Shown piece after piece: positions 1-64,000 of a stretch of 64,000 bases of DNA. The notes beneath the pieces were generated by a model. The model did not search any database, was not told the origin of the DNA, and saw only the letters and a list, made by a program, of their open reading frames with translations. The stretch comes from Clostridium massiliamazoniense (GTDB lineage Bacteria > Bacillota > Clostridia > Clostridiales > Clostridiaceae): assembly GCF_001403635.1 (NCBI RefSeq), contig NZ_LN879466.1:336254-400253 (forward strand), written 5' to 3'. The stretch's first letter is position 1. Each line of letters starts with the position of its first letter. Made by a program: the position numbers and the translations under genes.

Positions 1-1151
1 AAAAACAAAAAATGTTTACTGCAAAGGATGGAGATGAAGATTATATAGATTTATACTCAGATAATAGTAGCAGTTCAATACAAATATTTTTTGTGAGGGA
101 TGGTAAAGTAACAGGTAGAGAACATTTTATGATTGATAATAATATGGATAGTAGTAAAGGAACTCTTATAGGGGAATTTATAACTAGGTTTTATGGAGGG
201 ACAGCAACTATACCTAAGAATATATATGTGCCAGAAATTGAGGATTTAGATTTATTAGAAGAGTTTTTAACCTTAAAAAAAGGTAGTAAAGTATGGATAA
301 AAATCCCTAAAATAGGTGAGAAAAAAGAAATGCTTACTATGGTTAGAAATAATGCAAAGGTAACTTTAGAAAAGTTTAAAGATAAAATAGTAAAAGATAA
401 AGAAAGTAATAAAATTGTATTAGAGGAACTAGCAGAAAATCTGAATTTAGAAACACTACCTTATAGAATAGAAGCTTATGATATATCTAATATACAGGGG
501 GTTGATTCTGTAGGGACAATGGTTGTTTTTGAAGAAGGAAAATCTAAAAATTCTGACTACAGAAGATTTAAAATAAAAACAGTAAATGGACCAGATGACT
601 ATAGTAGTATGAGGGAAATATTAGAACGAAGATTTTCTAGGGGATTAGAAGAAATTGAAAAGATTCAACATAGTGAATTAAATCTTTCTAAAGGGAAGTT
701 CTGTGTATTTCCAGATCTAATAATGATGGATGGAGGAAAGGGCCAAGTTAATATAGCCCTAGAGGTTTTAAAGAAATTTAATATAAATATTCCAGTTTGT
801 GGACTTGTTAAAGATGATAGCCATAATACAAGGGGAATTATATTTAACAATGAAGAAATAATCTTGAATAAGAGATCTAAGGCTATGGCCCTAATAACGA
901 GAATTCAAGACGAAGTTCATAGATTTTCTATAACTTATCACAGATCCTTAAGGGATAAAAGAACTCTTCATTCAATATTAGATGATATTCCAGGTGTAGG
1001 TGAGAAGAGAAAAAAGGCTTTATTAATAAAGTTTGGAAGTGTAGAAAAAATAAAAAATGCCACGGTGGAGGAATTACTAGAAACGCCGTCTATAGACAGG
1101 AATACTGCTGAAAATATTAGAAATTATTTTAACAATAAGAATAAGCCTTAA
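1..1151 (+). CDS. uvrC: UvrABC excinuclease subunit C, C-terminal part (5' end outside window)
   Basis: This is the dual-incision subunit of nucleotide excision repair. The reading frame is open from the window edge (Lys-Gln-Lys precede the first Met at 12), so about 380 of the usual ~600 residues are present and the GIY-YIG domain lies outside. Visible here are the RNase H-like endonuclease domain (motif YRIEAYDISNIQG and, further on, PDLIMMDGGKGQ) and a C-terminal helix-hairpin-helix (IPGVGEKRKKALL). The first Met is internal, not a start. murB follows 87 bp downstream on the same strand. Confidence 0.95.
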   Translation, partial: KQKMFTAKDGDEDYIDLYSDNSSSSIQIFFVRDGKVTGREHFMIDNNMDSSKGTLIGEFITRFYGGTATIPKNIYVPEIEDLDLLEEFLTLKKGSKVWIKIPKIGEKKEMLTMVRNNAKVTLEKFKDKIVKDKESNKIVLEELAENLNLETLPYRIEAYDISNIQGVDSVGTMVVFEEGKSKNSDYRRFKIKTVNGPDDYSSMREILERRFSRGLEEIEKIQHSELNLSKGKFCVFPDLIMMDGGKGQVNIALEVLKKFNINIPVCGLVKDDSHNTRGIIFNNEEIILNKRSKAMALITRIQDEVHRFSITYHRSLRDKRTLHSILDDIPGVGEKRKKALLIKFGSVEKIKNATVEELLETPSIDRNTAENIRNYFNNKNKP

Positions 1152-1238
1152 ATTATTATTAAAAAGAGGTTTAAATGCTTGATAAGTGGTAAATAATTAA
1201 TTATACTAAAAAGGATAATAGTTAAGAGGAGTTGTATA

Positions 1239-2165
1239 ATGAATCAATACAAGGAAATCAAAGAAATATTATGTAAATGTTGTGGTGAAGAAAATGTAAT
1301 TGCTGAAGCACCTATGAAAGAACATACTCATTTCAGAGTTGGAGGACCAGTTGACCTATTAGTAACTCCATCTACAAAAGAACAAGTTGGTGAAGTTGTT
1401 TCAGTATGTAAAGAAAGAAATGTGCCATATTTCATATTAGGAAATGGATCCAACATCTTAGTTAAAGATGGGGGAATATCTGGTGTTGTTATTAAACTTG
1501 AAAAGATAGATAATATAGAAGTAAATGGGGATGAAGTTACAGCAGATTGTGGAGCCTTATTATCAAAGGTTTCTAAAGCAGCTTTAGACGCAAAATTAAC
1601 AGGATTAGAATTTGCTTGTGGTATACCTGGAAGCATTGGTGGAGCTGTATTCATGAATGCTGGGGCATACAATGGTGAAATGGCAGATGTAATTAAAGAA
1701 GTATCAGCCATAGATTCAGAAGGAAATGTAGTAAATTTAACGCTTGAAGAACTTCAATTAGGTTATAGAACTTCCCTAATAATGACAGATGGATATGTTG
1801 TATTAAGTGCTACATTAAAGCTTGAAAAAGTAAGTGATGAAAATGTTAATAAAATAGAAGATAGAATGAATGATTTAACTAGAAGAAGAGAAGAGAGACA
1901 ACCTTTAGAATATGCATCAGCAGGAAGTACATTTAAAAGACCTGAGGGGTATTTTGCAGGTAAGTTAATTCAAGACTCAGATTTAAAAGGTTTTTCAATT
2001 GGTGGAGCAGCTGTTTCAGAGAAACATTCAGGCTTTGTAATCAATAAAGGAAATGCCACAGCTAAAGATGTTTTGGATGTCATAGCGCACGTTCAAAAAA
2101 CAGTAAAAGAAAAGTTTGGAGTAGACCTTCATACAGAAGTAAGAATAATAGGAAAAGACAAATAG
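1239..2165 (+). CDS. murB: UDP-N-acetylenolpyruvoylglucosamine reductase
   Basis: FAD-dependent cytosolic enzyme that reduces UDP-GlcNAc-enolpyruvate to UDP-MurNAc in peptidoglycan precursor synthesis. The 308-aa protein has the N-terminal FAD-binding fold (GNGSNILV, then GIPGSIGGAVFMNAGAY). The C-terminal MurB domain carries the catalytic serine motif ASAGSTFKRP and the catalytic Glu in HTEVRIIG near the C-terminus. Start ATG follows AGAGGAG at normal spacing. A strong terminator follows the stop. Confidence 0.97.
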   Translation: MNQYKEIKEILCKCCGEENVIAEAPMKEHTHFRVGGPVDLLVTPSTKEQVGEVVSVCKERNVPYFILGNGSNILVKDGGISGVVIKLEKIDNIEVNGDEVTADCGALLSKVSKAALDAKLTGLEFACGIPGSIGGAVFMNAGAYNGEMADVIKEVSAIDSEGNVVNLTLEELQLGYRTSLIMTDGYVVLSATLKLEKVSDENVNKIEDRMNDLTRRREERQPLEYASAGSTFKRPEGYFAGKLIQDSDLKGFSIGGAAVSEKHSGFVINKGNATAKDVLDVIAHVQKTVKEKFGVDLHTEVRIIGKDK

Positions 2166-2205
2166 TTATATTAAAACTAAAATTAACAACAAAAAGAAAA
2201 AGGTC

Positions 2206-2250
2206 ATCTTATGTATTTCATAATTGAACTACGTAAGATGCTTTTTTTAT
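2206..2250 (+). terminator. Rho-independent terminator after murB
   Basis: Inverted repeat CATCTTATGTA (2206-2216) with TACGTAAGATG (2231-2241), followed by a seven-T run. Confidence 0.85.
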
Positions 2251-2327
2251 TTGTTATAAGTTATAAATAAGGGGTGAAAATTTGGAGGAATTAAGTTTAT
2301 TAAAAATAAAATGAGAGGAGAATATTT

Positions 2328-3422
2328 ATGGGAAATAAGGTAAGAGAAGAAATTGAAGGATTAAATAAGTATATAGGTGGTAAACCTATTTCTGAGGTAA
2401 AAAGAGAGTTTAATATTGATAAAGTGGTCAAAATGGCATCTAATGAGAACCCTTTAGGATGTTCTGATTCTGTTAAAGATGTTTTAAAGAATCTTGTTGA
2501 TAATACTGCTCTTTATCCAGATGGAGACAATTATTATTTAAGAAAGTCTTTAAGTCAATTTATTGGTATAGATGAAGAGAATATTATTTTAGGAGCAGGT
2601 TCTAGTTCTTTGATTAAGGTTATTTGCAATACTCTAATAAATAAGGGTGAAGAGTCTATTATGGGTGAGATTACCTTTGTACTTTATGAAACTTTTACTA
2701 AACTCATGGGGGGAAAGGCTATTAAGGTTCCTATGAAAGATTTAGCCTTGGATTTAGATAGTATTTTAGATAGCATAAATGAGAGAACTAAAATTATATG
2801 GCTTTGCAATCCAAATAATCCTACTGGAACAGCTTTTACTACTAAGGAACTTGAAGAATTTTTAGAGAAAGTTCCTAAAAATGTATATGTGGTTATTGAT
2901 GAAGCTTATAAAGAGTATGTTTCAATGGAGAATTATCCCGATTCTTTAAGTCTACTTAAAAATTATAAGAATATAATTATATTAAGAACTTTTTCAAAGG
3001 CTTATGGATTAGCATCCTTAAGAGTAGGATATGGTATATGTGATGAAGAGTTAGCTGAATATTTTAATAGAGTACTTAATCCTTTTGAAGTCAGTCTTTA
3101 TGCACAGAATGCAGCTGTAGAAGCAATTAAGGATAAAGAATTTGTGGAGTATTGCTATGATTATAATAAAAAGCAAAGAGAATTTTTTTATAAGGCTTTT
3201 AAGAAACTAAATTTGGATTATAAGGAATCACAAAGTAATTTTATTTTAGTTGACGTTAAAGGAGAAGATAGAGAAATCAATGATTATCTATTGAAAAATG
3301 GATATATTATAAGACCTGGATATTTATTGGGATGCTCTGGATATTTAAGAATTTCTGTAGGACTAGAAGAAGATAATAAAAAATTAATAGAGTTATTAAA
3401 TAAATATTTTAGAGAGAAATAG
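2328..3422 (+). CDS. HisC-like class I/II PLP aminotransferase
   Basis: 364-aa pyridoxal-phosphate aminotransferase of the histidinol-phosphate aminotransferase (HisC) / CobD group. Seen: SNENPLG near the N-terminus, CNPNNPTG, IDEAYKEY, the PLP lysine motif TFSKAYGLASLRVGY, and a C-terminal LRISVG substrate-binding arginine region. Start ATG follows GAGAGGAG. No other his genes are nearby, so the natural substrate is uncertain; aromatic amino acid or phosphoserine-like transamination is possible. The gene stands alone, with a terminator upstream and about 350 bp of non-coding DNA downstream. Confidence 0.85.
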   Translation: MGNKVREEIEGLNKYIGGKPISEVKREFNIDKVVKMASNENPLGCSDSVKDVLKNLVDNTALYPDGDNYYLRKSLSQFIGIDEENIILGAGSSSLIKVICNTLINKGEESIMGEITFVLYETFTKLMGGKAIKVPMKDLALDLDSILDSINERTKIIWLCNPNNPTGTAFTTKELEEFLEKVPKNVYVVIDEAYKEYVSMENYPDSLSLLKNYKNIIILRTFSKAYGLASLRVGYGICDEELAEYFNRVLNPFEVSLYAQNAAVEAIKDKEFVEYCYDYNKKQREFFYKAFKKLNLDYKESQSNFILVDVKGEDREINDYLLKNGYIIRPGYLLGCSGYLRISVGLEEDNKKLIELLNKYFREK

Positions 3423-3768
3423 AGGATTTATTAAAAAGAAGGAGCTTCTTTATGGAAGCAAGTAGATAGACAAGATGAACCTATATAGCAAGTTAAAACT
3501 AAAAAGTGATATATCTATAAATTTGATACATCTCCATGGATTTCTTTTGGAAATCATAAGGAAATAAAGTTGTAGTAAATCTTTATTTATTGTAAAATAT
3601 TATTTTGATCTCCACTCTAATAGGGTGGAGAATTTCGTACATATAGGTTAAAATTATAGATAGATATTTTATTTATAATTCTATAGAACGTATTAATTTA
3701 ATTGAATATATTTTAGATTTAGTAAAATGAGGACAACCTTTTTATTAAATGATTTTAGGAGGGCTAAT
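3423..3768 (+). other. Intergenic region upstream of rapZ
   Basis: About 345 bp without a convincing gene. It contains a short CCTATATAGC box (about 3480) resembling the dispersed repeat core described elsewhere. It also has an 8-bp stem with a 5-nt loop (CTCCACTC/GGGTGGAG, 3610-3630) that lacks a T-run, so it is not an obvious terminator. The rapZ promoter presumably lies in 3640-3750. Confidence 0.5.
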
Positions 3769-4653
3769 ATGAGATTTGTAATAGTTACAGGACTTTCAGG
3801 AGCAGGAAAAACAGAGGCAACAAGAAGCTTAGAGGATTTAGGTTACTTTTGTGTAGATAATTTACCTCCAAAGTTAATACCTAAGTTTGCAGAGGCGTGC
3901 TTACAAGGTAATAATGGTATAGAGAAGGTTGCATTAGTTATAGATATTAGAGGTGGTATATTCTTCGATGATTTATTTGAAAGTTTCATATACTTAAAAG
4001 CTAATGATTTTAAATATGAAATTTTATTCTTAGATGCTGGGGACGAAGTACTTGTAAAGAGATTTAAGGAAAGTAGAAGAAGCCATCCATTATCACCAGA
4101 TGGTAGAATATTAACTGGGATTGAAAATGAGAGAAATAAGTTGAGAGAACTTAAAGATAGAGCAGATAACATAGTTGATACTTCTAAATATGCTATAAAG
4201 GATTTAAGAGAGAAACTAAATGTTCTTTATGGTGATGGTAAGGAACCAGAACAAAATATAACAGTAACCGTATTATCTTTTGGATTTAAGTATGGGATAC
4301 CTATGGATTCAGACTTAGTATTTGATGTTAGATTTATTCCTAATCCATTTTATATACCAGAACTTAAACCTTATTCAGGAGCAGATGAGCCAGTTAAGGA
4401 CTATGTTTTAAGCCAAGAAGAAACTAAAGGATTTTTAACAAGGTTAAATGATATGTTGAAGTTTTTAGTTCCTAATTACGTTAAAGAGGGTAAGAGACAA
4501 CTTATTATTTCAATAGGTTGTACAGGGGGAAGACATAGATCTGTAGCCATAGCTAATGAATTAGCAGTAAACTTAGCTTCTGCTGGTTTTAATTCATCAG
4601 TTGAGCATAGAGATATAAAGGAAGATGTTAATAGAGGAGCTAAGAAGCTCTAA
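3769..4653 (+). CDS. rapZ: RNase adapter protein RapZ / YvcJ, nucleotide-binding
   Basis: P-loop protein of the YvcJ/RapZ family, 294 aa from the preferred ATG at 3769 (preceded by AGGAGGG). An upstream in-frame ATG at 3727 lacks a ribosome site. Seen: N-terminal Walker [11 protein letters not shown] and the conserved C-terminal motif [17 protein letters not shown]. In Gram-negatives RapZ binds GlcN6P and steers RNase E; in Firmicutes the protein binds and hydrolyses nucleotides. It heads the conserved rapZ-yvcK-whiA cluster, with yvcK about 15 bp downstream. Confidence 0.93.
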
Positions 4654-4667
4654 GTATAGGAGTGAGA

Positions 4668-5672
4668 ATGATGACAGTAGAAGTATGTGACAAAAGTAAT
4701 TCATATCCTAATATAGCTGTTATAGGTGGTGGAACAGGGCTTTCCACAATGCTTAGAGGACTTAAAAAGCATTGTTGTAATATAACAGCAATTGTAACAG
4801 TAGCTGATGATGGTGGCGGATCTGGTGTTTTAAGAGAAGACTTAGGAATGTTACCACCAGGAGATATTAGAAACTGTATTTTAGCATTATCAAATACTGA
4901 ACCCATTTTAGGAGAATTACTTAATTATAGATTCAAAGATGGAAGATTAAAAGGTCAAAACTTTGGTAACTTATTTCTTGCAGCTATGAATGGTATTTCT
5001 ATAAATTTTCAAGATGCAGTACAAAATATGAGTTCAGTTCTTTCTGTTGCAGGAAAGGTTTTACCTGTAACATTGGACTCTGTTGAGTTAGAAGCAGAAC
5101 TTGAAAATGGTGTTGTTGTTAGAGGAGAGTCAAATATCCCAACAGAGGCTATTTCTCAGGGAAGTCCAATAAAGGACTTAAGAATAATACCTAAAGAAGC
5201 AGAGGCTGTTGAAGAAGCTATTTTAGCTATTAGAGAGGCTGATGCTATAGTTTTAGGACCAGGAAGTTTATATACAAGTATAATTCCTAATCTCCTTGTT
5301 GAGGAAATAGGAAAAGAAGTTCAAAAAAGTAAAGCAAAAAAAATATATGTATGTAATGTTATGACTCAACCAGGAGAAACTACGGATTTCAATGTTTCGG
5401 ATCATATTAAAGAAATTTATAAATATTGTGGAGAAAACAGCATAGACTATGTTATAGCTAATGTTGGTAAAATAGATGATGCTTTAATTAAAAGATATTA
5501 TAATGAGAAAAATTCTAAATTAGTAACATTAGATAGAGAAGAGGTTGAAGCTCTAGATGTTGAAATAATAGAAGGAAATTTAGTAAATGTTAAGTATAAC
5601 TATATTAGACATGATGCTAATAATCTTTCAGAACTTATTATAAAAACTATAGAGTTAGATAGAAGAAAATAA
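4668..5672 (+). CDS. yvcK: Gluconeogenesis/cell-envelope factor YvcK (CofD-like)
   Basis: About 335-aa YvcK/GlmR-family protein of the CofD-like fold, binding UDP-sugars and linking carbon flux to peptidoglycan synthesis. Motifs: VIGGGTGLSTMLRGLK near the N-terminus, VADDGGGSGVLRED, PPGDIRNC, and GPGSLYTSIIPNLLV. Start: GGAG at 4659-4662 serves ATG 4668 or ATG 4671; a GTG at 4662 is also in frame but overlaps that site. Lies between rapZ and whiA as in most Firmicutes. Confidence 0.93.
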   Translation: MMTVEVCDKSNSYPNIAVIGGGTGLSTMLRGLKKHCCNITAIVTVADDGGGSGVLREDLGMLPPGDIRNCILALSNTEPILGELLNYRFKDGRLKGQNFGNLFLAAMNGISINFQDAVQNMSSVLSVAGKVLPVTLDSVELEAELENGVVVRGESNIPTEAISQGSPIKDLRIIPKEAEAVEEAILAIREADAIVLGPGSLYTSIIPNLLVEEIGKEVQKSKAKKIYVCNVMTQPGETTDFNVSDHIKEIYKYCGENSIDYVIANVGKIDDALIKRYYNEKNSKLVTLDREEVEALDVEIIEGNLVNVKYNYIRHDANNLSELIIKTIELDRRK

Positions 5673-5714
5673 AGCTATTTATGTTAGTCGGTATTTATAG
5701 GGAAAGGAGTAAGC

Positions 5715-6668
5715 ATGTCATTTTCATCAAAGGTTAAAGGAGAAATTTGCAGATACTTAGAAATGTCTAAGGAAGAAGCGCTTGCTGAATTATCAGCAAT
5801 AATGAAGGTTAGTGGAACAATAGCTTTTAGTGGTAGAGAATTGAAATTTAGAATTACTACTGAAAATCCAGCTTCAGCAAGATTAGCATTTACATTGCTA
5901 AAAGAGTATTTTGATGTACATTCTAAGCTTATGGTTAAAAAAAGCAATTCTTTAAAAAAGAACAATATTTACATGGTTGTTATTGAAGAATCTATGGGAG
6001 TTAGAGACTTGCTAATCATGACTGGAATATTAAAAGAAGATGAAGGATTAATGTCATTAGATTATTCCATTGGGAAAAAGTTTATTGATAGTGAGGAAAA
6101 GAAAAGAGCTTATATTAGAGGTGCCTTTATAGGCGGAGGAAGTATAAGTAATCCAGAAAAGAATTATCATTTAGAATTTGTAACACATTCTGAAGAATAT
6201 GCAGAAGATTTAAAGAAGGTTGTAAATTCTTATGGACTTAATTCTAAGGTTATTCAAAGAAAGAATAGTTATATAGTTTATATAAAAGAGGGAGAACAAA
6301 TAGTAGATTTATTAAATATACTAGGAGCTCATACATGTCTTTTAGAACTTGAAAATATAAGAATAATGAAGGAAATGAGAAACAATGTAAATAGACTTGT
6401 TAACTGTGAGACAGCAAACCTTAGCAAAACTGTCAATGCAGCAGTAAGACAGGTTGAAAGTATAAAGTTAATTGAAAGAACCATAGGGCTTGCAAGACTT
6501 CCTTTAAATCTTAGAGAAATAGCAGAGCTTAGACTAAGCTATCCAGAAGAATCCCTAAAGGAACTAGGAGAAATGCTTAATCCTCCAGTTGGAAAATCTG
6601 GTGTTAATCATAGATTAAGAAAAATTGAAAAAATTGCAGAAGAGCTTAGGGAAGAAGGTCTTTTTTAG
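5715..6668 (+). CDS. whiA: Sporulation/cell-division regulator WhiA
   Basis: 317-aa WhiA: an N-terminal degenerate LAGLIDADG-like fold (AYIRGAFIGGGSISNP) and a C-terminal helix-turn-helix (YPEESLKELGEMLNPPVGKS). In Streptomyces it is a sporulation transcription factor; in Bacillus it affects division and chromosome segregation. Start ATG after GGAAAGGAG. Last gene of the rapZ-yvcK-whiA cluster, followed by a hairpin. Confidence 0.95.
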   Translation: MSFSSKVKGEICRYLEMSKEEALAELSAIMKVSGTIAFSGRELKFRITTENPASARLAFTLLKEYFDVHSKLMVKKSNSLKKNNIYMVVIEESMGVRDLLIMTGILKEDEGLMSLDYSIGKKFIDSEEKKRAYIRGAFIGGGSISNPEKNYHLEFVTHSEEYAEDLKKVVNSYGLNSKVIQRKNSYIVYIKEGEQIVDLLNILGAHTCLLELENIRIMKEMRNNVNRLVNCETANLSKTVNAAVRQVESIKLIERTIGLARLPLNLREIAELRLSYPEESLKELGEMLNPPVGKSGVNHRLRKIEKIAEELREEGLF

Positions 6669-6720
6669 GTGAATTTTAATATTAATTATTAACTTAATAA
6701 ATATATAGGAATATGATAAA

Positions 6721-6750
6721 ATGCTAGGTAAGGAGATAACTACCTAGCAT
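6721..6750 (+). terminator. Hairpin after whiA
   Basis: Perfect 10-bp stem ATGCTAGGTA (6721-6730) / TACCTAGCAT (6741-6750) with a 10-nt loop, 52 bp after the whiA stop. Only a weak T-rich tail follows, so termination is likely but not certain. Confidence 0.65.
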
Positions 6751-6963
6751 TTGCTATTAATTGTTTTGGAGTTTAACTCTTTATAAGCCAATATTATTTT
6801 ATGCAATAAAATTTCCTTTTAATACTTTTTAGATATTTGAAGATGTTTAAACTTTGAATAAGAGTTGAGGTTTGAGTTAATTATTTAGTATAAGAGGTCT
6901 TGTTTAAATTAATATTAGGTTATTTTTTTATATTTATAAGATGTGGGAAGGGAAGTGATTTTA

Positions 6964-9297
6964 TTGAGTGAAAGAAAGTTTACCCATCTTCATGTCCATT
7001 CAGGTTATAGCTTATTAGATGGTTCTGGTAAGGTTAAGGATATTATTGCAAAAGCTAAAGAGCTTAATATGGATAGTATTGCTTTAACAGACCATGGTGT
7101 TATGTATGGATGTGTCAATATTTATAAAGAAGCAAGAGAACAAGGGATAAAAGCTATATTAGGTTGTGAAGTTTATATAGTTCCTAAGTCTATGCATATA
7201 AAATCTTTAGATAGTGATAATAAAACCTATCATTTAGTACTTCTTGTTAAAAATGAAAAAGGTTATGAAAATCTAATGAAGATAGCTTCAACAGCATCTA
7301 TAGAAGGATTTTATTATAAACCTAGAATTGATAGGGATTTTTTAAAGGAGCATTCTGAAGGGCTTATTGCTCTTAGTGCCTGTTTAGGTGGAGAAGTTCA
7401 AAAAGCTATTATTTCTGGAAACTTAGAAAAAGCTAAAGAAGCGGCTTTATTTTATAAATCTGTTTTTGGAGAAGATTTTTATCTAGAACTTCAAGACCAC
7501 GGTATGGAAGAACAAAAGAAGGTTAACGAGGTTAATATAAAGCTTTCTAAGGAGCTTAATATTCCTTTAGTAGCAACTAATGATGTCCATTACATAGTTC
7601 AAGATGATTATAAGGCACACGACATTTTAATGTGTATTCAATCAGGAAAAACTGTTGATGATACTAACAGAAAAAAATATCCTTCAGATCAATTTTACTT
7701 AAAATCACCAGAGGAAATGTGGGAGCTTTTTGATTACATTCCAGAAGCTTTAGAAAATACAACAACAATAGCTGAGCAATGTAATTTTGATTATGAATTC
7801 CATGTATCTAAATTACCTAAATATCCATTACCAGAGGGCGAAGATGATCCTTATGAGTATTTAGTTAAAACTTGTTTTAAAGGTCTTGTAGAAAGATATA
7901 AAATATTTGATGAGTTTAAAGGTGATTTTGATTATAAAGATGTAATTGAATTTGCAGAGAATGAAGAAGAAGCTAAGGAGCTTGTAGATAGACTTCTTTA
8001 TGAAGTTGGAGTTATAAAACAAATGGGTTATGTAGATTACTTCCTTATTGTTTGGGACTTCATAAAATATGCTATAGATAATGGTATACCAACGGGTCCA
8101 GGGCGTGGGTCGGCTGCAGGTTCTATAGTTGCTTATACCTTAGGAATAACAAAGATAGACCCTATAAAGTACAGTTTACTTTTTGAGCGTTTCTTAAACC
8201 CAGAAAGAGTTAGTATGCCTGATATAGATTCGGATTTTTGTTATGAGAGAAGACAAGAAGTTATAGATTACGTTGTTGAAAAGTATGGAGCATCAAATGT
8301 TGCCCAGATTATAACTTTTGGAACTATGGCTCCAAGAGCTTGTATAAGGGATGTAGGACGTGCAATGGATTATTCCTATGGAGAAGTAGATAGAATCGCT
8401 AAAATGATACCTACAATGCTAGGAATAACTATAGATAAAGCGTTAGAATTAAATCCAGAATTAAAGAGTGCTTATGATAGTGATATTAGAGTAAAGGAAC
8501 TTATTGATGTAAGTAGAAGACTAGAAGGGCTTCCAAGACATTCATCAACTCATGCTGCTGGAGTTGTTATAGCTTCAAAACCATTAGTTGAGTATGTTCC
8601 ATTACAAAAAAATGATGAATCTATAGTAACTCAATTTGATATGACAACTCTTGAAGAGCTTGGACTATTAAAGATGGACTTCCTTGGACTTCGTACTTTA
8701 ACAGTTATGGATGATGCTGTTAAAATGATTAAGGAAAATCGAGGAGTGGACATAGATTTAGATAATATAGATTTTAATGATAAATCGGTTTATGACATGA
8801 TTGGAGAAGGTAAAACAGCAGGGGTATTCCAGTTAGAATCAGCAGGAATGACTTCCTTCATGAAAGATCTAAAACCAGACTGTTTTGAGGATATTATAGC
8901 AGGAATTTCACTGTATAGACCAGGTCCAATGGCAGAAATTCCAAGATATATAGAAGGAAAAAGAAATCAAGAAAACGTAAAATATGACCATGAAAAATTA
9001 GAAGATATATTAAATGTTACCTATGGAGTTATGGTTTACCAAGAACAAGTAATGGAAATAGTTATGAAACTAGCGGGATACTCAATGGGAAGAAGTGACC
9101 TTGTTAGAAGAGCTATGTCAAAGAAAAAACATAAGGTAATGGAAGAAGAAAGAAAGAACTTTATTCATGGTATAGTAGATGAAAATGGGAACATAGAGGT
9201 TCCTGGATGTATTAGAAATGGTGTTTCAGAAGAAGCAGCAAATAAGATATTTGATTCAATGATGGATTTTGCCTCTTATGCATTCAACAAAAGCCAT
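6964..9297 (+). CDS. dnaE: DNA polymerase III alpha subunit DnaE, exon 1
   Basis: First 778 codons of a DnaE-type replicative polymerase, which in Firmicutes works with PolC. Start is TTG 6964, giving M-SERKFTHLHVHSGYSLLDG; a GGGAAGTGAT ribosome site precedes it, and the in-frame GTG at 6943 overlaps that site. N-terminal PHP domain, then the palm with the catalytic Asp motif PDIDSDFCYE and the fingers. The continuous frame would end eight codons after the conserved FNKSH with an unrelated tail. The polymerase sequence resumes at 10749 with AAAYAVIGYDT, so 9298-10748 must be removed from the RNA. Exon 1 ends in phase 0 after CAT (His). Confidence 0.93.
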
Positions 9298-10748
9298 AAA
9301 ATAGCAAGTGTGGCATTATAAGGTAACTTATAATTAAAAACTCCTTAAATTGCTGGAAAGTCCTAAAGTCACTTAAACTACAACAAAATTTGAAAAGATA
9401 ATTGTGAATGTTGCAGAAATGCAGAAAAAATTAAGTGAATTATATATGGGGAGACCCTAAGTATAAAATTATTTTATTGTAGAAATAATAAACAATGGAT
9501 GATCAGCAACGAAATTTCTAAGGGAGTAATTTTATAATGACTATAAGGAAATAAAAATAATTTATATATTGAGCTCAAAAGGGAAATCACAAAGAGCGAT
9601 AAAAAAGATATTAAAACATAAATATAAATTAGATGTATTTCAAAATGATATAAATAGAATATGCCGAAAAGTAAATGTTAAAAAAAGAGAAAAATATAAT
9701 GAGAGAGAAAAAAATAAAATTTTATATTTATATTCAAAATTTATTAATACTGATAAGCTAATATTATATTTAAATTCAAAATATGAATATGATTTAACTA
9801 AAAATAAGATAAGGGATTTGGCATGTAGAAATGGAGTAAGTAAAGAAGTAACGAATATGTATTCACAATCTTATATAACAAGAAATGATGAATACGAAAT
9901 TGTTAGATTATATAAATTGGGAATGAGTTCTAATGAAATTGCTAAAATGTATTCTTACAAAACTAGAAACTCAATTTTACAAAAATTAGAGAAGATGAAT
10001 ATTAAGAGACGTGATTGCAATGAACTTAGAACAAAACGTAAGTCATATAGTAATTTTGATATAAAACTTATAGATACGGAATTCAAAGCATATTTAATAG
10101 GACTCATGTTAACTGATGGATATATTAATTCGAAAAGAAATTATTTTGGAATTGATTTGGTAGATGAAGATTGTATAAAATTTTTATGTGATGGGATAAA
10201 TTGCAAATATTTTACTATTAAAAGAAAAGGTGTTCAAGATAAGTATCGGTTAATTATATATGGTGAACAATATTTAGATCAATTAAGGAGATTTGCTATA
10301 GTCGAAAGAAAAACATTTGTTTCAGAAAAGCCAAAGCTTAAAAAGGAAGAATACAAATACATAGCATATTTATTGAGGGGTGTTATTGATGGAGATGGAT
10401 GGATAAGAAAGGATGGTAAGGAGTTTTTTATTTGTTCAGCATCAAGAGCGTTGATTAATTGGTATAAGGAATGTTTAGAATATATAGGAATGGAAGAGTT
10501 AAAAATTACATGGAATAAAAATGAATATAATGGATTTTATTTAATAAGAACGGCTAGAAAATTTAATTTAGAAATTTTAAGAAATACTATTTATAATAAA
10601 AATTTTGGAATGTATAGGAAATATAAAATTATTTCTATGAAAGACGCTCAGAGACTATAATAGGAGGTGCTCTAAGAGTACATGGTATAGTCCAGACTAC
10701 AACTACAGTTTTAAAAACTATAGGCTTATGAAAGTAAGTGTAGTAAAG
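9298..10748 (+). mobile_element. Group I self-splicing intron in dnaE
   Basis: A 1451-bp insertion between the NKSH and AAAY codons. Group I hallmarks: the last exon base is U at 9297, in a P1 helix where exon GCCAU (9293-9297) pairs with intron GUGGC (9310-9314), giving the required U-G wobble. A P-element-like AATTGCTGGAAA lies at 9348-9359. P7 forms from GACTATA (10653-10659) and TATAGTCC (10686-10693). The last intron base is G at 10748. Removal restores one open frame of 1188 residues. The R/S elements resemble subgroup IA introns with a long insertion holding the endonuclease ORF; the subgroup is inferred. Confidence 0.9.
9569..10660 (+). CDS. Intron-encoded LAGLIDADG homing endonuclease
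   Basis: 363-aa ORF inside the dnaE intron, read from TTG 9569. Two LAGLIDADG-type motifs are visible: AYLIGLMLTDGYI (about 174-186) and AYLLRGVIDGDGWI (about 267-279). The two acidic residues expected in one active site (D183 and D275) are kept, so the enzyme is probably active as a monomer. Residues 1-160 are basic and hold two helix-turn-helix-like segments (for example RLYKLGMSSNEIAKMY). The 3' end of the ORF (MKDAQRL and stop) overlaps the intron P7 core. No good ribosome site is seen before the TTG, so the true start is uncertain. Function would be cleavage of intronless dnaE alleles to drive intron homing. Confidence 0.88.
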   Translation: MSSKGKSQRAIKKILKHKYKLDVFQNDINRICRKVNVKKREKYNEREKNKILYLYSKFINTDKLILYLNSKYEYDLTKNKIRDLACRNGVSKEVTNMYSQSYITRNDEYEIVRLYKLGMSSNEIAKMYSYKTRNSILQKLEKMNIKRRDCNELRTKRKSYSNFDIKLIDTEFKAYLIGLMLTDGYINSKRNYFGIDLVDEDCIKFLCDGINCKYFTIKRKGVQDKYRLIIYGEQYLDQLRRFAIVERKTFVSEKPKLKKEEYKYIAYLLRGVIDGDGWIRKDGKEFFICSASRALINWYKECLEYIGMEELKITWNKNEYNGFYLIRTARKFNLEILRNTIYNKNFGMYRKYKIISMKDAQRL

Positions 10749-11981
10749 GCAGCAGCTTATGCAGTAATAGGATATGACACTGCATACTTAATGAGGTATT
10801 ATCCAGTTGAATTTATTGCAGCTATGCTTAACTCTGTTATGGGTACAAGTGAAAAAGTTGCAGAATATATCAGAACTGCTGAAAAATTAGGAATCGAAGT
10901 TTTACCTCCTAGTATCAATGAAAGTTATTCAAGATTTACTGTTAAGGGTAACAGTATTAGATTTGGTTTAGCAGCTATTAAGAATGTTGGTATGAATGTT
11001 GTTGATAGTATTGTTGAAGCTAGGAAGGAAAAGGGGCTTTTTAAGTCTCTTATGGATTTTTGTAATAAGATGGAGAGTGGCGTTATCAATAAGAGAGCAG
11101 TCGAGAGTTTAATTAAGGCAGGAGCCTTTGACGAGTTTGGTTTATTTAGATCACAACTTGTAGCTGTTCATGAAAAGCTTATTGATGGAATTTCATCTCA
11201 AAAGAAAAAGAATATAGATGGTCAAATTTCTTTATTTGGAGCTTTAAGTGAAGAAGATAGTGAAAGTCTTGAAATTAGTTATCCTAATATTAAGGAGTTT
11301 GCAAAAAAACATAAGCTAGCTATGGAGAAAGAAATGACTGGACTTTATTTAAGTGGTCATCCTCTTGATGATTATAAGAGAAGTCTTAAACTTCAAACAT
11401 CTATTGAAATAGGTAATATTCAAGAAGAACATAAAAAGTTTGAAGAAACACCTATGGAGATGGTTTCTGACTTAATTTCTTTAAAAGATGGAGAACGAGT
11501 GGTTATAGGGGGAATCCTTAACCAAGTTTCTAGAAAGGTAACTAGAAATAATACCATAATGGCTTTTGCAACTTTAGAGGATTTATCAGGAATGATGGAG
11601 TTAGTTGTTTTCCCTAAGACTTTAGAAAAATGCAATTCTTTAATTCATGAGGACTTAATGGTTGTTGCTAAGGGAAGATTATCTTTCAAAGAGGATGAAG
11701 AACCTAAATTACTTTGTGAAGAAATAAAACCTTTGGAAAATGTAAATTCAGATAAGGTTTATATAAAAGTGGATGATAAAGAAAAAGCTATGGCTATAGG
11801 TAAAGCTTTAAAAGTATTAGTAGAGCCATATAAAGGTGATTCAGCAGTGTATATATTTGCTGCAAAAGAAAGACAAAGCTTTAGGATGAATAGAGAAGGA
11901 TGGGTAGATACAAATACAGAAGTAATTTCAATTTTAAAAGAAAAATTTGGTGATGAAAATGTTAAAGTAGTTCCTGAATAA
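10749..11981 (+). CDS. dnaE: DNA polymerase III alpha subunit DnaE, exon 2
   Basis: Last 410 codons of dnaE, beginning GCA GCA GCT TAT (AAAY). It completes the fingers motif FNKSH-AAAYAVIGYDTAYL and continues with a helix-hairpin-helix region (KRAVESLIKAGAFDEFG) and a C-terminal OB fold (GERVVIGGILNQV, MAFATLEDLSGMMELVVFP). An ATG at 10728 lies inside the intron 3' end and is not a real start. Spliced DnaE is 1188 aa, normal for the family. A hairpin lies just downstream. Confidence 0.93.
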   Translation, partial: AAAYAVIGYDTAYLMRYYPVEFIAAMLNSVMGTSEKVAEYIRTAEKLGIEVLPPSINESYSRFTVKGNSIRFGLAAIKNVGMNVVDSIVEARKEKGLFKSLMDFCNKMESGVINKRAVESLIKAGAFDEFGLFRSQLVAVHEKLIDGISSQKKKNIDGQISLFGALSEEDSESLEISYPNIKEFAKKHKLAMEKEMTGLYLSGHPLDDYKRSLKLQTSIEIGNIQEEHKKFEETPMEMVSDLISLKDGERVVIGGILNQVSRKVTRNNTIMAFATLEDLSGMMELVVFPKTLEKCNSLIHEDLMVVAKGRLSFKEDEEPKLLCEEIKPLENVNSDKVYIKVDDKEKAMAIGKALKVLVEPYKGDSAVYIFAAKERQSFRMNREGWVDTNTEVISILKEKFGDENVKVVPE

Positions 11982-11991
11982 ATTAATAAAC

Positions 11992-12039
11992 CTCCACTTA
12001 ATTCAGATGGAGTTTGACTCTAGCTGAATTTTAGTGGAG
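11992..12039 (+). terminator. Long imperfect hairpin after dnaE
   Basis: Arms CTCCACTTAATTCAG (11992-12006) and CTGAATTTTAGTGGAG (12024-12039) pair with one small bulge. There is no T-run, so it may be a processing or protective structure rather than a true terminator. Part of it recurs at 15150-15189. Confidence 0.5.
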
Positions 12040-12220
12040 ATTATTTAGGGATAAGTCTCTCTTTATCTATAGTTGATAAGATATTGGAACATTATAGATA
12101 TTTGTTATTAGATAAAATTTAATTAAAAGAATAGAATAAAAAAATAAAAAAATTAAAAATATTATCTATATGTTAATTAAATAAAGCTATATTTATGATA
12201 TTTAGATGATATAATAGATT

Positions 12221-12264
12221 AAAGAGGATAGTAGCATTAAATACTAAAATATCCTCTTTTTTTA
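12221..12264 (+). terminator. Rho-independent terminator upstream of pfkA
   Basis: Perfect 10-bp stem AAAGAGGATA (12221-12230) / TATCCTCTTT (12250-12259) running into a T-tract. It probably ends dnaE transcription. Confidence 0.85.
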
Positions 12265-12343
12265 TCTAATTCTACAGAAAAAAGGTTGAAAATAACCTTT
12301 AATTTAAGTAAAATTAATAGTGTAAATAGATATTTTTTGATTT

Positions 12344-12366
12344 AAAATAACTTGTAAAGTTATTTT
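12344..12366. promoter_or_regulatory. Candidate operator upstream of pfkA
   Basis: Perfect inverted repeat AAAATAACTT (12344-12353) / AAGTTATTTT (12357-12366) with a 3-bp spacer, 70 bp before the pfkA start. The size and symmetry suit a dimeric repressor site; the regulator is unknown. A further imperfect stem (CACC...GGTG, about 12390-12420) lies in the leader. Confidence 0.4.
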
Positions 12367-12435
12367 AATAAAGAGTGGGTGAAAATTACCACCGTAGGGA
12401 CTTTTTTGGACCCATTGGTGTTAAGGAGGAATATT

Positions 12436-13395
12436 ATGAAAAAGATAGCTGTTTTAACAAGTGGTGGAGATGCACCAGGAATGAATGCTGCTATAAGAGC
12501 AGTTGTTAGAAAAGCCTTACAAGAAGGCTTAGAAGTAGTTGGAGTGCAAAAAGGATACAGCGGATTAATAAATGGTGAGCTTATCCCAATGAATAGAAAT
12601 AGTGTTTCAGATATAATTCACAGAGGTGGAACAGTCCTTAGAACTGCTAGATGTCCAGAATTTAAAAAAGAAGAAGTAAGACAACATGCTGCGAACTTAT
12701 TAAAGGACAATGGGATTGATGCTTTAGTAGTGTGTGGTGGTGATGGTTCTTTCACAGGAGCAAAATTATTATCTAAATTAGGTGTTAAAACTATAGGTTT
12801 ACCAGGAACTATAGATAATGACTTAGCTTATACTGATTTTACTATTGGATTTGATACAGCTTTAAGTACTATATCAGATGCTATAAACAAATTAAGAGAT
12901 ACATCAACATCCCATGACAGAGTTTCTGTTATTGAAGTAATGGGAAGAAATTGTGGAGATTTAGCTTTATATGCAGGTATTGCAAGTGGAGCTGAAGCAA
13001 TAATAGTACCAGAAGTTGATTTTGATAAAGACAAACTTTGTGATGAAATAATTCAAGGTAAGTCAAGAGGTAAAACTCATACTATTGTTGTTGTAGCTGA
13101 AGGAGTTGGAGACTCAGAAAGCTTAGCTAAATATATTGAAGAAAAAACAGGTGCAGAATCAAGAGCAACTATTTTAGGACATATCCAAAGAGGTGGTACA
13201 CCAACTCCAATGGATAGGGTACTAGCTTCTAAATTAGGTGCAAAAGCAGTTGATTTATTACTAGAAGGTAAAACTTCAAGAGTTGTTGGTGTTAGAGACA
13301 ACAAAGTAATAGATATGGACATAGATGAAGCATTAGCAATGAAAAGAGTTTTCGACATAGATTTATATAAAATGGCGCAAACTATTAATAAATAG
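12436..13395 (+). CDS. pfkA: 6-phosphofructokinase
   Basis: ATP-dependent PfkA, the committed step of glycolysis, 319 aa (usual length). Seen: [15 protein letters not shown] at the N-terminus, [10 protein letters not shown], the catalytic motif PGTIDNDL, and [13 protein letters not shown]. Start ATG 12436 after AAGGAGGA. An in-frame GTG at 12379 would add 19 residues but ignores the ribosome site. Forms an operon with pyk, 83 bp downstream, as in Bacillus and clostridia. Confidence 0.97.
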
Positions 13396-13478
13396 TGTTT
13401 TAGTTAGTAACTATTATTCAAATAGATATTTAAATCAAAAGATCAAAAAAAATTTTACTAAAGGGAGTGTTTTTTAAA

Positions 13479-14897
13479 ATGAGAAAGACTAAAATGGTAT
13501 GTACTATAGGTCCAGCAAGTGAAAGTGATGAAATATTATCAAAAATAATAGAAGCAGGAATGAATGCTTCAAGACACAACTTTTCACATGGTGACCATGA
13601 AGAACATAAAGGTAGAATGGAAAAAGTAAGAAGATTAGCTGCTGAACAAGGTAAAGAAGTAGCAATTCTTTTAGATACTAAAGGACCAGAAATAAGAACT
13701 GGTAAGTTCGAGCCAAATAAAGTTGAATTAGTAATGGGAAATAAATTTACTATCCATGCAGGTGGAGATGTAATTGGTGATGAAACTCAATGTTCAGTAA
13801 CTTATGCTGGATTAGCTAATGATGTTAAACCTGGTGATACAATCTTAATAGATGATGGTTTAGTAGGATTAGAAGTTGAATCAGTAGAAGGAAATAAAGT
13901 TCACTGTAGAGTTCAAAATACTGGTATGGTTGCAACTCATAAAGGAGTTAACGTTCCTGGAGTTTCAATAAAATTACCAGCAATGACAGAGAAAGATAAA
14001 GATGATTTAAAATTCGGTTGTGAAATGAAAGTTAACATGGTTGCGGCTTCATTCATAAGAAAAGCTGAAGACGTAATCGCTATAAGAGAAGTATTAGTTG
14101 AGAATGGTGGAGCAGACATTCAAATATACTCAAAAATAGAAAACCAAGAAGGTGTTGATAATATCGATGCTATCATAGAAGCTTCAGATGGTATAATGGT
14201 TGCTAGAGGAGACATGGGTGTTGAAATTCCAATAGAGCAAGTTCCAGCTGTACAAAAAATGATAATAAGAAAATGTAATGCTGCTAACAAGCCTGTTATA
14301 ACAGCTACTCAAATGTTAGACTCAATGATGAGAAACCCAAGACCAACAAGAGCTGAAGTTTCAGACGTAGCTAATGCTATTTTAGATGGAACAGATGCTA
14401 TTATGTTAAGTGGTGAATCAGCAAACGGAAGTTGGCCAGTAGAAGCAGTACAAACTATGGCAAGAATAGCTGAAGAAACTGAAAAACAATTAACTTATGA
14501 AGTTGCTTCATCAACAGCTAAAAATCATATACCAGCTGTAGCAGGTGTTATATCAAGAGCTGCTTGTAATGCTGCATATGAATTAAAATCAAAGGCTATA
14601 ATTTCAGCTACTAAATCAGGAGCTACTGCAGAAAGAATTTCTAATTGTAGACCAGATTGTACAATCTTAGCTGTAACTCCTTCAGAAAGAGTTGCTAAGA
14701 AGTTAGCTTTAAGATATGGTGTAACAGCTATAGTTGCTGAAGAAATGACATCAACAGATGAAATCATGGAAAAAACAGTTGAAATAGCTAGAGAAAAAGG
14801 TTATGTAGAAGCAGGAGATACAGTTGTATTAGCAGCAGGTGTTCCAGCTAACCAAGTAGGTAAAACTAACCTATTAAGAATAACTGAAGTAAAATAA
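13479..14897 (+). CDS. pyk: Pyruvate kinase
   Basis: 472-aa pyruvate kinase making ATP and pyruvate from PEP. Seen: RKTKMVCTIGPAS at the N-terminus, LLDTKGPEIRTG, SKIENQEGVDNID, the catalytic segment MVARGDMGVEIP, and ITATQMLDSM. Its length means the extra C-terminal PEP-utiliser domain of Bacillus-type enzymes is absent. Start ATG 13479 after AAAGGGAGTG. Second gene of the pfkA-pyk operon, followed by a strong terminator. Confidence 0.97.
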   Translation: MRKTKMVCTIGPASESDEILSKIIEAGMNASRHNFSHGDHEEHKGRMEKVRRLAAEQGKEVAILLDTKGPEIRTGKFEPNKVELVMGNKFTIHAGGDVIGDETQCSVTYAGLANDVKPGDTILIDDGLVGLEVESVEGNKVHCRVQNTGMVATHKGVNVPGVSIKLPAMTEKDKDDLKFGCEMKVNMVAASFIRKAEDVIAIREVLVENGGADIQIYSKIENQEGVDNIDAIIEASDGIMVARGDMGVEIPIEQVPAVQKMIIRKCNAANKPVITATQMLDSMMRNPRPTRAEVSDVANAILDGTDAIMLSGESANGSWPVEAVQTMARIAEETEKQLTYEVASSTAKNHIPAVAGVISRAACNAAYELKSKAIISATKSGATAERISNCRPDCTILAVTPSERVAKKLALRYGVTAIVAEEMTSTDEIMEKTVEIAREKGYVEAGDTVVLAAGVPANQVGKTNLLRITEVK

Positions 14898-14916
14898 TTT
14901 TTTGATCATATAAAAG

Positions 14917-14959
14917 AACACTTCTAAGTAGGGAAATCATTCCTCTTAGGAGTGTTTTT
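14917..14959 (+). terminator. Rho-independent terminator after pyk
   Basis: 12-bp stem AACACTTCTAAG (14917-14928) / CTTAGGAGTGTT (14945-14956), ending in TTTTT. Confidence 0.88.
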
Positions 14960-15600
14960 ATTTATGTTATTTTTAAATATTTAATATAAAATTTTAGTTT
15001 ATCTAGTCTTTAATACTTTCCAAAATTTCATCTTTTATAAAAAATAAGTGGGGATAGATTTACAGATGTTTTTGCTACTTAAACCTTTATTTAAATTTTT
15101 ATTTATCTAAGTATCTATCCTCATATTTTAAGCTAGGAATAAATATAGTCTTAATTCAGGTGGAATTTTGACTCTATATGAATGCTTAGTCAAAGTTATC
15201 TAGAAGTATGAGGTGTCTATCTTCTGCTTATAGAAGATACGAGTATTACAGCTTCTAGCTATCAGATAAATAGATAGATGTTTATAGGTTAATTTTACTA
15301 ATCAATGTTCTATTTAAATTAAGTTTTACTTTATAAGAAAATATATATGATATTATAATAATATCCAATTACTTAAATAGTAAATATTTTATAATATATA
15401 TTTAATTAAAATAAAATTAGTTGATAAAAATATAAAAAATAGCATTAAAAGAGTTAATTTAAGCATTTAATTTAGTTTAATAAAAATAATATAAAAAATA
15501 ATATACAATAAAAGTATAAAAACTATTGAAAAAATAAAAATTAACAAAATATTAACATTTAAAAGGGCAAAAATGAACTATAATTATGTATATTGACTTG
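14960..15600. other. Long AT-rich intergenic region with imperfect hairpins
   Basis: No ORF with a ribosome site is visible. The part at 15040-15300 is less AT-rich and folds on itself: GGGGATAGAT (about 15050) against ATCTATCCTC (about 15112). It also contains a 40-bp stretch (15150-15189) resembling the hairpin after dnaE. The rest to 15600 is almost pure A/T. Confidence 0.4.
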
Positions 15601-15694
15601 TTATTTAAACAAGAATAAAAGATAGGAACAAAATGGCAACTGTATCCTAACTATTTGCTGGCGCCTAAGTCTTTTTAGACTAGGTGCTTTTTTT
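15600..15694 (+). ncRNA. Candidate short structured RNA / leader with terminator
   Basis: A promoter-like TTGACT lies near 15594. Then comes a stem TAGGA...TCCTA around a 17-nt loop (about 15623-15649), and directly after it a terminator hairpin (GCGCCTAAGTC 15661-15671 with GACTAGGTGC 15678-15687, then TTTTTTT). The transcript would be about 80 nt and end 77 bp before the DUF1540 gene. It could be an sRNA or an attenuating leader; no known riboswitch class was recognised. Confidence 0.4.
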
Positions 15695-15770
15695 ATAATC
15701 TAAAAAGTATAAAAAAACTTCTTAGGAAAAAACTAAATTATAATAGTTTTAATAAGGAGAGAATAATGCG

Positions 15771-16163
15771 ATGGAAAATAGTTTAAATTGTAGTGCAGAT
15801 AGATGTGTAAATAATACAGGAGGATTTTGTACAGCAAGTATAATAACAGTGGAAGGATTAAATGCTGTTAGAAAAGAAGATACTTGTTGTGGTGAATTTG
15901 CAATAAATAATTTTATAAATTCAGTAAAAGAATTAGGGAATACAAATTATATTGGTATAGCAAAACAAAGTCTAAATTTTCAGAAGTATCCTATAAAACC
16001 AGAGATACATTGTACAGCAAAAAATTGTGTATATAATAAGAGTGCAATTTGCACTGCTCATGCAGTTGAAATATATGGACCAAATGCTGAAGAGAGTAAA
16101 GGAACAGAGTGTAATAGTTTTGAGATTGTTGGAAATCATGTAATATCAACTGATTATTTTTAA
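15771..16163 (+). CDS. Double DUF1540 cysteine-rich protein
   Basis: 130-aa protein with two copies of the DUF1540 module: CSADRCVNNTGGFCTA...CCGEF (about 5-45) and CTAKNCVYNKSAICTA...CNSFEI (about 80-124). Each has four to five conserved cysteines, suggesting a small metal-binding fold. The biochemical role is unknown; such proteins are common in clostridia. No signal peptide. A GGAGAG motif precedes the start region. The structured leader at 15600-15694 lies upstream. Confidence 0.8.
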   Translation: MENSLNCSADRCVNNTGGFCTASIITVEGLNAVRKEDTCCGEFAINNFINSVKELGNTNYIGIAKQSLNFQKYPIKPEIHCTAKNCVYNKSAICTAHAVEIYGPNAEESKGTECNSFEIVGNHVISTDYF

Positions 16164-16297
16164 GGAGTATGAAGTAATACTATAGTTTACTATTAACTCT
16201 CAAGTAGATGGATGTTATAATAAGAGATATTTGTGATTTCAGTAGGGACTTTTGTGCTTTGTTGAGATTATTTTGATAATAAGATTGGAGATTTATT

Positions 16298-17683
16298 ATG
16301 ATAGAAAAAAATGAAGAGTATGTTTTAGATATAGTTGATCAAGGTTATGAAGGTGAAGGAATCGGTAAAGTTAATGGAACTTTCCCTGTTTTTGTTGAGG
16401 GTGCTTTAAAAGGTGAAAAGGTTAGAGTTCTTATTGTTAAAACAAAAAAGAATTTTGCTTATGGTAAGCTTTTAGATATTATTGTTAGGTCTCCTGAGAG
16501 AACTAGACCAGCTTGTAAGATTTCTAAAAAATGTGGAGGGTGTACTCTTCAACATAGTTCATATAAAGGACAATTAGATTTTAAATGGGATAGAGTTAAG
16601 GATTGTGTTAAGAAGATTGGAAAGTTAGATCCAGAGATAGTTAAGTATCCTATAGGAATGGATGAGCCTTGGAGATATAGAAATAAAGTTCAATTACCTG
16701 TTGGGATGGTTAAAGGTAAATTACATATTGGGTTCTTTGAACCAAGAAGCCATAACATAGTAGATATGGATAGTTGTTTAATACAAGATGAAGTGGCAGA
16801 CCAAGTTGTTAAATTAATTAGGGACTGGATGTTTGATTATAAAATAAAACCTTATATAAGAGACGGAAAGTATGATGAAAATGGTGTGGTTAGACATATC
16901 ATGATAAGAAGAGGTTTTAAAACTAATGAAATAATGGTTGTCATAGTTACTAATGGTGAAAAGCTTCCTTATGCTGATGAACTTGTTGATGTACTTCTTG
17001 ACAATGTAAGGGGACTTGCAAGTGTTATCCAAAATGTTAACTCAGAAAAAACTAACGTTATTTTAGGAAGAAAGAATATAAACCTATGGGGAGATGACAC
17101 TATATCAGATTATATTGGTGACTTTAAATTTAACATATCACCTCAATCATTCTTCCAAGTTAATCCTGTTCAAACAGAAGTATTATATGGAAAAGCTTTA
17201 GAATTTGCAGAGCTAACAGGAAATGAAACTGTATTTGATGCATATTGTGGAACAGGAACAATAACGCTATTCCTATCAGAAAAAGCTAAAAAAGTATATG
17301 GAGTAGAAATTGTTTCAGGAGCAATAAAAAATGCAAAAATAAATGCAGAAGAAAACAACGTAAAAAATGCAGAATTTATCTTAGGTGAATCAGAAGTAGA
17401 AATACCAAAACTAATAAATAAAGGTGTTAAAGCTGATGTAGTAGTAGTTGACCCACCAAGAAAAGGTTGTGAAAAAGCATTACTAGATGCCATAACAAAA
17501 ATAGATGCTAAGAGAATAGTATATGTAAGCTGTGACCCAAGTACATTAGCTAGAGATTTACAAATATTAGAAGAACAAGGATACAAAACTGTAGAAATAC
17601 AACCAGTAGATATGTTTCCACAAACAAGTCACATAGAAAATGTAGCTTTACTTGTCAAGGACCAAAGAGGCAAAGAAAAGTAA
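16298..17683 (+). CDS. rlmD: 23S rRNA (uracil-5-)-methyltransferase RumA/RlmD family
   Basis: 461-aa SAM-dependent RNA m5U methyltransferase. N-terminal TRAM domain ([14 protein letters not shown]), then the iron-sulfur cysteine set [14 protein letters not shown] (about 77-90). The SAM motif is [14 protein letters not shown], followed by DPPRKGC and the catalytic cysteine motif [12 protein letters not shown]. Which uridine is modified cannot be told from sequence, so the symbol is by family. Start ATG follows GGAG at modest spacing. Monocistronic. Confidence 0.9.
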
Positions 17684-17872
17684 TTAGCACGTTCCATGCA
17701 AGGGATACCCAAGAAATTGAGCAAAGCGAAAATTGATTAGAAGCAGACTACTGTTGAGAAACAAATTAAATATTCCTAAAGTTAATGAGTCTTAATAGTT
17801 TTTTTGATATAATAATTTAGCTATAAGAAATAAGAATATAGTATAAAGAAAAAAGCAGAGGAGGAATAGTGT

Positions 17873-18424
17873 GTGAATTATGATTATATCCATAATTATA
17901 GTGAAGATGAATTTGAGGATATTCAATCTCATTATGATGGAAAAGCTGAATATGATAATGGATTAATATTTTTAAGTTCAACACCCTCAGTAAAGCATAA
18001 TGAAATAAAAAGAAATATTTTAACTGAATTTTCAATATATTTAAAAGGTTCAAAGTGTAAAGTTTATGATGAACAAATAGAAGTTATTTTTAATTATAGA
18101 GATGATATCAGAAAATATAAGCCAGATATTTTTGTTATGTGTGAAGATGCAACTAAAAAGGGTGAAAGTTTTACTTCAGTACCTAAACTAATCTTTGAAA
18201 TACTTTCAAAATCTACAGCTAAATTTGATAAGGGAAGAAAATATGAGACTTATGAAAGATTTGGAGTTTTAGAATATAATTTGGTTGAGCAGAATGGATT
18301 TATTGTGCAGCATAAATTAATTGATGGCACATATCAAATAGTTAATGTATATAAGAATAATGATGATTATACATCTGTGGTTTTTCCAAATTTAAAAATA
18401 AATTTGAATGATATATTTGAATAA
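17873..18424 (+). CDS. Uma2-family (DUF820) putative restriction-like endonuclease
   Basis: 183-aa protein of the Uma2/DUF820 group of PD-(D/E)XK nucleases. Seen: EYDNGLIFLSSTPSVKHN, then KPDIFVMCED and KLIFEILSKSTAKFD with the acidic and Lys-rich active-site pattern, and KYETYERFGVLEYNLV. Start GTG 17873 after GAGGAGGAA. The family is abundant in cyanobacteria and some Firmicutes; its function is not established. It has its own terminator (18428-18457), so it is probably not co-transcribed with the ATPase/HNH pair that follows. Confidence 0.8.
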   Translation: MNYDYIHNYSEDEFEDIQSHYDGKAEYDNGLIFLSSTPSVKHNEIKRNILTEFSIYLKGSKCKVYDEQIEVIFNYRDDIRKYKPDIFVMCEDATKKGESFTSVPKLIFEILSKSTAKFDKGRKYETYERFGVLEYNLVEQNGFIVQHKLIDGTYQIVNVYKNNDDYTSVVFPNLKINLNDIFE

Positions 18425-18427
18425 TCT

Positions 18428-18457
18428 AATCACCTTGTTTTTACAGGGTGATTTTTT
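18428..18457 (+). terminator. Rho-independent terminator after Uma2 gene
   Basis: Stem AATCACCTTGT / ACAGGGTGATT with one G-U wobble, a short loop and TTTTTT. Confidence 0.85.
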
Positions 18458-18527
18458 AAGTTTAATTAATATATAAAAATGATATAATTAAGAAAATAAT
18501 TATTTAATTTGAGGTGTATTAGATACT

Positions 18528-19778
18528 ATGGGAAATCATTTTATAACTAATATAAATATAAAAAAATTAAGACATTTAGAAAATATAAATATAGATTTGG
18601 ATAAAGAAAATAAAAAACATTTAATATTAACAGGAAAAAATGGTGCAGGAAAAACTACTACGTTATTAGCTTTAAAAGATGATTTGAGGGCTATTCAAGA
18701 AGGGCTATCTTCTTTTGTTAAGATGAGAAAAGAAGATTTGAATAGATTAAAAAATCAATTAAATAAAGCTAGTTCTGACGATGAAATAAAAAAGTTAGAG
18801 GCGAGTATAGAAGGATGCAGTAATGACATAAGAAGACATTCTTGTATTGAGTTAGACTTAGAGTTTAATACTGATGTCTCTGAGCTTGATAATGTGTATA
18901 AGTTGGGTAATTTTATATTAGCTTATTATGGTTCTAACAGACAAATTAAGGTTGAAACTCCTAAAGGAGTAGAAAAAATTGAATTAAAGTTAAGATATTC
19001 TATTGAAGATAAGCCTTCTAGTATATTTGTTAAGTATTTAGTTGACTTAAAGACACAACAATCTTTTGCTAGAAATGAAAATGAAAATGATGTAGTTGAA
19101 AATATTGAGGAATGGTTTAAGAGATTAGAAAAGGCTTTAGGATTAATATTGGATGATAAAAGTGTAAAATTAAAATTTGATTATAGAAATTATAATTTTA
19201 AAATATATCAAGAAGGGAGAGAACCTTTTAGTTTTAATGATTTATCTGATGGATATTCTTCTATATTGAGTATTCTTTCTGATTTAATACTTAGAATGGA
19301 TAAGGAGAGAGCAAGTAGAGAAAAAAATTATGCTTTTGATTTAGAGGGGATTGTTTTAATTGATGAAATAGAAACTCATCTTCATATAGAGTTACAAAAA
19401 GTAATATTACCATTTTTAAGTGAGTTTTTCCCTAACTTACAGTTTATTGTAACTACTCACTCACCTTTTGTGTTAAGTTCAGTAAATAATGCTGTAATTT
19501 ATGATTTAGAAAAAAATTTAAGGATAGAAAACTTATCTAATTATTCTTATGAAGGAATTGTAGAATGTTATTTTGAAGTTGATAATTATTCTGAAGAGTT
19601 AAAGAAGAAGATCGAGGAATATAGAGAATTAGTATTTAAAAATAATTTATCTGATGATGAAAGGGCAAGAAGAGCAGAACTTAGAATAGAACTTAAAAAT
19701 GCAGCAAATGATTTAGCTGGTGAGGTTAAAGCAGAATTTAATCGAATTGAACTGGAGAGGAAAAGTTACAATGATTAA
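18528..19778 (+). CDS. ABC/RecF-type ATPase of a Septu-like (PtuA) defence pair
   Basis: 416-aa cytosolic ATPase: Walker A GKNGAGKTT (about 36-44), a coiled insertion with charged helices (about 60-110), an ABC-signature-like LSDGYSSILS, Walker B GIVLIDEIETHLH, and the H-loop VTTHSPFVLSS. Its last 8 bp overlap the start of an HNH nuclease gene. That layout matches Septu systems (PtuA ATPase plus PtuB HNH), also found as retron effectors; no reverse transcriptase is nearby. The Septu assignment is inferred from domain pairing and motif style. Confidence 0.75.
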   Translation: MGNHFITNINIKKLRHLENINIDLDKENKKHLILTGKNGAGKTTTLLALKDDLRAIQEGLSSFVKMRKEDLNRLKNQLNKASSDDEIKKLEASIEGCSNDIRRHSCIELDLEFNTDVSELDNVYKLGNFILAYYGSNRQIKVETPKGVEKIELKLRYSIEDKPSSIFVKYLVDLKTQQSFARNENENDVVENIEEWFKRLEKALGLILDDKSVKLKFDYRNYNFKIYQEGREPFSFNDLSDGYSSILSILSDLILRMDKERASREKNYAFDLEGIVLIDEIETHLHIELQKVILPFLSEFFPNLQFIVTTHSPFVLSSVNNAVIYDLEKNLRIENLSNYSYEGIVECYFEVDNYSEELKKKIEEYRELVFKNNLSDDERARRAELRIELKNAANDLAGEVKAEFNRIELERKSYND

Positions 19779-20454
19779 GTTTGATAGAAGTATTGAGTGT
19801 GGTGAAATTAAGTTAGCTAAAGAAGTTCTAGAAAAAGAAAAGCTAAAGAATAGTGGTACTTATAATAAAAAGGAAGTTTTAGATGCACTAATGATTGTTT
19901 TTAGTGGAAAGTGCTATATTTGTGAAAATAAAAAAATAACCTCTTACAATATAGAACACTTAAAGCCACATAGAGATTCAAATATAGACTTAAAATTTGA
20001 TTGGGAAAATTTATTTTTAGCTTGTGGTCATTGTAATAATATTAAATCTGATAAATTTGATAATATTTTAAATTGTAGCATAGTGGATGTTGACGAGAAA
20101 ATATCCTTTAGAAAATTTGGCAACTTTTCTTGGAATGAAAAAGTAGAGATATTGCCTTTAGAAGAGGATGAAGAAGTTTTAAAGACTGTTGAATTATTAA
20201 ATAAAGTTTATAATGGAACTACAGAAATTAAAACTTTAGAATGTAAAAATATAATAAGAGAATTAAGATATTCATTAAATGAATTTACAGATGTAATAAA
20301 TGAATATTGTGAATCAACTGGAGAAGCTAAAGAAGATGCCAGATTATTAATACATAAGCATTTAAGAGTACCTTCACCTTTTGCAGCTTTTAAAAGATGG
20401 ATAATAAAAGATAATAAAGAGATATTAAATGATATTTTAATAAAAGGAAAATAA
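19771..20454 (+). CDS. HNH endonuclease of a Septu-like (PtuB) defence pair
   Basis: 227-aa protein from ATG 19771 (AGAGGAAAAG upstream). The HNH zinc motif is clear: CYICENKK, NIEHLKPH, WENLFLACGHCNNIKSD, giving two Cys pairs around the catalytic His and Asn. It fits the HNH family annotated as retron/Septu nuclease (TIGR02646-like). It overlaps the ATPase gene by ATGATTAA, implying coupled translation and a stoichiometric complex. The start at 19720 in the same frame is upstream of the ribosome site and unlikely. Confidence 0.8.
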   Translation: MIKFDRSIECGEIKLAKEVLEKEKLKNSGTYNKKEVLDALMIVFSGKCYICENKKITSYNIEHLKPHRDSNIDLKFDWENLFLACGHCNNIKSDKFDNILNCSIVDVDEKISFRKFGNFSWNEKVEILPLEEDEEVLKTVELLNKVYNGTTEIKTLECKNIIRELRYSLNEFTDVINEYCESTGEAKEDARLLIHKHLRVPSPFAAFKRWIIKDNKEILNDILIKGK

Positions 20455-20570
20455 TTAAAAGGTGGTTTATTTTATTTTTATTAACAAATGATAATTACAA
20501 TTTTCTTTAGGTATAGTAGACTAATAAAAAAGAGGAAAGCTAACGTGAAATAAAAAGGAGATTGATATAT

Positions 20571-21518
20571 ATGAAGTTTGTTAATTTAGGAAATGATAAA
20601 ATTCCATCAATAGCAATAGGAACATGGTCTTGGGGAAGTGGAATTAATGGAGGGAATAGAATTTTCGGAAATTCCTATAATCAAAATGATTTAGAGCCAG
20701 TATATCAATATGCAGTTAAAAACGGATTTACTTTATGGGATACAGCAGCTGTATATGGTATGGGAGCTTCTGAAACTATTTTAGGAAATTGTATGAAGAA
20801 AAGTGATAACATAATTTTATCTACAAAGTTTACTCCACTTGGAATACAACTAAAAGGTGCTATGGAAAAATCTTTAGAAAAAAGTAAGCAGCGTCTTAAG
20901 ATAAATAATGTAGATATTTATTGGATACACAATCCATCTAATATTGAAAAGTGGACGCTACAAGCAGCTAAATTATATAAGAAAGGTTATATTAAGCACA
21001 TAGGAATATCTAATCATAATTTAGAGCAAGCTAAAAAGGCTTTTAATATATTAAAAGAACAGGGAATACATTTAAGTGCAATGCAAAATCATTATAGTCT
21101 TATTTATAGAACTTCTGAAGATGAAGGATTATTAAAGTGGTGTGAAGAAAATGACGTAAAATTCTTTTCTTATATGGTATTAGAACAAGGTGCTTTAACA
21201 GGAAAGTTTAATAGTGAAAATCCATTTAAATCTGGAACAAGAAGAGCAAAAGCATTTCCACCAGAAATTTTAAAGAAATTAGAACCTTTAACTAAGGCTA
21301 TGAAAAATGTTGGAGAAAGATATGGTGCAGACCCTGCACAAATAGCAATTGCATGGGCAATGGCTAAAGGAACAGTACCTATTGTAGGTGCAACAAAAAT
21401 ATCAAATGTAGAAAGTCTTATTAAGGTTGATTCAATTGCTTTAGAAAGAGAAGAAATTGAATATTTAGAAGAAACAGCTAAGAAGACTGGAGTTAGTGTT
21501 AAAGCTGGTTGGGAATAA
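20571..21518 (+). CDS. Aldo/keto reductase
   Basis: 315-aa NADPH-type aldo/keto reductase (TIM barrel). Seen: GTWSWGSG at the N-terminus, the catalytic Asp/Tyr region LWDTAAVYGMGASE, the catalytic Lys in STKFTP, DIYWIHNPS, and the cofactor segment AIAWAMAKGTVPIVGATK. Start ATG 20571 after AAAGGAG. The substrate is unknown. Followed by a bidirectional terminator shared with the convergent DUF434 gene. Confidence 0.9.
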   Translation: MKFVNLGNDKIPSIAIGTWSWGSGINGGNRIFGNSYNQNDLEPVYQYAVKNGFTLWDTAAVYGMGASETILGNCMKKSDNIILSTKFTPLGIQLKGAMEKSLEKSKQRLKINNVDIYWIHNPSNIEKWTLQAAKLYKKGYIKHIGISNHNLEQAKKAFNILKEQGIHLSAMQNHYSLIYRTSEDEGLLKWCEENDVKFFSYMVLEQGALTGKFNSENPFKSGTRRAKAFPPEILKKLEPLTKAMKNVGERYGADPAQIAIAWAMAKGTVPIVGATKISNVESLIKVDSIALEREEIEYLEETAKKTGVSVKAGWE

Positions 21519-21543
21519 GAAAAATAATATTTCATATAAGGTG

Positions 21544-21586
21544 CATCATCACTGATAAGTTTAATTAAGCAGTGATGATGTTTTTT
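21544..21586. terminator. Bidirectional terminator
   Basis: Perfect 11-bp stem CATCATCACTG (21544-21554) / CAGTGATGATG (21570-21580) with TTTTTT on the plus side, between convergent genes. Confidence 0.88.
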
Positions 21587-22298
21587 ATTTTATAAAATTC
21601 ACTATATTGCAGTTTTTTATGTATTTAGTAAGGATATCTCTAATAATATTAACATGGCTTATACACTTATCTAGAATAGCTGCATCACCACTAACCACAT
21701 GGTCTAATTTTTCTAAAATAACATCTGCATTATTTACTAAATTAACTTCAGTAGTTACAGAATATTTTTCGGCATATTCTAGTATTTTCATTTTAAGTCT
21801 TCCAGAGTTTGATACTGGAGAATCAATATAGAAATTAATTTGTTTAATATTTTTTTCTTGCAAGAATTTATATAAATAATCTAGGACTAATTCAGTTTTA
21901 TCTATTAATTTATAAGTTCCACGAAGTCCTGCTAAATCTCTTATATAATTATCATTGCCTAAGATTAAAGTTCCTTGTGATAAGGCAACTTCTAAGGTTA
22001 TGATTAAGTTAAATCCATCTACATTTAAGGTACTATTGTTTAATTCATTAGTACTAAGTTCTTTAGACTTTCTTATTTCTTCATTTTTACTGCTAGAAGT
22101 AGAGCGCTTTAATGCATCTCTTTGTCTTAGAGTAAAGAGATATTTATTGCAAACAAAGGTTATTACAGATTCCATTTTATAATCTCTGTCTAAAAGCCAT
22201 TTAATTTCTTCATGGGCTTTATGTAATCTTGCGAGTTCATTTTGGGCAAACCATATTTTATCTTTTTCATCATAACCCCTTTTTGAAACTTTAGTCAT
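21585..22298 (-). CDS. DUF434 / DUF5616 domain protein
   Basis: 237-aa cytosolic protein. The N-terminal part (about 1-75) matches the DUF434 pattern (WFAQNELARLHKAHEEIKWL, then RQRDALKRS). The C-terminal part looks like a Rossmann/PIN-like fold (LNVDGFNLIITLEVALSQG with an early Asp, FYIDSPVSNSGRLK, SGDAAILDKC). Several acidic residues in that half could be a nuclease-like site, but activity is not known. Start ATG with AGGAGTG just upstream on the minus strand. Convergent with the aldo/keto reductase. Confidence 0.75.
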   Translation of the reverse strand: MTKVSKRGYDEKDKIWFAQNELARLHKAHEEIKWLLDRDYKMESVITFVCNKYLFTLRQRDALKRSTSSSKNEEIRKSKELSTNELNNSTLNVDGFNLIITLEVALSQGTLILGNDNYIRDLAGLRGTYKLIDKTELVLDYLYKFLQEKNIKQINFYIDSPVSNSGRLKMKILEYAEKYSVTTEVNLVNNADVILEKLDHVVSGDAAILDKCISHVNIIRDILTKYIKNCNIVNFIK

Positions 22299-22570
22299 TG
22301 TAGAATCACTCCTTTAAGTATTCAGTTCAATAGAGTATCAAAATTTATATAATATTTCTTATATTTAATAGTATATGAGTTTTTTCTTTTCCTTATTTTA
22401 AATTAATATTTAAAGTATAGCATAAGTAGTTTAAAAATTTACTATAAATAAAGATGCGTTATGCTATAATAAATTTCTTAGACAAGTATTTAGAGAATTA
22501 AATAAAACAAGATTCATTTAAAAGTTCAGAATTACATAAGTGAGTTTATTTTAATGCTAGGAGATAAAAA

Positions 22571-23353
22571 ATGAGATTAGATAAATTTTTGGCACAGAGC
22601 TCTATAGGAAGAAGAAAAGATGTTAGACTTTATATAAAGGATGGAATGGTTAAGGTTAATGAAGAATCAATTTTAGAGCCATCTACTGAGATTAATGAAT
22701 TAACAGATGTTATTAAGTACAATGAGAAAATAGTTAAATATGTAGAAAAAGTTTATTATATGTTTAATAAGCCAGCAGGTTGTGTTACTGCCACTAGAGA
22801 TAAGGATTTTAAAACTGTTTTTGATTATTTTACTGATGTTAATACTAATGGATTATTTCATGTTGGAAGGTTAGATAAGGATACAGAAGGACTACTTTTA
22901 TTAACTAATGATGGTGATTTTGAACATCATTTAATGCATCCAGAAAATCATATGGAGAAAACTTATTTTCTTTGGGCTTTTGGTACTATAGATGATGAGA
23001 AGATAAAGCAATTAGAAAGTGGTCTTTATATAGGAAAGAATGAACCTATTACAAAACCAGCAAAATTTAATCTTTATAAGCAAGGTGGATATAAGGAGTT
23101 TAAGGAGCAGATTCCAGTTAAACTTTTAAATAATATAGATAGTGAAAAATATAATCAACCAGTAATAGGAGCATATTTAACTATATCGGAAGGAAGAAAG
23201 CATCAAGTGAAGAGGATGCTTAAAGCTGTGGGATGTTATGTTGTTTATTTAGAAAGAGTAGCAATTGGAAATGTGAAGTTAGATAAAGCACTAGGAAGAG
23301 GGCAATATAGAGAACTGAGTGCATTAGAAGTAGAGAGTTTAATGGAGAGTTAA
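22571..23353 (+). CDS. RsuA/RluB-family pseudouridine synthase
   Basis: 260-aa pseudouridine synthase acting on rRNA. N-terminal S4 RNA-binding domain (MRLDKFLAQSSIGRRKDV), then the catalytic domain with the Asp in HVGRLDKDTEGLLLLTNDG, and the later motif EGRKHQVKRML. Closest to the RsuA (16S rRNA) branch; the exact target uridine cannot be assigned. Start ATG preceded by TAGGAGAT. Confidence 0.9.
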   Translation: MRLDKFLAQSSIGRRKDVRLYIKDGMVKVNEESILEPSTEINELTDVIKYNEKIVKYVEKVYYMFNKPAGCVTATRDKDFKTVFDYFTDVNTNGLFHVGRLDKDTEGLLLLTNDGDFEHHLMHPENHMEKTYFLWAFGTIDDEKIKQLESGLYIGKNEPITKPAKFNLYKQGGYKEFKEQIPVKLLNNIDSEKYNQPVIGAYLTISEGRKHQVKRMLKAVGCYVVYLERVAIGNVKLDKALGRGQYRELSALEVESLMES

Positions 23354-23450
23354 ATAATCATAGGGACATAGTTTTTTATATACTACTAGAATGTATATTT
23401 TTGTGTTAATATCATTATGAATAGATAGAGACTAAAATATGATTAGTTTC

Positions 23451-23479
23451 TAGGTCAATATATTAATTTATATTGGCTA
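23451..23479. promoter_or_regulatory. Candidate operator upstream of bioY
   Basis: Inverted repeat TAGGTCAATATA (23451-23462) / TATATTGGCTA (23469-23479), two mismatches, about 30-60 bp before the bioY start. It does not match the usual BirA-site consensus, so the regulator is unknown. Confidence 0.3.
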
Positions 23480-23509
23480 TTTATACAATATGAAGAGGAT
23501 GGTGTTAAT

Positions 23510-24046
23510 ATGAAAACCAGAGATATAGTTTTATGTGGTTTATTTGCAGCTCTTATTGCTGTTATGGCACAAATAGCTGTACCACTACCGGGAGGAGTTC
23601 CCTTTTCTCTGCAAGTTATGGCAGTAGCTATGACAGGTATTATTTTAGGGCCTAAAAGAGGAACTATTTCAGTAATTATTTATGTCTTAATGGGGGCTAT
23701 AGGCTTACCTGTATTTGCAAACTTTAGTGGAGGACTTTCTATAATTGCAGGACCAACAGGAGGATTTATTTTATCATTTCCTATAATGGCTTTAGTTGCA
23801 GGATTATTTTCTAAAAAGAGCAATAATATATTCTTTATATTTTTAGGAGTTGCCATAGGTGCAGCAATTAATTACCTTGTTGGAACAGTTCAATTTATGT
23901 TAATAACAAAGAGTTCATTTATGTATTCATTAACTGTTTGTGTAGTACCATTTGTTATTTTTGATGCATTTAAATGGGGGCTAGCTACCTTAATTGGTGT
24001 GAGAATTAAAGTAAATAAAACTGTTAAGGCTGTGCTTAAGGTATGA
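23510..24046 (+). CDS. bioY: Biotin ECF transporter substrate-binding protein BioY
   Basis: 178-aa integral membrane S-component for biotin uptake, with about six hydrophobic segments. Conserved BioY motifs: MAQIAVPLPGGVPFSLQ near the N-terminus, GAIGLPVFANFSGG, and GPTGGFILSFP. No EcfA/EcfT genes are adjacent, so it would use a shared energising module. Start ATG 23510 after AGAGGATGGTG. The stop overlaps the start of the next gene (ATGA). Confidence 0.93.
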   Translation: MKTRDIVLCGLFAALIAVMAQIAVPLPGGVPFSLQVMAVAMTGIILGPKRGTISVIIYVLMGAIGLPVFANFSGGLSIIAGPTGGFILSFPIMALVAGLFSKKSNNIFFIFLGVAIGAAINYLVGTVQFMLITKSSFMYSLTVCVVPFVIFDAFKWGLATLIGVRIKVNKTVKAVLKV

Positions 24047-24435
24047 TATTAAGACCACATCATTTACTTTGTACACAAGCTTATGAGGGCAAGGGATATA
24101 GTGATACTTTTGTTGAAAACATGAATGAGAAAGTTAAACTTTTAAGAGAAGTACCTAATTACGAAATTGAACTAAAAATTGATTTAGATAATTTATGTAG
24201 TCATTGTCCTTCAAATAAAGGAATGCTTTGTGAAAGTGAAGAAAAAGTTAAATCAATGGATCATAAGGTGTGTAAATACTTTAATTTAAGTGAAGGCACC
24301 TATGTATACAAAGAAGTTATAGAAAAAATAAAGTTAAAAATAACAAAGGAAATAATGAAAGATATTTGTGGAACTTGTGAATGGTATAATTATGGAATTT
24401 GTGAAAGATTAATTTTAAAGGAAGAGACGAGATAA
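24043..24435 (+). CDS. DUF1284 domain protein
   Basis: 130-aa protein starting with MILRPHHLLCTQAYEGKGYS, the signature of DUF1284. Cysteine pairs follow (CSHCPSNKGMLC, CGTCEWYNYGICE), suggesting an iron-sulfur or zinc site. Function unknown. Overlaps bioY by 4 bp, so it is translationally coupled to it; a link to biotin use is only suggested by this arrangement. Confidence 0.8.
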   Translation: MILRPHHLLCTQAYEGKGYSDTFVENMNEKVKLLREVPNYEIELKIDLDNLCSHCPSNKGMLCESEEKVKSMDHKVCKYFNLSEGTYVYKEVIEKIKLKITKEIMKDICGTCEWYNYGICERLILKEETR

Positions 24436-24455
24436 AATATATTTTTATCTATGGA

Positions 24456-24502
24456 CATAGCTGTATAGGTATAAATGACCTATATGGCTATTCTTTTTTT
24501 AT
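24456..24502 (+). terminator. Terminator after the bioY operon
   Basis: 14-bp stem with two wobbles, ATAGCTGTATAGGT and ACCTATATGGCTAT, followed by a T-rich tail. The arms resemble the dispersed CTATATAGGT repeat core. Confidence 0.8.
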
Positions 24503-24667
24503 AAAAGAAAAATTTAATTTAAAGTTAATATTTCATTTAGATAATAAAATGTAAAATATATTTAAAGGGTAAGGATAACATATATTAATAGTTCTAATTC
24601 ATTTGAATTAAGTTTTAGTTTGTATAAGTGATTTTAAGAGAAAAAAATGTTAAACGGGGGAAAAGCA

Positions 24668-25351
24668 ATGATAAAAGTATTACTTGTTGAGGATAATGTA
24701 AAAATTGTAGAAAATATAGTGGAATATTTTAAAGATGAACTTCAAATAACTTTTGTCTATGATGGTGGAGATGCCATAGCTTATTTAGATAGTTGTGATT
24801 ATGATATTGTAATTTTGGATTTAATGTTACCAGAGGTTAATGGAATGTCTGTATTAAAACATATTTCTAATAAAAATATAAATGTTGGAGTTATTGTCTT
24901 AACTGCCAAAGAAGAATTAGGGGACAAGCTTAAAGCCTTTGATTTAGGAGCAAATGATTATTTAACTAAGCCTTTTTACATGGAGGAATTAAAGGCAAGA
25001 ATAAATGCTATATTAAAAAGCATGGGGAAAATAAAAAGTTCTAATGTTTTACAATTAAAGGATTTAGAAATAAATATGAAAACAAAAAAGGTTTCTATAA
25101 AGGGTGAAGAAGTTGAGTTTAATGAAAAACTCTATAATCTTTTAGAATACCTTATTTTAAATAAAGGTGTAATGTTATTTAAAGAACAAATTTTTGATAA
25201 TATATGTGGCTATAACAGTGATGCATCCATAGAGATTATTGAAGTTTATATGAGTAGACTGAGAAAGCAATTATCTAAATTTAATTATGATAAATACATA
25301 GTCACTAAAAGAGGAATGGGCTATATTGTAGACGAGTCTATAGAGGATTAA
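24668..25351 (+). CDS. OmpR/PhoB-family response regulator
   Basis: 227-aa regulator from ATG 24668 (GGGGG ribosome site). Receiver domain: acidic pocket LLVEDN, phosphoacceptor Asp in DIVILDLMLPE, switch Thr in VLTAKEE, Lys in LTKPF. C-terminal winged helix ends with VYMSRLRKQL and ITKRGMGY-type residues. Partner sensor kinase follows after 3 bp. The regulon is not apparent from the sequence. Confidence 0.93.
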   Translation: MIKVLLVEDNVKIVENIVEYFKDELQITFVYDGGDAIAYLDSCDYDIVILDLMLPEVNGMSVLKHISNKNINVGVIVLTAKEELGDKLKAFDLGANDYLTKPFYMEELKARINAILKSMGKIKSSNVLQLKDLEINMKTKKVSIKGEEVEFNEKLYNLLEYLILNKGVMLFKEQIFDNICGYNSDASIEIIEVYMSRLRKQLSKFNYDKYIVTKRGMGYIVDESIED

Positions 25352-25354
25352 GCT

Positions 25355-26596
25355 ATGAAAAGAAATAATATTTTTAATAAAACAAAAAGAAAAGTTATAG
25401 CTTTAAGTACAGCAATAGTTTTTATATGTTTAATTATTTTTGCCTTTATAATTAAAACTTTGTATAGCTCTATAGTTTTTAATAATATTGATAGAGAATT
25501 AATTAAACAAAAAGTAGTGTTTAGTGAAAAACAAGGAGAATATATTAATGAGAGAAAGCCCATGTTTAAAGTTCCTCCAATTCCACCTAATTTTATTGTA
25601 GCTATTCATGAAGGTGATAAAGTATTTTACTTAAGACCAAATGCATATTTTCAAGAGAGTGATGTTCCCAAAATAGATAGTGGTGGTAAGGTTATTAAAG
25701 TAAGTTCTAATGGATATGAATTTAGGGCAATAAGTTTTAAAGATGGAGATATGACTATTGAGTTTTTAGTTAACGTTGATTCTGAACTTGAGTCTATAAA
25801 TCAATTGATGAATTCAATAATTATAAGTTTATTAGTTCTTATTATTATAGCTTTAATATTAGCTTATTTTTTATCTTCAAGAATAATAAAACCAGTAAAG
25901 GAAGCCTATGAAAAGCAAGTTTTCTTTGTTCAAGATGCATCTCATGAAATGAGAACTCCTCTAGCTGTAATAAAAGGAAAGTTAGAAATATTAACTAAAA
26001 ACATAAGTAAGGAAGATAAAGAGAGTGACTTAGAGAATATATCTAAAATAATGGGAGAAGTGAGAAGTTTAGAAAAGCTTAATAGTGATTTACTTTTATT
26101 ATCTAAGGAAGATGTTGAAGAAAATTTAGCTGTGAGTAATATTGATTTAAGAGAATTTGTAGATGAAATATCAGAGTTTTACTTTGATTTAGCTGATATG
26201 CAAGGAAAAACCTTCGAAGTCCATAATTCATGTAGTGATATAAAGGTTAATTGGGATATTATTAAAATAAAAAGGATATTTATAATACTCCTAGAGAATG
26301 CATTTAAGTATACAAAATCAGGGGATAAGGTTGTTTTAAAAATTGAAGAAGTAAACAAATTTATAAAAGTAACCATAAAGGATTCTGGTATTGGTATTAA
26401 AGAAGAGGATCAAAAGCGTATATTTGATAGGTTCTTCAGAAGCTCAGATGTAAGAGGAAAAAATATTTCAGGAAGTGGTATTGGGCTTAGCTTACTTAAG
26501 TCTATATGTAAAACATTAAAAATAAAAATTAATTTTACATCAACCTATGAGGTAGGAACAGAATTTCAATTATTAATATTAAAAGATATAAAATAA
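25355..26596 (+). CDS. Membrane sensor histidine kinase
   Basis: 413-aa kinase paired with the upstream regulator. TM1 at about 14-37, an extracellular sensor of about 115 residues containing a proline stretch (MFKVPPIPPNF), and TM2 at about 153-177. HisKA has the phospho-His in QDASHEMRTPLAV. The ATPase domain has ENAFKYT (N box), DSGIGIKEED (G1) and SGSGIGLSLLK (G2). The ligand is unknown. A terminator follows. Confidence 0.93.
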   Translation: MKRNNIFNKTKRKVIALSTAIVFICLIIFAFIIKTLYSSIVFNNIDRELIKQKVVFSEKQGEYINERKPMFKVPPIPPNFIVAIHEGDKVFYLRPNAYFQESDVPKIDSGGKVIKVSSNGYEFRAISFKDGDMTIEFLVNVDSELESINQLMNSIIISLLVLIIIALILAYFLSSRIIKPVKEAYEKQVFFVQDASHEMRTPLAVIKGKLEILTKNISKEDKESDLENISKIMGEVRSLEKLNSDLLLLSKEDVEENLAVSNIDLREFVDEISEFYFDLADMQGKTFEVHNSCSDIKVNWDIIKIKRIFIILLENAFKYTKSGDKVVLKIEEVNKFIKVTIKDSGIGIKEEDQKRIFDRFFRSSDVRGKNISGSGIGLSLLKSICKTLKIKINFTSTYEVGTEFQLLILKDIK

Positions 26597-26610
26597 ATTC
26601 AAGAGATTAA

Positions 26611-26640
26611 AAAACTCAGCAATATAGCTGAGTTTTTTAT
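26611..26640 (+). terminator. Terminator after two-component operon
   Basis: Perfect 10-bp stem AAAACTCAGC / GCTGAGTTTT with a 6-nt loop and a T-run. Confidence 0.88.
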
Positions 26641-26716
26641 TTTAAAAGGAAACTTAGCATCTTTAGAACTTAACTTCAAGGAGCTTAAGTTAAAGGTTAG
26701 ATTTATAAATATATTT

Positions 26717-26751
26717 TTTATCTGCCGAGATAACTATATAGGTGCAAAATG
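26717..26751 (+). repeat. Dispersed 35-bp intergenic repeat, copy 1
   Basis: Near-identical (two differences) to the reverse complement of 42870-42904. It contains TCTGCCGAGATA followed by CTATATAGGT. Lies between the two-component operon and the VTC gene. Confidence 0.7.
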
Positions 26752-26838
26752 AATATATTTATAATTTAGGTGTCAGTTAAGCTAGTGTTAAGGTTTCTGG
26801 AGTAATATTAATTTTGTTAAATGATTGGGGGTGATTTT

Positions 26839-27525
26839 GTGGAGGAAAAGAAATTTAGGCACGAGATTAAGCACTATATAAATATGTCAGATTATTTATC
26901 TATTAGAAATAGACTTATTCACATAATGCATATAGATAGAAATGCAAATAAGGATAATGAGTATATTATAAGGAGCCTTTATTTTGATAATTTAGATGAT
27001 AAGGTTCTTATGGAAAAAATCAATGGCATTAATCATAGGGAAAAGTTTAGGATTAGATTTTATAACAATAATCATAGTTTTATTAGGTTAGAGAAAAAAT
27101 CAAAGTTAAATGGTCTCTGTTTGAAAGATAGTGCAGCCTTAACTAAGGAGCAGTGTGAAAAAATAATTGCTGGAGATATAGATTTTTTAATGGAATCTGA
27201 GAATCCTTTATTTAAAGAATTTTATACAAAGCTTAGAGGTCAACTTTTAAAACCAAAGACTATAGTTGACTATGTAAGAGAGGCCTATATATATCCAGTT
27301 GGAAATGTAAGGATAACTTTTGATAAAAACATAAAAACAGGAGTAAGATCTACAAATATATTTAATGAGGATTTACCAACTATAGGTTCTATATATGAGG
27401 ATTTTGTTGTATTAGAAGTTAAATATGATGAATTTTTACCAGAGGTAATACAACATATTATTCAAACTAATTATAGAAGGTCGTCAGCAATTTCAAAATA
27501 TGCTTTATCTAGAAGGTATGGTTAA
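26839..27525 (+). CDS. VTC-domain protein (polyphosphate-polymerase-like)
   Basis: 228 aa from GTG 26839, which follows GGGGGTGAT; the ATG at 26821 overlaps that site. VTC domain (yeast vacuolar polyphosphate polymerase fold): RHEIKHYIN, RSLYFDN, KFRIRFYNN, FIRLEKKSKLNG, RITFDKNIKTG, LEVKYDEFLPEV, ending SAISKYALSRRYG. Basic and acidic tunnel residues are kept, so nucleotide or polyphosphate chemistry is plausible. First gene of a VTC-DUF4956-CotH cluster. No membrane segment. Confidence 0.85.
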   Translation: MEEKKFRHEIKHYINMSDYLSIRNRLIHIMHIDRNANKDNEYIIRSLYFDNLDDKVLMEKINGINHREKFRIRFYNNNHSFIRLEKKSKLNGLCLKDSAALTKEQCEKIIAGDIDFLMESENPLFKEFYTKLRGQLLKPKTIVDYVREAYIYPVGNVRITFDKNIKTGVRSTNIFNEDLPTIGSIYEDFVVLEVKYDEFLPEVIQHIIQTNYRRSSAISKYALSRRYG

Positions 27526-27624
27526 AATCTATGAGTTATTTAGATTTTATCAATAAGTTTTAGGAAATATTTATCTGAAAGTCTATAGATTTAGGCTTTA
27601 GTGAGAAATTTAGGGGGATAGAAA

Positions 27625-28314
27625 ATGGGAGAACAAACATTAAACTTTGGAAATATATTTAAGTCTAGTTTTTTAGAAAGATTTAATTCAGTATCATTTA
27701 TGGATATGCTAATAGCTTTTGCATTAGCTTTTGCACTTGGATTATTTATTATGCAGGTTTATAAAAAGACCTTTAAGGGAGTTATGTATTCAGAGAGTTT
27801 TGCTATATCTTTATTAGCACTTTCACTTATTACTACATTAATTATATTAGCTGTTACTTCTAATGTAATCTTATCTTTAGGTATGGTCGGAGCTCTTTCT
27901 ATTGTTCGTTTCAGGAGTGCTATTAAAGAACCTATGGATATTGCCTTTTTATTTTGGTCCATAAGTGTAGGTATTGTTCTTGGAGCAGGTCTTATTTCTT
28001 TAGCTGTATTAGGTTCTATTTTTATAGGAATTGTAATGGTCTTATTTGTGAATAAGAAAACTGTTGATAACCCTTATGTATTAGTAATTAATTGTGAAAA
28101 TGATGGAACTGAGAGAAATATAGTAGACTTAATTTCAAAAAATGTAAAGAAATATGTAGTTAAATCAAAAACAGTTTCTCCAAGTTGCGGAATAGAACTT
28201 ACTGTGGAAGTTAGATTAAAAGAAGAGACTACAGCTTTTATTAATGATATTTCAAATTTAAATGGAGTTTCAAATATTGTATTAGTTAGCTATAATGGCG
28301 ATTATATGTGTTAA
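27625..28314 (+). CDS. DUF4956 membrane protein
   Basis: 229 aa, with TM helices at about 26-46, 57-80, 83-100 and 110-140, and a soluble C-terminal ferredoxin-like part (about 145-229). The loop GMVGALSIVRFRSAIKEPMD between helices is the DUF4956 signature. Start ATG 27625 after AGGGGGAT. Likely a membrane partner of the VTC and CotH proteins beside it; the precise role is unknown. Confidence 0.85.
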   Translation: MGEQTLNFGNIFKSSFLERFNSVSFMDMLIAFALAFALGLFIMQVYKKTFKGVMYSESFAISLLALSLITTLIILAVTSNVILSLGMVGALSIVRFRSAIKEPMDIAFLFWSISVGIVLGAGLISLAVLGSIFIGIVMVLFVNKKTVDNPYVLVINCENDGTERNIVDLISKNVKKYVVKSKTVSPSCGIELTVEVRLKEETTAFINDISNLNGVSNIVLVSYNGDYMC

Positions 28315-28362
28315 TTCTAAATCTAAATCAAAAAGGATTTTAGATTTAGGAGGTGAAGGTAA

Positions 28363-30393
28363 TTGCTAAGAGAAAAGCATAAAGAGTATATATCAATAAT
28401 AAGTATTGTTCTATCAATTTTATTTGTTATTTCTTCAATATTTTTTACAAATAATATTACTGTACCAACTATGGCAACAGAAATAGAAGAAGTTTTAGAT
28501 AAAAACAAAGTCACTAAAATAAATATTGAAATAGATGAAAGTAACTGGAATTCACTTATTGAAAATGCTTTAGATGAGGAGTATGTTAATGCAAATATAA
28601 CTATAGATAATGAAAAATTTTATAACGTAGGAATTAGAGCAAAGGGAAACTCTAGCCTTAGAAACGTAGCTAATAATCCTAATAGTGATAGGTATAGCTT
28701 TAAGGTTGATTTTTCAGAATATGTTGATGGACAAACTTATCATGGAATTGAAAAATTAGCATTGAATAATATGATATCTGATCCAACTTATTTTAAGGAA
28801 TATATTTCTTATGATATATATAAATTTTTAGGAATAGCAACTCCAGAGTATTCCTATGCAGACATAAGTATAAATGGTGAGAGTTGGGGATTATATTTAG
28901 CTTTAGAAGTAATGGAAGAACGATTTATAGAAAAAAATTATGGGGAACTCGAAGGGAATTTATACAAGCCTGAATCTATGGAAATGGGAGGAAATAAGGG
29001 AGGTAATGGTGAAAGACCTAATGGAGAGAAACTAGTAGAACCTAAGGGCGAAGGATTTGAAAATCTCGAGAAACCTAATAATACTGAAGCTCCTAATAAT
29101 CTTGAGAATCCTAATCTAATATTCAATGAGGAAAATAAGGTAGTTCCTAATAATGAGAATGACAAAGTAAGGATTAATGAAAATATAGATGGTAATAGTG
29201 GAGCATCAAAGAACGTAGGAAATAATTTAGAAGAACCAAGTGCTGATAATAAGAATGTAAGCAATTTAGAACAACAAAATACAGGAGATGAAAAGAAAAA
29301 TAATTTACAAGGGAAAGGACCTATGGGTGGTAAGAGTAGCAATGGAGGAGACTTAAAATATATTGATGAAAATCCAGAAAGTTATTCTGCAATAAAAGAT
29401 AACATAATCTTTAAAAGTACAACCGATAAAGATTTTAGTAAGGTCATAGAAATGATTAAGAATTTAAATAATGGAGAAAACTTAGAGAAATATTTAAATG
29501 TAGATGAGATTTTAAGGTATTTTGCTGTTAATACATTTTTAGTTAATTTAGATAGTTACTCTGGCGGAATGTATCATAACTATTATCTTTATGAGAAAGA
29601 TAGTGTATTTGAAGTACTTCCTTGGGATTTAAATCTTTCCTTTGGTGGTTTTGGAATTAATGATGGCAGTAGTGCAGTTAATTTTCCTATAGATAATCCT
29701 GTTAAAGGGAATTTAGAAAGTGCACCACTAATAAATGAACTTCTAAAGGTAGATGAATACAAGGAAATATACCATGGTTATCTATCCAAAATAGTAAATG
29801 AATATGTTAATAGTGGAATTTTTGAAAATACAGTTTTAAAACTAGATAAGCTTATAGGAAATTATGTGAAAACTGATAAAACAGCTTTCTATACCTATGA
29901 GCAATATAAGCAGGCTATTCCAGAGTTAATAACATTCACTAAGGATAGAGCAAGTAGTGTTAAGGCACAATTAGCTGGTGAGCAACCAACAACAGAGTAT
30001 GGAAATATAAAATCTACAGTAAATATGAGACTATTAGGTGATATGGGGAACGGTGGAGGAAATAAAGGTGCAATGAAAGAGGAGAATGCTATTAATAATG
30101 ATACTGAGAATAATCCTAACAATAATGTAAATAATTCATCTGTACCAAATAAGGATGATAATGGTGTTAATAATATTCCTAGTCCAGAAGGAGATGAGAA
30201 TATTATGAATAATCAAAAGCCTAGTAGAGAACCTAATGAAACCAATAGACCTAATAAAGACAATAAAATGCTTAATGTAAATAATAATTATGGAAAAACA
30301 AGTTCAAAGATTTATTATTTAAGTTTATTCTTTGTTATAGTTCCATTAGTTATTTCAATAAGATATGTAACAAAATTTAAAAGAAAGAGATAA
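28363..30393 (+). CDS. CotH-kinase family surface protein
   Basis: 676 aa, start TTG 28363 after GGAGGTGA. N-terminal TM/signal anchor (about 8-32). The CotH atypical protein kinase domain is split: RYSFKVDFSEYVDG, GIEKLALNNM and SWGLYLALEVMEERF before, and the metal-binding VLPWDLNLSFGG after, a low-complexity Asn/Pro/Glu-rich insert (about 205-325). A second Asn/Pro-rich linker (about 560-640) leads to a C-terminal TM and a KFKRKR tail, so the protein is probably anchored at both ends. Third gene of the VTC-DUF4956-CotH cluster. Confidence 0.88.
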   Translation: MLREKHKEYISIISIVLSILFVISSIFFTNNITVPTMATEIEEVLDKNKVTKINIEIDESNWNSLIENALDEEYVNANITIDNEKFYNVGIRAKGNSSLRNVANNPNSDRYSFKVDFSEYVDGQTYHGIEKLALNNMISDPTYFKEYISYDIYKFLGIATPEYSYADISINGESWGLYLALEVMEERFIEKNYGELEGNLYKPESMEMGGNKGGNGERPNGEKLVEPKGEGFENLEKPNNTEAPNNLENPNLIFNEENKVVPNNENDKVRINENIDGNSGASKNVGNNLEEPSADNKNVSNLEQQNTGDEKKNNLQGKGPMGGKSSNGGDLKYIDENPESYSAIKDNIIFKSTTDKDFSKVIEMIKNLNNGENLEKYLNVDEILRYFAVNTFLVNLDSYSGGMYHNYYLYEKDSVFEVLPWDLNLSFGGFGINDGSSAVNFPIDNPVKGNLESAPLINELLKVDEYKEIYHGYLSKIVNEYVNSGIFENTVLKLDKLIGNYVKTDKTAFYTYEQYKQAIPELITFTKDRASSVKAQLAGEQPTTEYGNIKSTVNMRLLGDMGNGGGNKGAMKEENAINNDTENNPNNNVNNSSVPNKDDNGVNNIPSPEGDENIMNNQKPSREPNETNRPNKDNKMLNVNNNYGKTSSKIYYLSLFFVIVPLVISIRYVTKFKRKR

Positions 30394-30448
30394 ACTCTTA
30401 ATGAAATATAATTTAAATTAATTGACAAATAATGAAAATATGGTAATG

Positions 30449-30491
30449 TTAACTTGGGTGGTATTTTTAACTGCACCAAGTTAATTTTTTT
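30449..30491 (+). terminator. Terminator between cotH-like gene and pan operon
   Basis: TTAACTTGGGTG (30449-30460) pairs with CACCAAGTTAA (30474-30484) with one bulged G, then a seven-T run. A TTGACA box lies just upstream (30422-30427), so it could also act as a leader attenuator for panG. Confidence 0.75.
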
Positions 30492-30576
30492 GAGAAAATT
30501 TGAATAACATTGAAAACATAACTTTTCTTAAGGTAAGAAGAAAATAGTAGTATTGCACTCTAAGGAGGTGATAATT

Positions 30577-31446
30577 ATGAATTTTGGTTTTATTGGAGCA
30601 GGGAAAGTTGGCTTTTCTCTGGGAAAATATCTAAGTGAAAATGGGGTTAGTATATCAGGATACTATAGTAAAAACTTGCATTCAGCCATTGAAGCAGGAA
30701 GATTTACCAATTCAAAATCCTATGAAAACTTAGTTGATTTAGTAGATAGTAGTGATGTTATTTTTATTACTACTGGAGATAGAGATATTGAGGTAATTTG
30801 GAATAAAATTAAAAAATTACCTATAAATAAAAAGTTAGTTTGTCATTGTAGTGGTTCAATTTCTTCAGAAATCTTTTCTAATATAGAGAGCCTAGGTGCT
30901 TATGGTTATTCTATTCATCCAATCTTCCCAATTCGGGACAAATATAATTCATATAGAGATTTAAAAAAAGCTTTTATAACTATTGAAGGGCATGAAAAAT
31001 ACAGAGAGTATTTTAGTGATTTGTTTAGAAACATTGGAAATAATACAGCTATTATTTCAAGTGAAAATAAGTCGTTATATCATGCAAGTGCTGTTATGGT
31101 AAGTAATCTTGTTTTAGGGCTTATAAATAGTGGAGCATCCTATCTTGAACAGTGTGGATTTTCAAAGGAGCAGTCACTAGAGGCTTTATTTCCATTGATT
31201 GAAGGTAACATAAGTAATATTAAAAATAATGGAATTCAAGAAAGTCTTACAGGTCCTATTGAAAGAGGAGATCTAGTTACTATAAAAAAGCATGTTGATT
31301 CTATGGATAAAGGCAATCAGGAACTATACAAAGTCTTATCAAGAAACATAGTTCCTATTGCAAAGGAAAAAAATAAAAGTAGGGATTATAGCGAAATAGA
31401 AGAATATTTAGGAGGATTTTATGAAGAATACAGTAGTAACATTTAA
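30577..31446 (+). CDS. panG: Rossmann/DUF2520 protein, probable ketopantoate reductase (PanG type)
   Basis: 289 aa from ATG 30577 (AAGGAGGTGATAA). N-terminal Rossmann fold [16 protein letters not shown], then [11 protein letters not shown] and [11 protein letters not shown], and the C-terminal DUF2520 helical domain ([26 protein letters not shown]). It precedes panB, panC and panD, and no PanE is present here, so it very likely supplies the missing ketopantoate reductase step, as PanG does in Francisella. Overlaps panB by 26 bp. Confidence 0.82.
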
Positions 31447-32248
31447 CCAAGCAAAGGAAAAAAATGAAAGGATAACTATGCTTACAGCCTATGATTATTC
31501 TATGGCTAAATTAATGGACAACTCAGGAATAAACGGATTATTAGTTGGAGATTCACTAGGAATGGTTTGTCTAGGATATGAAGATACATTATCAGTAACT
31601 ATGGAAGATATTATCCATCATACAAAGGCAGTAGCTAGAGGAGCAAAAAATTCTTTAATAGTAGCAGATATGCCATTTATGTCATATCAAACATCAGTGT
31701 ATGATGCTGTTGTTAATGCAGGAAGACTTATAAAAGAAGGACATGCACAAGCTATAAAATTAGAAGGTGGACTTGAAGTTTGCGATAAAATTGAGGCTAT
31801 AGTAAAAGCTTCTATACCAGTTATGGGTCATATAGGATTAACACCTCAATCAGTTAATGTTTTTGGCGGCTTTAAGGTTCAAGGTAAAGATGAATCAGCT
31901 GCAAAAAGAATAATAGAAGAAGCTATAGCTATTGAGAAGGCTGGAGCTTTTGCTATTGTTTTAGAATGTGTACCAGCTAAATTAGCAAAAATAATCACTG
32001 ATAAGTTAACAATCCCAACTATAGGAATTGGTGCAGGGGTTGGCTGTAATGGTCAAATACTTGTATACCAAGATATGTTAGGAATGTATAGTGATTTTAA
32101 ACCTAAGTTTGTAAAACAATATGAAAATATAGGTGAAAAAATAAATGTTGCTTTAACTAAGTATATTGAAGAAGTAAGAGATGGTGTGTTCCCAGCAGAG
32201 GAGCATAGTTTTAAAATAGATGATGAAATAATTGAGAAATTATATTAA
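31421..32248 (+). CDS. panB: 3-methyl-2-oxobutanoate hydroxymethyltransferase
   Basis: 275-aa PanB, TIM-barrel enzyme making ketopantoate from ketoisovalerate and methylene-THF. Seen: [12 protein letters not shown], the metal-binding [30 protein letters not shown], and VLECVPA. Start ATG 31421 has TTAGGAGG inside the end of panG, so the two are translationally coupled. panC follows 12 bp later. Confidence 0.97.
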
Positions 32249-32260
32249 GGAGGTGTAACT

Positions 32261-33106
32261 ATGAAAGTTGTAAATAGCATTAAAGAAGTTAGAGAACAAG
32301 TAAAACAATGGAAAAAAGAAGGCTTAACAGTAGGCTTTGTTCCAACAATGGGATATTTACATGAAGGGCATGAAAGCTTAATTAAAAAAGCTTCTTCAGA
32401 AAATCAAAGAGTTGTAGTTAGTATATTTGTTAATCCAACACAATTTGGACCTAATGAGGATTTAGAAGCATATCCAAGAGATTTAGAAAGAGATATGAAA
32501 CTTTGTGAAAATGCTGGATGCACAATGATATTCCATCCAGATGTTGAAGAAATGTATGTTGAAGGATTTTCAACTTTTGTTGAGGTAGAGAACTTAACAA
32601 AAGGTTTATGTGGAAAAAGCAGACCAATCCATTTTAGAGGAGTTTGTACTGTAGTTTCAAAGTTATTTAATATAGTTGCACCTCATAGAGCTTACTTTGG
32701 AGAAAAGGATGCTCAACAATTAGCTGTTATTAAGAAAATGGTAAAAGATTTAAATATGGACTTAGAGGTAATTGGATGTCCTATAGTTAGAGAAGAGGAT
32801 GGATTAGCTAAAAGTTCAAGAAATACTTATTTATCTAAAGAAGAAAGACAGGCAGCCACTGTTTTAAATAAGGCACTATTAGAAGCTAAAGAAAGTATGA
32901 ATTCAGGTGAAAGAAGTGCTGAAAAAATAATTGACTTAATAAGTGCAAAAATAAGTGAAGAGCCACTTGCTAAAATTGATTATGTAGAAGTTGTTGATAG
33001 TTTAACTATGGAGACCATAGATAAAATAGAAAAAACAGTTTTAGTTGCTATAGCTGTTTTTATAGGAAAAACAAGACTTATAGATAATTTTACTTATGAA
33101 ATTTAA
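32261..33106 (+). CDS. panC: Pantothenate synthetase (pantoate-beta-alanine ligase)
   Basis: 281-aa ATP-dependent ligase. Seen: [17 protein letters not shown] with the HxGH nucleotide motif, [23 protein letters not shown], and the KSSRNTYLS loop. Start ATG after AAGGAGGTG. Overlaps the leader of panD. Third gene of the panG-B-C-D operon. Confidence 0.97.
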
Positions 33107-33122
33107 GAAAGAGGGTTTTAAA

Positions 33123-33506
33123 ATGAAAGTTATAATGTTAAATGGAAAAATCCACAGAGCTACTGTAGTACAAGCAGAGTTAAATTATGTGGGAAGTATA
33201 ACTGTAGATGAAGAACTTTTAGAAGCTGCCGGAATCTTAGAATATGAGAAGGTTCAAATAGTTGATATAGATAATGGAAATAGATTTGAAACTTATACTA
33301 TTGCAGGAGAAAGAGGCACAGGAGTTATATGCTTAAATGGTGCAGCAGCAAGATGTGTACAAGTTGGAGATAAGATAATTATAATGTCCTATGGAGACAT
33401 GGAGAGAGAAGAAGCTGTAACTCATAAACCAAAAGTTGTTTTTGTAGACGAAGAAAATAAAATTAAAAAAGTAACAAGATACGAAAAACATGGGTTATTA
33501 GAATAA
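33123..33506 (+). CDS. panD: Aspartate 1-decarboxylase precursor
   Basis: 127-aa pyruvoyl enzyme making beta-alanine. The self-cleavage site Gly-Ser is seen in [14 protein letters not shown] (Ser25 becomes the pyruvoyl group), followed by RFETYTI and the ICLNGAAAR motif. Start ATG 33123 after AAGAGGG; the earlier ATG at 33096 lies within panC. Completes the pantothenate operon; a nested hairpin terminator follows. Confidence 0.96.
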
Positions 33507-33521
33507 TAATTATAATATATA

Positions 33522-33590
33522 AATCACTGAATTGAACATAGAGTTAACGAAAAATAATAGGAAACTCTATTGGGGATTCAGTGATTTTAA
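33522..33590 (+). terminator. Nested hairpin terminator after panD
   Basis: Outer stem AATCACTGAAT / ATTCAGTGATT and inner stem AGAGTT / AACTCT, with a T-rich tail. Confidence 0.8.
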
Positions 33591-34050
33591 ATTTTTCTTT
33601 TAAAAAATATGAATTTTTTTTGAACAAAGTTAACAAAAAATTAAACAAATTGGTAGCAGAATAAGCGGTTTCCGCATAGTTTTATGCAATAAATAATACA
33701 AGAAAATATATATAGAAAAAATATTAAAAAAATATCCATTATATATTAAATTAATAATAAAAAGATAATTATATTATTAAATTAATAAAATATTTTAATT
33801 AATAGTATATGTTGAAAATGTTATAATTAATCTCAAAACGGATTAAAATACTTAAATAATAATTATTGAACTTATTATCTGAAAATATTATTCTAACATT
33901 ATTAATAGTAATAATTAAAAATTAATTTGAAAATAATTTATTTCAATCTAAAGCCTGTTTATAATAACAGGCTATTAAAGTTGTGTAGTTTAATAGAATG
34001 TATTTTATAGATAATGATGAAGTAATATTTTTTAGTTGGGAGAAGCTTTA
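33591..34050. other. AT-rich intergenic region before sugar transferase
   Basis: About 460 bp with no plausible ORF. One clear inverted repeat AGCCTGTT (33952-33959) / AACAGGCT (33966-33973), without a T-run, lies about 80 bp before the sugar-transferase start and may be an operator or 5' UTR hairpin. Confidence 0.5.
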
Positions 34051-34674
34051 ATGGGAGAAGAGATTTTAAAGAAATACGAAGCGAAGAGATTACCTTTGTA
34101 CTATAGCTTTTTTAAGAGAACTTTTGACATAGTAGCTAGCTTAATAGGACTAATAATAGGTATTCCTATAGTCATAATAACTTGTATACTTGTAGTCATA
34201 GAGAGTAAAGGCAACCCTATATTTTGCCAAAAGAGAGTTGGTTTAAATAATAGAGAGTTTAATATGTACAAGGTTAGATCTATGAGAATGGATGCAGAGA
34301 AAAATGGAGCTCAATGGGCAGAAAAAAATGATCCAAGGGTCACAAAGGTAGGAAAATTTATAAGAAAAACAAGAATAGATGAAATACCGCAATTATATAA
34401 TGTACTAAAAGGAGATATGACCTTTGTAGGACCTAGACCAGAGAGAGAAATTTTTTATAAGGAATTCGAAAAGGAAATAAGTAATTTCAGAGAAAGGTTA
34501 AAAGTAAAGCCAGGTGTAACAGGTTATGCACAGGTTCACGGTGGCTATGATGTAACCCCTGCTGAAAAATTAGAATTAGATTTATATTACATAGAACATA
34601 TGAGTCTAGGAATGGATTTGAAGATGATATTTAAAACTGTTTCTGTTATATTTACAGGTGATGGTGCAAGATAA
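34051..34674 (+). CDS. Bacterial sugar transferase (undecaprenyl-phosphate glycosyl-1-phosphate transferase)
   Basis: 207 aa from ATG 34051 (GGGAGAAG upstream). One N-terminal hydrophobic helix (about 18-45), then the PF02397 core: FCQKRVGLNNREFNMYKVRSM, KNDPRVTKVGKFIRKTRIDE, LPQLYNV-type segment, and DMTFVGPRPEREIF. The conserved DE of the KTRIDEIPQ region is present. Such enzymes start capsule, exopolysaccharide or glycoprotein glycan assembly. It stands alone here; its partner genes are not in the window. Confidence 0.9.
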   Translation: MGEEILKKYEAKRLPLYYSFFKRTFDIVASLIGLIIGIPIVIITCILVVIESKGNPIFCQKRVGLNNREFNMYKVRSMRMDAEKNGAQWAEKNDPRVTKVGKFIRKTRIDEIPQLYNVLKGDMTFVGPRPEREIFYKEFEKEISNFRERLKVKPGVTGYAQVHGGYDVTPAEKLELDLYYIEHMSLGMDLKMIFKTVSVIFTGDGAR

Positions 34675-34684
34675 ATAATTATAA

Positions 34685-34740
34685 AATAAGAAGCTTGACT
34701 TAAGTTATTAAAACTTTAGGACAAGCCTCTTATTTTTTTT
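34685..34740. terminator. Bidirectional terminator
   Basis: Imperfect stem AATAAGAAGCTTG / CAAGCCTCTTATT with an eight-T run, between convergent genes. Confidence 0.8.
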
Positions 34741-34745
34741 ATATA

Positions 34746-35012
34746 TTAGCTATTTGCTTTTAATATTATATCATTTACCTTATCAGTTATTTTAAACTTG
34801 CTATTTACTGCTTCTACATAAATTTTAACATATAGATTTTGTATTTTAATAACAGCCTCTGAACCATTGATTTCAAATTTGTAAGCAAAATGTTTTTGAA
34901 TCTCATCAATACAGGTATAAAACATTTTGTTTACATTGTTCTGAGTTGCAGAACATAAAATTATATCTTCCATTTCATCAGTTTTTGAATAAAGTAGTTT
35001 AATTACATACAT
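34746..35012 (-). CDS. Small hypothetical protein
   Basis: 88-aa soluble protein with one cysteine pair (CSATQNNVNKMFYTC). Start ATG with GGGGTGACAAC upstream on the minus strand, and convergent with the sugar transferase at a shared terminator, so it is probably a real gene. Alternating beta-like segments; no family recognised. Confidence 0.6.
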   Translation of the reverse strand: MYVIKLLYSKTDEMEDIILCSATQNNVNKMFYTCIDEIQKHFAYKFEINGSEAVIKIQNLYVKIYVEAVNSKFKITDKVNDIILKANS

Positions 35013-35461
35013 AAGTTGTCACCCCATTTTTGAAATACTATTGTAATTAGTTATTAGGTTATAATTATCCAAAAAAATTACATAAAAATTTAAAAATAAA
35101 GTATCAATTTATTGATATATTTCCGTAAATTGTATCCCTTTATAATTCTAGTTTAGTCCTAGGTTTAAGGAGCTGTCAAGGAAAGATAGATAAGGTAGAA
35201 ATTCCATAAAACAGCTAGGAATTGTCATGTTTAAAATGGATAAATTTAAGGTTATTATATATGCAATCTTTCAATGTTTTTATAATAAAAATGATGATTT
35301 ATAAATTTTTTTATTAGCACTTGACTTAAAGAGGGGAATTAGTAGTATTATTAAGATAATGAAAACCAATTTATAATAAAGTGCAGTTAAATTGGAGTAT
35401 TTCGATGGAATTAAAATACAAAAGAAATTAAGTATTTTTATACTTAAAGGGAGTGGAAAAT
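35013..35461. other. Intergenic region upstream of OYE gene
   Basis: About 450 bp without an ORF. It holds a perfect palindrome TATCAAT/ATTGATA (35102-35117), about 90 bp upstream of the minus-strand small gene, and a moderately GC-richer stretch near 35155-35230 with no recognised RNA family. Confidence 0.4.
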
Positions 35462-36622
35462 ATGGCGTTATTATTTAGAAACGAATTTAAATCTTTTGAT
35501 GATGATAGTATTAAAAAGTTAACAGTTTTTGATGAACTTAAATTAAATGAAAAAGTAACTTTAAAAAATAGATTAGTAATGGCACCTATGACAACATGTG
35601 CATCAAATGATGACTTAACTGTTGCTGATGATGAAGCAGATTACTATGCTGCAAGATCAACAGGGGTTGCTATGGTTGTAACAGGATGTACATTCTTCCA
35701 ACCAAATGGACAAGGATTCAAGAATCAATTTTATGCAGGTAGTGATGAATTCATACCTTCATTAAAAAAATTAGCTGATGCTATAAAAGGACAAGGTGCT
35801 AAGGCAGTTCTACAAATATTCCATGCTGGAAGAGAAGGAATACATGAAGATTTAGTAGCACCATCAGCTGTTAAATCACCAAAAGGACCTTTAGATGGTT
35901 CAGGAGCTAGAGTTCCAAGAGAATTAAAAGCTGAAGAAATAACAGAAATAATAAATGGATTCTATGAAACTACAAGAAGAGCTATAGAAGCAGGATTTGA
36001 TGGTGTTGAAATTCATGGAGCTAATGGATACTTAATTCAACAATTCTTCTCAGGAGCTTCAAACTTAAGAACTGATGAATGGGGTGGAAGCTTAGAAAAT
36101 AGAATTAAATTCCCTCTAGCAGTTATAGAAGCTGTAAATAAAGCTAAAAAAGAATTTGCTGATGATAGCTTTATAGTAGGTTATAGATTCTCACCAGAAG
36201 AAGAAGGTGAAAATGGAATCACTTTAGCTGATTCAGAATTCTTAGTTGATAAATTATCAGATACAGAATTAGATTACTTACATTTATCAACAGCTCACTA
36301 CAGAGCAACACAAAAAAGAGATAACAGTGATAGAAGATATATAGGATCAGTAATGATAGAAAAAATTAATGGTAGAAAACCATTAATCGGTGTTGGTGAA
36401 GTTATGACTAAAGTTGATGCAAATAATGCATTAGAGAAAGTTGGATATAGCTTACTAGCTTTAGGACACTCAATAGTAGCAGATCCTGATTGGGTAGAAA
36501 AAGTTCAAAGAGATGAACAAACAGATATGTTTATACATCCAAATGATTTAGCTGAACAACACATACCAGTAAAAATGGCTGAAATGATAAAGAGCGTTAA
36601 GAACTGGTTCTACTTCATGTAA
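35462..36622 (+). CDS. NADH:flavin oxidoreductase (old yellow enzyme family)
   Basis: 386-aa FMN TIM-barrel protein. Seen: LKNRLVMAPMTTCAS, HAGREGIH, GFDGVEIHGANGYLIQQF, NLRTDEWGGSLENR, and GVGEVMTK. It lacks the C-terminal FeS/FAD domains of 2,4-dienoyl-CoA reductase types. Start ATG 35462 after GGGAG; an in-frame GTG at 35453 overlaps the ribosome site. The substrate is unknown (enoates or quinones are typical). Monocistronic with a terminator. Confidence 0.92.
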   Translation: MALLFRNEFKSFDDDSIKKLTVFDELKLNEKVTLKNRLVMAPMTTCASNDDLTVADDEADYYAARSTGVAMVVTGCTFFQPNGQGFKNQFYAGSDEFIPSLKKLADAIKGQGAKAVLQIFHAGREGIHEDLVAPSAVKSPKGPLDGSGARVPRELKAEEITEIINGFYETTRRAIEAGFDGVEIHGANGYLIQQFFSGASNLRTDEWGGSLENRIKFPLAVIEAVNKAKKEFADDSFIVGYRFSPEEEGENGITLADSEFLVDKLSDTELDYLHLSTAHYRATQKRDNSDRRYIGSVMIEKINGRKPLIGVGEVMTKVDANNALEKVGYSLLALGHSIVADPDWVEKVQRDEQTDMFIHPNDLAEQHIPVKMAEMIKSVKNWFYFM

Positions 36623-36655
36623 TCTGGAAGTAAATATCAATATAATATTATGGAG

Positions 36656-36686
36656 AAAAAGAGTCTTAGAAATAAGGCTCTTTTTT
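36656..36686 (+). terminator. Terminator after OYE gene
   Basis: Stem AAAAAGAGTCTTA / TAAGGCTCTTTTT with one mismatch and a 4-nt loop, then T-run. Confidence 0.87.
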
Positions 36687-36844
36687 AATAAAATTTTTTA
36701 TAATTAAAGAATTTGAGGTTTTGAGTTATAAGTAAAAATAATTTAATTTAATATTATGATTATTATAAATGCGTTAAAAATTAAAATGAGTATATATTAT
36801 TAAAATAGTATAGGTATTATCTATTGAGTTGGGGGTGAAAGGTT

Positions 36845-37486
36845 ATGACTATGTACTTGAATACAATTAAATCTTTTGAAAATTATCAAGAACTTTTTAA
36901 TGAAGAATATTTTATTGATAAGTCCAAGATAATAGAGTTAATTAATAATAGAATATTTACTAAAAGTAAGTATGTTTGCATAACGAGACCAAGGAGATTT
37001 GGAAAATCATCGGTTGCTGATATGTTAGGAGCTTATTACTCTAAGGTAGTAGATTCAAGGAAGATTTTTGATAATCCAAATATAGGAAAAAGTAAAAATT
37101 ATGAAAAACACTTAAATAAATATAATGTGATTAATATATCATTTAATGAGATATCAGAAATTGGAGATACTTACGATGATTATATAAAAATGATAAGAGA
37201 AACTATACAAAATGATATAGTAGAAAAGTATCCAGAAATTAATCCTAATAATTATTTTAATATAAGCTCTATACTATATGATACTAAAGATAAATTTATA
37301 TTTATTTTTGATGAATGGGATTATATTTTTAATAATAATCTTTTTGTAGAAAATCAAAATGATTTTCTAGAGTTTTTAAGAAATCTTTTAAAAGATCAAT
37401 CATATGTAGCTTTGACATATATGACAGGAGTTTTACCTACTAATTTAATATACTCCTTTTTTAGGAAAAATTATTTATTGAAATAA
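36845..37486 (+). pseudogene. AAA-ATPase-like / PD-(D/E)XK family gene, truncated
   Basis: 213 aa of a family normally over 500 aa (AAA-ATPase-like domain PF09820, then a PD-(D/E)XK nuclease-like C-terminus). Present: FIDKSKIIELIN, the P-loop RPRRFGKSSVADML, Walker B FIFIFDEWDYIF, and YVALTYMTGVLP. It then stops after a divergent tail where the family continues toward the nuclease half. Start ATG 36845 after GGGGGTGAAA. Clostridia often carry many copies; this one has lost the effector half and is probably non-functional. Confidence 0.75.
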
Positions 37487-37591
37487 TTATATAATTTATG
37501 AAATTATTCTAGGAAAAAATTTTTTTATATAGAAAAATAAAGTGAAGATGATAAAGTTAGGTATAGATAAGATTTTATTAAGGGGTGCTTT

Positions 37592-39829
37592 ATGATGGAT
37601 TTAAAGTATAGAGAGGATTTGAATCAAAAATTTAAGCTTTATAGAGATAGTAATAGGATTTATGGAAGCTACGAAGTTAATAATAATGAGATCATTGTAG
37701 ATTTTCAAGGAATAAAAATTAAAATTACTTATTTTAATGATGAAGTAGTAAAGGTTTTCTTCTTTGAAGAGGGAGAAATTGAAAGTATAACTAATGCAGT
37801 AATTCTTAAGGCTGTTTCAAAGGAATTAAAGGTAAAAGAAAACAAAGATTTTTTATTTATAAATGGAGAAAAGGTTGTTACTGTAGTTGATAAAAGAACA
37901 ACAGAAATAACTTTTAAGGATACTGATGGCAATATTATTTGTGAAGATTTTCAACCAACCTTTAAGGATGATGAGGGAAATATTTATATATCAAAGGTTA
38001 ATAGTGCAAAGGCTTATTATGGCTTAGGAGAAAAAGGGGGAAGCCTAAATAAGAAGGGAACTTATACAGAAAATTATAATACAGATGACCCAGATACAGA
38101 TGATAGTTATTTAAAGTATTATAAAACAATTCCTTTTTATGTAGCATTACAAGAAAATAAACCTTATGGAATATTCTTTGATAATAGTTATAGAAGCTAT
38201 TTTGATATGGGAAAGGCTTATGAGGATAGAATATTTTTTGGGGCAGTAGGAGGACAAGCTTTATATTATTTTATTTTAGGAGATTCTATAAAAGATATAG
38301 TTTCTAATTATGGTGATTTAACAGGAAAGATGGATGTGCCACCAATTTGGTCTTTAGGTTATCAACAAAATAGGTTTAGTTATTTTACTCAAGAAGAGGT
38401 TAAGGATATTGTTGAAACCTTTGAAAAGAAGGAAATACCTTTAGATGTAGTTTATTTAGATATAGATTATATGGATGGTTTTAGAGTAATGACCTTTAAA
38501 GAACCACATTTCAATAAAGCTAAGGAGCTTATTAGCGAATTAGAAGAAAAGGGAATTAAAGTTGTAACTATTGTAGACCCAGGGGTTAAGGTTGATGAAG
38601 ATTATGGAATATATAAAAGAGGACTTAAGGAAAATCATTTTACAAAAAAATTAGATGGAGATGTTTTTGTTGGAGCAGTTTGGCCAGGGGATAGTGCTTT
38701 TCCTGATTTCTCTAATAGTGATGCACGAAATTGGTGGAAGGATGAACTGAAAAAATTTATAAAAAATTATAACATATCAGGAATTTGGAATGATATGAAT
38801 GAACCTTGTGTATTTAATAGTGATAGCAAAACTATGGATGAGAGATGTATTCATAATGGAGATTTTGGAGTTATAGAACATAAGGAATTTCATAATAGAT
38901 ATGGGTTGGAAATGAGTAGATGTTCCCATGAAGCTCAAAGAGAACTACATGAAAATAAAAGAGAATTTTCTATGACAAGAGCTACTTATGCAGGAGGACA
39001 AAGATATTCTTCTATATGGACAGGTGATAATAGTAGTAAATGGGATCAAATGAGAATGTCTATTTCAATGAATGCAAATTTAGGGATAAGTGGATTTTCC
39101 TTTGTAGGAAATGATGTTGGTGGTTTTGGGTTAGATTGTACAGAGGAACTTTTCATAAGATGGATGGAACTTGGAGTATTCTTGCCTATTTTCAGAAACC
39201 ATTCAAATATGTATACAAGAAGACAAGAACCATGGGCATTTGGAACTAGAGCAGAAAAAATAGCTAAAAAGCATATAGAACTTAGATATGAATTAATGCC
39301 TTATATTTATAATTGTTTTTATCAATCCTATAAGGAAGGTATTCCTGTATTTAGACCTCTTGTAATGGAATTTGAAAATGATGAAAATGTCTATAATATG
39401 AGAGAACAATTTATGTTTGGACATAGCATACTAGTTGCACCAGTTTTTTATGAAGGAGAAAGAGAAAAAATAGTTTATTTGCCAGAAGGAAATTGGTATA
39501 ACTATAAAACCAATGAATGTTTTAAAGGAAAGAAAAGATATAAATTTAAATGTCCTTTAGATGAAATATTATTTTTTATTAAGGAAGGTTCTATAATTCC
39601 AACTTACAATGAAAAATATAAGAACATGGAGGAAAGACCTAATAAGGTTCTTCATAAAATTTATGGTGAAAATGCAAAAAGCACCTATTATTATGATGAT
39701 GGAAAATCTATGGAGTATAAAAATAATAAATTTAATCTTTATAATATAGTAGTTCAAGATGGAGAAATTTCTGTAGAGACAGTTGAAAAGAATATTGAGG
39801 AAGAAAATTTTAGTTTTATATTAATTTAA
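37592..39829 (+). CDS. GH31 alpha-glucosidase
   Basis: 745-aa glycoside hydrolase family 31. N-terminal beta domain, then the barrel: DVVYLDIDYMDGFRVMTF, the nucleophile motif GIWNDMNEPCVFN, and the acid/base Asp in SSIWTGDNSSKWDQM. C-terminal beta domains (APVFYEGEREKIVYLPEGNWY). No signal peptide, so it acts on imported or intracellular oligosaccharides. Start ATG 37592 or 37595 after GGGGTG. The EEP-family gene follows 34 bp downstream, likely in one operon. Confidence 0.93.
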   Translation: MMDLKYREDLNQKFKLYRDSNRIYGSYEVNNNEIIVDFQGIKIKITYFNDEVVKVFFFEEGEIESITNAVILKAVSKELKVKENKDFLFINGEKVVTVVDKRTTEITFKDTDGNIICEDFQPTFKDDEGNIYISKVNSAKAYYGLGEKGGSLNKKGTYTENYNTDDPDTDDSYLKYYKTIPFYVALQENKPYGIFFDNSYRSYFDMGKAYEDRIFFGAVGGQALYYFILGDSIKDIVSNYGDLTGKMDVPPIWSLGYQQNRFSYFTQEEVKDIVETFEKKEIPLDVVYLDIDYMDGFRVMTFKEPHFNKAKELISELEEKGIKVVTIVDPGVKVDEDYGIYKRGLKENHFTKKLDGDVFVGAVWPGDSAFPDFSNSDARNWWKDELKKFIKNYNISGIWNDMNEPCVFNSDSKTMDERCIHNGDFGVIEHKEFHNRYGLEMSRCSHEAQRELHENKREFSMTRATYAGGQRYSSIWTGDNSSKWDQMRMSISMNANLGISGFSFVGNDVGGFGLDCTEELFIRWMELGVFLPIFRNHSNMYTRRQEPWAFGTRAEKIAKKHIELRYELMPYIYNCFYQSYKEGIPVFRPLVMEFENDENVYNMREQFMFGHSILVAPVFYEGEREKIVYLPEGNWYNYKTNECFKGKKRYKFKCPLDEILFFIKEGSIIPTYNEKYKNMEERPNKVLHKIYGENAKSTYYYDDGKSMEYKNNKFNLYNIVVQDGEISVETVEKNIEEENFSFILI

Positions 39830-39863
39830 AGAATTACACTTATTTAGAGGTAGGTGATTTTAT

Positions 39864-40649
39864 ATGGTAAAAAATAATTTTATGACTTTTAATTTAAAAT
39901 ATGATTTTACTTCAGAAGGGAAGAATTCTTGGAATTCAAGATGTGAAAAAATATTAGATGTAATAGAAAAAAATAATCCTCTTTGTATTGGAACTCAAGA
40001 AGGATTGATTCATATGCTTAACTCCATAGAAAAAAAACTAAAAAATTATAGTTATGTTGGTGAAGGAAGAGAAGCAAATGGTGGGGGAGAGTATAATGCC
40101 ATTTTTTATAGAAATGATATACTAGAGCCTATTTATTGGAAACAATTCTGGCTTTCAGAAACTCCAAATGTAGCTGGAAGTAAAAGTTGGAATACAGCAT
40201 GTGAAAGAATTTGTACCTATTGTAAGTTTAAAAATAAATTAACTAATGAAGAATTTATTCTTTATAATACTCACTTGGACCATGAAAGCGAATTAGCAAG
40301 GGTAAAAGGAATTGAATTAATTATAAAAACTATAAAAGAAAATTACATGAGAGAAGGTCTTAAATTTATCTTAATGGGAGATTTTAATTGTCATCTAGAT
40401 GATGAAGTATTTCAAGTAATAAACAAGGAACAATCTAAGGATTTTCAAATAAAAAATCTTTATAATGAATTTAATCATAAAATATTAGGAACTTTTCACG
40501 ACTTTAAGGGAGGCTTTGAAGGTGGAATAATTGATTATATTTTAGTTTCTAAAGGGATAGAATGTAGTAATCTTTATATAGATAGCAGGAAAATAGATGG
40601 TTCATATCCATCAGACCACTATGCACTTATGGGAACCTTAGATTTATAA
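39864..40649 (+). CDS. Endonuclease/exonuclease/phosphatase (EEP) family protein
   Basis: 261-aa DNase I-like phosphohydrolase. Seen: TFNLKYDF, the metal Glu in GTQEG, NTHLDHESELAR, LMGDFNCHLDDE, and the catalytic PSDHYALMGTL at the C-terminus. No signal peptide. The substrate could be a phosphorylated sugar or lipid rather than DNA, given its place behind a GH31 glucosidase. Start ATG 39864 after TAGGTGA. Confidence 0.88.
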   Translation: MVKNNFMTFNLKYDFTSEGKNSWNSRCEKILDVIEKNNPLCIGTQEGLIHMLNSIEKKLKNYSYVGEGREANGGGEYNAIFYRNDILEPIYWKQFWLSETPNVAGSKSWNTACERICTYCKFKNKLTNEEFILYNTHLDHESELARVKGIELIIKTIKENYMREGLKFILMGDFNCHLDDEVFQVINKEQSKDFQIKNLYNEFNHKILGTFHDFKGGFEGGIIDYILVSKGIECSNLYIDSRKIDGSYPSDHYALMGTLDL

Positions 40650-40760
40650 GAAATTATTGGGTTTATAGAATAATATTTATGATAAGTATAATCATAAAGA
40701 CATTATAAAAAGACTTAGAGATTTTCCTGTTAAAGTTTAAAATATGCCTATATAATTTTA

Positions 40761-40796
40761 AAAAGCAAAGTTAATTATTAATTTTGCTTTTTTTAA
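40761..40796 (+). terminator. Terminator after GH31-EEP operon
   Basis: Stem AAAGCAAA...TTTTGCTTT around TTAATTATTAA, followed by T-run. Confidence 0.8.
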
Positions 40797-40884
40797 TACA
40801 AAAATTTAATAATTAATCAATAATGAGTATAAAAATATAAGGTACTATTAATATGGTGTGATTTTAAAATGAAGGAGAAGCTTA

Positions 40885-41418
40885 ATGGAATTTTATATTT
40901 CTAATAATGATGTAAAAGTTATAAATAACTTTATATTTATGAGCTATAAAAATATCAAAGATTTTAAGTATAGATTTGATAATAAAAAGTATGTTCTTAT
41001 ATTTTTATTAATTTGTATAAGTTTTAATGGACTTTTGTTTATTGGATATGACTATAGATTAATTTTTAAATTTTATTATGTTTATAAAATGTTATATTTA
41101 AGTGTTCCAATAATCATCGTGGCAAGACTTTATTTATATAGGTTAGCAAAGAAAAAATTTTTAGAATATACGAAAGAATTCAATAAGTTTATTGGTAACA
41201 ATTATATTTATAAAAATGAAAATAATATTATTATTCAAAATGCAAATTACAATGTATCTTTAAATACAGAGCATATAAAATATAGAAGAACTAAAGGAAA
41301 CTTAGTTATTTATATGGATAAATATAGAGAGCCATTATTCTTTATAAATTTAGAGAGCTCTAATGGAAGTATCAAAGATTATCTTGAAAATCATTTACAA
41401 AATGTAGAATGTATTTAG
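40885..41418 (+). CDS. YcxB-like membrane protein 1
   Basis: 177 aa. N-terminal beta-like segment (about 1-28), two TM helices (about 37-56 and 66-86), then a soluble C-terminal part with alternating beta strands ending in a helix (INLESSNGSIKDYLENHL). This is the topology of the YcxB-like family (PF14317 style). Start ATG after GAAGGAGAAG. Function unknown. First of several similar genes; the next starts 12 bp downstream. Confidence 0.65.
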   Translation: MEFYISNNDVKVINNFIFMSYKNIKDFKYRFDNKKYVLIFLLICISFNGLLFIGYDYRLIFKFYYVYKMLYLSVPIIIVARLYLYRLAKKKFLEYTKEFNKFIGNNYIYKNENNIIIQNANYNVSLNTEHIKYRRTKGNLVIYMDKYREPLFFINLESSNGSIKDYLENHLQNVECI

Positions 41419-41430
41419 GAGTTATTAATT

Positions 41431-41979
41431 ATGAAGATTGAGTATGAATATACAATAACTAAAGAAGATTTTACAAGTTGGTTAGATATAAATAATCAAT
41501 CTAATCTTTCTTTAAAAAAATCAGCACTTTATAAATCTCTTTTTCTTATTGCAATATTATTTTGGGTCATGAACTCTAAATTTAACATCGAAAATAAATA
41601 TAATTTTTATATGATGAATATTGCAATGTTATTTTTTATTATATTGTTTTTCTTTCTTTATTATATTTCTAAAAAAATGAATAATAAAATCTTTAACTTT
41701 TTTTATTATTCTCATAATGAGACAATTTTTGGCGAAAAGTATAAAAATAAAAAATATTGTATAGTTGTAAGTGAACAGGATATTAAAATTAAAGATGAAA
41801 ATTCAACTTATAATTTAAATAAAGAAAATTTAAGTAATATAAAAATAACTAATGAATTTGTAACAATAACTTCTAGTAAGTTTAGAGACTTTTTTATTCC
41901 TTTAAATAATGAAGAGGCAAGAAAAGTAAAGTCATTTTTAATTGATAAATTTAGTGAAAAAATAATAAGAAGTTATTAA
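41431..41979 (+). CDS. YcxB-like membrane protein 2
   Basis: 182 aa. N-terminus MKIEYEYTITKEDFTSWLD is typical of YcxB-like proteins. Two TM helices (about 35-47 and 58-78), then YYSHNETIFGEKYKN and the PH-like C-terminal part (VVSEQDIKIKDENSTYNLNKENLSNI). Start ATG after AGGAG. Likely co-transcribed with the preceding gene; a terminator follows. Confidence 0.72.
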   Translation: MKIEYEYTITKEDFTSWLDINNQSNLSLKKSALYKSLFLIAILFWVMNSKFNIENKYNFYMMNIAMLFFIILFFFLYYISKKMNNKIFNFFYYSHNETIFGEKYKNKKYCIVVSEQDIKIKDENSTYNLNKENLSNIKITNEFVTITSSKFRDFFIPLNNEEARKVKSFLIDKFSEKIIRSY

Positions 41980-42000
41980 AGTGAATACACCAATAAAAAA

Positions 42001-42048
42001 CTAACAGTAATTATTTTTAGAGAGAAATTGCTGTTAGTAATTTTTTTT
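42001..42048 (+). terminator. Terminator after YcxB-like pair
   Basis: Stem CTAACAGTAATT (42001-42012) / AATTGCTGTTAG (42026-42037), with an eight-T run after 42040. Confidence 0.88.
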
Positions 42049-42096
42049 ATTAAATAATTAAAGGAAACCATAATATTTTATGTAAAAGGAGCAGAA

Positions 42097-42477
42097 ATGA
42101 ATAAATTAATATCTTTTTTTTCTTATTTAATAGATTTATCAAAATTTTTTATAAAGGTAATAGGGGCAGCTTTAAATTTTGTTGTAATAAACCAATGTAT
42201 TTTAGGAATTTATCTTTCCTTTGAAATGAAAAATTTAATATTTTTTATAAGCATACTTTTTATTGATATTATCTTTTGTATATTATCTATTGTTTACTAT
42301 ATGTTTGAAAAAGGGATATATAAATTTATAAGGCCATTATTTATGTTTTTTTTAATAATTACTATTATATCAATAAAGACAGAGCTATTTAATTTTATAG
42401 GTGGCATAATGATTATAAATATAGTTTTATTTATGTTGAATTATATTAAAGTTAGATGTGAGAGTGAGATAATTTGA
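42097..42477 (+). CDS. Small hydrophobic membrane protein
   Basis: 126 aa, almost wholly hydrophobic, with about four TM helices (near 17-38, 42-67, 80-95, 99-117). Start ATG after AAAAGGAG. No family recognised. Lies in the array of small membrane-protein genes. Confidence 0.6.
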   Translation: MNKLISFFSYLIDLSKFFIKVIGAALNFVVINQCILGIYLSFEMKNLIFFISILFIDIIFCILSIVYYMFEKGIYKFIRPLFMFFLIITIISIKTELFNFIGGIMIINIVLFMLNYIKVRCESEII

Positions 42478-42608
42478 TTAATAAGTTAAGTTTAATTTGA
42501 GAAGAGGTAAGGAGCAATTTGTAATATTAATTCTTTAAGATTATATAACTAGCAGAGAAAGGCATGGATAAAAGAGGAGTATTAAAAAATAAAGGAAGAG
42601 AGATTTAT

Positions 42609-42818
42609 ATGTGGAGAATAGTGTTTTTTCTTATAGGTTCTTTAACAATTATTTCATATTGCTTAGTAGATAAAGAATATAAAAGCATAGTTTTAATAGC
42701 ATTTATTTTTGTAGTTTTATCTAGAATTTTATTTGATTATTTAAAAAAAGTAGTAAGTAAGAAAGGGGATGTATCAAATTATAGATACATCATCACTGCC
42801 TTTTATCTAGCTATATAG
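42609..42818 (+). CDS. Small membrane protein ending in a repeat element
   Basis: 69 aa from ATG 42609 (GGAAGAGAG upstream) or 84 aa from ATG 42564 with a weaker site. Two TM helices (MWRIVFFLIGSLTIISYCL and SIVLIAFIFVVLSRILF). The last codons and the TAG stop lie inside the CTAGCTATATAG arm of a long inverted repeat, which may have cut short an originally longer protein. Confidence 0.5.
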   Translation: MWRIVFFLIGSLTIISYCLVDKEYKSIVLIAFIFVVLSRILFDYLKKVVSKKGDVSNYRYIITAFYLAI

Positions 42819-42890
42819 GTTCACCATTTGTGACCACTCACCCACGTAAAACTAGTTCAATGGTCACAGCATTTTGTACCTATATAGCTA
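42808..42890. repeat. Nested inverted repeat
   Basis: Outer perfect 13-bp arms TAGCTATATAGGT (42808-42820) / ACCTATATAGCTA (42878-42890). Inner perfect 8-bp arms TGTGACCA (42829-42836) / TGGTCACA (42861-42868). The right side continues into the dispersed 35-bp repeat. Confidence 0.75.
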
Positions 42891-42904
42891 TCTCGGCAGA
42901 TAAA
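42870..42904 (-). repeat. Dispersed 35-bp intergenic repeat, copy 2
   Basis: Reverse complement matches 26717-26751 with two differences. Located at the right arm of the nested inverted repeat. Confidence 0.7.
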
Positions 42905-42974
42905 AAGTAATATAAGTTAAGGTACTGGGTTTGATATAGCCCCTTTTAGATAATCTTTTATTGCTTCTATATTT

Positions 42975-43349
42975 TTATTGTGAACAAATTAAATCGACTA
43001 TTCTATATAGAAAAATCATAAATGGTAGCATTAATAAATTAATTAGATTAATACTTGTCATAATCTGCTTTTTCATATGAGGTTTTTTTATGCTTAAGAT
43101 AAAATATAGCATTACTGAAAAAATAAATGAAATAATAGGTATAGATATTATTATAAGCACATAAATTCCTAAAGCAAAAGCATCATATTTAGGTATTAAA
43201 ATATTAAAATAAATATAATCATTATCATTGAAAAAAACAGAAGGTACAGAAAATAAAAATATCATACCTTGAGCAATAGAAAGTAAAAAGTTTAAAATAA
43301 AATTATCTTTTAATTCTTTTAATTCATTTGAATCATTTAAATCATTCAT
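42975..43349 (-). CDS. Duplicated 124-aa membrane protein, copy A
   Basis: 124 aa: a charged N-terminus (MNDLNDSNELKELKDN) and three TM helices (about 17-40, 58-85, 95-118). Start ATG with AAGGTGGG upstream on the minus strand. Nearly identical to the protein at 45024-45398 (about a dozen differences over 124 residues). Family unknown. It points away from the YcxB-like genes around it. Confidence 0.7.
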   Translation of the reverse strand: MNDLNDSNELKELKDNFILNFLLSIAQGMIFLFSVPSVFFNDNDYIYFNILIPKYDAFALGIYVLIIISIPIISFIFSVMLYFILSIKKPHMKKQIMTSINLINLLMLPFMIFLYRIVDLICSQ

Positions 43350-43539
43350 GTTAATCCCACCTTAATGTAAATATATGTATTGATATCAATTCATAATTTG
43401 AAGATATTACCTATATTTTTACAATACTAAGGTATTATAGACTTAAGATAAACAGACTGAAAATAATTAATTAAAAATGAAATTTAGAAATTAATGATTA
43501 AGTATTTACTTTGTGCTATAGAAAGTATTAATAAAATTA

Positions 43540-43575
43540 AAAAGCTGACTTTGGTTTAATTCAAAGTCAGCTTTT
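43540..43575. terminator. Terminator beside the GH125 fragment
   Basis: 14-bp stem AAAAGCTGACTTTG / CAAAGTCAGCTTTT, T-rich on both sides. It lies downstream of the minus-strand GH125 fragment. Confidence 0.82.
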
Positions 43576-43615
43576 AATATATAATTTTTCATTTATTTAA
43601 AATGAATTTTTTGTA

Positions 43616-43749
43616 TTACTTTTTTAGTAATTTATGATATATAAAGTGTGAAAATAATGAGTTGGACCAAGCAAACCAATCTCTTGTAAATTTGTTTGGA
43701 TCGTCACAGTGGAAACCTTCATGCATATAAGTTTTATCTTCATAAATAT
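43616..43749 (-). pseudogene. Detached 3' end of a GH125 gene
   Basis: The minus strand encodes about 43 residues matching the C-terminus of the intact GH125 protein (47750-49042): [32 protein letters not shown] and IYHKLLKK-stop, against HKVLKK in the full copy. DNA identity is high through the 3' flank (to about 43594). There is no start codon and no upstream domain, so this is a duplicated fragment. Confidence 0.88.
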
Positions 43750-43849
43750 TAATTTTCAAATTGTTCTTTTTTTCCTGAAAAAAGGTTAATATTTTTATGA
43801 TAGCATAATAGCATATATTTGTGAATATAGCATATAAAGAGGTGAAGTT

Positions 43850-44389
43850 TTGTATATTTCAATAGATGTGAATGATTTGAAGAAGGTAAATCAGGAATTT
43901 AATAATAACTATAAAAAAAATAGAATAAAAGCATTTAAAAGAACATCTTATATACATTCTTGTATTTTAGTAATGATAATTTTAGCATTATTTAGTATAT
44001 ATCTTATAATAAATAATACTTCAATTTTATATGTCAAGAAAGATTTTATTATTATTTCTATGGTTATGCTATCTTTTTGTTTAGTTCCTATATTTATAGT
44101 TATCAATAAACTAAATGACAAGAATTTTTCAAGTTTTAGATATAAATATCTACTTGATCAATTTTTTATTAATATTGATTCTGAAAAAAAAGAGCTACTT
44201 TTGATGTCTAAAAAAACAAGTATAAAAGTAAATTTAATTAAGGGAAATATTAAGATAAGTAATGATATTTTATTATTATATAATAATAAAAATATAGTAG
44301 CTATTATTCCACTATATAAATTAATGAATAAAAAATATTTATTAGATAGAATTAAAGAGAATGTTGAGGTAATTAAGTATGGTGATTAA
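43850..44389 (+). CDS. YcxB-like membrane protein 3
   Basis: 179 aa, read from TTG 43850 (AAGAGGTGAAG upstream). N-terminal charged segment, two TM helices (about 35-55 and 66-86), and a C-terminal beta-rich part (INIDSEKKELLLMSKKTSIKV) ending in a helix (YKLMNKKYLLDRIKEN). Same topology as the other YcxB-like genes. Overlaps the next gene's start (ATGGTGATTAA). Confidence 0.62.
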   Translation: MYISIDVNDLKKVNQEFNNNYKKNRIKAFKRTSYIHSCILVMIILALFSIYLIINNTSILYVKKDFIIISMVMLSFCLVPIFIVINKLNDKNFSSFRYKYLLDQFFINIDSEKKELLLMSKKTSIKVNLIKGNIKISNDILLLYNNKNIVAIIPLYKLMNKKYLLDRIKENVEVIKYGD

Positions 44390-44876
44390 ATTATCTTACA
44401 ATTTAAATCAAAACAAAGTTATAAATAAATATTTTCTTGAAACTTACATGGAAAGGCTAATGATTAGTTCTTTTGTAGTTGCTTCATATATTATATATTT
44501 ATTTATAGATTCTTTAGATTTTGTTAAAGGACAAAATATAATTACAATTGGAATATTTTTTTCTATGATATTTATTTTTTATTTCATATTTATATACAAG
44601 GTTTTGATGAGATTTTTTATTGAACAGACTTTTGAGTGTTTTGAAAATTACAATAATATTTATTTAGATATGAAAGATGAATATTTAATTTTAAATCGTG
44701 ATATTATAGAAGAAAAATTATATTGGGAAGATATAAAAAAAATAGAATTTTCTAAAGACTATATTGTAATGAAATATAAAACTGAAACAATATTTATTTC
44801 AAAGGGAGAAGATGCTGAAAAGTTTAGAGACTTTGAGAATTATGTAAAAGAACATTATATGGCGAATAAGATTTAG
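44379..44876 (+). CDS. YcxB-like membrane protein 4
   Basis: 165 aa. N-terminal strand VIKLSYNLNQNKVINKYFLE, two TM helices (about 31-47 and 53-76), then the YcxB-like core FECFENYNNIYLDMKDEYLIL, EEKLYWEDIKKIEFSKDYIVM and FISKGEDAEKFRDFENYV. The last two segments resemble a PH-like domain. Overlaps the preceding gene by 11 bp, so the two are coupled. Confidence 0.7.
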   Translation: MVIKLSYNLNQNKVINKYFLETYMERLMISSFVVASYIIYLFIDSLDFVKGQNIITIGIFFSMIFIFYFIFIYKVLMRFFIEQTFECFENYNNIYLDMKDEYLILNRDIIEEKLYWEDIKKIEFSKDYIVMKYKTETIFISKGEDAEKFRDFENYVKEHYMANKI

Positions 44877-44977
44877 AAATTTCAGTTATTTATTTAGAAG
44901 ATTTATATTGCTTCTTAAACACATAAGGAAATATTTTTAATATATATTAAAAATATCACTATAACTAGTTAATTTTA

Positions 44978-45019
44978 AGCAATGAAAAAAGTTTATTTAC
45001 TTATTTTCATTGCTTTTAT
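44978..45019. terminator. Bidirectional terminator
   Basis: Stem AGCAATGAAAA / TTTTCATTGCT, T-rich on both strands, between the YcxB-like pair and the convergent 124-aa gene. A 26-bp AT-only palindrome lies just upstream (about 44930-44956). Confidence 0.8.
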
Positions 45020-45023
45020 ATTT

Positions 45024-45398
45024 TTATTGTAAACAGATTAAATCAATCATTCGATATAGAAAAATCATAAATGGTAGCATTAATAAATTAATTAGATTAA
45101 TACTTGTCATAATCTGCTTTGTCATATGAGGTTTTTTTATGCTTAAGATAAAATATAGCATTACTGAAAAAATAAATGAAATAATAGGTATAGATATTAT
45201 TATAAGCACATAAATTCCTAAGGCAAAAGCATCATATTTAGGTTTCAAAATATTAAAATAAATATAATTAGTATCATTGAAAAAAACAGAAGGTACAGAA
45301 AATAAAAATATCATACCTTGAGCAATAGAAAGTAAAAAGTTTGAAGTTAAGTTGTCTTTCAATTCCTTTAATTCGTTTGAATCATTTAAATCATTCAT
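45024..45398 (-). CDS. Duplicated 124-aa membrane protein, copy B
   Basis: Second copy of the 42975-43349 gene. Homology starts just after each stop region and ends a short way upstream of the start codon, where the flanks diverge. Three TM helices and the same charged N-terminus. Differences cluster at the N-terminal loop (NLTSNF against NFILNF) and the C-terminus (MIDLICLQ against IVDLICSQ). Confidence 0.7.
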   Translation of the reverse strand: MNDLNDSNELKELKDNLTSNFLLSIAQGMIFLFSVPSVFFNDTNYIYFNILKPKYDAFALGIYVLIIISIPIISFIFSVMLYFILSIKKPHMTKQIMTSINLINLLMLPFMIFLYRMIDLICLQ

Positions 45399-45901
45399 GT
45401 CAATCCCACCTTAATATAAGTAAATATATACAATACTATAATTTATATGGGAATTTTACCAAATAAATAAAGAGTTTTTATGAAATGAAAATTAAATTTT
45501 TTGGAGATATGTACTTTTATTAGTGTGATTAATTTTTTTATCAAAGAGCTATTTTAACATATAACTAAGAAGAGCTTGTACTTTATGTATGGATGCTTTT
45601 TTTCTTATATACAAATTAAATTTAATAAATTTTATTTGCACAGATTAATAAAATTTATTAAATTAAATATATTTTTTAATAAAATAAAACTAAGTGCTTG
45701 TTTAAAAATATTATAGTATAAAATATATAGATTTGATATTCTATGGAAAAAATGTATAGTTAAGAATTATATAGAAATATTAAATGTATATTAAGAGGTG
45801 AAAAAATTATGAGGTATAATCCTAAAAATGAACTTGTAAAAGTAAATAGAGTTTAGAATTAACTTAGATAATTTAGAAGAAAAGCTAAAGAGGAGAAATA
45901 A
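45399..45901. other. AT-rich intergenic region with a degenerate short ORF
   Basis: Mostly featureless A/T sequence. Near its end a 15-codon ORF (45809-45856) has a good ribosome site (AAGAGGTGA). After one frame change the same stretch would encode about 18 more charged residues (FRINLDNLEEKLKRR), ending at a TGA that overlaps the TTG start of the next gene. It looks like a decayed small gene or leader peptide. Confidence 0.4.
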
Positions 45902-47200
45902 TTGAAAGAATTAAATTTAGATGATTATGATTTATCAGATAAAGCTATTACTTTGTTGAAGGATGCAAAAATAGAGGAAGCTTTAAATGATAGAAAAGAA
46001 GTAGAAAAAGTATTTAAAGAATTAGGTAGCCCTATATTTGAAAAAGTTATAGATTTTCAAGTGAGGTTTGGTGGAATATTTTATAGAATTGGAGAAAATT
46101 TTTGTGATGGGTTTAAAATGGGGATAATTAGACAGGATTATAAAAAGAACTATACAATTCATTGTGATATAAGAGATGTAGTAAAGAATAAGAAGGTATT
46201 AGATACTAGATATTATTATGAATGTATGGAATATAATTATGCTGGAGATTGGGGCCCACATATAGATCAAGATGGTAAAATATTTGATTTTGCAATGGGA
46301 ATTTTATTTCCAATAGCAGAAACTATAGAAGAATATTTAGAAGATGAAGCAATTAAACATGATTTATTAAAAAAATCTTGGTTAACCCAGAGAATATCAG
46401 AAAATAAATATAAAGAACTTATAGAAAAGAAGATTATTAATAGAATTGAAAATAAACATTTTTCGCATAAGTACTTTAATTGGTGGAAGAATGATGAAGA
46501 AACTATCTTTATTAGAATTGAAACAGATGAAAAAACATTAGGTGGATATTTAACAAAATATATAGAGATATATTATGTAAACCAAGATATACTAGATAGT
46601 TTATATGAAAAGGAAATTTTAGAATTACAAGAAGAAGGCCTTTCAGACAAGAAAATTGCAACAAAGCTTAATGTACAAGAAGCATTTGTAACTAGAATAT
46701 TAGATGAAAAATTTAGTATTAAGGTTAAATATGTTAATACTAAAAAGGATTGGGTTAAATCTGGAGAATTTATAATTTCTAAAGTGTTTAACATATATAA
46801 AATAGTATGTACACTTTTCATAATTGTTATGAGCCTTTTTTTTATATTTTATGCACAAGGAGAAATTTTATTTGGAATATTTATTCTTTGTGTATTTATA
46901 CTTATAGAATTATGGGTTGTGCCAGTGATTATATGGAATAAAAAGTTTGCTAAACATCCAGATTTATTTCTTGAAAGAAGCTTAACATTAGCCAGAAAAA
47001 AGATATTTATTGAAAGTAATAATAAAAAATATGTTATAAAGATAAGCGACGTATATTCGGTAGTTGAAAATAAGAAATATATTATTTTTGTAAAAAATAA
47101 AAAACATATAGTGCTAGTTATACCTAAAGAAGCTTTTTCTAACAATGAAGAGAAAAAAGAGTTTTTAGAAATCTTAAGTAAATTTAATGATATAAAGTAG
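45902..47200 (+). CDS. Large protein with HTH-like segment and C-terminal YcxB-like domain
   Basis: 432 aa, start TTG 45902 after AAGAGGAG. Residues 1-160 are soluble, with a possible SUKH-like feel (IFEKVIDFQVRFGGIFYRIG) that is not certain. Residues about 238-270 form a helix-turn-helix-like segment (LQEEGLSDKKIATKLNVQEA). Two TM helices follow (about 300-320 and 323-345), then a YcxB-like C-terminus (LTLARKKIFIESNNKKYVIKISDVYSVV). It appears to be a fusion of a cytosolic module to the same membrane/PH-like unit as its neighbours. Function unknown. Confidence 0.6.
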   Translation: MKELNLDDYDLSDKAITLLKDAKIEEALNDRKEVEKVFKELGSPIFEKVIDFQVRFGGIFYRIGENFCDGFKMGIIRQDYKKNYTIHCDIRDVVKNKKVLDTRYYYECMEYNYAGDWGPHIDQDGKIFDFAMGILFPIAETIEEYLEDEAIKHDLLKKSWLTQRISENKYKELIEKKIINRIENKHFSHKYFNWWKNDEETIFIRIETDEKTLGGYLTKYIEIYYVNQDILDSLYEKEILELQEEGLSDKKIATKLNVQEAFVTRILDEKFSIKVKYVNTKKDWVKSGEFIISKVFNIYKIVCTLFIIVMSLFFIFYAQGEILFGIFILCVFILIELWVVPVIIWNKKFAKHPDLFLERSLTLARKKIFIESNNKKYVIKISDVYSVVENKKYIIFVKNKKHIVLVIPKEAFSNNEEKKEFLEILSKFNDIK

Positions 47201-47211
47201 AAGAATAAAAA

Positions 47212-47343
47212 GTGAAAGAGACTACAAAAGAAACATTAAGTTGTATGCTCTTATTGACTATTCCGCGTTTTGAAAAACACAAGTTATGGATATTAGTATG
47301 GGTAACAATTTTCTCTTTTCTTTTAATTTTTACTTGTGGTTAA
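47212..47343 (+). CDS. Possible 43-aa membrane peptide
   Basis: GTG 47212 to TAA 47341-47343, just after the 432-aa gene. A charged start, then a hydrophobic C-terminal helix (ILVWVTIFSFLLIFTCG). The ribosome site is weak, so this may be a remnant. Confidence 0.3.
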   Translation: MKETTKETLSCMLLLTIPRFEKHKLWILVWVTIFSFLLIFTCG

Positions 47344-47397
47344 ATTAAAAATATATAGAATGTTTATAGGTAACTTATAGGAATTGAGAAATGGATT

Positions 47398-47441
47398 GGG
47401 ACTGTATCAGATTGATTAGATAATCAATCTGATACAGTCCC
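47398..47441. repeat. 44-bp perfect palindrome
   Basis: 21-bp perfect arms beginning GGGACTGTATCAG and ending CTGATACAGTCCC around a 2-nt centre (GA). No T-run follows, so it is not a standard terminator. Confidence 0.85.
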
Positions 47442-47653
47442 ATGTCGAAAGAGATAGTGAAAACCCACAAGGAATTTAAGTACATATTAATAAATAATAT
47501 AAAGTGTTGGACTTAATGTTTAATTTAATCTACAAATATATTATATTACACAATGTAAAGGTATTCAATAAATTTAAAAGACAATGGTAGTTAATAGTTT
47601 TTCTATAACTTAAAAATTAAATTAGTTATAGTATCTAAATAATTTAAGGATTT

Positions 47654-47690
47654 AAATCAAGTAGATATAATTTATCTACTTGATTTTATA
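47654..47690. terminator. Bidirectional terminator below GH125
   Basis: 14-bp stem AAATCAAGTAGATA / TATCTACTTGATTT between convergent genes. Confidence 0.82.
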
Positions 47691-47749
47691 TTTTTATTAT
47701 GTTGACTTAAATAAAAGTATAGCTATTTATCTAAAATGAGTTTTTAGAA

Positions 47750-49042
47750 TTACTTTTTTAGTACTTTATGATATATAAAGTGTGAAAATAATGAGTTGGA
47801 CCAAGCAAACCAATCTCTTGTAAATTTATTTGGATCATCACAGTGGAAGCCTTCATGCATGTAAGTTTTATCTCCATCTGTATTTTTTAGTGTTTCTACT
47901 AAATAGTTAATTTCATCTTCATTATTTGTAGTTAATCCTTGCATTGAAAGAGCAATGTGCCAGATATATTGAGGAGGTGTGTGTGGACTTCCTATACCTT
48001 TAGCAGCTTTTCCTTCATAGTAAAAAGGATTGTTGTTGCTTAGTATAAATCTTCTTGTATTTTGATATATTTCATCATCAATTGGCTTATAGCCTATATA
48101 TGGAATAGAAAGTAGACTTGGAACATTAGCATCATCCATAAAGTTATGGTTACCTAAGCCATCTACTTCATAGGCATAAATTTTTCCGTAACCTTCTTTT
48201 TCTACTATAGCAAATTTTTCAATAGCTTCATCAATTTCATTTTTTAGTTTAGAAGCTTTATTTTTAAGTGTAAAATCATTATAAATTTCATCTGATATTT
48301 CTTCTATGTAGCCTAGAACAACAGAGGCAAACATGTTAGCAGGAACTAGGTACCCGTATTCACAAGCGTCATCACTAGGTCTAAAGCCAGACCAAGTCAT
48401 TCCAGTATAATCAACAGGGTTTCCAAGACCATTGTTACAAAGAGTATCTGTTGGAGAACAGTTTAGCCTTTGGAATGAATAATCAGATTTCTCAAAGTGG
48501 TATTGTTCAACATTCCATAAATCTATTATGATTTCAAATACTTTCTTTATATCTTTATTGAAAAAGCTTGTATCATTACTTGTTTTCCAATATTTATATA
48601 TTAATCTTACAGGATAACAAAGTGAATCTATTTCATATTTTCTTTCCCATACCCAAGGGCTATCCTTTGTTATATCATTGTCCCATTTTCTTCCGTTAGC
48701 CTCTTTGTTAAAAGCATTGGCATAAGGATCAATTAAAATACATTGCATTTGTCTTTGTATTAGACCAACAAAAATATCTTTAAGTTCAGTATGGTCATTT
48801 ATAAATGGTAAGTAATGTTCAATTTGTGAAGTTGAATCTCTAAGCCACATAGCAGGAATATCACCAGTAATTATAAAAGTATCTTCTTCATCTATACTTA
48901 ATGTAGTTTCCATTGTATCTATAAAACAATTAAAAAATAATTTTTTTAATTTTTCATCTTCAATATCTTGGCTAATTTTAGTAGCAATATTTCTAATTAA
49001 TTTTCTATAATTCTCTAATTTAATTTCATAATTAATTGTCAT
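47750..49042 (-). CDS. GH125 exo-alpha-1,6-mannosidase
   Basis: 430-aa family GH125 enzyme with an (alpha/alpha)6 barrel, trimming alpha-1,6-linked mannose from N-glycan-like substrates. Seen: [19 protein letters not shown], the general acid region [12 protein letters not shown] (D224), and the base Glu in [13 protein letters not shown] (E397). These match the recalled C. perfringens CpGH125 residues D220/E393 with an offset of four. No signal peptide, so it is cytosolic. Start ATG with GGGGTATA upstream on the minus strand. Its 3' end is duplicated at 43616-43749. Confidence 0.93.
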
Positions 49043-49180
49043 AAATATACCCCTTATTAATTTAATTTTTAATTATCATATGGCTATTGTAAATGTTTTT
49101 TTCTTTTAAAAAAATACTTCTTAAGAACCTTTCTAGAATAAATTAAACGATTTTATAATTAATCCAGTTAAAGCTCAAAT

Positions 49181-49860
49181 TTATTGTTGATCTTTACTTA
49201 GACTTTCTAACTCTTTAATTAAACTTTTATTAGCAAATACAAACATAAAGGAAAGAATACTTGCTATAAATAAAACTGTTGTACCAGGACTTATTTCAAA
49301 TAATACTAAAGACATGAGTAGTAATAAAATATTTGTTATAGCTAATATTGGTCTTGTAAATATTAGAATAAATGCATTTTTAAAAATATCTAATGTTTTT
49401 ATTGAAAATAAACTCACTAGTAAAGATATAAAAGGTGTCATTAAAACTAGTAGAAGTAAAAGTCCTATAAATAAACAACTTAAAAGAGTACTATTAAAAG
49501 CTACTTTAAAAAATCTTATATTTGAGCATAAAGAAAGTATTAGTAAAAGCTCTACAGCCCATATAAAAATACTTTGTTTAAAGCTTAATAAAAATCCACT
49601 TTTGAAATCACTTATTATATTTAAATCTTTCTTTTTAAAAAATTTATTCATACAATAAATTAAAACATTAAATGAAGGAACTGTTGGTAAAAGACAAAGT
49701 AAAAACAAAGGAAAATAATTAAATATATTGCTTATACCAACAAATAAAAAAATAAGATAATAGGTATGTTAAAAAACATAAAGAGTAAGTTAAGAGCGAA
49801 AAAAGAAAAAATATAATTAAAAACATCGAAAATCTTTTCTAAATTAAAAATTTCTGACAT
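49181..49860 (-). pseudogene. YesL/DUF624-family membrane protein, frameshifted in a T7 tract
   Basis: The minus strand starts at ATG 49860 (GGGAGG upstream) with MSEIFNLEKIFDVFNYIFSF. It runs about 42 codons and hits a stop just past a run of seven T (about 49746-49752). In the next frame the protein continues (FVGISNIFNYFPLFLLCLLP) to 49181, with four to five TM helices and an LLPTVPSFN motif near the usual YesL proline motif. One extra T would restore a single protein of about 225 aa. Could be a pseudogene, phase variation or a base-call error. Confidence 0.8.
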
Positions 49861-50082
49861 GAAAAATCCTCCCTATTAAAAGAATGAAAATGTTTTCTGA
49901 TAAAGCTAGTATAATTTAATTAATGTGAAAATTCAAACTTTTATGTAATTATTATAGAAAAATATATAAAAAATACATTAAATATATAAATTTTACATTT
50001 AATCTATTTAAAATATAATTTTATTATGATTAAATGGAATTATAAGGGGTGAATTGTATTATAGAGGGAGGAAGTTTGTAAA
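49861..50082. promoter_or_regulatory. Divergent control region between GH125/YesL genes and YesM/YesN
   Basis: About 220 bp of AT-rich DNA between the minus-strand YesL-like gene and the plus-strand sensor kinase. It must hold both promoters; the AraC-type regulator downstream probably binds here. No single box could be fixed by eye. Confidence 0.45.
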
Positions 50083-51810
50083 ATGAAAAGGTCTATGCTC
50101 TATAAAAAATTATTTTTTACTTATACTTTGGTTGCAGTATTTTTAGTGGGTATATTTGACATATATATAATCAATTATGTTAAATCTAACAATAAAAGAA
50201 ATCGATTTTATTTAGGTGAAAAATTAGCTAATGATATTAATGAGATAATGAGAGAAATCGAAAATTCTAATAAATACTTAATTAATAATATGTATTATGA
50301 TTATATGTTAAATAAGGATATAATAAAGTTTTTAAATAATGATACTAATGATTATTTAAAAGAAAAGTTAGATGTTTTCTCTCAGGATAAGGAATTTACT
50401 TATAGAGGGGTAGAGGCTTTTGTAGAAAAATCATTTATATCTAGTGATAAAATACTTAACATTACTTTTATTAGTAATAAATTAGAAGAATATAAATCTT
50501 TTAATGATTTAAACCAAATTAAGTATAAAAAAATAGAGAATTTTGATAATACAATGGATAACTTACCTAGGATGATTTTTTTTGAAAATAAGTTACTTTG
50601 TATTAATGATATAAAAAATCCAGACAATCTTAAAATAGAAGGAAAGTTAGTTATAAGTTATTCTTTAGATTCAATAAAGAACATAATTTCAAAATATGGA
50701 GATGACTATGGTGTTTTATTATTAGATACAAAAAAGCAAACTGTTTTTAAAGATGAAAATTATTCTGATGGTGTTAATATAAATAATCTAATAGAATTAG
50801 AAAATAAAGAAAGGTTAAAATTAAAGAAAGGATTAAGTGGAGTTAGATTTAATTTTTCAGATAATATTGGAATTATAACTAGTATTTCGACAGAGAATTT
50901 AATTGAATCACCTAAGATGTTTTATAATTCTATAATTCTTTTTAATATTGCAACTTTAATTGTAACCTTATCTATATTGAAAATTAAACTTGAGAAATTT
51001 ACAGAAAGAACTAATAATATTTTAGGTGCAATGGAAGAAGTTAAAAATGGAAATTTAAAGGTAAGAATACCAATAGATAATGAAAAAGATGAAATAAAAT
51101 ATATATCAGAAAATTTCAATGAAATGTGTATGGAATTAGATAAATATATAAATAAAAGTTATTTAGCAGAAATAAATCAGAAAAAAGCTGAAATGGTGGC
51201 ATTACAAAATCAAATTAATCCACACTTTTTATATAATACATTAGAATGCATTAGAATGAAGGCAATTTGTAATGGTGATAAAGAAGTAGGAAAAATGCTT
51301 TATAATTTATCTTATCTCTTTAGAAAACAAGTAAAGGATAATAATATTATTACCTTAAAGGGAGAATTAGATTATTGTACAAAGTACATGGAAATATTTA
51401 AATTTAGATATAAGGATAAATTTGATTTTAATATAGATTGTCCAAGTGAACTTTATAATAATGAAATAATAAAATTTACTTTACAGCCTTTAGTTGAAAA
51501 TTATTTTGTTCATGGAATATTATTAGATGAAAAGAACAATTTTATAGGGATTAAAGTTATAAAGTCAAATAATAAATTGAAAATTATAATAGATGATAAC
51601 GGAAGAGGAATTCCTATAAATAGATTAAAAGAACTAAATGAAAATATATCACAAGGAAGTCTTGAAAATACAGGGGAAAAATCTATAGGAATAATTAATG
51701 CACAGGAAAGAATCATAGGAACATATGGTAAGAGTTATGGGATAAAGTTAGAGAATAATAGTAAAGGAGCAAGGGTTATTGTTACTATTCCTTGTAAAGA
51801 GGTGAATTAA
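50083..51810 (+). CDS. YesM-type sensor histidine kinase
   Basis: 575 aa. TM1 (about 9-31), an extracellular sensor (about 32-280), TM2 (about 283-302), and HAMP (about 303-358). The His_kinase domain has phospho-His in NQINPHFLYNTLECIRM, and the ATPase has QPLVENYFVHG, IDDNGRGIP and SIGIINAQERI. Such kinases sense sugars or glycans in Firmicutes. Start ATG after GAGGGAGGAAG. Its AraC-type regulator follows after 3 bp; the GH125 mannosidase lies divergent. Confidence 0.93.
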   Translation: MKRSMLYKKLFFTYTLVAVFLVGIFDIYIINYVKSNNKRNRFYLGEKLANDINEIMREIENSNKYLINNMYYDYMLNKDIIKFLNNDTNDYLKEKLDVFSQDKEFTYRGVEAFVEKSFISSDKILNITFISNKLEEYKSFNDLNQIKYKKIENFDNTMDNLPRMIFFENKLLCINDIKNPDNLKIEGKLVISYSLDSIKNIISKYGDDYGVLLLDTKKQTVFKDENYSDGVNINNLIELENKERLKLKKGLSGVRFNFSDNIGIITSISTENLIESPKMFYNSIILFNIATLIVTLSILKIKLEKFTERTNNILGAMEEVKNGNLKVRIPIDNEKDEIKYISENFNEMCMELDKYINKSYLAEINQKKAEMVALQNQINPHFLYNTLECIRMKAICNGDKEVGKMLYNLSYLFRKQVKDNNIITLKGELDYCTKYMEIFKFRYKDKFDFNIDCPSELYNNEIIKFTLQPLVENYFVHGILLDEKNNFIGIKVIKSNNKLKIIIDDNGRGIPINRLKELNENISQGSLENTGEKSIGIINAQERIIGTYGKSYGIKLENNSKGARVIVTIPCKEVN

Positions 51811-51813
51811 ATT

Positions 51814-53334
51814 ATGAGAAAAGTTATGCTAGTAGATGATGAGATTTTTATAACAGAAGGTTTAAGAAATATTATAGATTGGGAAGCTTTAGGATTAGAA
51901 GTAGTTCAAAGTACTGAAAATGGTGAGGAAGCACTTAGAAAGTTTAATGAAAGTCCTGTAGATATAATAGTTACAGATATAAACATGCCAAATAAAACAG
52001 GTTTAGAGTTAGTTAAAGAATTAAAAGATACTGGTCATAATGTAAAATTTATAATTTTAAGTGGTTATGATGAATTTTCTTATGCTAAAAAGGCTATAGA
52101 GTACGGTGTAGAAAATTATATATTAAAGCCAATAGATGAAGAGGAATTAGAGGAAGCTTTAAAAAAACTTGTTGATAATATGAATAAAGAAAAAACTATT
52201 ATTAATAAAGGTCTTGATAAGACAGGAAAACTTTTAGCTTTTTTAAATGGTAAATATGATCTAAAAGAAATTATAGGAATAAAAAATGATATGTATGTAG
52301 ATTTTTATAAAGAAAATTATACTGTAAGTAATATTTTTATAAATAGTAAAAAGGATAAAAATTTATATATTAATATAGATAATTTAGTTGAAAATATTTT
52401 TGAAGGTCAATATGAAGTTTTATATCAATTTGATGGACAAATTATTATAATCAACAGTTGGAGTAAGGATTTCACAGATAATGATATTTTAAATTCCTAT
52501 AATAAACTAAGAGAAAAACTTTTAGATAATTTAGATTATGATTTTTTCATATCAATAGGTTCTAGAGTAAACATAATAGATGATTTAAAAGAAAGTTATT
52601 TTACTGCTAAAGAATTAAAAAAGTATATGCTAACAGAAGGGACAAACATAGTTTTTAATAAGACTATGGTTTCAAATATGGAATATAAAGAATTGAACTT
52701 TAATCAAGAAATTGATGAAATAAATAAGTTTATTATAGAAAAAGATAAGGAAAAATTAAAAGCACATATAGAATTTATTTTTGATAATAAAAACTTAACT
52801 CCTAAAAATATTTATGATTTATCAATAAAAATAATATTGTTAGTAGATAAAATTTTAGATGAATTTAAAGTTGGAAAAAAGTATACAAGAGAGAGTTTAA
52901 GTGAAACAATTATAGAATTATGTAATGAAAGCACAAGAGAAAGTGTTAAAGCTTTTATAATCAGTGAAATGGACGAGCTTATGGCAGTTATGTATTCTAA
53001 TACTGTAAAATATAGTCCTGTTGTTCAGCAAATAGTTAATATTGTTAATAAGAGATATTATGAGGATTTGAGCCTTAAAACATTGGCTAATCAATATAAT
53101 ATAAATAGCTCTTACTTAGGACAAATATTTAATAAAGAGGTTGGATGTTCATTTTCTGATTATCTAAATAAAACTAAAAATTTAAAAGCAAAGGAATTGA
53201 TTTTAGAAACTAACATGAAAATAAATGATATTGCGAAAGAAGTTGGTTATATGGATTCAAGCTATTTTTATAGAAAGTTTAAGAAATTTTTTGGAGTATC
53301 ACCATCAACTTTAAGAGATATGAAAAATTATTAA
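51814..53334 (+). CDS. YesN-type AraC-family response regulator
   Basis: 506 aa. Receiver domain: LVDDEIF, phospho-Asp in IIVTDINMPNKTG, ILSGYDEFSYAKKA, ILKPIDEEEL. A central linker of about 270 residues and a C-terminal AraC DNA-binding domain with two helix-turn-helix units (LKTLANQYNINSSYLGQIFN and INDIAKEVGYMDSSYFYRKF), ending in FFGVSPSTLRDM. Partner of the YesM-type kinase. Likely activates the divergent GH125/YesL genes. Confidence 0.93.
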   Translation: MRKVMLVDDEIFITEGLRNIIDWEALGLEVVQSTENGEEALRKFNESPVDIIVTDINMPNKTGLELVKELKDTGHNVKFIILSGYDEFSYAKKAIEYGVENYILKPIDEEELEEALKKLVDNMNKEKTIINKGLDKTGKLLAFLNGKYDLKEIIGIKNDMYVDFYKENYTVSNIFINSKKDKNLYINIDNLVENIFEGQYEVLYQFDGQIIIINSWSKDFTDNDILNSYNKLREKLLDNLDYDFFISIGSRVNIIDDLKESYFTAKELKKYMLTEGTNIVFNKTMVSNMEYKELNFNQEIDEINKFIIEKDKEKLKAHIEFIFDNKNLTPKNIYDLSIKIILLVDKILDEFKVGKKYTRESLSETIIELCNESTRESVKAFIISEMDELMAVMYSNTVKYSPVVQQIVNIVNKRYYEDLSLKTLANQYNINSSYLGQIFNKEVGCSFSDYLNKTKNLKAKELILETNMKINDIAKEVGYMDSSYFYRKFKKFFGVSPSTLRDMKNY

Positions 53335-54082
53335 TTTCAAAATTAATAGAAGAGTTAAAATAATTATTTTTATTAAGATAATATTTTTGTAAAGGGATAA
53401 TACATGTTATGAAGATATATTAGATTAATTTTAATAATGAGTATAATATCTTATTAAACATAAGAAATGATTAGTATGTAGATACGGCTGGGCGAATTAA
53501 ATAAAGTTATATCACGTAAATAAAATAAAAAAAGTTTAAAGGATTTAATTTTATATATAATAAATATAATATTATTCAAAGATATTCCAAAAATTATAAA
53601 AAATATAAAATTATAAAAATTAAGATGTTGATATTTTATTAATAATTTTTTTGTAAAATTATATGATATTTATCGTAATTAATTTAAATTTTGGGAATGT
53701 TTAATGCTGGATGAATATACTTATTATTTTTTAAATTTATATAAATTATATTTTTATATAATATATTATTTATTTTCTTGTAAAATTATTAATTTTTAAA
53801 ATTAATAATTTTGCTAAATATAATACTTAAAATTCTATTATTAATAATTATAGTAAAAATTTTAGATAAAAAAAATATTTATAGTTAAAAAAATATCTAA
53901 ATATTATAAACTAATCATTTATATTACAAATTATTATATTTAAAGATTTATATTCCATTTTAGTAAATTATTAAAAAAGATAAAATTGTATTAAATCCTA
54001 AATATGTTATATTATTTCTATGAACTTTTCTATTACGGGGTGTATATTAATTAGAAATTTAATTCTTAAGGAAGTGACTAAA
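53335..54082. other. Very AT-rich boundary region before the phage-derived module
   Basis: About 750 bp of nearly pure A/T with one GC-richer spot near 53480-53500. No ORF with a ribosome site, no tRNA and no terminator was recognised. It marks the left edge of the phage-like genes; an attachment site could lie here but cannot be identified without the right end. Confidence 0.4.
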
Positions 54083-54223
54083 TTGGAGTCTAAAGATAAG
54101 AAAGAAACCTATAAGTATATTAAAGATGAAATGTTAAGAAAGATTTTTTGCATTGAAAGAGAAATTGATAAAAAACTTTATCTTCTTCTAAAAAAAAATA
54201 AAAAAAATAAATGTAATAAGTAA
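54083..54223 (+). CDS. Small basic protein next to the phage repressor
   Basis: 46 aa from TTG 54083 (AAGGAAGTGA upstream). An in-frame ATG at 54020 would add 21 hydrophobic residues without a ribosome site. Highly charged helical sequence (RKIFCIEREIDKKLYLLLKK) with a Lys-rich tail. Not recognised. Convergent with the repressor gene at a shared terminator. Confidence 0.5.
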   Translation: MESKDKKETYKYIKDEMLRKIFCIEREIDKKLYLLLKKNKKNKCNK

Positions 54224-54264
54224 TAAAGAGAGTTAGAATATATTGTTCTAACTCTCTTTATTAC
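54221..54264. terminator. Bidirectional terminator
   Basis: 17-bp stem AATAAAGAGAGTTAGAA / TTCTAACTCTCTTTATT with a 7-nt loop. It overlaps the stop region of the minus-strand repressor gene. Confidence 0.88.
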
Positions 54265-54643
54265 TTATTTTATTTAAAAAACAAATAAGATCTGCCTCTA
54301 ATGCCTTTAAAAAAATTTCTTGTGTATAATCTGTTAAAGGATTTTCTTTTGTTATTATGCCATTTTTAAATAATGAAAGAGATATTTCTTTCAGAGTTTT
54401 AAAACTCTCCCTTTCTTTTAAATATTCATCCATAGATATATCTATACCAAAGGTCCAATAAGCTTCATTATTTCCACTAATTTTTACAAGATTTTCTATA
54501 ACTTGATCTGATGGGGTTCTACTTCCGTTTATCAACATACTATATAATGATCTAGATATTCCAAGCTTTTTTGCCATTTCTTTCTTATTTAAATTACATT
54601 CTTCTCTATATTTCTCTAATCGATTTTTAAATTCGTTATTCAT
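54248..54643 (-). CDS. XRE-family repressor (CI-like)
   Basis: 131 aa from ATG at 54643 (GAGAAGGTG upstream on the minus strand). N-terminal helix-turn-helix: KKEMAKKLGISRSLYSMLIN, then GSRTPSDQVIENLVKISG. The C-terminal half (about 75-131) is an alpha-helical dimerisation-type region without a LexA-type protease motif. Divergent from the small XRE gene across three shared operators, as in lysogeny switches. Confidence 0.85.
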   Translation of the reverse strand: MNNEFKNRLEKYREECNLNKKEMAKKLGISRSLYSMLINGSRTPSDQVIENLVKISGNNEAYWTFGIDISMDEYLKERESFKTLKEISLSLFKNGIITKENPLTDYTQEIFLKALEADLICFLNKISNKES

Positions 54644-54687
54644 ACTACTACACCTTCTCAATTATATACGATTTATCTTTTATAATA

Positions 54688-54701
54688 TCACTTTTTTGTG
54701 A
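54688..54701. promoter_or_regulatory. Repressor operator O1
   Basis: TCAC-N6-GTGA dyad, inside the probable spacer of the leftward repressor promoter (TTAGAA and TATTAT boxes on the minus strand). Confidence 0.65.
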
Positions 54702-54787
54702 CATTTTCTAATAATTTAATGGATTATTTATTTTTTTGCTTAAATTATTTACAAATACTTTATATAATTAACGTTTTAGAAAAAAAT

Positions 54788-54801
54788 TCACGTATTTGTG
54801 A
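54788..54801. promoter_or_regulatory. Repressor operator O2
   Basis: TCAC-N6-GTGA dyad exactly 100 bp from O1. It is just downstream of a TATAAT-containing rightward promoter region (about 54737-54767). Confidence 0.65.
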
Positions 54802-54889
54802 CTGAGAAAGAAATAAAAAGAAAATAGAAGAAATATCTTATTAATTCAATTAAATTAGAATAAATAAAAATTTTATATTTTACAAATTT

Positions 54890-54903
54890 GTGACATAATA
54901 AAA
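54890..54903. promoter_or_regulatory. Repressor operator O3
   Basis: TTAC-N6-GTGA, one mismatch from the other two, a few bases before the ribosome site of the Cro-like gene. Confidence 0.6.
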
Positions 54904-54920
54904 TCACAGGAGGCAATATT

Positions 54921-55121
54921 ATGAATTTAAAGGAAATTAGAAATGAAAGAGGCTTAAAAGCTAGTTATGTAGCTAAAAAAATGGGATATTCTAGAGAATA
55001 TTATTCTAGATTAGAAAATAGGAGAACACCATTAAAAAAAAATCATCTTATTAAATTATCAGAAATATTAAATATAAATATTGAAGATTTACTTAATCTT
55101 TTAATATTAGAGGAGGATTAA
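54921..55121 (+). CDS. Small XRE-family regulator (Cro-like)
   Basis: 66 aa, essentially one helix-turn-helix: MNLKEIRNERGLKASYVAKK, MGYSREYYSRLENRRTPLKK, then LIKLSEILNINIEDLL. Start ATG after AGGAGG. First gene of the rightward phage-like operon; the replication-type gene starts 2 bp after its stop. Confidence 0.88.
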   Translation: MNLKEIRNERGLKASYVAKKMGYSREYYSRLENRRTPLKKNHLIKLSEILNINIEDLLNLLILEED

Positions 55122-55123
55122 CA

Positions 55124-55876
55124 ATGAAATATACAATCTTAGGTTTTGATCAAAAAGTAGCAGTAAACCTGAAACTTAATATAAATCATTTACTATTACT
55201 CAATTATTTTAAGGATTTTAGAAATACTGATTTAATGGTAACCAAAGTGTTCAATGGTGAAAAAATGTATTGGTTAAAATATGAAGCTATATTAAATAAC
55301 TTACCTATTTTAGGCATAAAATCAAAAATTGTATTAAGGAGATATTTGAAACAACTAGAAGATGCTAAAGTACTTACTTATAAATGTGAAAAAACAAGTA
55401 AAGGTACTTATACTTTTTATAGTTTAGGAGAGAAATATTGGGATTTACAATATAAGAAGAAGTCTAAAAATATATTAGAAAATGATGAAAGGAGTACTGA
55501 ATTAGATAGTTTAATAGGGTTAACGAATAGATTTAGTAGGTTTGAACATAAAAGGTTACCCCGTCAAACTAAAATGTTTAACCAAAATATAAAATTATTA
55601 AAACATTCATCTATAAAAAATATTAGAGTATTAAAAGAAAAAAATAACATTAAACTTTCATCTACATCTAAATCTATAAAAGAAATAATATTTATACTAT
55701 TATCTTCAGTTAGTGATTATGCATATTCAACTTGGTTTGCAGATACAATTATGATTGAAGAAGATGGAGAAATAATTGTTAAAGCTTCTGATTTTCTTAT
55801 TAATAATATGCCAACTAAATATATAAATATTATACAAAATACATTAAATAAAAAATTAGTTTTTATAAAAGAATAA
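55124..55876 (+). CDS. Phage replication-type protein (winged helix plus DnaA-N-like domain)
   Basis: 250 aa. The N-terminal half looks like a winged-helix initiator (LNINHLLLLNYFKDF, KIVLRRYLKQLEDAKVLTY). A basic linker follows (about 110-180). The C-terminal 60 residues (SDYAYSTWFADTIMIEEDGE, IIVKASDFLINNMPTKYINI) resemble the DnaA N-terminal domain found at the end of phage replisome organisers. Start ATG after GAGGAGG. No helicase loader is seen beside it. Confidence 0.65.
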   Translation: MKYTILGFDQKVAVNLKLNINHLLLLNYFKDFRNTDLMVTKVFNGEKMYWLKYEAILNNLPILGIKSKIVLRRYLKQLEDAKVLTYKCEKTSKGTYTFYSLGEKYWDLQYKKKSKNILENDERSTELDSLIGLTNRFSRFEHKRLPRQTKMFNQNIKLLKHSSIKNIRVLKEKNNIKLSSTSKSIKEIIFILLSSVSDYAYSTWFADTIMIEEDGEIIVKASDFLINNMPTKYINIIQNTLNKKLVFIKE

Positions 55877-55990
55877 GTTTAATAATATATTATTAATTTA
55901 TATATGAATATCCCTTGAAGTTTATTAAAGCACATTAACAAAATATTTATATATAAATTATTATTAAAATACTAAATCAAGGAGATTTCA

Positions 55991-56281
55991 ATGAATAAAA
56001 TAGTATTATCAGGGCAATTTGTAGAGAAGCCAAAACTTCATATAACAAAATCAGGAAAAGTTTCGTGTAATTTTATATTATCAATACATGATCAAATAAA
56101 GACTGAAATTAATTATTTCATAAATTGTATAGCATTAAATGATACAGCTAAATTAATTCTAAGGTTATTTAAAAAAAATGATAGTATTATTATAAATGGT
56201 TTTATAAAATCAAAGCTATATAAGAAAAATATTTATGCAACAACAGTAGTCGTTCAAACATTTTCATTTCCCATAGACTAA
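55991..56281 (+). CDS. Single-stranded DNA-binding protein (short, phage type)
   Basis: 96 aa, an OB-fold SSB core: MNKIVLSGQFVEKPKLHITK, VSCNFILSIHD, NYFINCIALNDTAKLI, and FFKKNDSI-like then IIINGFIKSKLY. It lacks the acidic C-terminal tail that recruits replication partners. Start ATG after CAAGGAG. Confidence 0.78.
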   Translation: MNKIVLSGQFVEKPKLHITKSGKVSCNFILSIHDQIKTEINYFINCIALNDTAKLILRLFKKNDSIIINGFIKSKLYKKNIYATTVVVQTFSFPID

Positions 56282-56332
56282 TTATTAAAAATTAAATTAT
56301 AGATAAATATTAAATAAAAAGGAAGAGATACA

Positions 56333-56752
56333 ATGATTGTAAAAGATATATTAAAAGAATATACTAATAATAAAAAATTGCTTGGTCATTTAGAATTAGA
56401 ATTAAAATATTTAAAAGATGATTATGATGTACAAGCTTTTCAAATAGGTGAGAAAACAAGTAAAACTAACAAAATTTCCGATATTGTAGCAAACAACTAT
56501 ATACGTATTGAAGAAAAAATAAGTCAATATGAACAAGAAATACGATTTTGTAAAAGAGAAATAGAATTTGCTGAATATTATTTTAATATGTGTAGCGGTA
56601 CAAATAGAGAAATACTAGAAGGGAAATATAAATATAATTTAACTTTATCTAAAATAGGGGAAAAAGTTCATTTAACAGCTAATGGTGTTAATAGTAGGAT
56701 TGAAAGAATATTAAATACAATACAAAATATGATTAATAATCAAAATTTATAA
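56333..56752 (+). CDS. ArpU/sigma-like phage late regulator
   Basis: 139 aa, helical. The N-terminal coiled region (LLGHLELELKYLKDD, IEEKISQYEQEIRFCKREIE) leads to a sigma-region-4-like helix-turn-helix (NREILEGKYKYNLTLSKIGE, then KVHLTANGVNSRIERIL). This is typical of ArpU-type late transcription regulators before phage structural genes. Start ATG after GGAAGAG. Its probable target lies just downstream. Confidence 0.72.
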   Translation: MIVKDILKEYTNNKKLLGHLELELKYLKDDYDVQAFQIGEKTSKTNKISDIVANNYIRIEEKISQYEQEIRFCKREIEFAEYYFNMCSGTNREILEGKYKYNLTLSKIGEKVHLTANGVNSRIERILNTIQNMINNQNL

Positions 56753-56814
56753 TTTCAAAAAAATATAATATTAAACTTCGTTATAAAATACAAAAAAAGT
56801 GAGGACGTAATTGT

Positions 56815-56838
56815 ATATCATTCATGTTATAATGATAT
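56815..56838. promoter_or_regulatory. Candidate late promoter/operator
   Basis: Perfect inverted repeat ATATCATT / AATGATAT (8-nt spacer) enclosing a TATAAT box, just upstream of a terminator and the structural genes. It may be the site read by the ArpU-like regulator. Confidence 0.45.
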
Positions 56839-56872
56839 TGTAAGATAATATTAAATTTTATCTTTTTCATCG

Positions 56873-56900
56873 AGACCACCTAATCAGTGGTCTTTTTTTT
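56873..56900 (+). terminator. Terminator between regulatory and structural modules
   Basis: Perfect 7-bp stem AGACCAC / GTGGTCT with a 7-nt loop and eight T. Confidence 0.87.
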
Positions 56901-57146
56901 ATATATTGGTTAAATAGTAGAAATGCTAATGAAAGGAAAAGGTTATTTACATCATAAAATTTGCTTTAACTCAAAATATTACTTTAAATAAAATTAGCAA
57001 AAATAAAAGAATGTATGAGGATTATTTCTTATATGAAAAAAGGAGAAAAATTGTTTCAATTATTCATATAAAGTAGCATATAACTCCTTAAATCCATGTC
57101 AATTATAAATGCTATTTTAATTTTATACTTTTAAGGAGGTGATAAC
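56901..57146. other. Gap where terminase genes would be expected
   Basis: About 245 bp, AT-rich, holding only a 21-codon ORF without family likeness. In siphophage gene order the small and large terminase genes sit just before the portal; neither is present in 56753-57146. An AAGGAGGTGATAA ribosome site at the end serves the portal. Confidence 0.6.
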
Positions 57147-58409
57147 TTGAGCAGTACTTTAGGTGTAAATCAAACAGAGTTATTATCAATTTATAACGAT
57201 TTTATAGAATCAGATAAATTTAAATGGATGACTATTGGTGAGAATTACTATAAAGGTAAACACGATATTTTATTTGAAAAACAATATAAACATCTTAATA
57301 ATGGAGAAAAAATTGAAAATAAAAATCAGCCTAATAATACTCTTTATTTCAATTACATCAAATTTATTGTGGATCAAAAGGTAAATTATTCTTTATCTAT
57401 ACCACCTCAATTTAGTTGTAATGATGAAACTTATCTTTCAGAACTTGAATCTATGCTTATAGATAATGAGTTTAATTATTATTTACCTATATTAGGAACA
57501 AAAAGTTCAAATGAAGGAATTAGTTGGTTGCAAGTTTATATAGATGAAAACAATGAATTTAAATTTATGATGGTTCCTTCTCAACAATGTGTTCCTTTGT
57601 GGGAAGATGAATTTCATACATCTTTAAATGCAATGATTAGGGTATATGATAGTTTAGAAGAATTTGATTTATCAAAGCCTCAACTAATGACAATTATAGA
57701 ATATTGGACTAAAACGGATATGAAAAAGTTTAAAGTAAATAAAAGTGAAATTACACAACTAGATTCAAGTAATTTATTAGATATATTGGATGGACAATAT
57801 ATTGGGGAAACAGTAGAGTATAATAATCCAATAAGTAACTGGGGGAAAGTACCATTTATAGCGTTTAAAAATAATCTTAATGAACAACCTGATATTGAAC
57901 AAATTAAAGAACAAATAGATGCTATGGATTTAGTACTTAGTAATTCAATAAATTCTATAGAACAACAAAGAGAAAATATATTAGTAATAGAAAATGCTAA
58001 TGGTTCTGATCCTGATATATTATTAAATAATATAAAGTTATATGGCCTTATATTAACTCAAAATGTAGATGGGAATGGTAGCAAAGTTAAGTCTATAAGT
58101 AATCCTATAAATTATGACGGTTCTTTAAATATGTTTAAAACATTAAAAGACACTGTAATGGAAATATCTAATTCAGTCAATATATATCATGAAACAAAAT
58201 CTTCTATATCTGAATTAGATTTAAAATTATTATACAAAGGATTAGATATAAAATGTGCAAATTTTGAAAGAGAATTTAGAAAAGGATTTAATGACTTACA
58301 ATACTTCTTTAAGAAATATTTAGAAACAAAAGGTACAACAATAAATAATATAGCTAAAATTGAATTCCTTAGAAATACTTTACAAAACAGTTCAAAAAAT
58401 ATTAATTAA
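57147..58409 (+). CDS. Phage portal protein (SPP1 gp6-like), C-terminally short
   Basis: 420 aa, start TTG 57147 after AAGGAGGTGATAA. Portal features: IGENYYKGKHDILFEKQYK, NNTLYFNYIKFIVDQKVNYS, SNEGISWLQVYID, NNWGKVPF-type segment (SNWGKVPFIAFKNN), and the helical stem region (IDAMDLVLSNSINSIEQQRE). It ends at KIEFLRNTLQNSSKNIN, just where the family's aspartate/arginine strand normally leads into a further 50-80 residues. It may still assemble a ring, but packaging ability is doubtful with no terminase or capsid. Confidence 0.82.
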   Translation: MSSTLGVNQTELLSIYNDFIESDKFKWMTIGENYYKGKHDILFEKQYKHLNNGEKIENKNQPNNTLYFNYIKFIVDQKVNYSLSIPPQFSCNDETYLSELESMLIDNEFNYYLPILGTKSSNEGISWLQVYIDENNEFKFMMVPSQQCVPLWEDEFHTSLNAMIRVYDSLEEFDLSKPQLMTIIEYWTKTDMKKFKVNKSEITQLDSSNLLDILDGQYIGETVEYNNPISNWGKVPFIAFKNNLNEQPDIEQIKEQIDAMDLVLSNSINSIEQQRENILVIENANGSDPDILLNNIKLYGLILTQNVDGNGSKVKSISNPINYDGSLNMFKTLKDTVMEISNSVNIYHETKSSISELDLKLLYKGLDIKCANFEREFRKGFNDLQYFFKKYLETKGTTINNIAKIEFLRNTLQNSSKNIN

Positions 58410-58485
58410 TATGAAAGATTCATTTATTTAAACAGAATTCCAATTTATAGTGTAAAATTATTAAATCTTAAAGGAGATGAGAAAA

Positions 58486-58614
58486 ATGAAAAATATAATT
58501 AATATTAATTTTTCAAATTTAGTATATTCCAAAATTTCATATACACTATCTAATTGTATAGATAATAAATTAAATTATTGGGAAGCACAAAGTGATTGTA
58601 GAATTTTATGTTAG
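58486..58614 (+). CDS. 42-aa hypothetical protein in the scaffold/capsid position
   Basis: ATG 58486 after AAAGGAGATGAG to TAG 58614. Sequence rich in Asn/Ser/Tyr (NFSNLVYSKISYTLSNC). Its end overlaps the start of the connector gene (ATGTTAG). No likeness to capsid or scaffold proteins; it could be a remnant left by their deletion. Confidence 0.5.
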   Translation: MKNIININFSNLVYSKISYTLSNCIDNKLNYWEAQSDCRILC

Positions 58615-58904
58615 ATACATTATTATTACTTCTAAATATTGATAAAAATGATGTACGAGCTAATGAAATTTTAAAATATTATATAAATAAAGCTACTCAA
58701 TATTTTTTATCTGAAACTAATTTAACTATAGTCCCTACATCAGCTGGAGATATAATCATTGAATTAGTTATACTTATGTGGAATAAAATGGGTTCAGAAG
58801 GTATATATTCTGAATATCATAATGGAATAATCTATAAATGGAAAAGAGATATTTCTGCAAGATTAAGAAGACAGATTTTAAGTTATAGGGTGATAACATG
58901 GTAA
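58608..58904 (+). CDS. Head-tail connector protein (gp6/gp15-like)
   Basis: 98 aa. Helical adaptor pattern: LLLLLNIDKNDVRANEILKY, an acidic and aromatic middle (IIELVILMWNKMGSEG), and WKRDISARLRRQIL near the end, as in Gp6/Gp15 connectors that bind below the portal. Overlaps the preceding small ORF and the next gene, showing coupled translation. Confidence 0.7.
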   Translation: MLDTLLLLLNIDKNDVRANEILKYYINKATQYFLSETNLTIVPTSAGDIIIELVILMWNKMGSEGIYSEYHNGIIYKWKRDISARLRRQILSYRVITW

Positions 58905-59218
58905 GTAATAGAAATATGGTTAAAGCAATTTTACAAACTAAACAAATTAATAGAAATGAATTACTAGAGCCAATAGAAAATTGGATTAATACTGATTCTT
59001 TTCAAATAAGTATTAATAAAATAAAAAATACTACAATTGTGAATGGCTCTTTAGTATATCTAATAACATATAAAGCCTTAACTAAATATAAAAATATAAT
59101 AAAAAAAAGTAGTAATAGAATTTATGTTCCTAGTACTAATAAGATATATCTAATAGAGGATGTAGGTGAATTTGATGGGCTTTGGAACTTGCTTAGCTTA
59201 AAAGTACTTGAAGGTTAA
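58898..59218 (+). CDS. Head-closure / tail-completion protein
   Basis: 106 aa, beta-rich after a helical start (LLEPIENWINTDSFQISINK, GSLVYLITYKALTKY, IYLIEDVGEFDGLWNLLSLK). By position and the closing IYLIEDVGEFDG pattern it fits the head-closure (SPP1 gp16-like) protein. Overlaps the connector gene by 7 bp. The HK97-gp10-type gene usually next is missing; only 85 bp separate it from the tail-terminator gene. Confidence 0.6.
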   Translation: MVSNRNMVKAILQTKQINRNELLEPIENWINTDSFQISINKIKNTTIVNGSLVYLITYKALTKYKNIIKKSSNRIYVPSTNKIYLIEDVGEFDGLWNLLSLKVLEG

Positions 59219-59303
59219 TCGTGATTTTTCTTAATAATATTTTTATGTTTATGTTTGCTTATATTATTAGATGTAAAATTTTATTAATAAAAGGACTGAT
59301 ATT

Positions 59304-59711
59304 ATGCAACAATCAATAATAAAATATTTAATTAATAATAACGAACTAAATGATATTATTAACGTAAAAAATAATCTTTATCCTATTTATGCATTAATAC
59401 CAGATGAAAATATAGGTAATCTTACTAATCCAGTTATGGAATATCAATATATAGATTTAAAAGGTGGCTTAGAAAAGCAAAGCCAATTATCAATAAATAT
59501 AATAGGTACAAACTATAATAATATGGTTAATGTACAAACTGTATTAAACAAAATTTTAGACTTTAATACAACTTCAGAATTTATTTTTTATGACAAAATT
59601 AAGTTCAATTCTCAAATAAAGACAGGGACTCCCCCAACATATAAAGAGGAGACACAATTATATCAAATTAATTCAAATTATTTAATTAAATGGAGGTATT
59701 TACATGAATAA
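59304..59711 (+). CDS. Tail terminator protein (gp17-like)
   Basis: 135 aa. Fits the siphophage tail-terminator / minor tail family by position and pattern (VKNNLYPIYALIPDENIG, YQYIDLKGGLEKQSQLSINI, NMVNVQTVLNKILDF, YQINSNYLIKWRYLHE). Start ATG with AAAAGGA upstream. Its stop overlaps the start of the major tail gene. Confidence 0.65.
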   Translation: MQQSIIKYLINNNELNDIINVKNNLYPIYALIPDENIGNLTNPVMEYQYIDLKGGLEKQSQLSINIIGTNYNNMVNVQTVLNKILDFNTTSEFIFYDKIKFNSQIKTGTPPTYKEETQLYQINSNYLIKWRYLHE

Positions 59712-60363
59712 TACAGGAAGCTCAACAGGAGTTTTTTCAAATGGAACAACATATGGAACAGGATTAGCTAATGGTGGTGGAGACACTATATTATTAGGTG
59801 GAGGAGCATTATATATAATGCCTATTGAAGAAATTACATCAATACCAAATGATACTGAAATAGAAGTAGATAAATATAATGTTGGCTGGTGTGAATCTGG
59901 AGCTAAAATTCAATATAAACCTAAATTAACAGAAGTATATAATCAATATGATCAACTTGTAAAAAGATTTATAACAAGAGAAGATTTTTCATTTAAAACA
60001 GGAATTTTATCATGGGACTTAGAAAATATATCAAATTTATCTAATGCTAAATTTGTGCCAGCAACAGAAAATAATCTAGAAAGAAGAGTTGTATTTACTG
60101 GATCAGGAGCATTAAATACAATTTTATTAAGATTTGTCTATATAAAAGAAAATGGTTTACCAATTAGATTCACAATGGTTGGACAAGGAGGAAATGGATT
60201 TGGTTTAGATTTTAGTGATAAAGCTACATCTATAGATGCTGAAATTCAAGCAGTTCAATACTTTAAAAACTTTTTTGCAGAATTTAGAGAAGAATTAAGT
60301 CAAGAAGAATTTAATAACTTAAATCCTTCAAATAGTGTAAGCAATACTCCTAATGATAAATAG
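59704..60363 (+). CDS. Major tail (tube) protein
   Basis: 219 aa. Gly-rich N-terminus (GTTYGTGLANGGGDTILLGG), then the tail-tube beta fold: EIEVDKYNVGWCESGAKIQY, FSFKTGILSWDLENISNLS, RRVVFTGSGALNTILLRFVY, and ENGLPIRFTMVGQGGNGFGL. The GQGGNGFGLDFSD segment matches major tail proteins of clostridial and Bacillus siphophages. Start ATG after TGGAGG. A strong hairpin follows, suiting high expression of the most abundant subunit. Confidence 0.78.
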   Translation: MNNTGSSTGVFSNGTTYGTGLANGGGDTILLGGGALYIMPIEEITSIPNDTEIEVDKYNVGWCESGAKIQYKPKLTEVYNQYDQLVKRFITREDFSFKTGILSWDLENISNLSNAKFVPATENNLERRVVFTGSGALNTILLRFVYIKENGLPIRFTMVGQGGNGFGLDFSDKATSIDAEIQAVQYFKNFFAEFREELSQEEFNNLNPSNSVSNTPNDK

Positions 60364-60437
60364 GATAATTTATATTAAAATCTAATTTTTAGATAATATA
60401 AAAGAAGTAAAATCAAATATGAATATTAAATAATATG

Positions 60438-60485
60438 ATGGGCTATCTCTAAAAAGAATTTTTATTCTGCTTTGATATAGCCCAT
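60438..60485 (+). terminator. Hairpin between major tail and chaperone genes
   Basis: Outer 9-bp stem ATGGGCTAT / ATAGCCCAT with an inner AGAAT/ATTCT pairing. No T-run, so it is probably a partial terminator or mRNA-stabilising hairpin. Confidence 0.55.
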
Positions 60486-60538
60486 TATTTATAGCTCTCT
60501 AAGTTCAATAAAATATTAAATGAAAGTAGGAATATAAA

Positions 60539-60853
60539 ATGAATACAAAATTAAATTTAGATGAATATGATAAAAATACAGAATTAACGCTTAAAGGAAC
60601 AAAGTATTTAATTCCTCCAATTACTTATAAAGTAAGGAATGACTTAATGAATATATTTAATGAGATTACTAACTCTAAAGATGAAGAAGCAAAAAGAAAT
60701 GCGGATTTAACATTAATTATTGCTTATTTAAATACTAATTTAGATAAAGTATTATTTACTATTGAGGAATTAGAATCTAAAATTAATGCTTATCAAATTA
60801 ATATGTTAACAGAATTCATATTAAATCAAATAAGAGGTATTGAAAAAAACTAG
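60539..60853 (+). CDS. Tail assembly chaperone, short form (gpG-like)
   Basis: 104 aa, helical and acidic (KYLIPPITYKVRNDLMNIFN, FTIEELESKINAYQINMLT). By position between the major tail and tape-measure genes it is the gpG-type chaperone. The last codons GAA AAA AAC TAG contain an A AAA AAC slippery heptamer at 60844-60850 that allows -1 frameshifting into the following frame. Start ATG after AAGTAGGA. Confidence 0.75.
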   Translation: MNTKLNLDEYDKNTELTLKGTKYLIPPITYKVRNDLMNIFNEITNSKDEEAKRNADLTLIIAYLNTNLDKVLFTIEELESKINAYQINMLTEFILNQIRGIEKN

Positions 60854-61170
60854 ATATTCCTATTCCTCATAAATATAGGTCAGCTATAATAAAAAGATAT
60901 TTTGATATTGATGAATGGGAATATAATAAAGATTTTGAGATTTTTACAAGTAATATAAAGCAGATAAAAGATTATACAGGGTTAAATTTTCTAGAAATAG
61001 AGAATTTACCTTATTTTAAATTCATGCTCTATAGAAGAGATGCATGGTTATATCACCAAAAGTCTACGGAACAAGGCAGAAACTTTTTGAAAAATTTAAA
61101 TGAGTTAACACAACACAAGGCTGATATAAATTCAATAAGAAAAAAACAAAAAGAAATGGAAAGGAGGTAA
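60850..61170 (+). CDS. Tail assembly chaperone, frameshift extension (gpGT-like)
   Basis: After a -1 shift at A AAA AAC the frame stays open for 106 codons to TAA 61168-61170. It begins LDIPIPHKYRSAIIKRYFDI, then WEYNKDFEIFTSNIKQIKDY and YRRDAWLYHQKSTEQGRNFL. It has no start codon with a ribosome site of its own. The fusion product would be about 210 aa and, as with lambda gpGT, would help load the tape measure. Its end holds the ribosome site of the next gene. Confidence 0.78.
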   Translation, partial: LDIPIPHKYRSAIIKRYFDIDEWEYNKDFEIFTSNIKQIKDYTGLNFLEIENLPYFKFMLYRRDAWLYHQKSTEQGRNFLKNLNELTQHKADINSIRKKQKEMERR

Positions 61171-61174
61171 ATAA

Positions 61175-64000
61175 TTGAGTAATAAAGAAGTGAATATTAA
61201 AATCGATTTAGACAATCTTAATGATACTGAAGTTTATATTAATGATTTAAAAAATAATTTAACTTCATTAGAAGAATTGATTTCTAATGAATCAGAAGAA
61301 AATATAAACTCTTTTTCAACTATAGCTGCTTCAGTACTTAAAATCAATAGTGCATTAGAAGAACTAAAATCATCATCTGATATAGATGGTAATATAGATA
61401 TTGAAAATTTAAAACAAACATTATCTGAAGTTAATAATCTAAAAACTCAATTAAATGAGTTATCTAAAAAATCAATAAAAATACAATTTCCTGAACTTCC
61501 CGAAACAACCAGAACAATAGAGGAATTAGATAATTTATATGATATTCTTCCAGATATTACTTCAGAATTTAGATTATTACAAGATACGCTAACTAACTTA
61601 TCTTCAGAATGTGATAATTTTCAGAGTGATATATCTAGTTCTATAAAAGAAATTAATAAAAGTCAAGCTGATTTTATTGAATCATCAGATAAATTAAATA
61701 GTTTTGGCAATAGTGCTATGGATGCAGGGAAAAAGACCCTAGTACTAGGTCAAACTATTGAAGGATTGACAGATCCATTAAAGAAATTTGAAGAGAATGC
61801 TTTTGAATCAGTATTACATACTGATTCTGCTATTCAAATGTCTAATAAAGCTTTTGGTAAAAGTTCTGAATCAATAGAGAAATGGGCTAATAATTCGATT
61901 AATAGCATGGGGATTGCTAGAAGTGCTGCAATAGAAAGTGCTGAAAGTTTTTCATTTACAGCAAAAAGTATGGGTGCTAATAACGAACAATCATCTAAAC
62001 TTTCAGAAGGTTATACACAATTAGCTTCACATATAATGTTAGCATCAAATGGAAGCAAAGATTTTCAAACATCTAGCCAAATGGCATTAGGAATAATGGA
62101 GGGAAACACAAAGGTTTGTGATCAGCTAGGTATATCATTTAGCAAAACTGCATTAAATTCAGAGGCACTTAAGCTAGGATATCATAATACATTTTCAAAT
62201 TTAACTCCATTGCAACAAGCTACTGTTCGTTTAAAATTAGCTCAAGGTGATTTAAATAAAACTTATGGTAGCATAGGAAGTTTACTAGATACAAATCAAG
62301 GCAAATGGATTAAAACTAAATCAATATTAGATAATACATCAGATACAATTGGAGATTCTTTAGTTCCTATTGTAATTACAGCGTCTCAAAAAATAGAAGG
62401 GTTGGCTAGCTGGTTCAATCATTTAAATAAAGGCAGCAAAGATTTAGTAATCGGACTAGGGATTGCAGCAGTTGCTATGGGACCACTTATGAAAGGTATA
62501 GCTTATACTACAACAGCTATTGGTGGATTAACAAAGGGTATATCACTTTTAATGCTACTTTTTAAAAAATCAGGTGATGATGCAGACGGGTCTACTAAAA
62601 AAATTGATAATTATAATGAAGCTGTAAATAAATCAGGCAATGAGACAGACGGGTCTACTAAAAAAATTGATAATTATAATGAAGCCGTAAATAAATCAGG
62701 TAATGAGACAGACGGGTCTACTAAAAAAATTGATAATTATAATGAAGCCGTAAATAAATCAGGTAATGAGACAGACGGGTCTACTAAAAAAATTGATAAT
62801 TATAATGAAGCTGTAAATAAATCAGGTAATGAGACAGACGGGTCTACTAAAAAAATTGATAATTATAATGAAGCTGTAAATAAATCAGGTAATGATGCAG
62901 TCGAGTCTACTAAAAAAATTGATAATTATAATGAAGCCATAAATAAATCAAGTAATGAGACAGACGGATCCACTAAAAAAATTGATAATTATAGTGAAGC
63001 CGTAAATAAATCAGGTAATGAGACAGACGGGTCTACTAAAAAAATTGATAATTATAATGAATCCGTAAATAAATCAGGTAATGATGCAGACGGGTCTACT
63101 AAAAAAATTGATAATTATAATGAAGCCATAAATAAATCAGGTAATGATGCAGACGGGTCTACTGAAAATATTGATAATTATAATGAATCCATAAACAAAT
63201 CAGGTAATGAGGCAGACGGGTCTACTAAAAATATTGATAATTATAATGAAGCCGTAAATAAATCAGGTAATGAGGCAGGAGAGTCTACTAAAGAAAATAA
63301 TAATTTAAGTGAATCAATTGAAAATATGGGTAATAAAAGTTCTTCTGCTGCTGAAAAAAATGATAATTTAGATAAGCAAACAAATCTTTTAAAAAATTCT
63401 ATTGCTGATGCTAGCGAGGTTACTGAGGAAGCTCAAGAGCCACTAGTTAATCTTGGAGAAGTAACTGAACATAGTACCGGATTATTTGGTAAACTTAAGG
63501 GCGTGCTTGGTGCTGGTTCAGATGCTCTTAGTATATTCGCAGATGGTGGCGGACCAGTAATGGATGCATTAGGGGGGATTTGTGATTTAATACCAGGTGT
63601 TGGTGAAGGTATGATGGCAATGCAAGCTGGAACTTTTGCACTACATGAAGCTTGGAAACATAACTTTTTAGGAATAAAAAATATAACTCATGATGCACTA
63701 AATGCAATAGAAGGAAAAACTAAAAGTACATTAAGTACAGTAAAAACTACAACTAACACTAATTTAAATTCATTGTCAAATATAACAAAATCTAATATGA
63801 ACAAAATGTCTCAGGTATATTCAAGAAATTTAAATCATATTAAGGGGACTACAAGTAGTTCATTATCAACTATAAAAAGTGTTACTAACTCGAACTTATC
63901 ATCATTACCTGGAATTGCCCAATCCAATATGAGCAAAGTATCAGGAGTGTGTTCAAATAATTGGAATAATATAAACAGTAACTTTAATAGCCAATCACGT
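61175..64000 (+). CDS. Tail tape-measure protein (3' end outside window)
   Basis: Open for all 942 codons from TTG 61175 (AAGGAGGTAAATAA upstream) to the window end. The N-terminus is a long alpha-helical coiled region. The tape-measure core follows (LTDPLKKFEENAFESVLHTD, KAFGKSSESIEKWANNSINS, PLQQATVRLKLAQGDLNKTY). Next are hydrophobic segments (GLGIAAVAMGPLMKGIAYTT) and a 12-unit 21-residue repeat (62576-63331). A second hydrophobic stretch comes after it (PVMDALGGICDLIPGVGEGM), then Asn/Ser-rich helical repeats of the KSNMNKMS / QSNMSKVS kind. It sets tail length. Confidence 0.85.
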   Translation, partial: MSNKEVNIKIDLDNLNDTEVYINDLKNNLTSLEELISNESEENINSFSTIAASVLKINSALEELKSSSDIDGNIDIENLKQTLSEVNNLKTQLNELSKKSIKIQFPELPETTRTIEELDNLYDILPDITSEFRLLQDTLTNLSSECDNFQSDISSSIKEINKSQADFIESSDKLNSFGNSAMDAGKKTLVLGQTIEGLTDPLKKFEENAFESVLHTDSAIQMSNKAFGKSSESIEKWANNSINSMGIARSAAIESAESFSFTAKSMGANNEQSSKLSEGYTQLASHIMLASNGSKDFQTSSQMALGIMEGNTKVCDQLGISFSKTALNSEALKLGYHNTFSNLTPLQQATVRLKLAQGDLNKTYGSIGSLLDTNQGKWIKTKSILDNTSDTIGDSLVPIVITASQKIEGLASWFNHLNKGSKDLVIGLGIAAVAMGPLMKGIAYTTTAIGGLTKGISLLMLLFKKSGDDADGSTKKIDNYNEAVNKSGNETDGSTKKIDNYNEAVNKSGNETDGSTKKIDNYNEAVNKSGNETDGSTKKIDNYNEAVNKSGNETDGSTKKIDNYNEAVNKSGNDAVESTKKIDNYNEAINKSSNETDGSTKKIDNYSEAVNKSGNETDGSTKKIDNYNESVNKSGNDADGSTKKIDNYNEAINKSGNDADGSTENIDNYNESINKSGNEADGSTKNIDNYNEAVNKSGNEAGESTKENNNLSESIENMGNKSSSAAEKNDNLDKQTNLLKNSIADASEVTEEAQEPLVNLGEVTEHSTGLFGKLKGVLGAGSDALSIFADGGGPVMDALGGICDLIPGVGEGMMAMQAGTFALHEAWKHNFLGIKNITHDALNAIEGKTKSTLSTVKTTTNTNLNSLSNITKSNMNKMSQVYSRNLNHIKGTTSSSLSTIKSVTNSNLSSLPGIAQSNMSKVSGVCSNNWNNINSNFNSQSR
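62576..63331 (+). repeat. 63-bp tandem repeat array in the tape measure (12 units)
   Basis: Eleven near-identical 63-bp units plus one degenerate last unit, all in frame. Each unit encodes 21 residues containing DGSTKKIDNYNEAVNKSG. Units 2-5 differ only by silent GCC/GCT changes. Units 6-11 carry scattered changes, and the last is strongly diverged. The low divergence implies recent expansion. Confidence 0.93.

What the first reader, a model, noticed from the sequence alone, without database searches (positions are those of the whole stretch)
9298..10748. Group I intron with homing endonuclease inside the replicative polymerase gene dnaE
The continuous frame breaks right after the conserved FNKSH and resumes 1451 bp later at AAAYAVIGY. 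The junction shows a P1 helix with the required U-G pair (9293-9297 with 9310-9314), a P-element (9348-9359), P7 (10653-10659 with 10686-10693) and a terminal G. Group I introns in bacterial chromosomal protein genes are rare (known examples include recA and nrdE). One in an essential replication gene makes DNA synthesis depend on RNA splicing.
Basis: partly seen in the sequence, partly recalled or inferred. Interest (0 to 1): 0.85.

Follow-up and report, generated by a model that had tools for sequence, protein, structure and literature searches.

The report
Self-splicing intron inside chromosomal dnaE
A self-removing RNA insert that carries its own DNA-cutting enzyme gene interrupts a DNA polymerase gene of a clostridium, and relatives show that this gene is repeatedly invaded by three unrelated kinds of self-splicing element.

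Summary
dnaE breaks at ..FNKSH|AAAYAV.. and 1451 nt (9298-10748) lie between the exons. The exon flanks abut with no gap in 43 of 67 fetched loci where both were found. The insert is a group I intron with a LAGLIDADG endonuclease ORF in its P6 loop. Rfam does not detect it in the window; an endonuclease-less copy at the same site in another species scores 32.6 bits, E=1.1e-6, below Rfam's cut-off of 50. The long-range P3 helix, tested at fixed positions, forms 69 of 70 pairs in 14 distinct strand pairs; none of 20,000 shuffles reached this.

The same intron sits at the same codon boundary in three other Clostridiaceae species, a Jeotgalibacillus megaplasmid dnaE and a viral-contig dnaE, but in none of the window's nearest held relatives, which fits spread by homing.

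[quoted passage not shown] The nine paper searches found no report of this. Splicing and endonuclease activity are inferred. The species name was not confirmed.

The parts
6943..9297 (+). dnaE exon 1 (start codon uncertain: GTG 6943 or a later one); PHP, palm and finger domains, ends ..FNKSH
   Evidence: ORF; Pfam PF02811, PF07733, PF17657
9298..10748 (+). group I intron, 1451 nt, last base G
9293..9314 (+). P1: 9293-9297 (exon GCCAU) with 9310-9314 (GUGGC), U.G at the splice site
   Evidence: sequence; follows the exon sequence in relatives, 47 of 47 pairs in 9 sequences, strands picked by eye
9315..9334 (+). P2 hairpin 9315-9322 with 9327-9334; holds the in-frame stop TAA 9319-9321
9341..9345 (+). 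P3 5' strand (CUCCU), pairs with 10662-10666 about 1.3 kb downstream
9350..9355 (+). P4 5' strand, pairs with 9504-9509
   Evidence: complementarity in the sequence; not tested statistically
9369..9438 (+). P5: 9369-9376 with 9431-9438
   Evidence: 69 of 69 pairs over 9 sequences against 52% when strands are swapped between sequences; strands picked by eye
9515..9518 (+). P6 5' strand (UUUC), pairs with 10639-10642 (GAAA); the endonuclease ORF lies in the loop between
   Evidence: sequence; not tested statistically
9569..10660 (+). LAGLIDADG homing endonuclease ORF, 363 aa from TTG 9569 (frame open further upstream without an ATG/GTG/TTG start); the ATG at 9537 opens only a five-codon frame
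   Evidence: PF14528 26.3 bits, cut-off 22.5; 189 of 358 aa identical to the L118 copy, codon-position identity 0.68/0.77/0.54
10653..10692 (+). P7: 10653-10659 with 10686-10692 (guanosine-binding helix by analogy)
   Evidence: core GACUA/UAGUC invariant in 9 introns
10662..10666 (+). P3 3' strand (AGGAG)
10667..10681 (+). P8: 10667-10672 with 10676-10681
10697..10743 (+). P9 (10697-10701 with 10739-10743) and P9.2 (10725-10729 with 10734-10738, GAAA loop)
10749..11981 (+). dnaE exon 2 (AAAYAVIGY.. to stop); helix-hairpin-helix and OB domains
   Evidence: PF14579, PF01336

Best explanation
9298-10748 is a mobile group I intron in the chromosomal dnaE gene. In the pre-mRNA the ribozyme folds (P1 holds the 5' exon end GCCAU on the guide GUGGC; P3, P4-P6, P7 and P8 form the core), cuts after CAT by guanosine attack, cuts again after G10748 and joins ..CAT to GCA.., giving FNKSH-AAAYAV. 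The in-frame stop just after P1 should halt ribosomes before they unfold the core. The LAGLIDADG protein encoded in the P6 loop should cut intron-free dnaE alleles at this conserved codon boundary, so that repair copies the intron in. The intron is one of several self-splicing elements that repeatedly colonise dnaE in Clostridiaceae. Shown here: boundaries, core structure by covariation, the same insertion site in unrelated hosts, patchy distribution. Inferred: splicing, endonuclease activity, ribosome halting, homing as the way of spread.
For: Flanks abut in 43 of 67 loci, and the insert aligns end to end with L118's. P3 covariation 69/70, 0 of 20,000 shuffles. The endonuclease-less homologue at the same site (L110, 349 nt) matches RF00028 over model positions 1-253 at 32.6 bits, E 1.1e-6. 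Same site in L118, L110, L137 (genome contigs), L001 (megaplasmid) and L086 (viral contig). LAGLIDADG_3 in the ORF; related ORFs in the homologous introns of L118/L101, L001 and L086. The four Clostridiaceae carriers do not group on the dnaE tree (4 changes for 4 carriers, at least 3 forced by well-supported branches; shuffled labels average 3.7, i.e. no clustering). The intron core is 84-85% identical between the window and G043/G012, dnaE exon 1 (first ~1.1 kb) 73%. In the second carrier, G043, no uninterrupted close DnaE was listed, only the pieces (10 of 13 first-look candidates were scored).
Against: Rfam gives no hit on the window itself, at gathering or up to E=10 on the region. The endonuclease frame in the window has no ATG start; the nearby ATG opens a five-codon frame, so the protein may be poorly made or decaying. 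Against recent transfer between the window and G043: the whole insert is only 71% identical and the endonuclease 53%, less than the exons next to the site (77-78%), and the ribozyme core is under structural constraint, so its higher identity is only suggestive. P10 pairing is weak (2-3 pairs by eye). Exon 2 has an in-frame upstream ATG (10728), so separate translation is conceivable. No RNA data.
Confidence: 0.93

Rival explanations
1. The intron no longer splices: dnaE is broken, or works as two polypeptides (1-785 plus an exon-2 ORF starting at ATG 10728).
For: Exon 2 has an in-frame ATG 21 nt before the exon. The endonuclease start looks impaired. The homologous gene on the Jeotgalibacillus plasmid is annotated as two separate polymerase genes.
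Against: Both exons are fully open. In the window copy the pairs of P1, P2, P3, P5, P7, P8 and P9 are intact and P4 and P6 by sequence. Decay would be expected to break the pairing across 1.3 kb.
Confidence: 0.05
2. A different kind of splicing element: group II intron or intein.
For: Both kinds do occur in dnaE of related species, some 1 nt away.
Against: No RF00029 or RF02004 hit in the window; no reverse transcriptase or Hint domain in the ORF; stop codons inside the insert exclude an intein; P1/P3/P7 architecture is met.
Confidence: 0.01
3. IStron (group I intron fused to an IS605/TnpB-type transposon), as known in Clostridioides difficile.
For: Known group I elements of clostridia (PMC4227781, listing and passages).
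Against: The only long ORF is LAGLIDADG, no transposase domain; one codon-exact site in unrelated hosts points to homing, not transposition.
Confidence: 0.01

Closest known systems
Group I introns of phage DNA polymerase genes (SPO1, Bastille, Pf-WMP3) with homing endonucleases
   Same: Group I intron with endonuclease in a polymerase gene (PMC3984707 passages; PMC3428280 listing)
   Different: Those are in phage polymerase genes; here a bacterial Pol III alpha gene. The named phages' introns were not compared here.
Intron at the same site in a viral-contig dnaE (L086) and in the Jeotgalibacillus malaysiensis megaplasmid dnaE (L001)
   Same: Same codon boundary, alignable core (61% identity each), endonuclease 37% over 270 aa and 38% over 97% of the query
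   Different: Viral-contig or plasmid dnaE; the Jeotgalibacillus gene has a second group I intron 14 nt upstream.
Group I introns in recA, nrdE and nrdF of Bacillus species and in cyanobacterial nrdE
   Same: Chromosomal protein-coding hosts; the review reports that some resemble phage introns
   Different: Different genes and bacterial families.
Cyanobacterial DnaE split inteins and other DnaE inteins
   Same: Target the same conserved FNKSH neighbourhood (position recalled, not checked)
   Different: Protein splicing, not RNA splicing. DnaE inteins found here in Clostridiaceae sit at GRG|S instead.

Membership tests
Group I intron | P1 with U.G pair at the 5' splice site | tested here: met
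   9293-9297/9310-9314; 47 of 47 pairs in 9 sequences, strands chosen by eye
Group I intron | Terminal G (omega-G) and precise in-frame exon join | tested here: met
   G10748; flanks abut with gap 0 in 43 of 67 loci
Group I intron | Long-range P3 helix with compensatory changes | tested here: met
   69 of 70 pairs, 14 distinct strand pairs, 0 of 20,000 shuffles as high
Group I intron | P7 guanosine-binding helix | tested here: met
   GACUA/UAGUC invariant in 9 sequences, so it gives no covariation information; the loci were partly collected by this motif
Group I intron | Covariance-model match to RF00028 | tested here: inconclusive
   None on the window; endonuclease-less same-site homologue L110 32.6 bits, E 1.1e-6, below the gathering score of 50
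Group I intron | Guanosine-initiated self-splicing | not testable with these tools
   needs RNA work
LAGLIDADG homing endonuclease | LAGLIDADG domain above the curated cut-off | tested here: met
   PF14528 26.3 bits, cut-off 22.5
LAGLIDADG homing endonuclease | Cleaves the intronless allele | not testable with these tools
   inferred from same-site distribution
Group II intron | Domain 5 / D1D4 match | tested here: not met
   no RF00029 or RF02004 in the window, while they are found in related dnaE loci
Intein | Open frame through the insert with Hint/splicing domain | tested here: not met
   stop at 9319-9321; no Hint domain in the ORF
IStron | TnpB/IS transposase ORF | tested here: not met
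   the ORF matches LAGLIDADG, no transposase family

The most novel reading that the evidence does not exclude
Probability: 0.12. Interest if true: 0.9.

Novelty: new member of a known kind. Interest (0 to 1): 0.72.

Why it matters
It adds a replicative polymerase gene to the short list of bacterial chromosomal protein genes known to host group I introns. It also shows the intron at the same codon in viral-contig, plasmid and bacterial genome copies of the polymerase gene, which points to exchange between mobile elements and host. The wider survey shows one gene invaded by all three classes of self-splicing element, with different sets even among near-identical DnaE proteins. That makes the question why such elements gather in replication genes testable by genome comparison and RNA-seq within one bacterial family. 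It also means that gene finders will call dnaE broken or split in many clostridia.

Tried and rejected
Rfam on the window at gathering and up to E=10 on the region found no group I intron; probably because of the 1.1 kb ORF and a poorly represented subtype, since the endonuclease-less L110 copy scores, though below the cut-off. Searches of genome contigs and viral contigs for close relatives of the endonuclease by peptide patterns found none; the P7 DNA pattern and whole-genome search (4 of 68 genomes) did. The same P7 pattern matched 0 of 291 genomes drawn from the class, so this exact subtype is rare there. The species could not be named: no whole genome is held, and the best dnaE match is 78%. 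The ~382 inserts in L111 and L120 were first taken for introns; they are inteins. A P10 helix was looked for by eye and not claimed. Splicing as regulation was considered; there is no evidence for it.

Limits: the helix strands were picked by eye to be complementary, so their own-pair fraction (410 of 412; 366 of 367 without P3) is biased; P3 was taken at fixed positions. The family tally of 35 is a lower bound: the listing was cut, and most of the other 167 genomes with a hit were judged only from it or not at all. Of the 37 group I introns counted, 16 reach Rfam's gathering score; the other 21 are assigned by shared site, end sequence or P7 motif. Three of 47 rows were dropped from the tree for lack of the N-terminal part. 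Some loci are the same genome twice. Paper searches (nine) cover open-licence PMC papers only.

Full report
WHAT IS THERE. The window carries a clostridial chromosome segment (uvrC end, murB, whiA, dnaE, pfkA, pyk; names recalled from the ORFs, only dnaE tested). dnaE exon 1 ends at 9297 after FNKSH, exon 2 starts at 10749 with AAAYAVIGY, and 1451 nt lie between. Pfam puts the PHP, palm and finger domains in exon 1 and the HhH and OB domains in exon 2. The insert holds one long ORF (TTG 9569 to 10660) with a LAGLIDADG_3 match, 26.3 bits against a cut-off of 22.5.

IS IT REALLY AN INSERT? The 148 nt before and 152 nt after it were searched separately against all fetched loci. Of 67 loci with both flanks, 43 have them abutting with gap 0 (41 of 63 with four doubly held genomes counted once); the other 24 have gaps of 345-2766 nt at or near the site. 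Two near relatives by dnaE, G197 and G199, are uninterrupted.

IS IT GROUP I? Rfam has no hit on the window. Another species, G012 (L110), has a 349-nt version at the same site without the endonuclease. It aligns with both halves of the window intron at 84% and matches RF00028 from model position 1 to 253 at 32.6 bits, E 1.1e-6, below the curated score of 50. I then tested the hallmark helix P3, whose strands lie 1.3 kb apart in the window. Introns were collected by the P7 motif. The 5 nt before UAAA(U/C)UGC were compared with the 5 nt right after CAGAGACUAUAAU. In 21 of 22 introns both were found (the 22nd starts at a contig end): 14 distinct strand pairs, 69 of 70 pairs form, 20,000 shuffles average 35.8 and never exceed 55, slid registers 30-34. 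P1 contains the splice-site U.G and follows the exon sequence in each relative; P2, P5, P8 and P9 also co-vary, though those strands were chosen by eye. The last base is G.

WHERE ELSE IS THIS INTRON? At exactly the same codon boundary: dnaE of G043 (L118/L101; endonuclease 52-53% identical, full insert aligned), G012 (L110) and G113 (L137; the last two introns are too short, 349 and 387 nt, to hold the endonuclease); the dnaE of the 603-kb Jeotgalibacillus malaysiensis plasmid (L001, endonuclease 38%); and a viral-contig dnaE (L086, endonuclease 37% over 270 aa, FNRGH|AVAYS). Related introns lie between F and N of the same motif in other viral-contig dnaE genes (L085, L092, L095, L098), two of the four (L095, L098) with a related endonuclease. 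On a dnaE tree of 44 rows the four Clostridiaceae carriers need 4 changes (at least 3 forced by well-supported branches; shuffled labels average 3.7, so the trait is not clustered). The window groups with G203, G197, G200 and G201, none of which has this intron. The intron core is 84-85% identical between the window and G043/G012, whose first ~1.1 kb of dnaE is 73% identical to the window's. Against a recent transfer between just these: the exons next to the site are 77-80% identical, the whole insert (G043) 71% and the endonuclease 53%. I read this as repeated spread among clostridia, with the immediate donor of the window's copy unknown. A DNA pattern for this subtype matched 0 of 291 genomes drawn from the class.

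THE ENDONUCLEASE. Between the window and L118 copies, 189 of 358 residues agree, and identity by codon position is 0.68/0.77/0.54, as expected of a protein kept by selection. In the window the long frame has no ATG start, and the nearby ATG (9537) opens a five-codon frame, so expression may be weak or lost; the L118 copy is open from an ATG. Decay after fixation is common for homing elements (recalled); here it is inference.

A WIDER PATTERN. A search with an uninterrupted DnaE in 68 genomes of the genus of C. gallinarum gave 48 uninterrupted, 15 interrupted, 2 fragmentary and 3 without a close DnaE. In the family (206 genomes, 202 with a hit), sequence was fetched for 35 interrupted genomes (15 + 20). 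Mapping exons and running Rfam on all 35 loci, and Pfam on the four inteins (residue numbers of L003), gives 59 elements at ten positions. Inteins at GRG|S (382): 4, all with PF14890. Group I introns: 409, 8; 420 PD|IDSDF, 10; 773, within the F codon of FNKSH, 16; this site (777), 3. Of these 37, 16 reach the RF00028 gathering score (7, 1, 8 and 0 by site); the rest are assigned by shared site, end sequence or P7 motif. Group II introns: 424, 3; 576, 1; 693, 10; 696, 1; one base after this site (KSH-G|CA), 3; all 18 have an RF02004 or RF00029 match at gathering. Genes with three elements occur (for example L110: group I, group II, group I; L120: intein, group I, group I; L144: group I, group II, group II). 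Five species with near-identical DnaE N-termini (L110, L117, L118, L119, L120; end branches 0.005-0.036) each carry a different set. In the in-genus interrupted genomes no uninterrupted close full-length DnaE was listed, though not every first-look candidate was scored and G054 has one contig with residues 4-521 in one piece; so the spliced product is probably the usual source of DnaE.

HOW IT WORKS, SHOWN AND INFERRED. Shown: boundaries, ribozyme architecture, same-site patchy distribution. Inferred: guanosine-initiated splicing giving FNKSH-AAAYAV; cleavage of intronless alleles by the endonuclease; ribosome halt at TAA 9319-9321 before the core (the review PMC3984707 reports this reading for such stops, passage).

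WHAT IS KNOWN. The 2014 review of bacterial group I introns names flagellin, recA and nrdE as chromosomal protein hosts and phage polymerases as targets; dnaE does not occur in it (PMC3984707, passages). The 2025 database paper's text does not contain dnaE or polymerase (PMC11835236, passages; the database itself was not seen). The 2026 survey of bacterial DNA polymerases states that Clostridia have PolC plus DnaE1 and does not contain the words intron or intein (PMC12926913, passages). [quoted passage not shown] The Thiomargarita paper reports a dnaE intein (PMC4853749, passages). The nine searches listed under Tried and rejected showed no title or abstract on self-splicing introns in clostridial dnaE; subscription journals and preprints are not covered.

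VERDICT. As an object it is a new member of a known kind: mobile group I intron, new chromosomal host gene as far as searched. The interest lies in the hotspot around it.

Noticed in passing
window 18528-20454: Septu-type anti-phage pair: PtuA-like ATPase (18528-19778, PADLOC E 3.7e-126) and PtuB-like protein (19720-20454, E 3.5e-56), next to a PDC-S03-like candidate defence gene (17873-18424).
   Followed up: partly
L001 2857-3242 and 3257-4693: Jeotgalibacillus malaysiensis megaplasmid dnaE has two introns separated by a 14-nt exon (3243-3256); splice points from P1 and reading frame.
   Followed up: partly
L139 and L144 (dnaE of G123 and G204): Micro-exons in dnaE: about 11 codons between two group I introns (L139), about 15 codons between a group I and a group II intron (L144).
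   Followed up: partly
L112, L113, L130: Group II introns sit one base downstream of the window's intron site (KSH-G|CA) in dnaE; L112's encodes a 638-aa reverse-transcriptase-like protein with a C-terminal HNH-like stretch (domains judged by eye).
   Followed up: partly
G054 contigs C90 and C163 (L122): C90 matches DnaE residues 4-521 in one piece while C163 carries the residue-420 intron; perhaps mixed alleles or an assembly overlap.
   Followed up: no
L002 3343-4328: Dulem virus 36: a relative of the window's endonuclease lies between two ORFs annotated polymerase/primase, with sequence similar to the window intron's 5' part just upstream.
   Followed up: no
L103 (G052): A LAGLIDADG relative interrupts what looks by eye like a phage-type ATPase gene, so the endonuclease family is not confined to polymerases.
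   Followed up: no
G012, G025, G052: A second, distant DnaE-like protein (28-37% identity), possibly prophage- or plasmid-borne, occurs beside the main dnaE.
   Followed up: no
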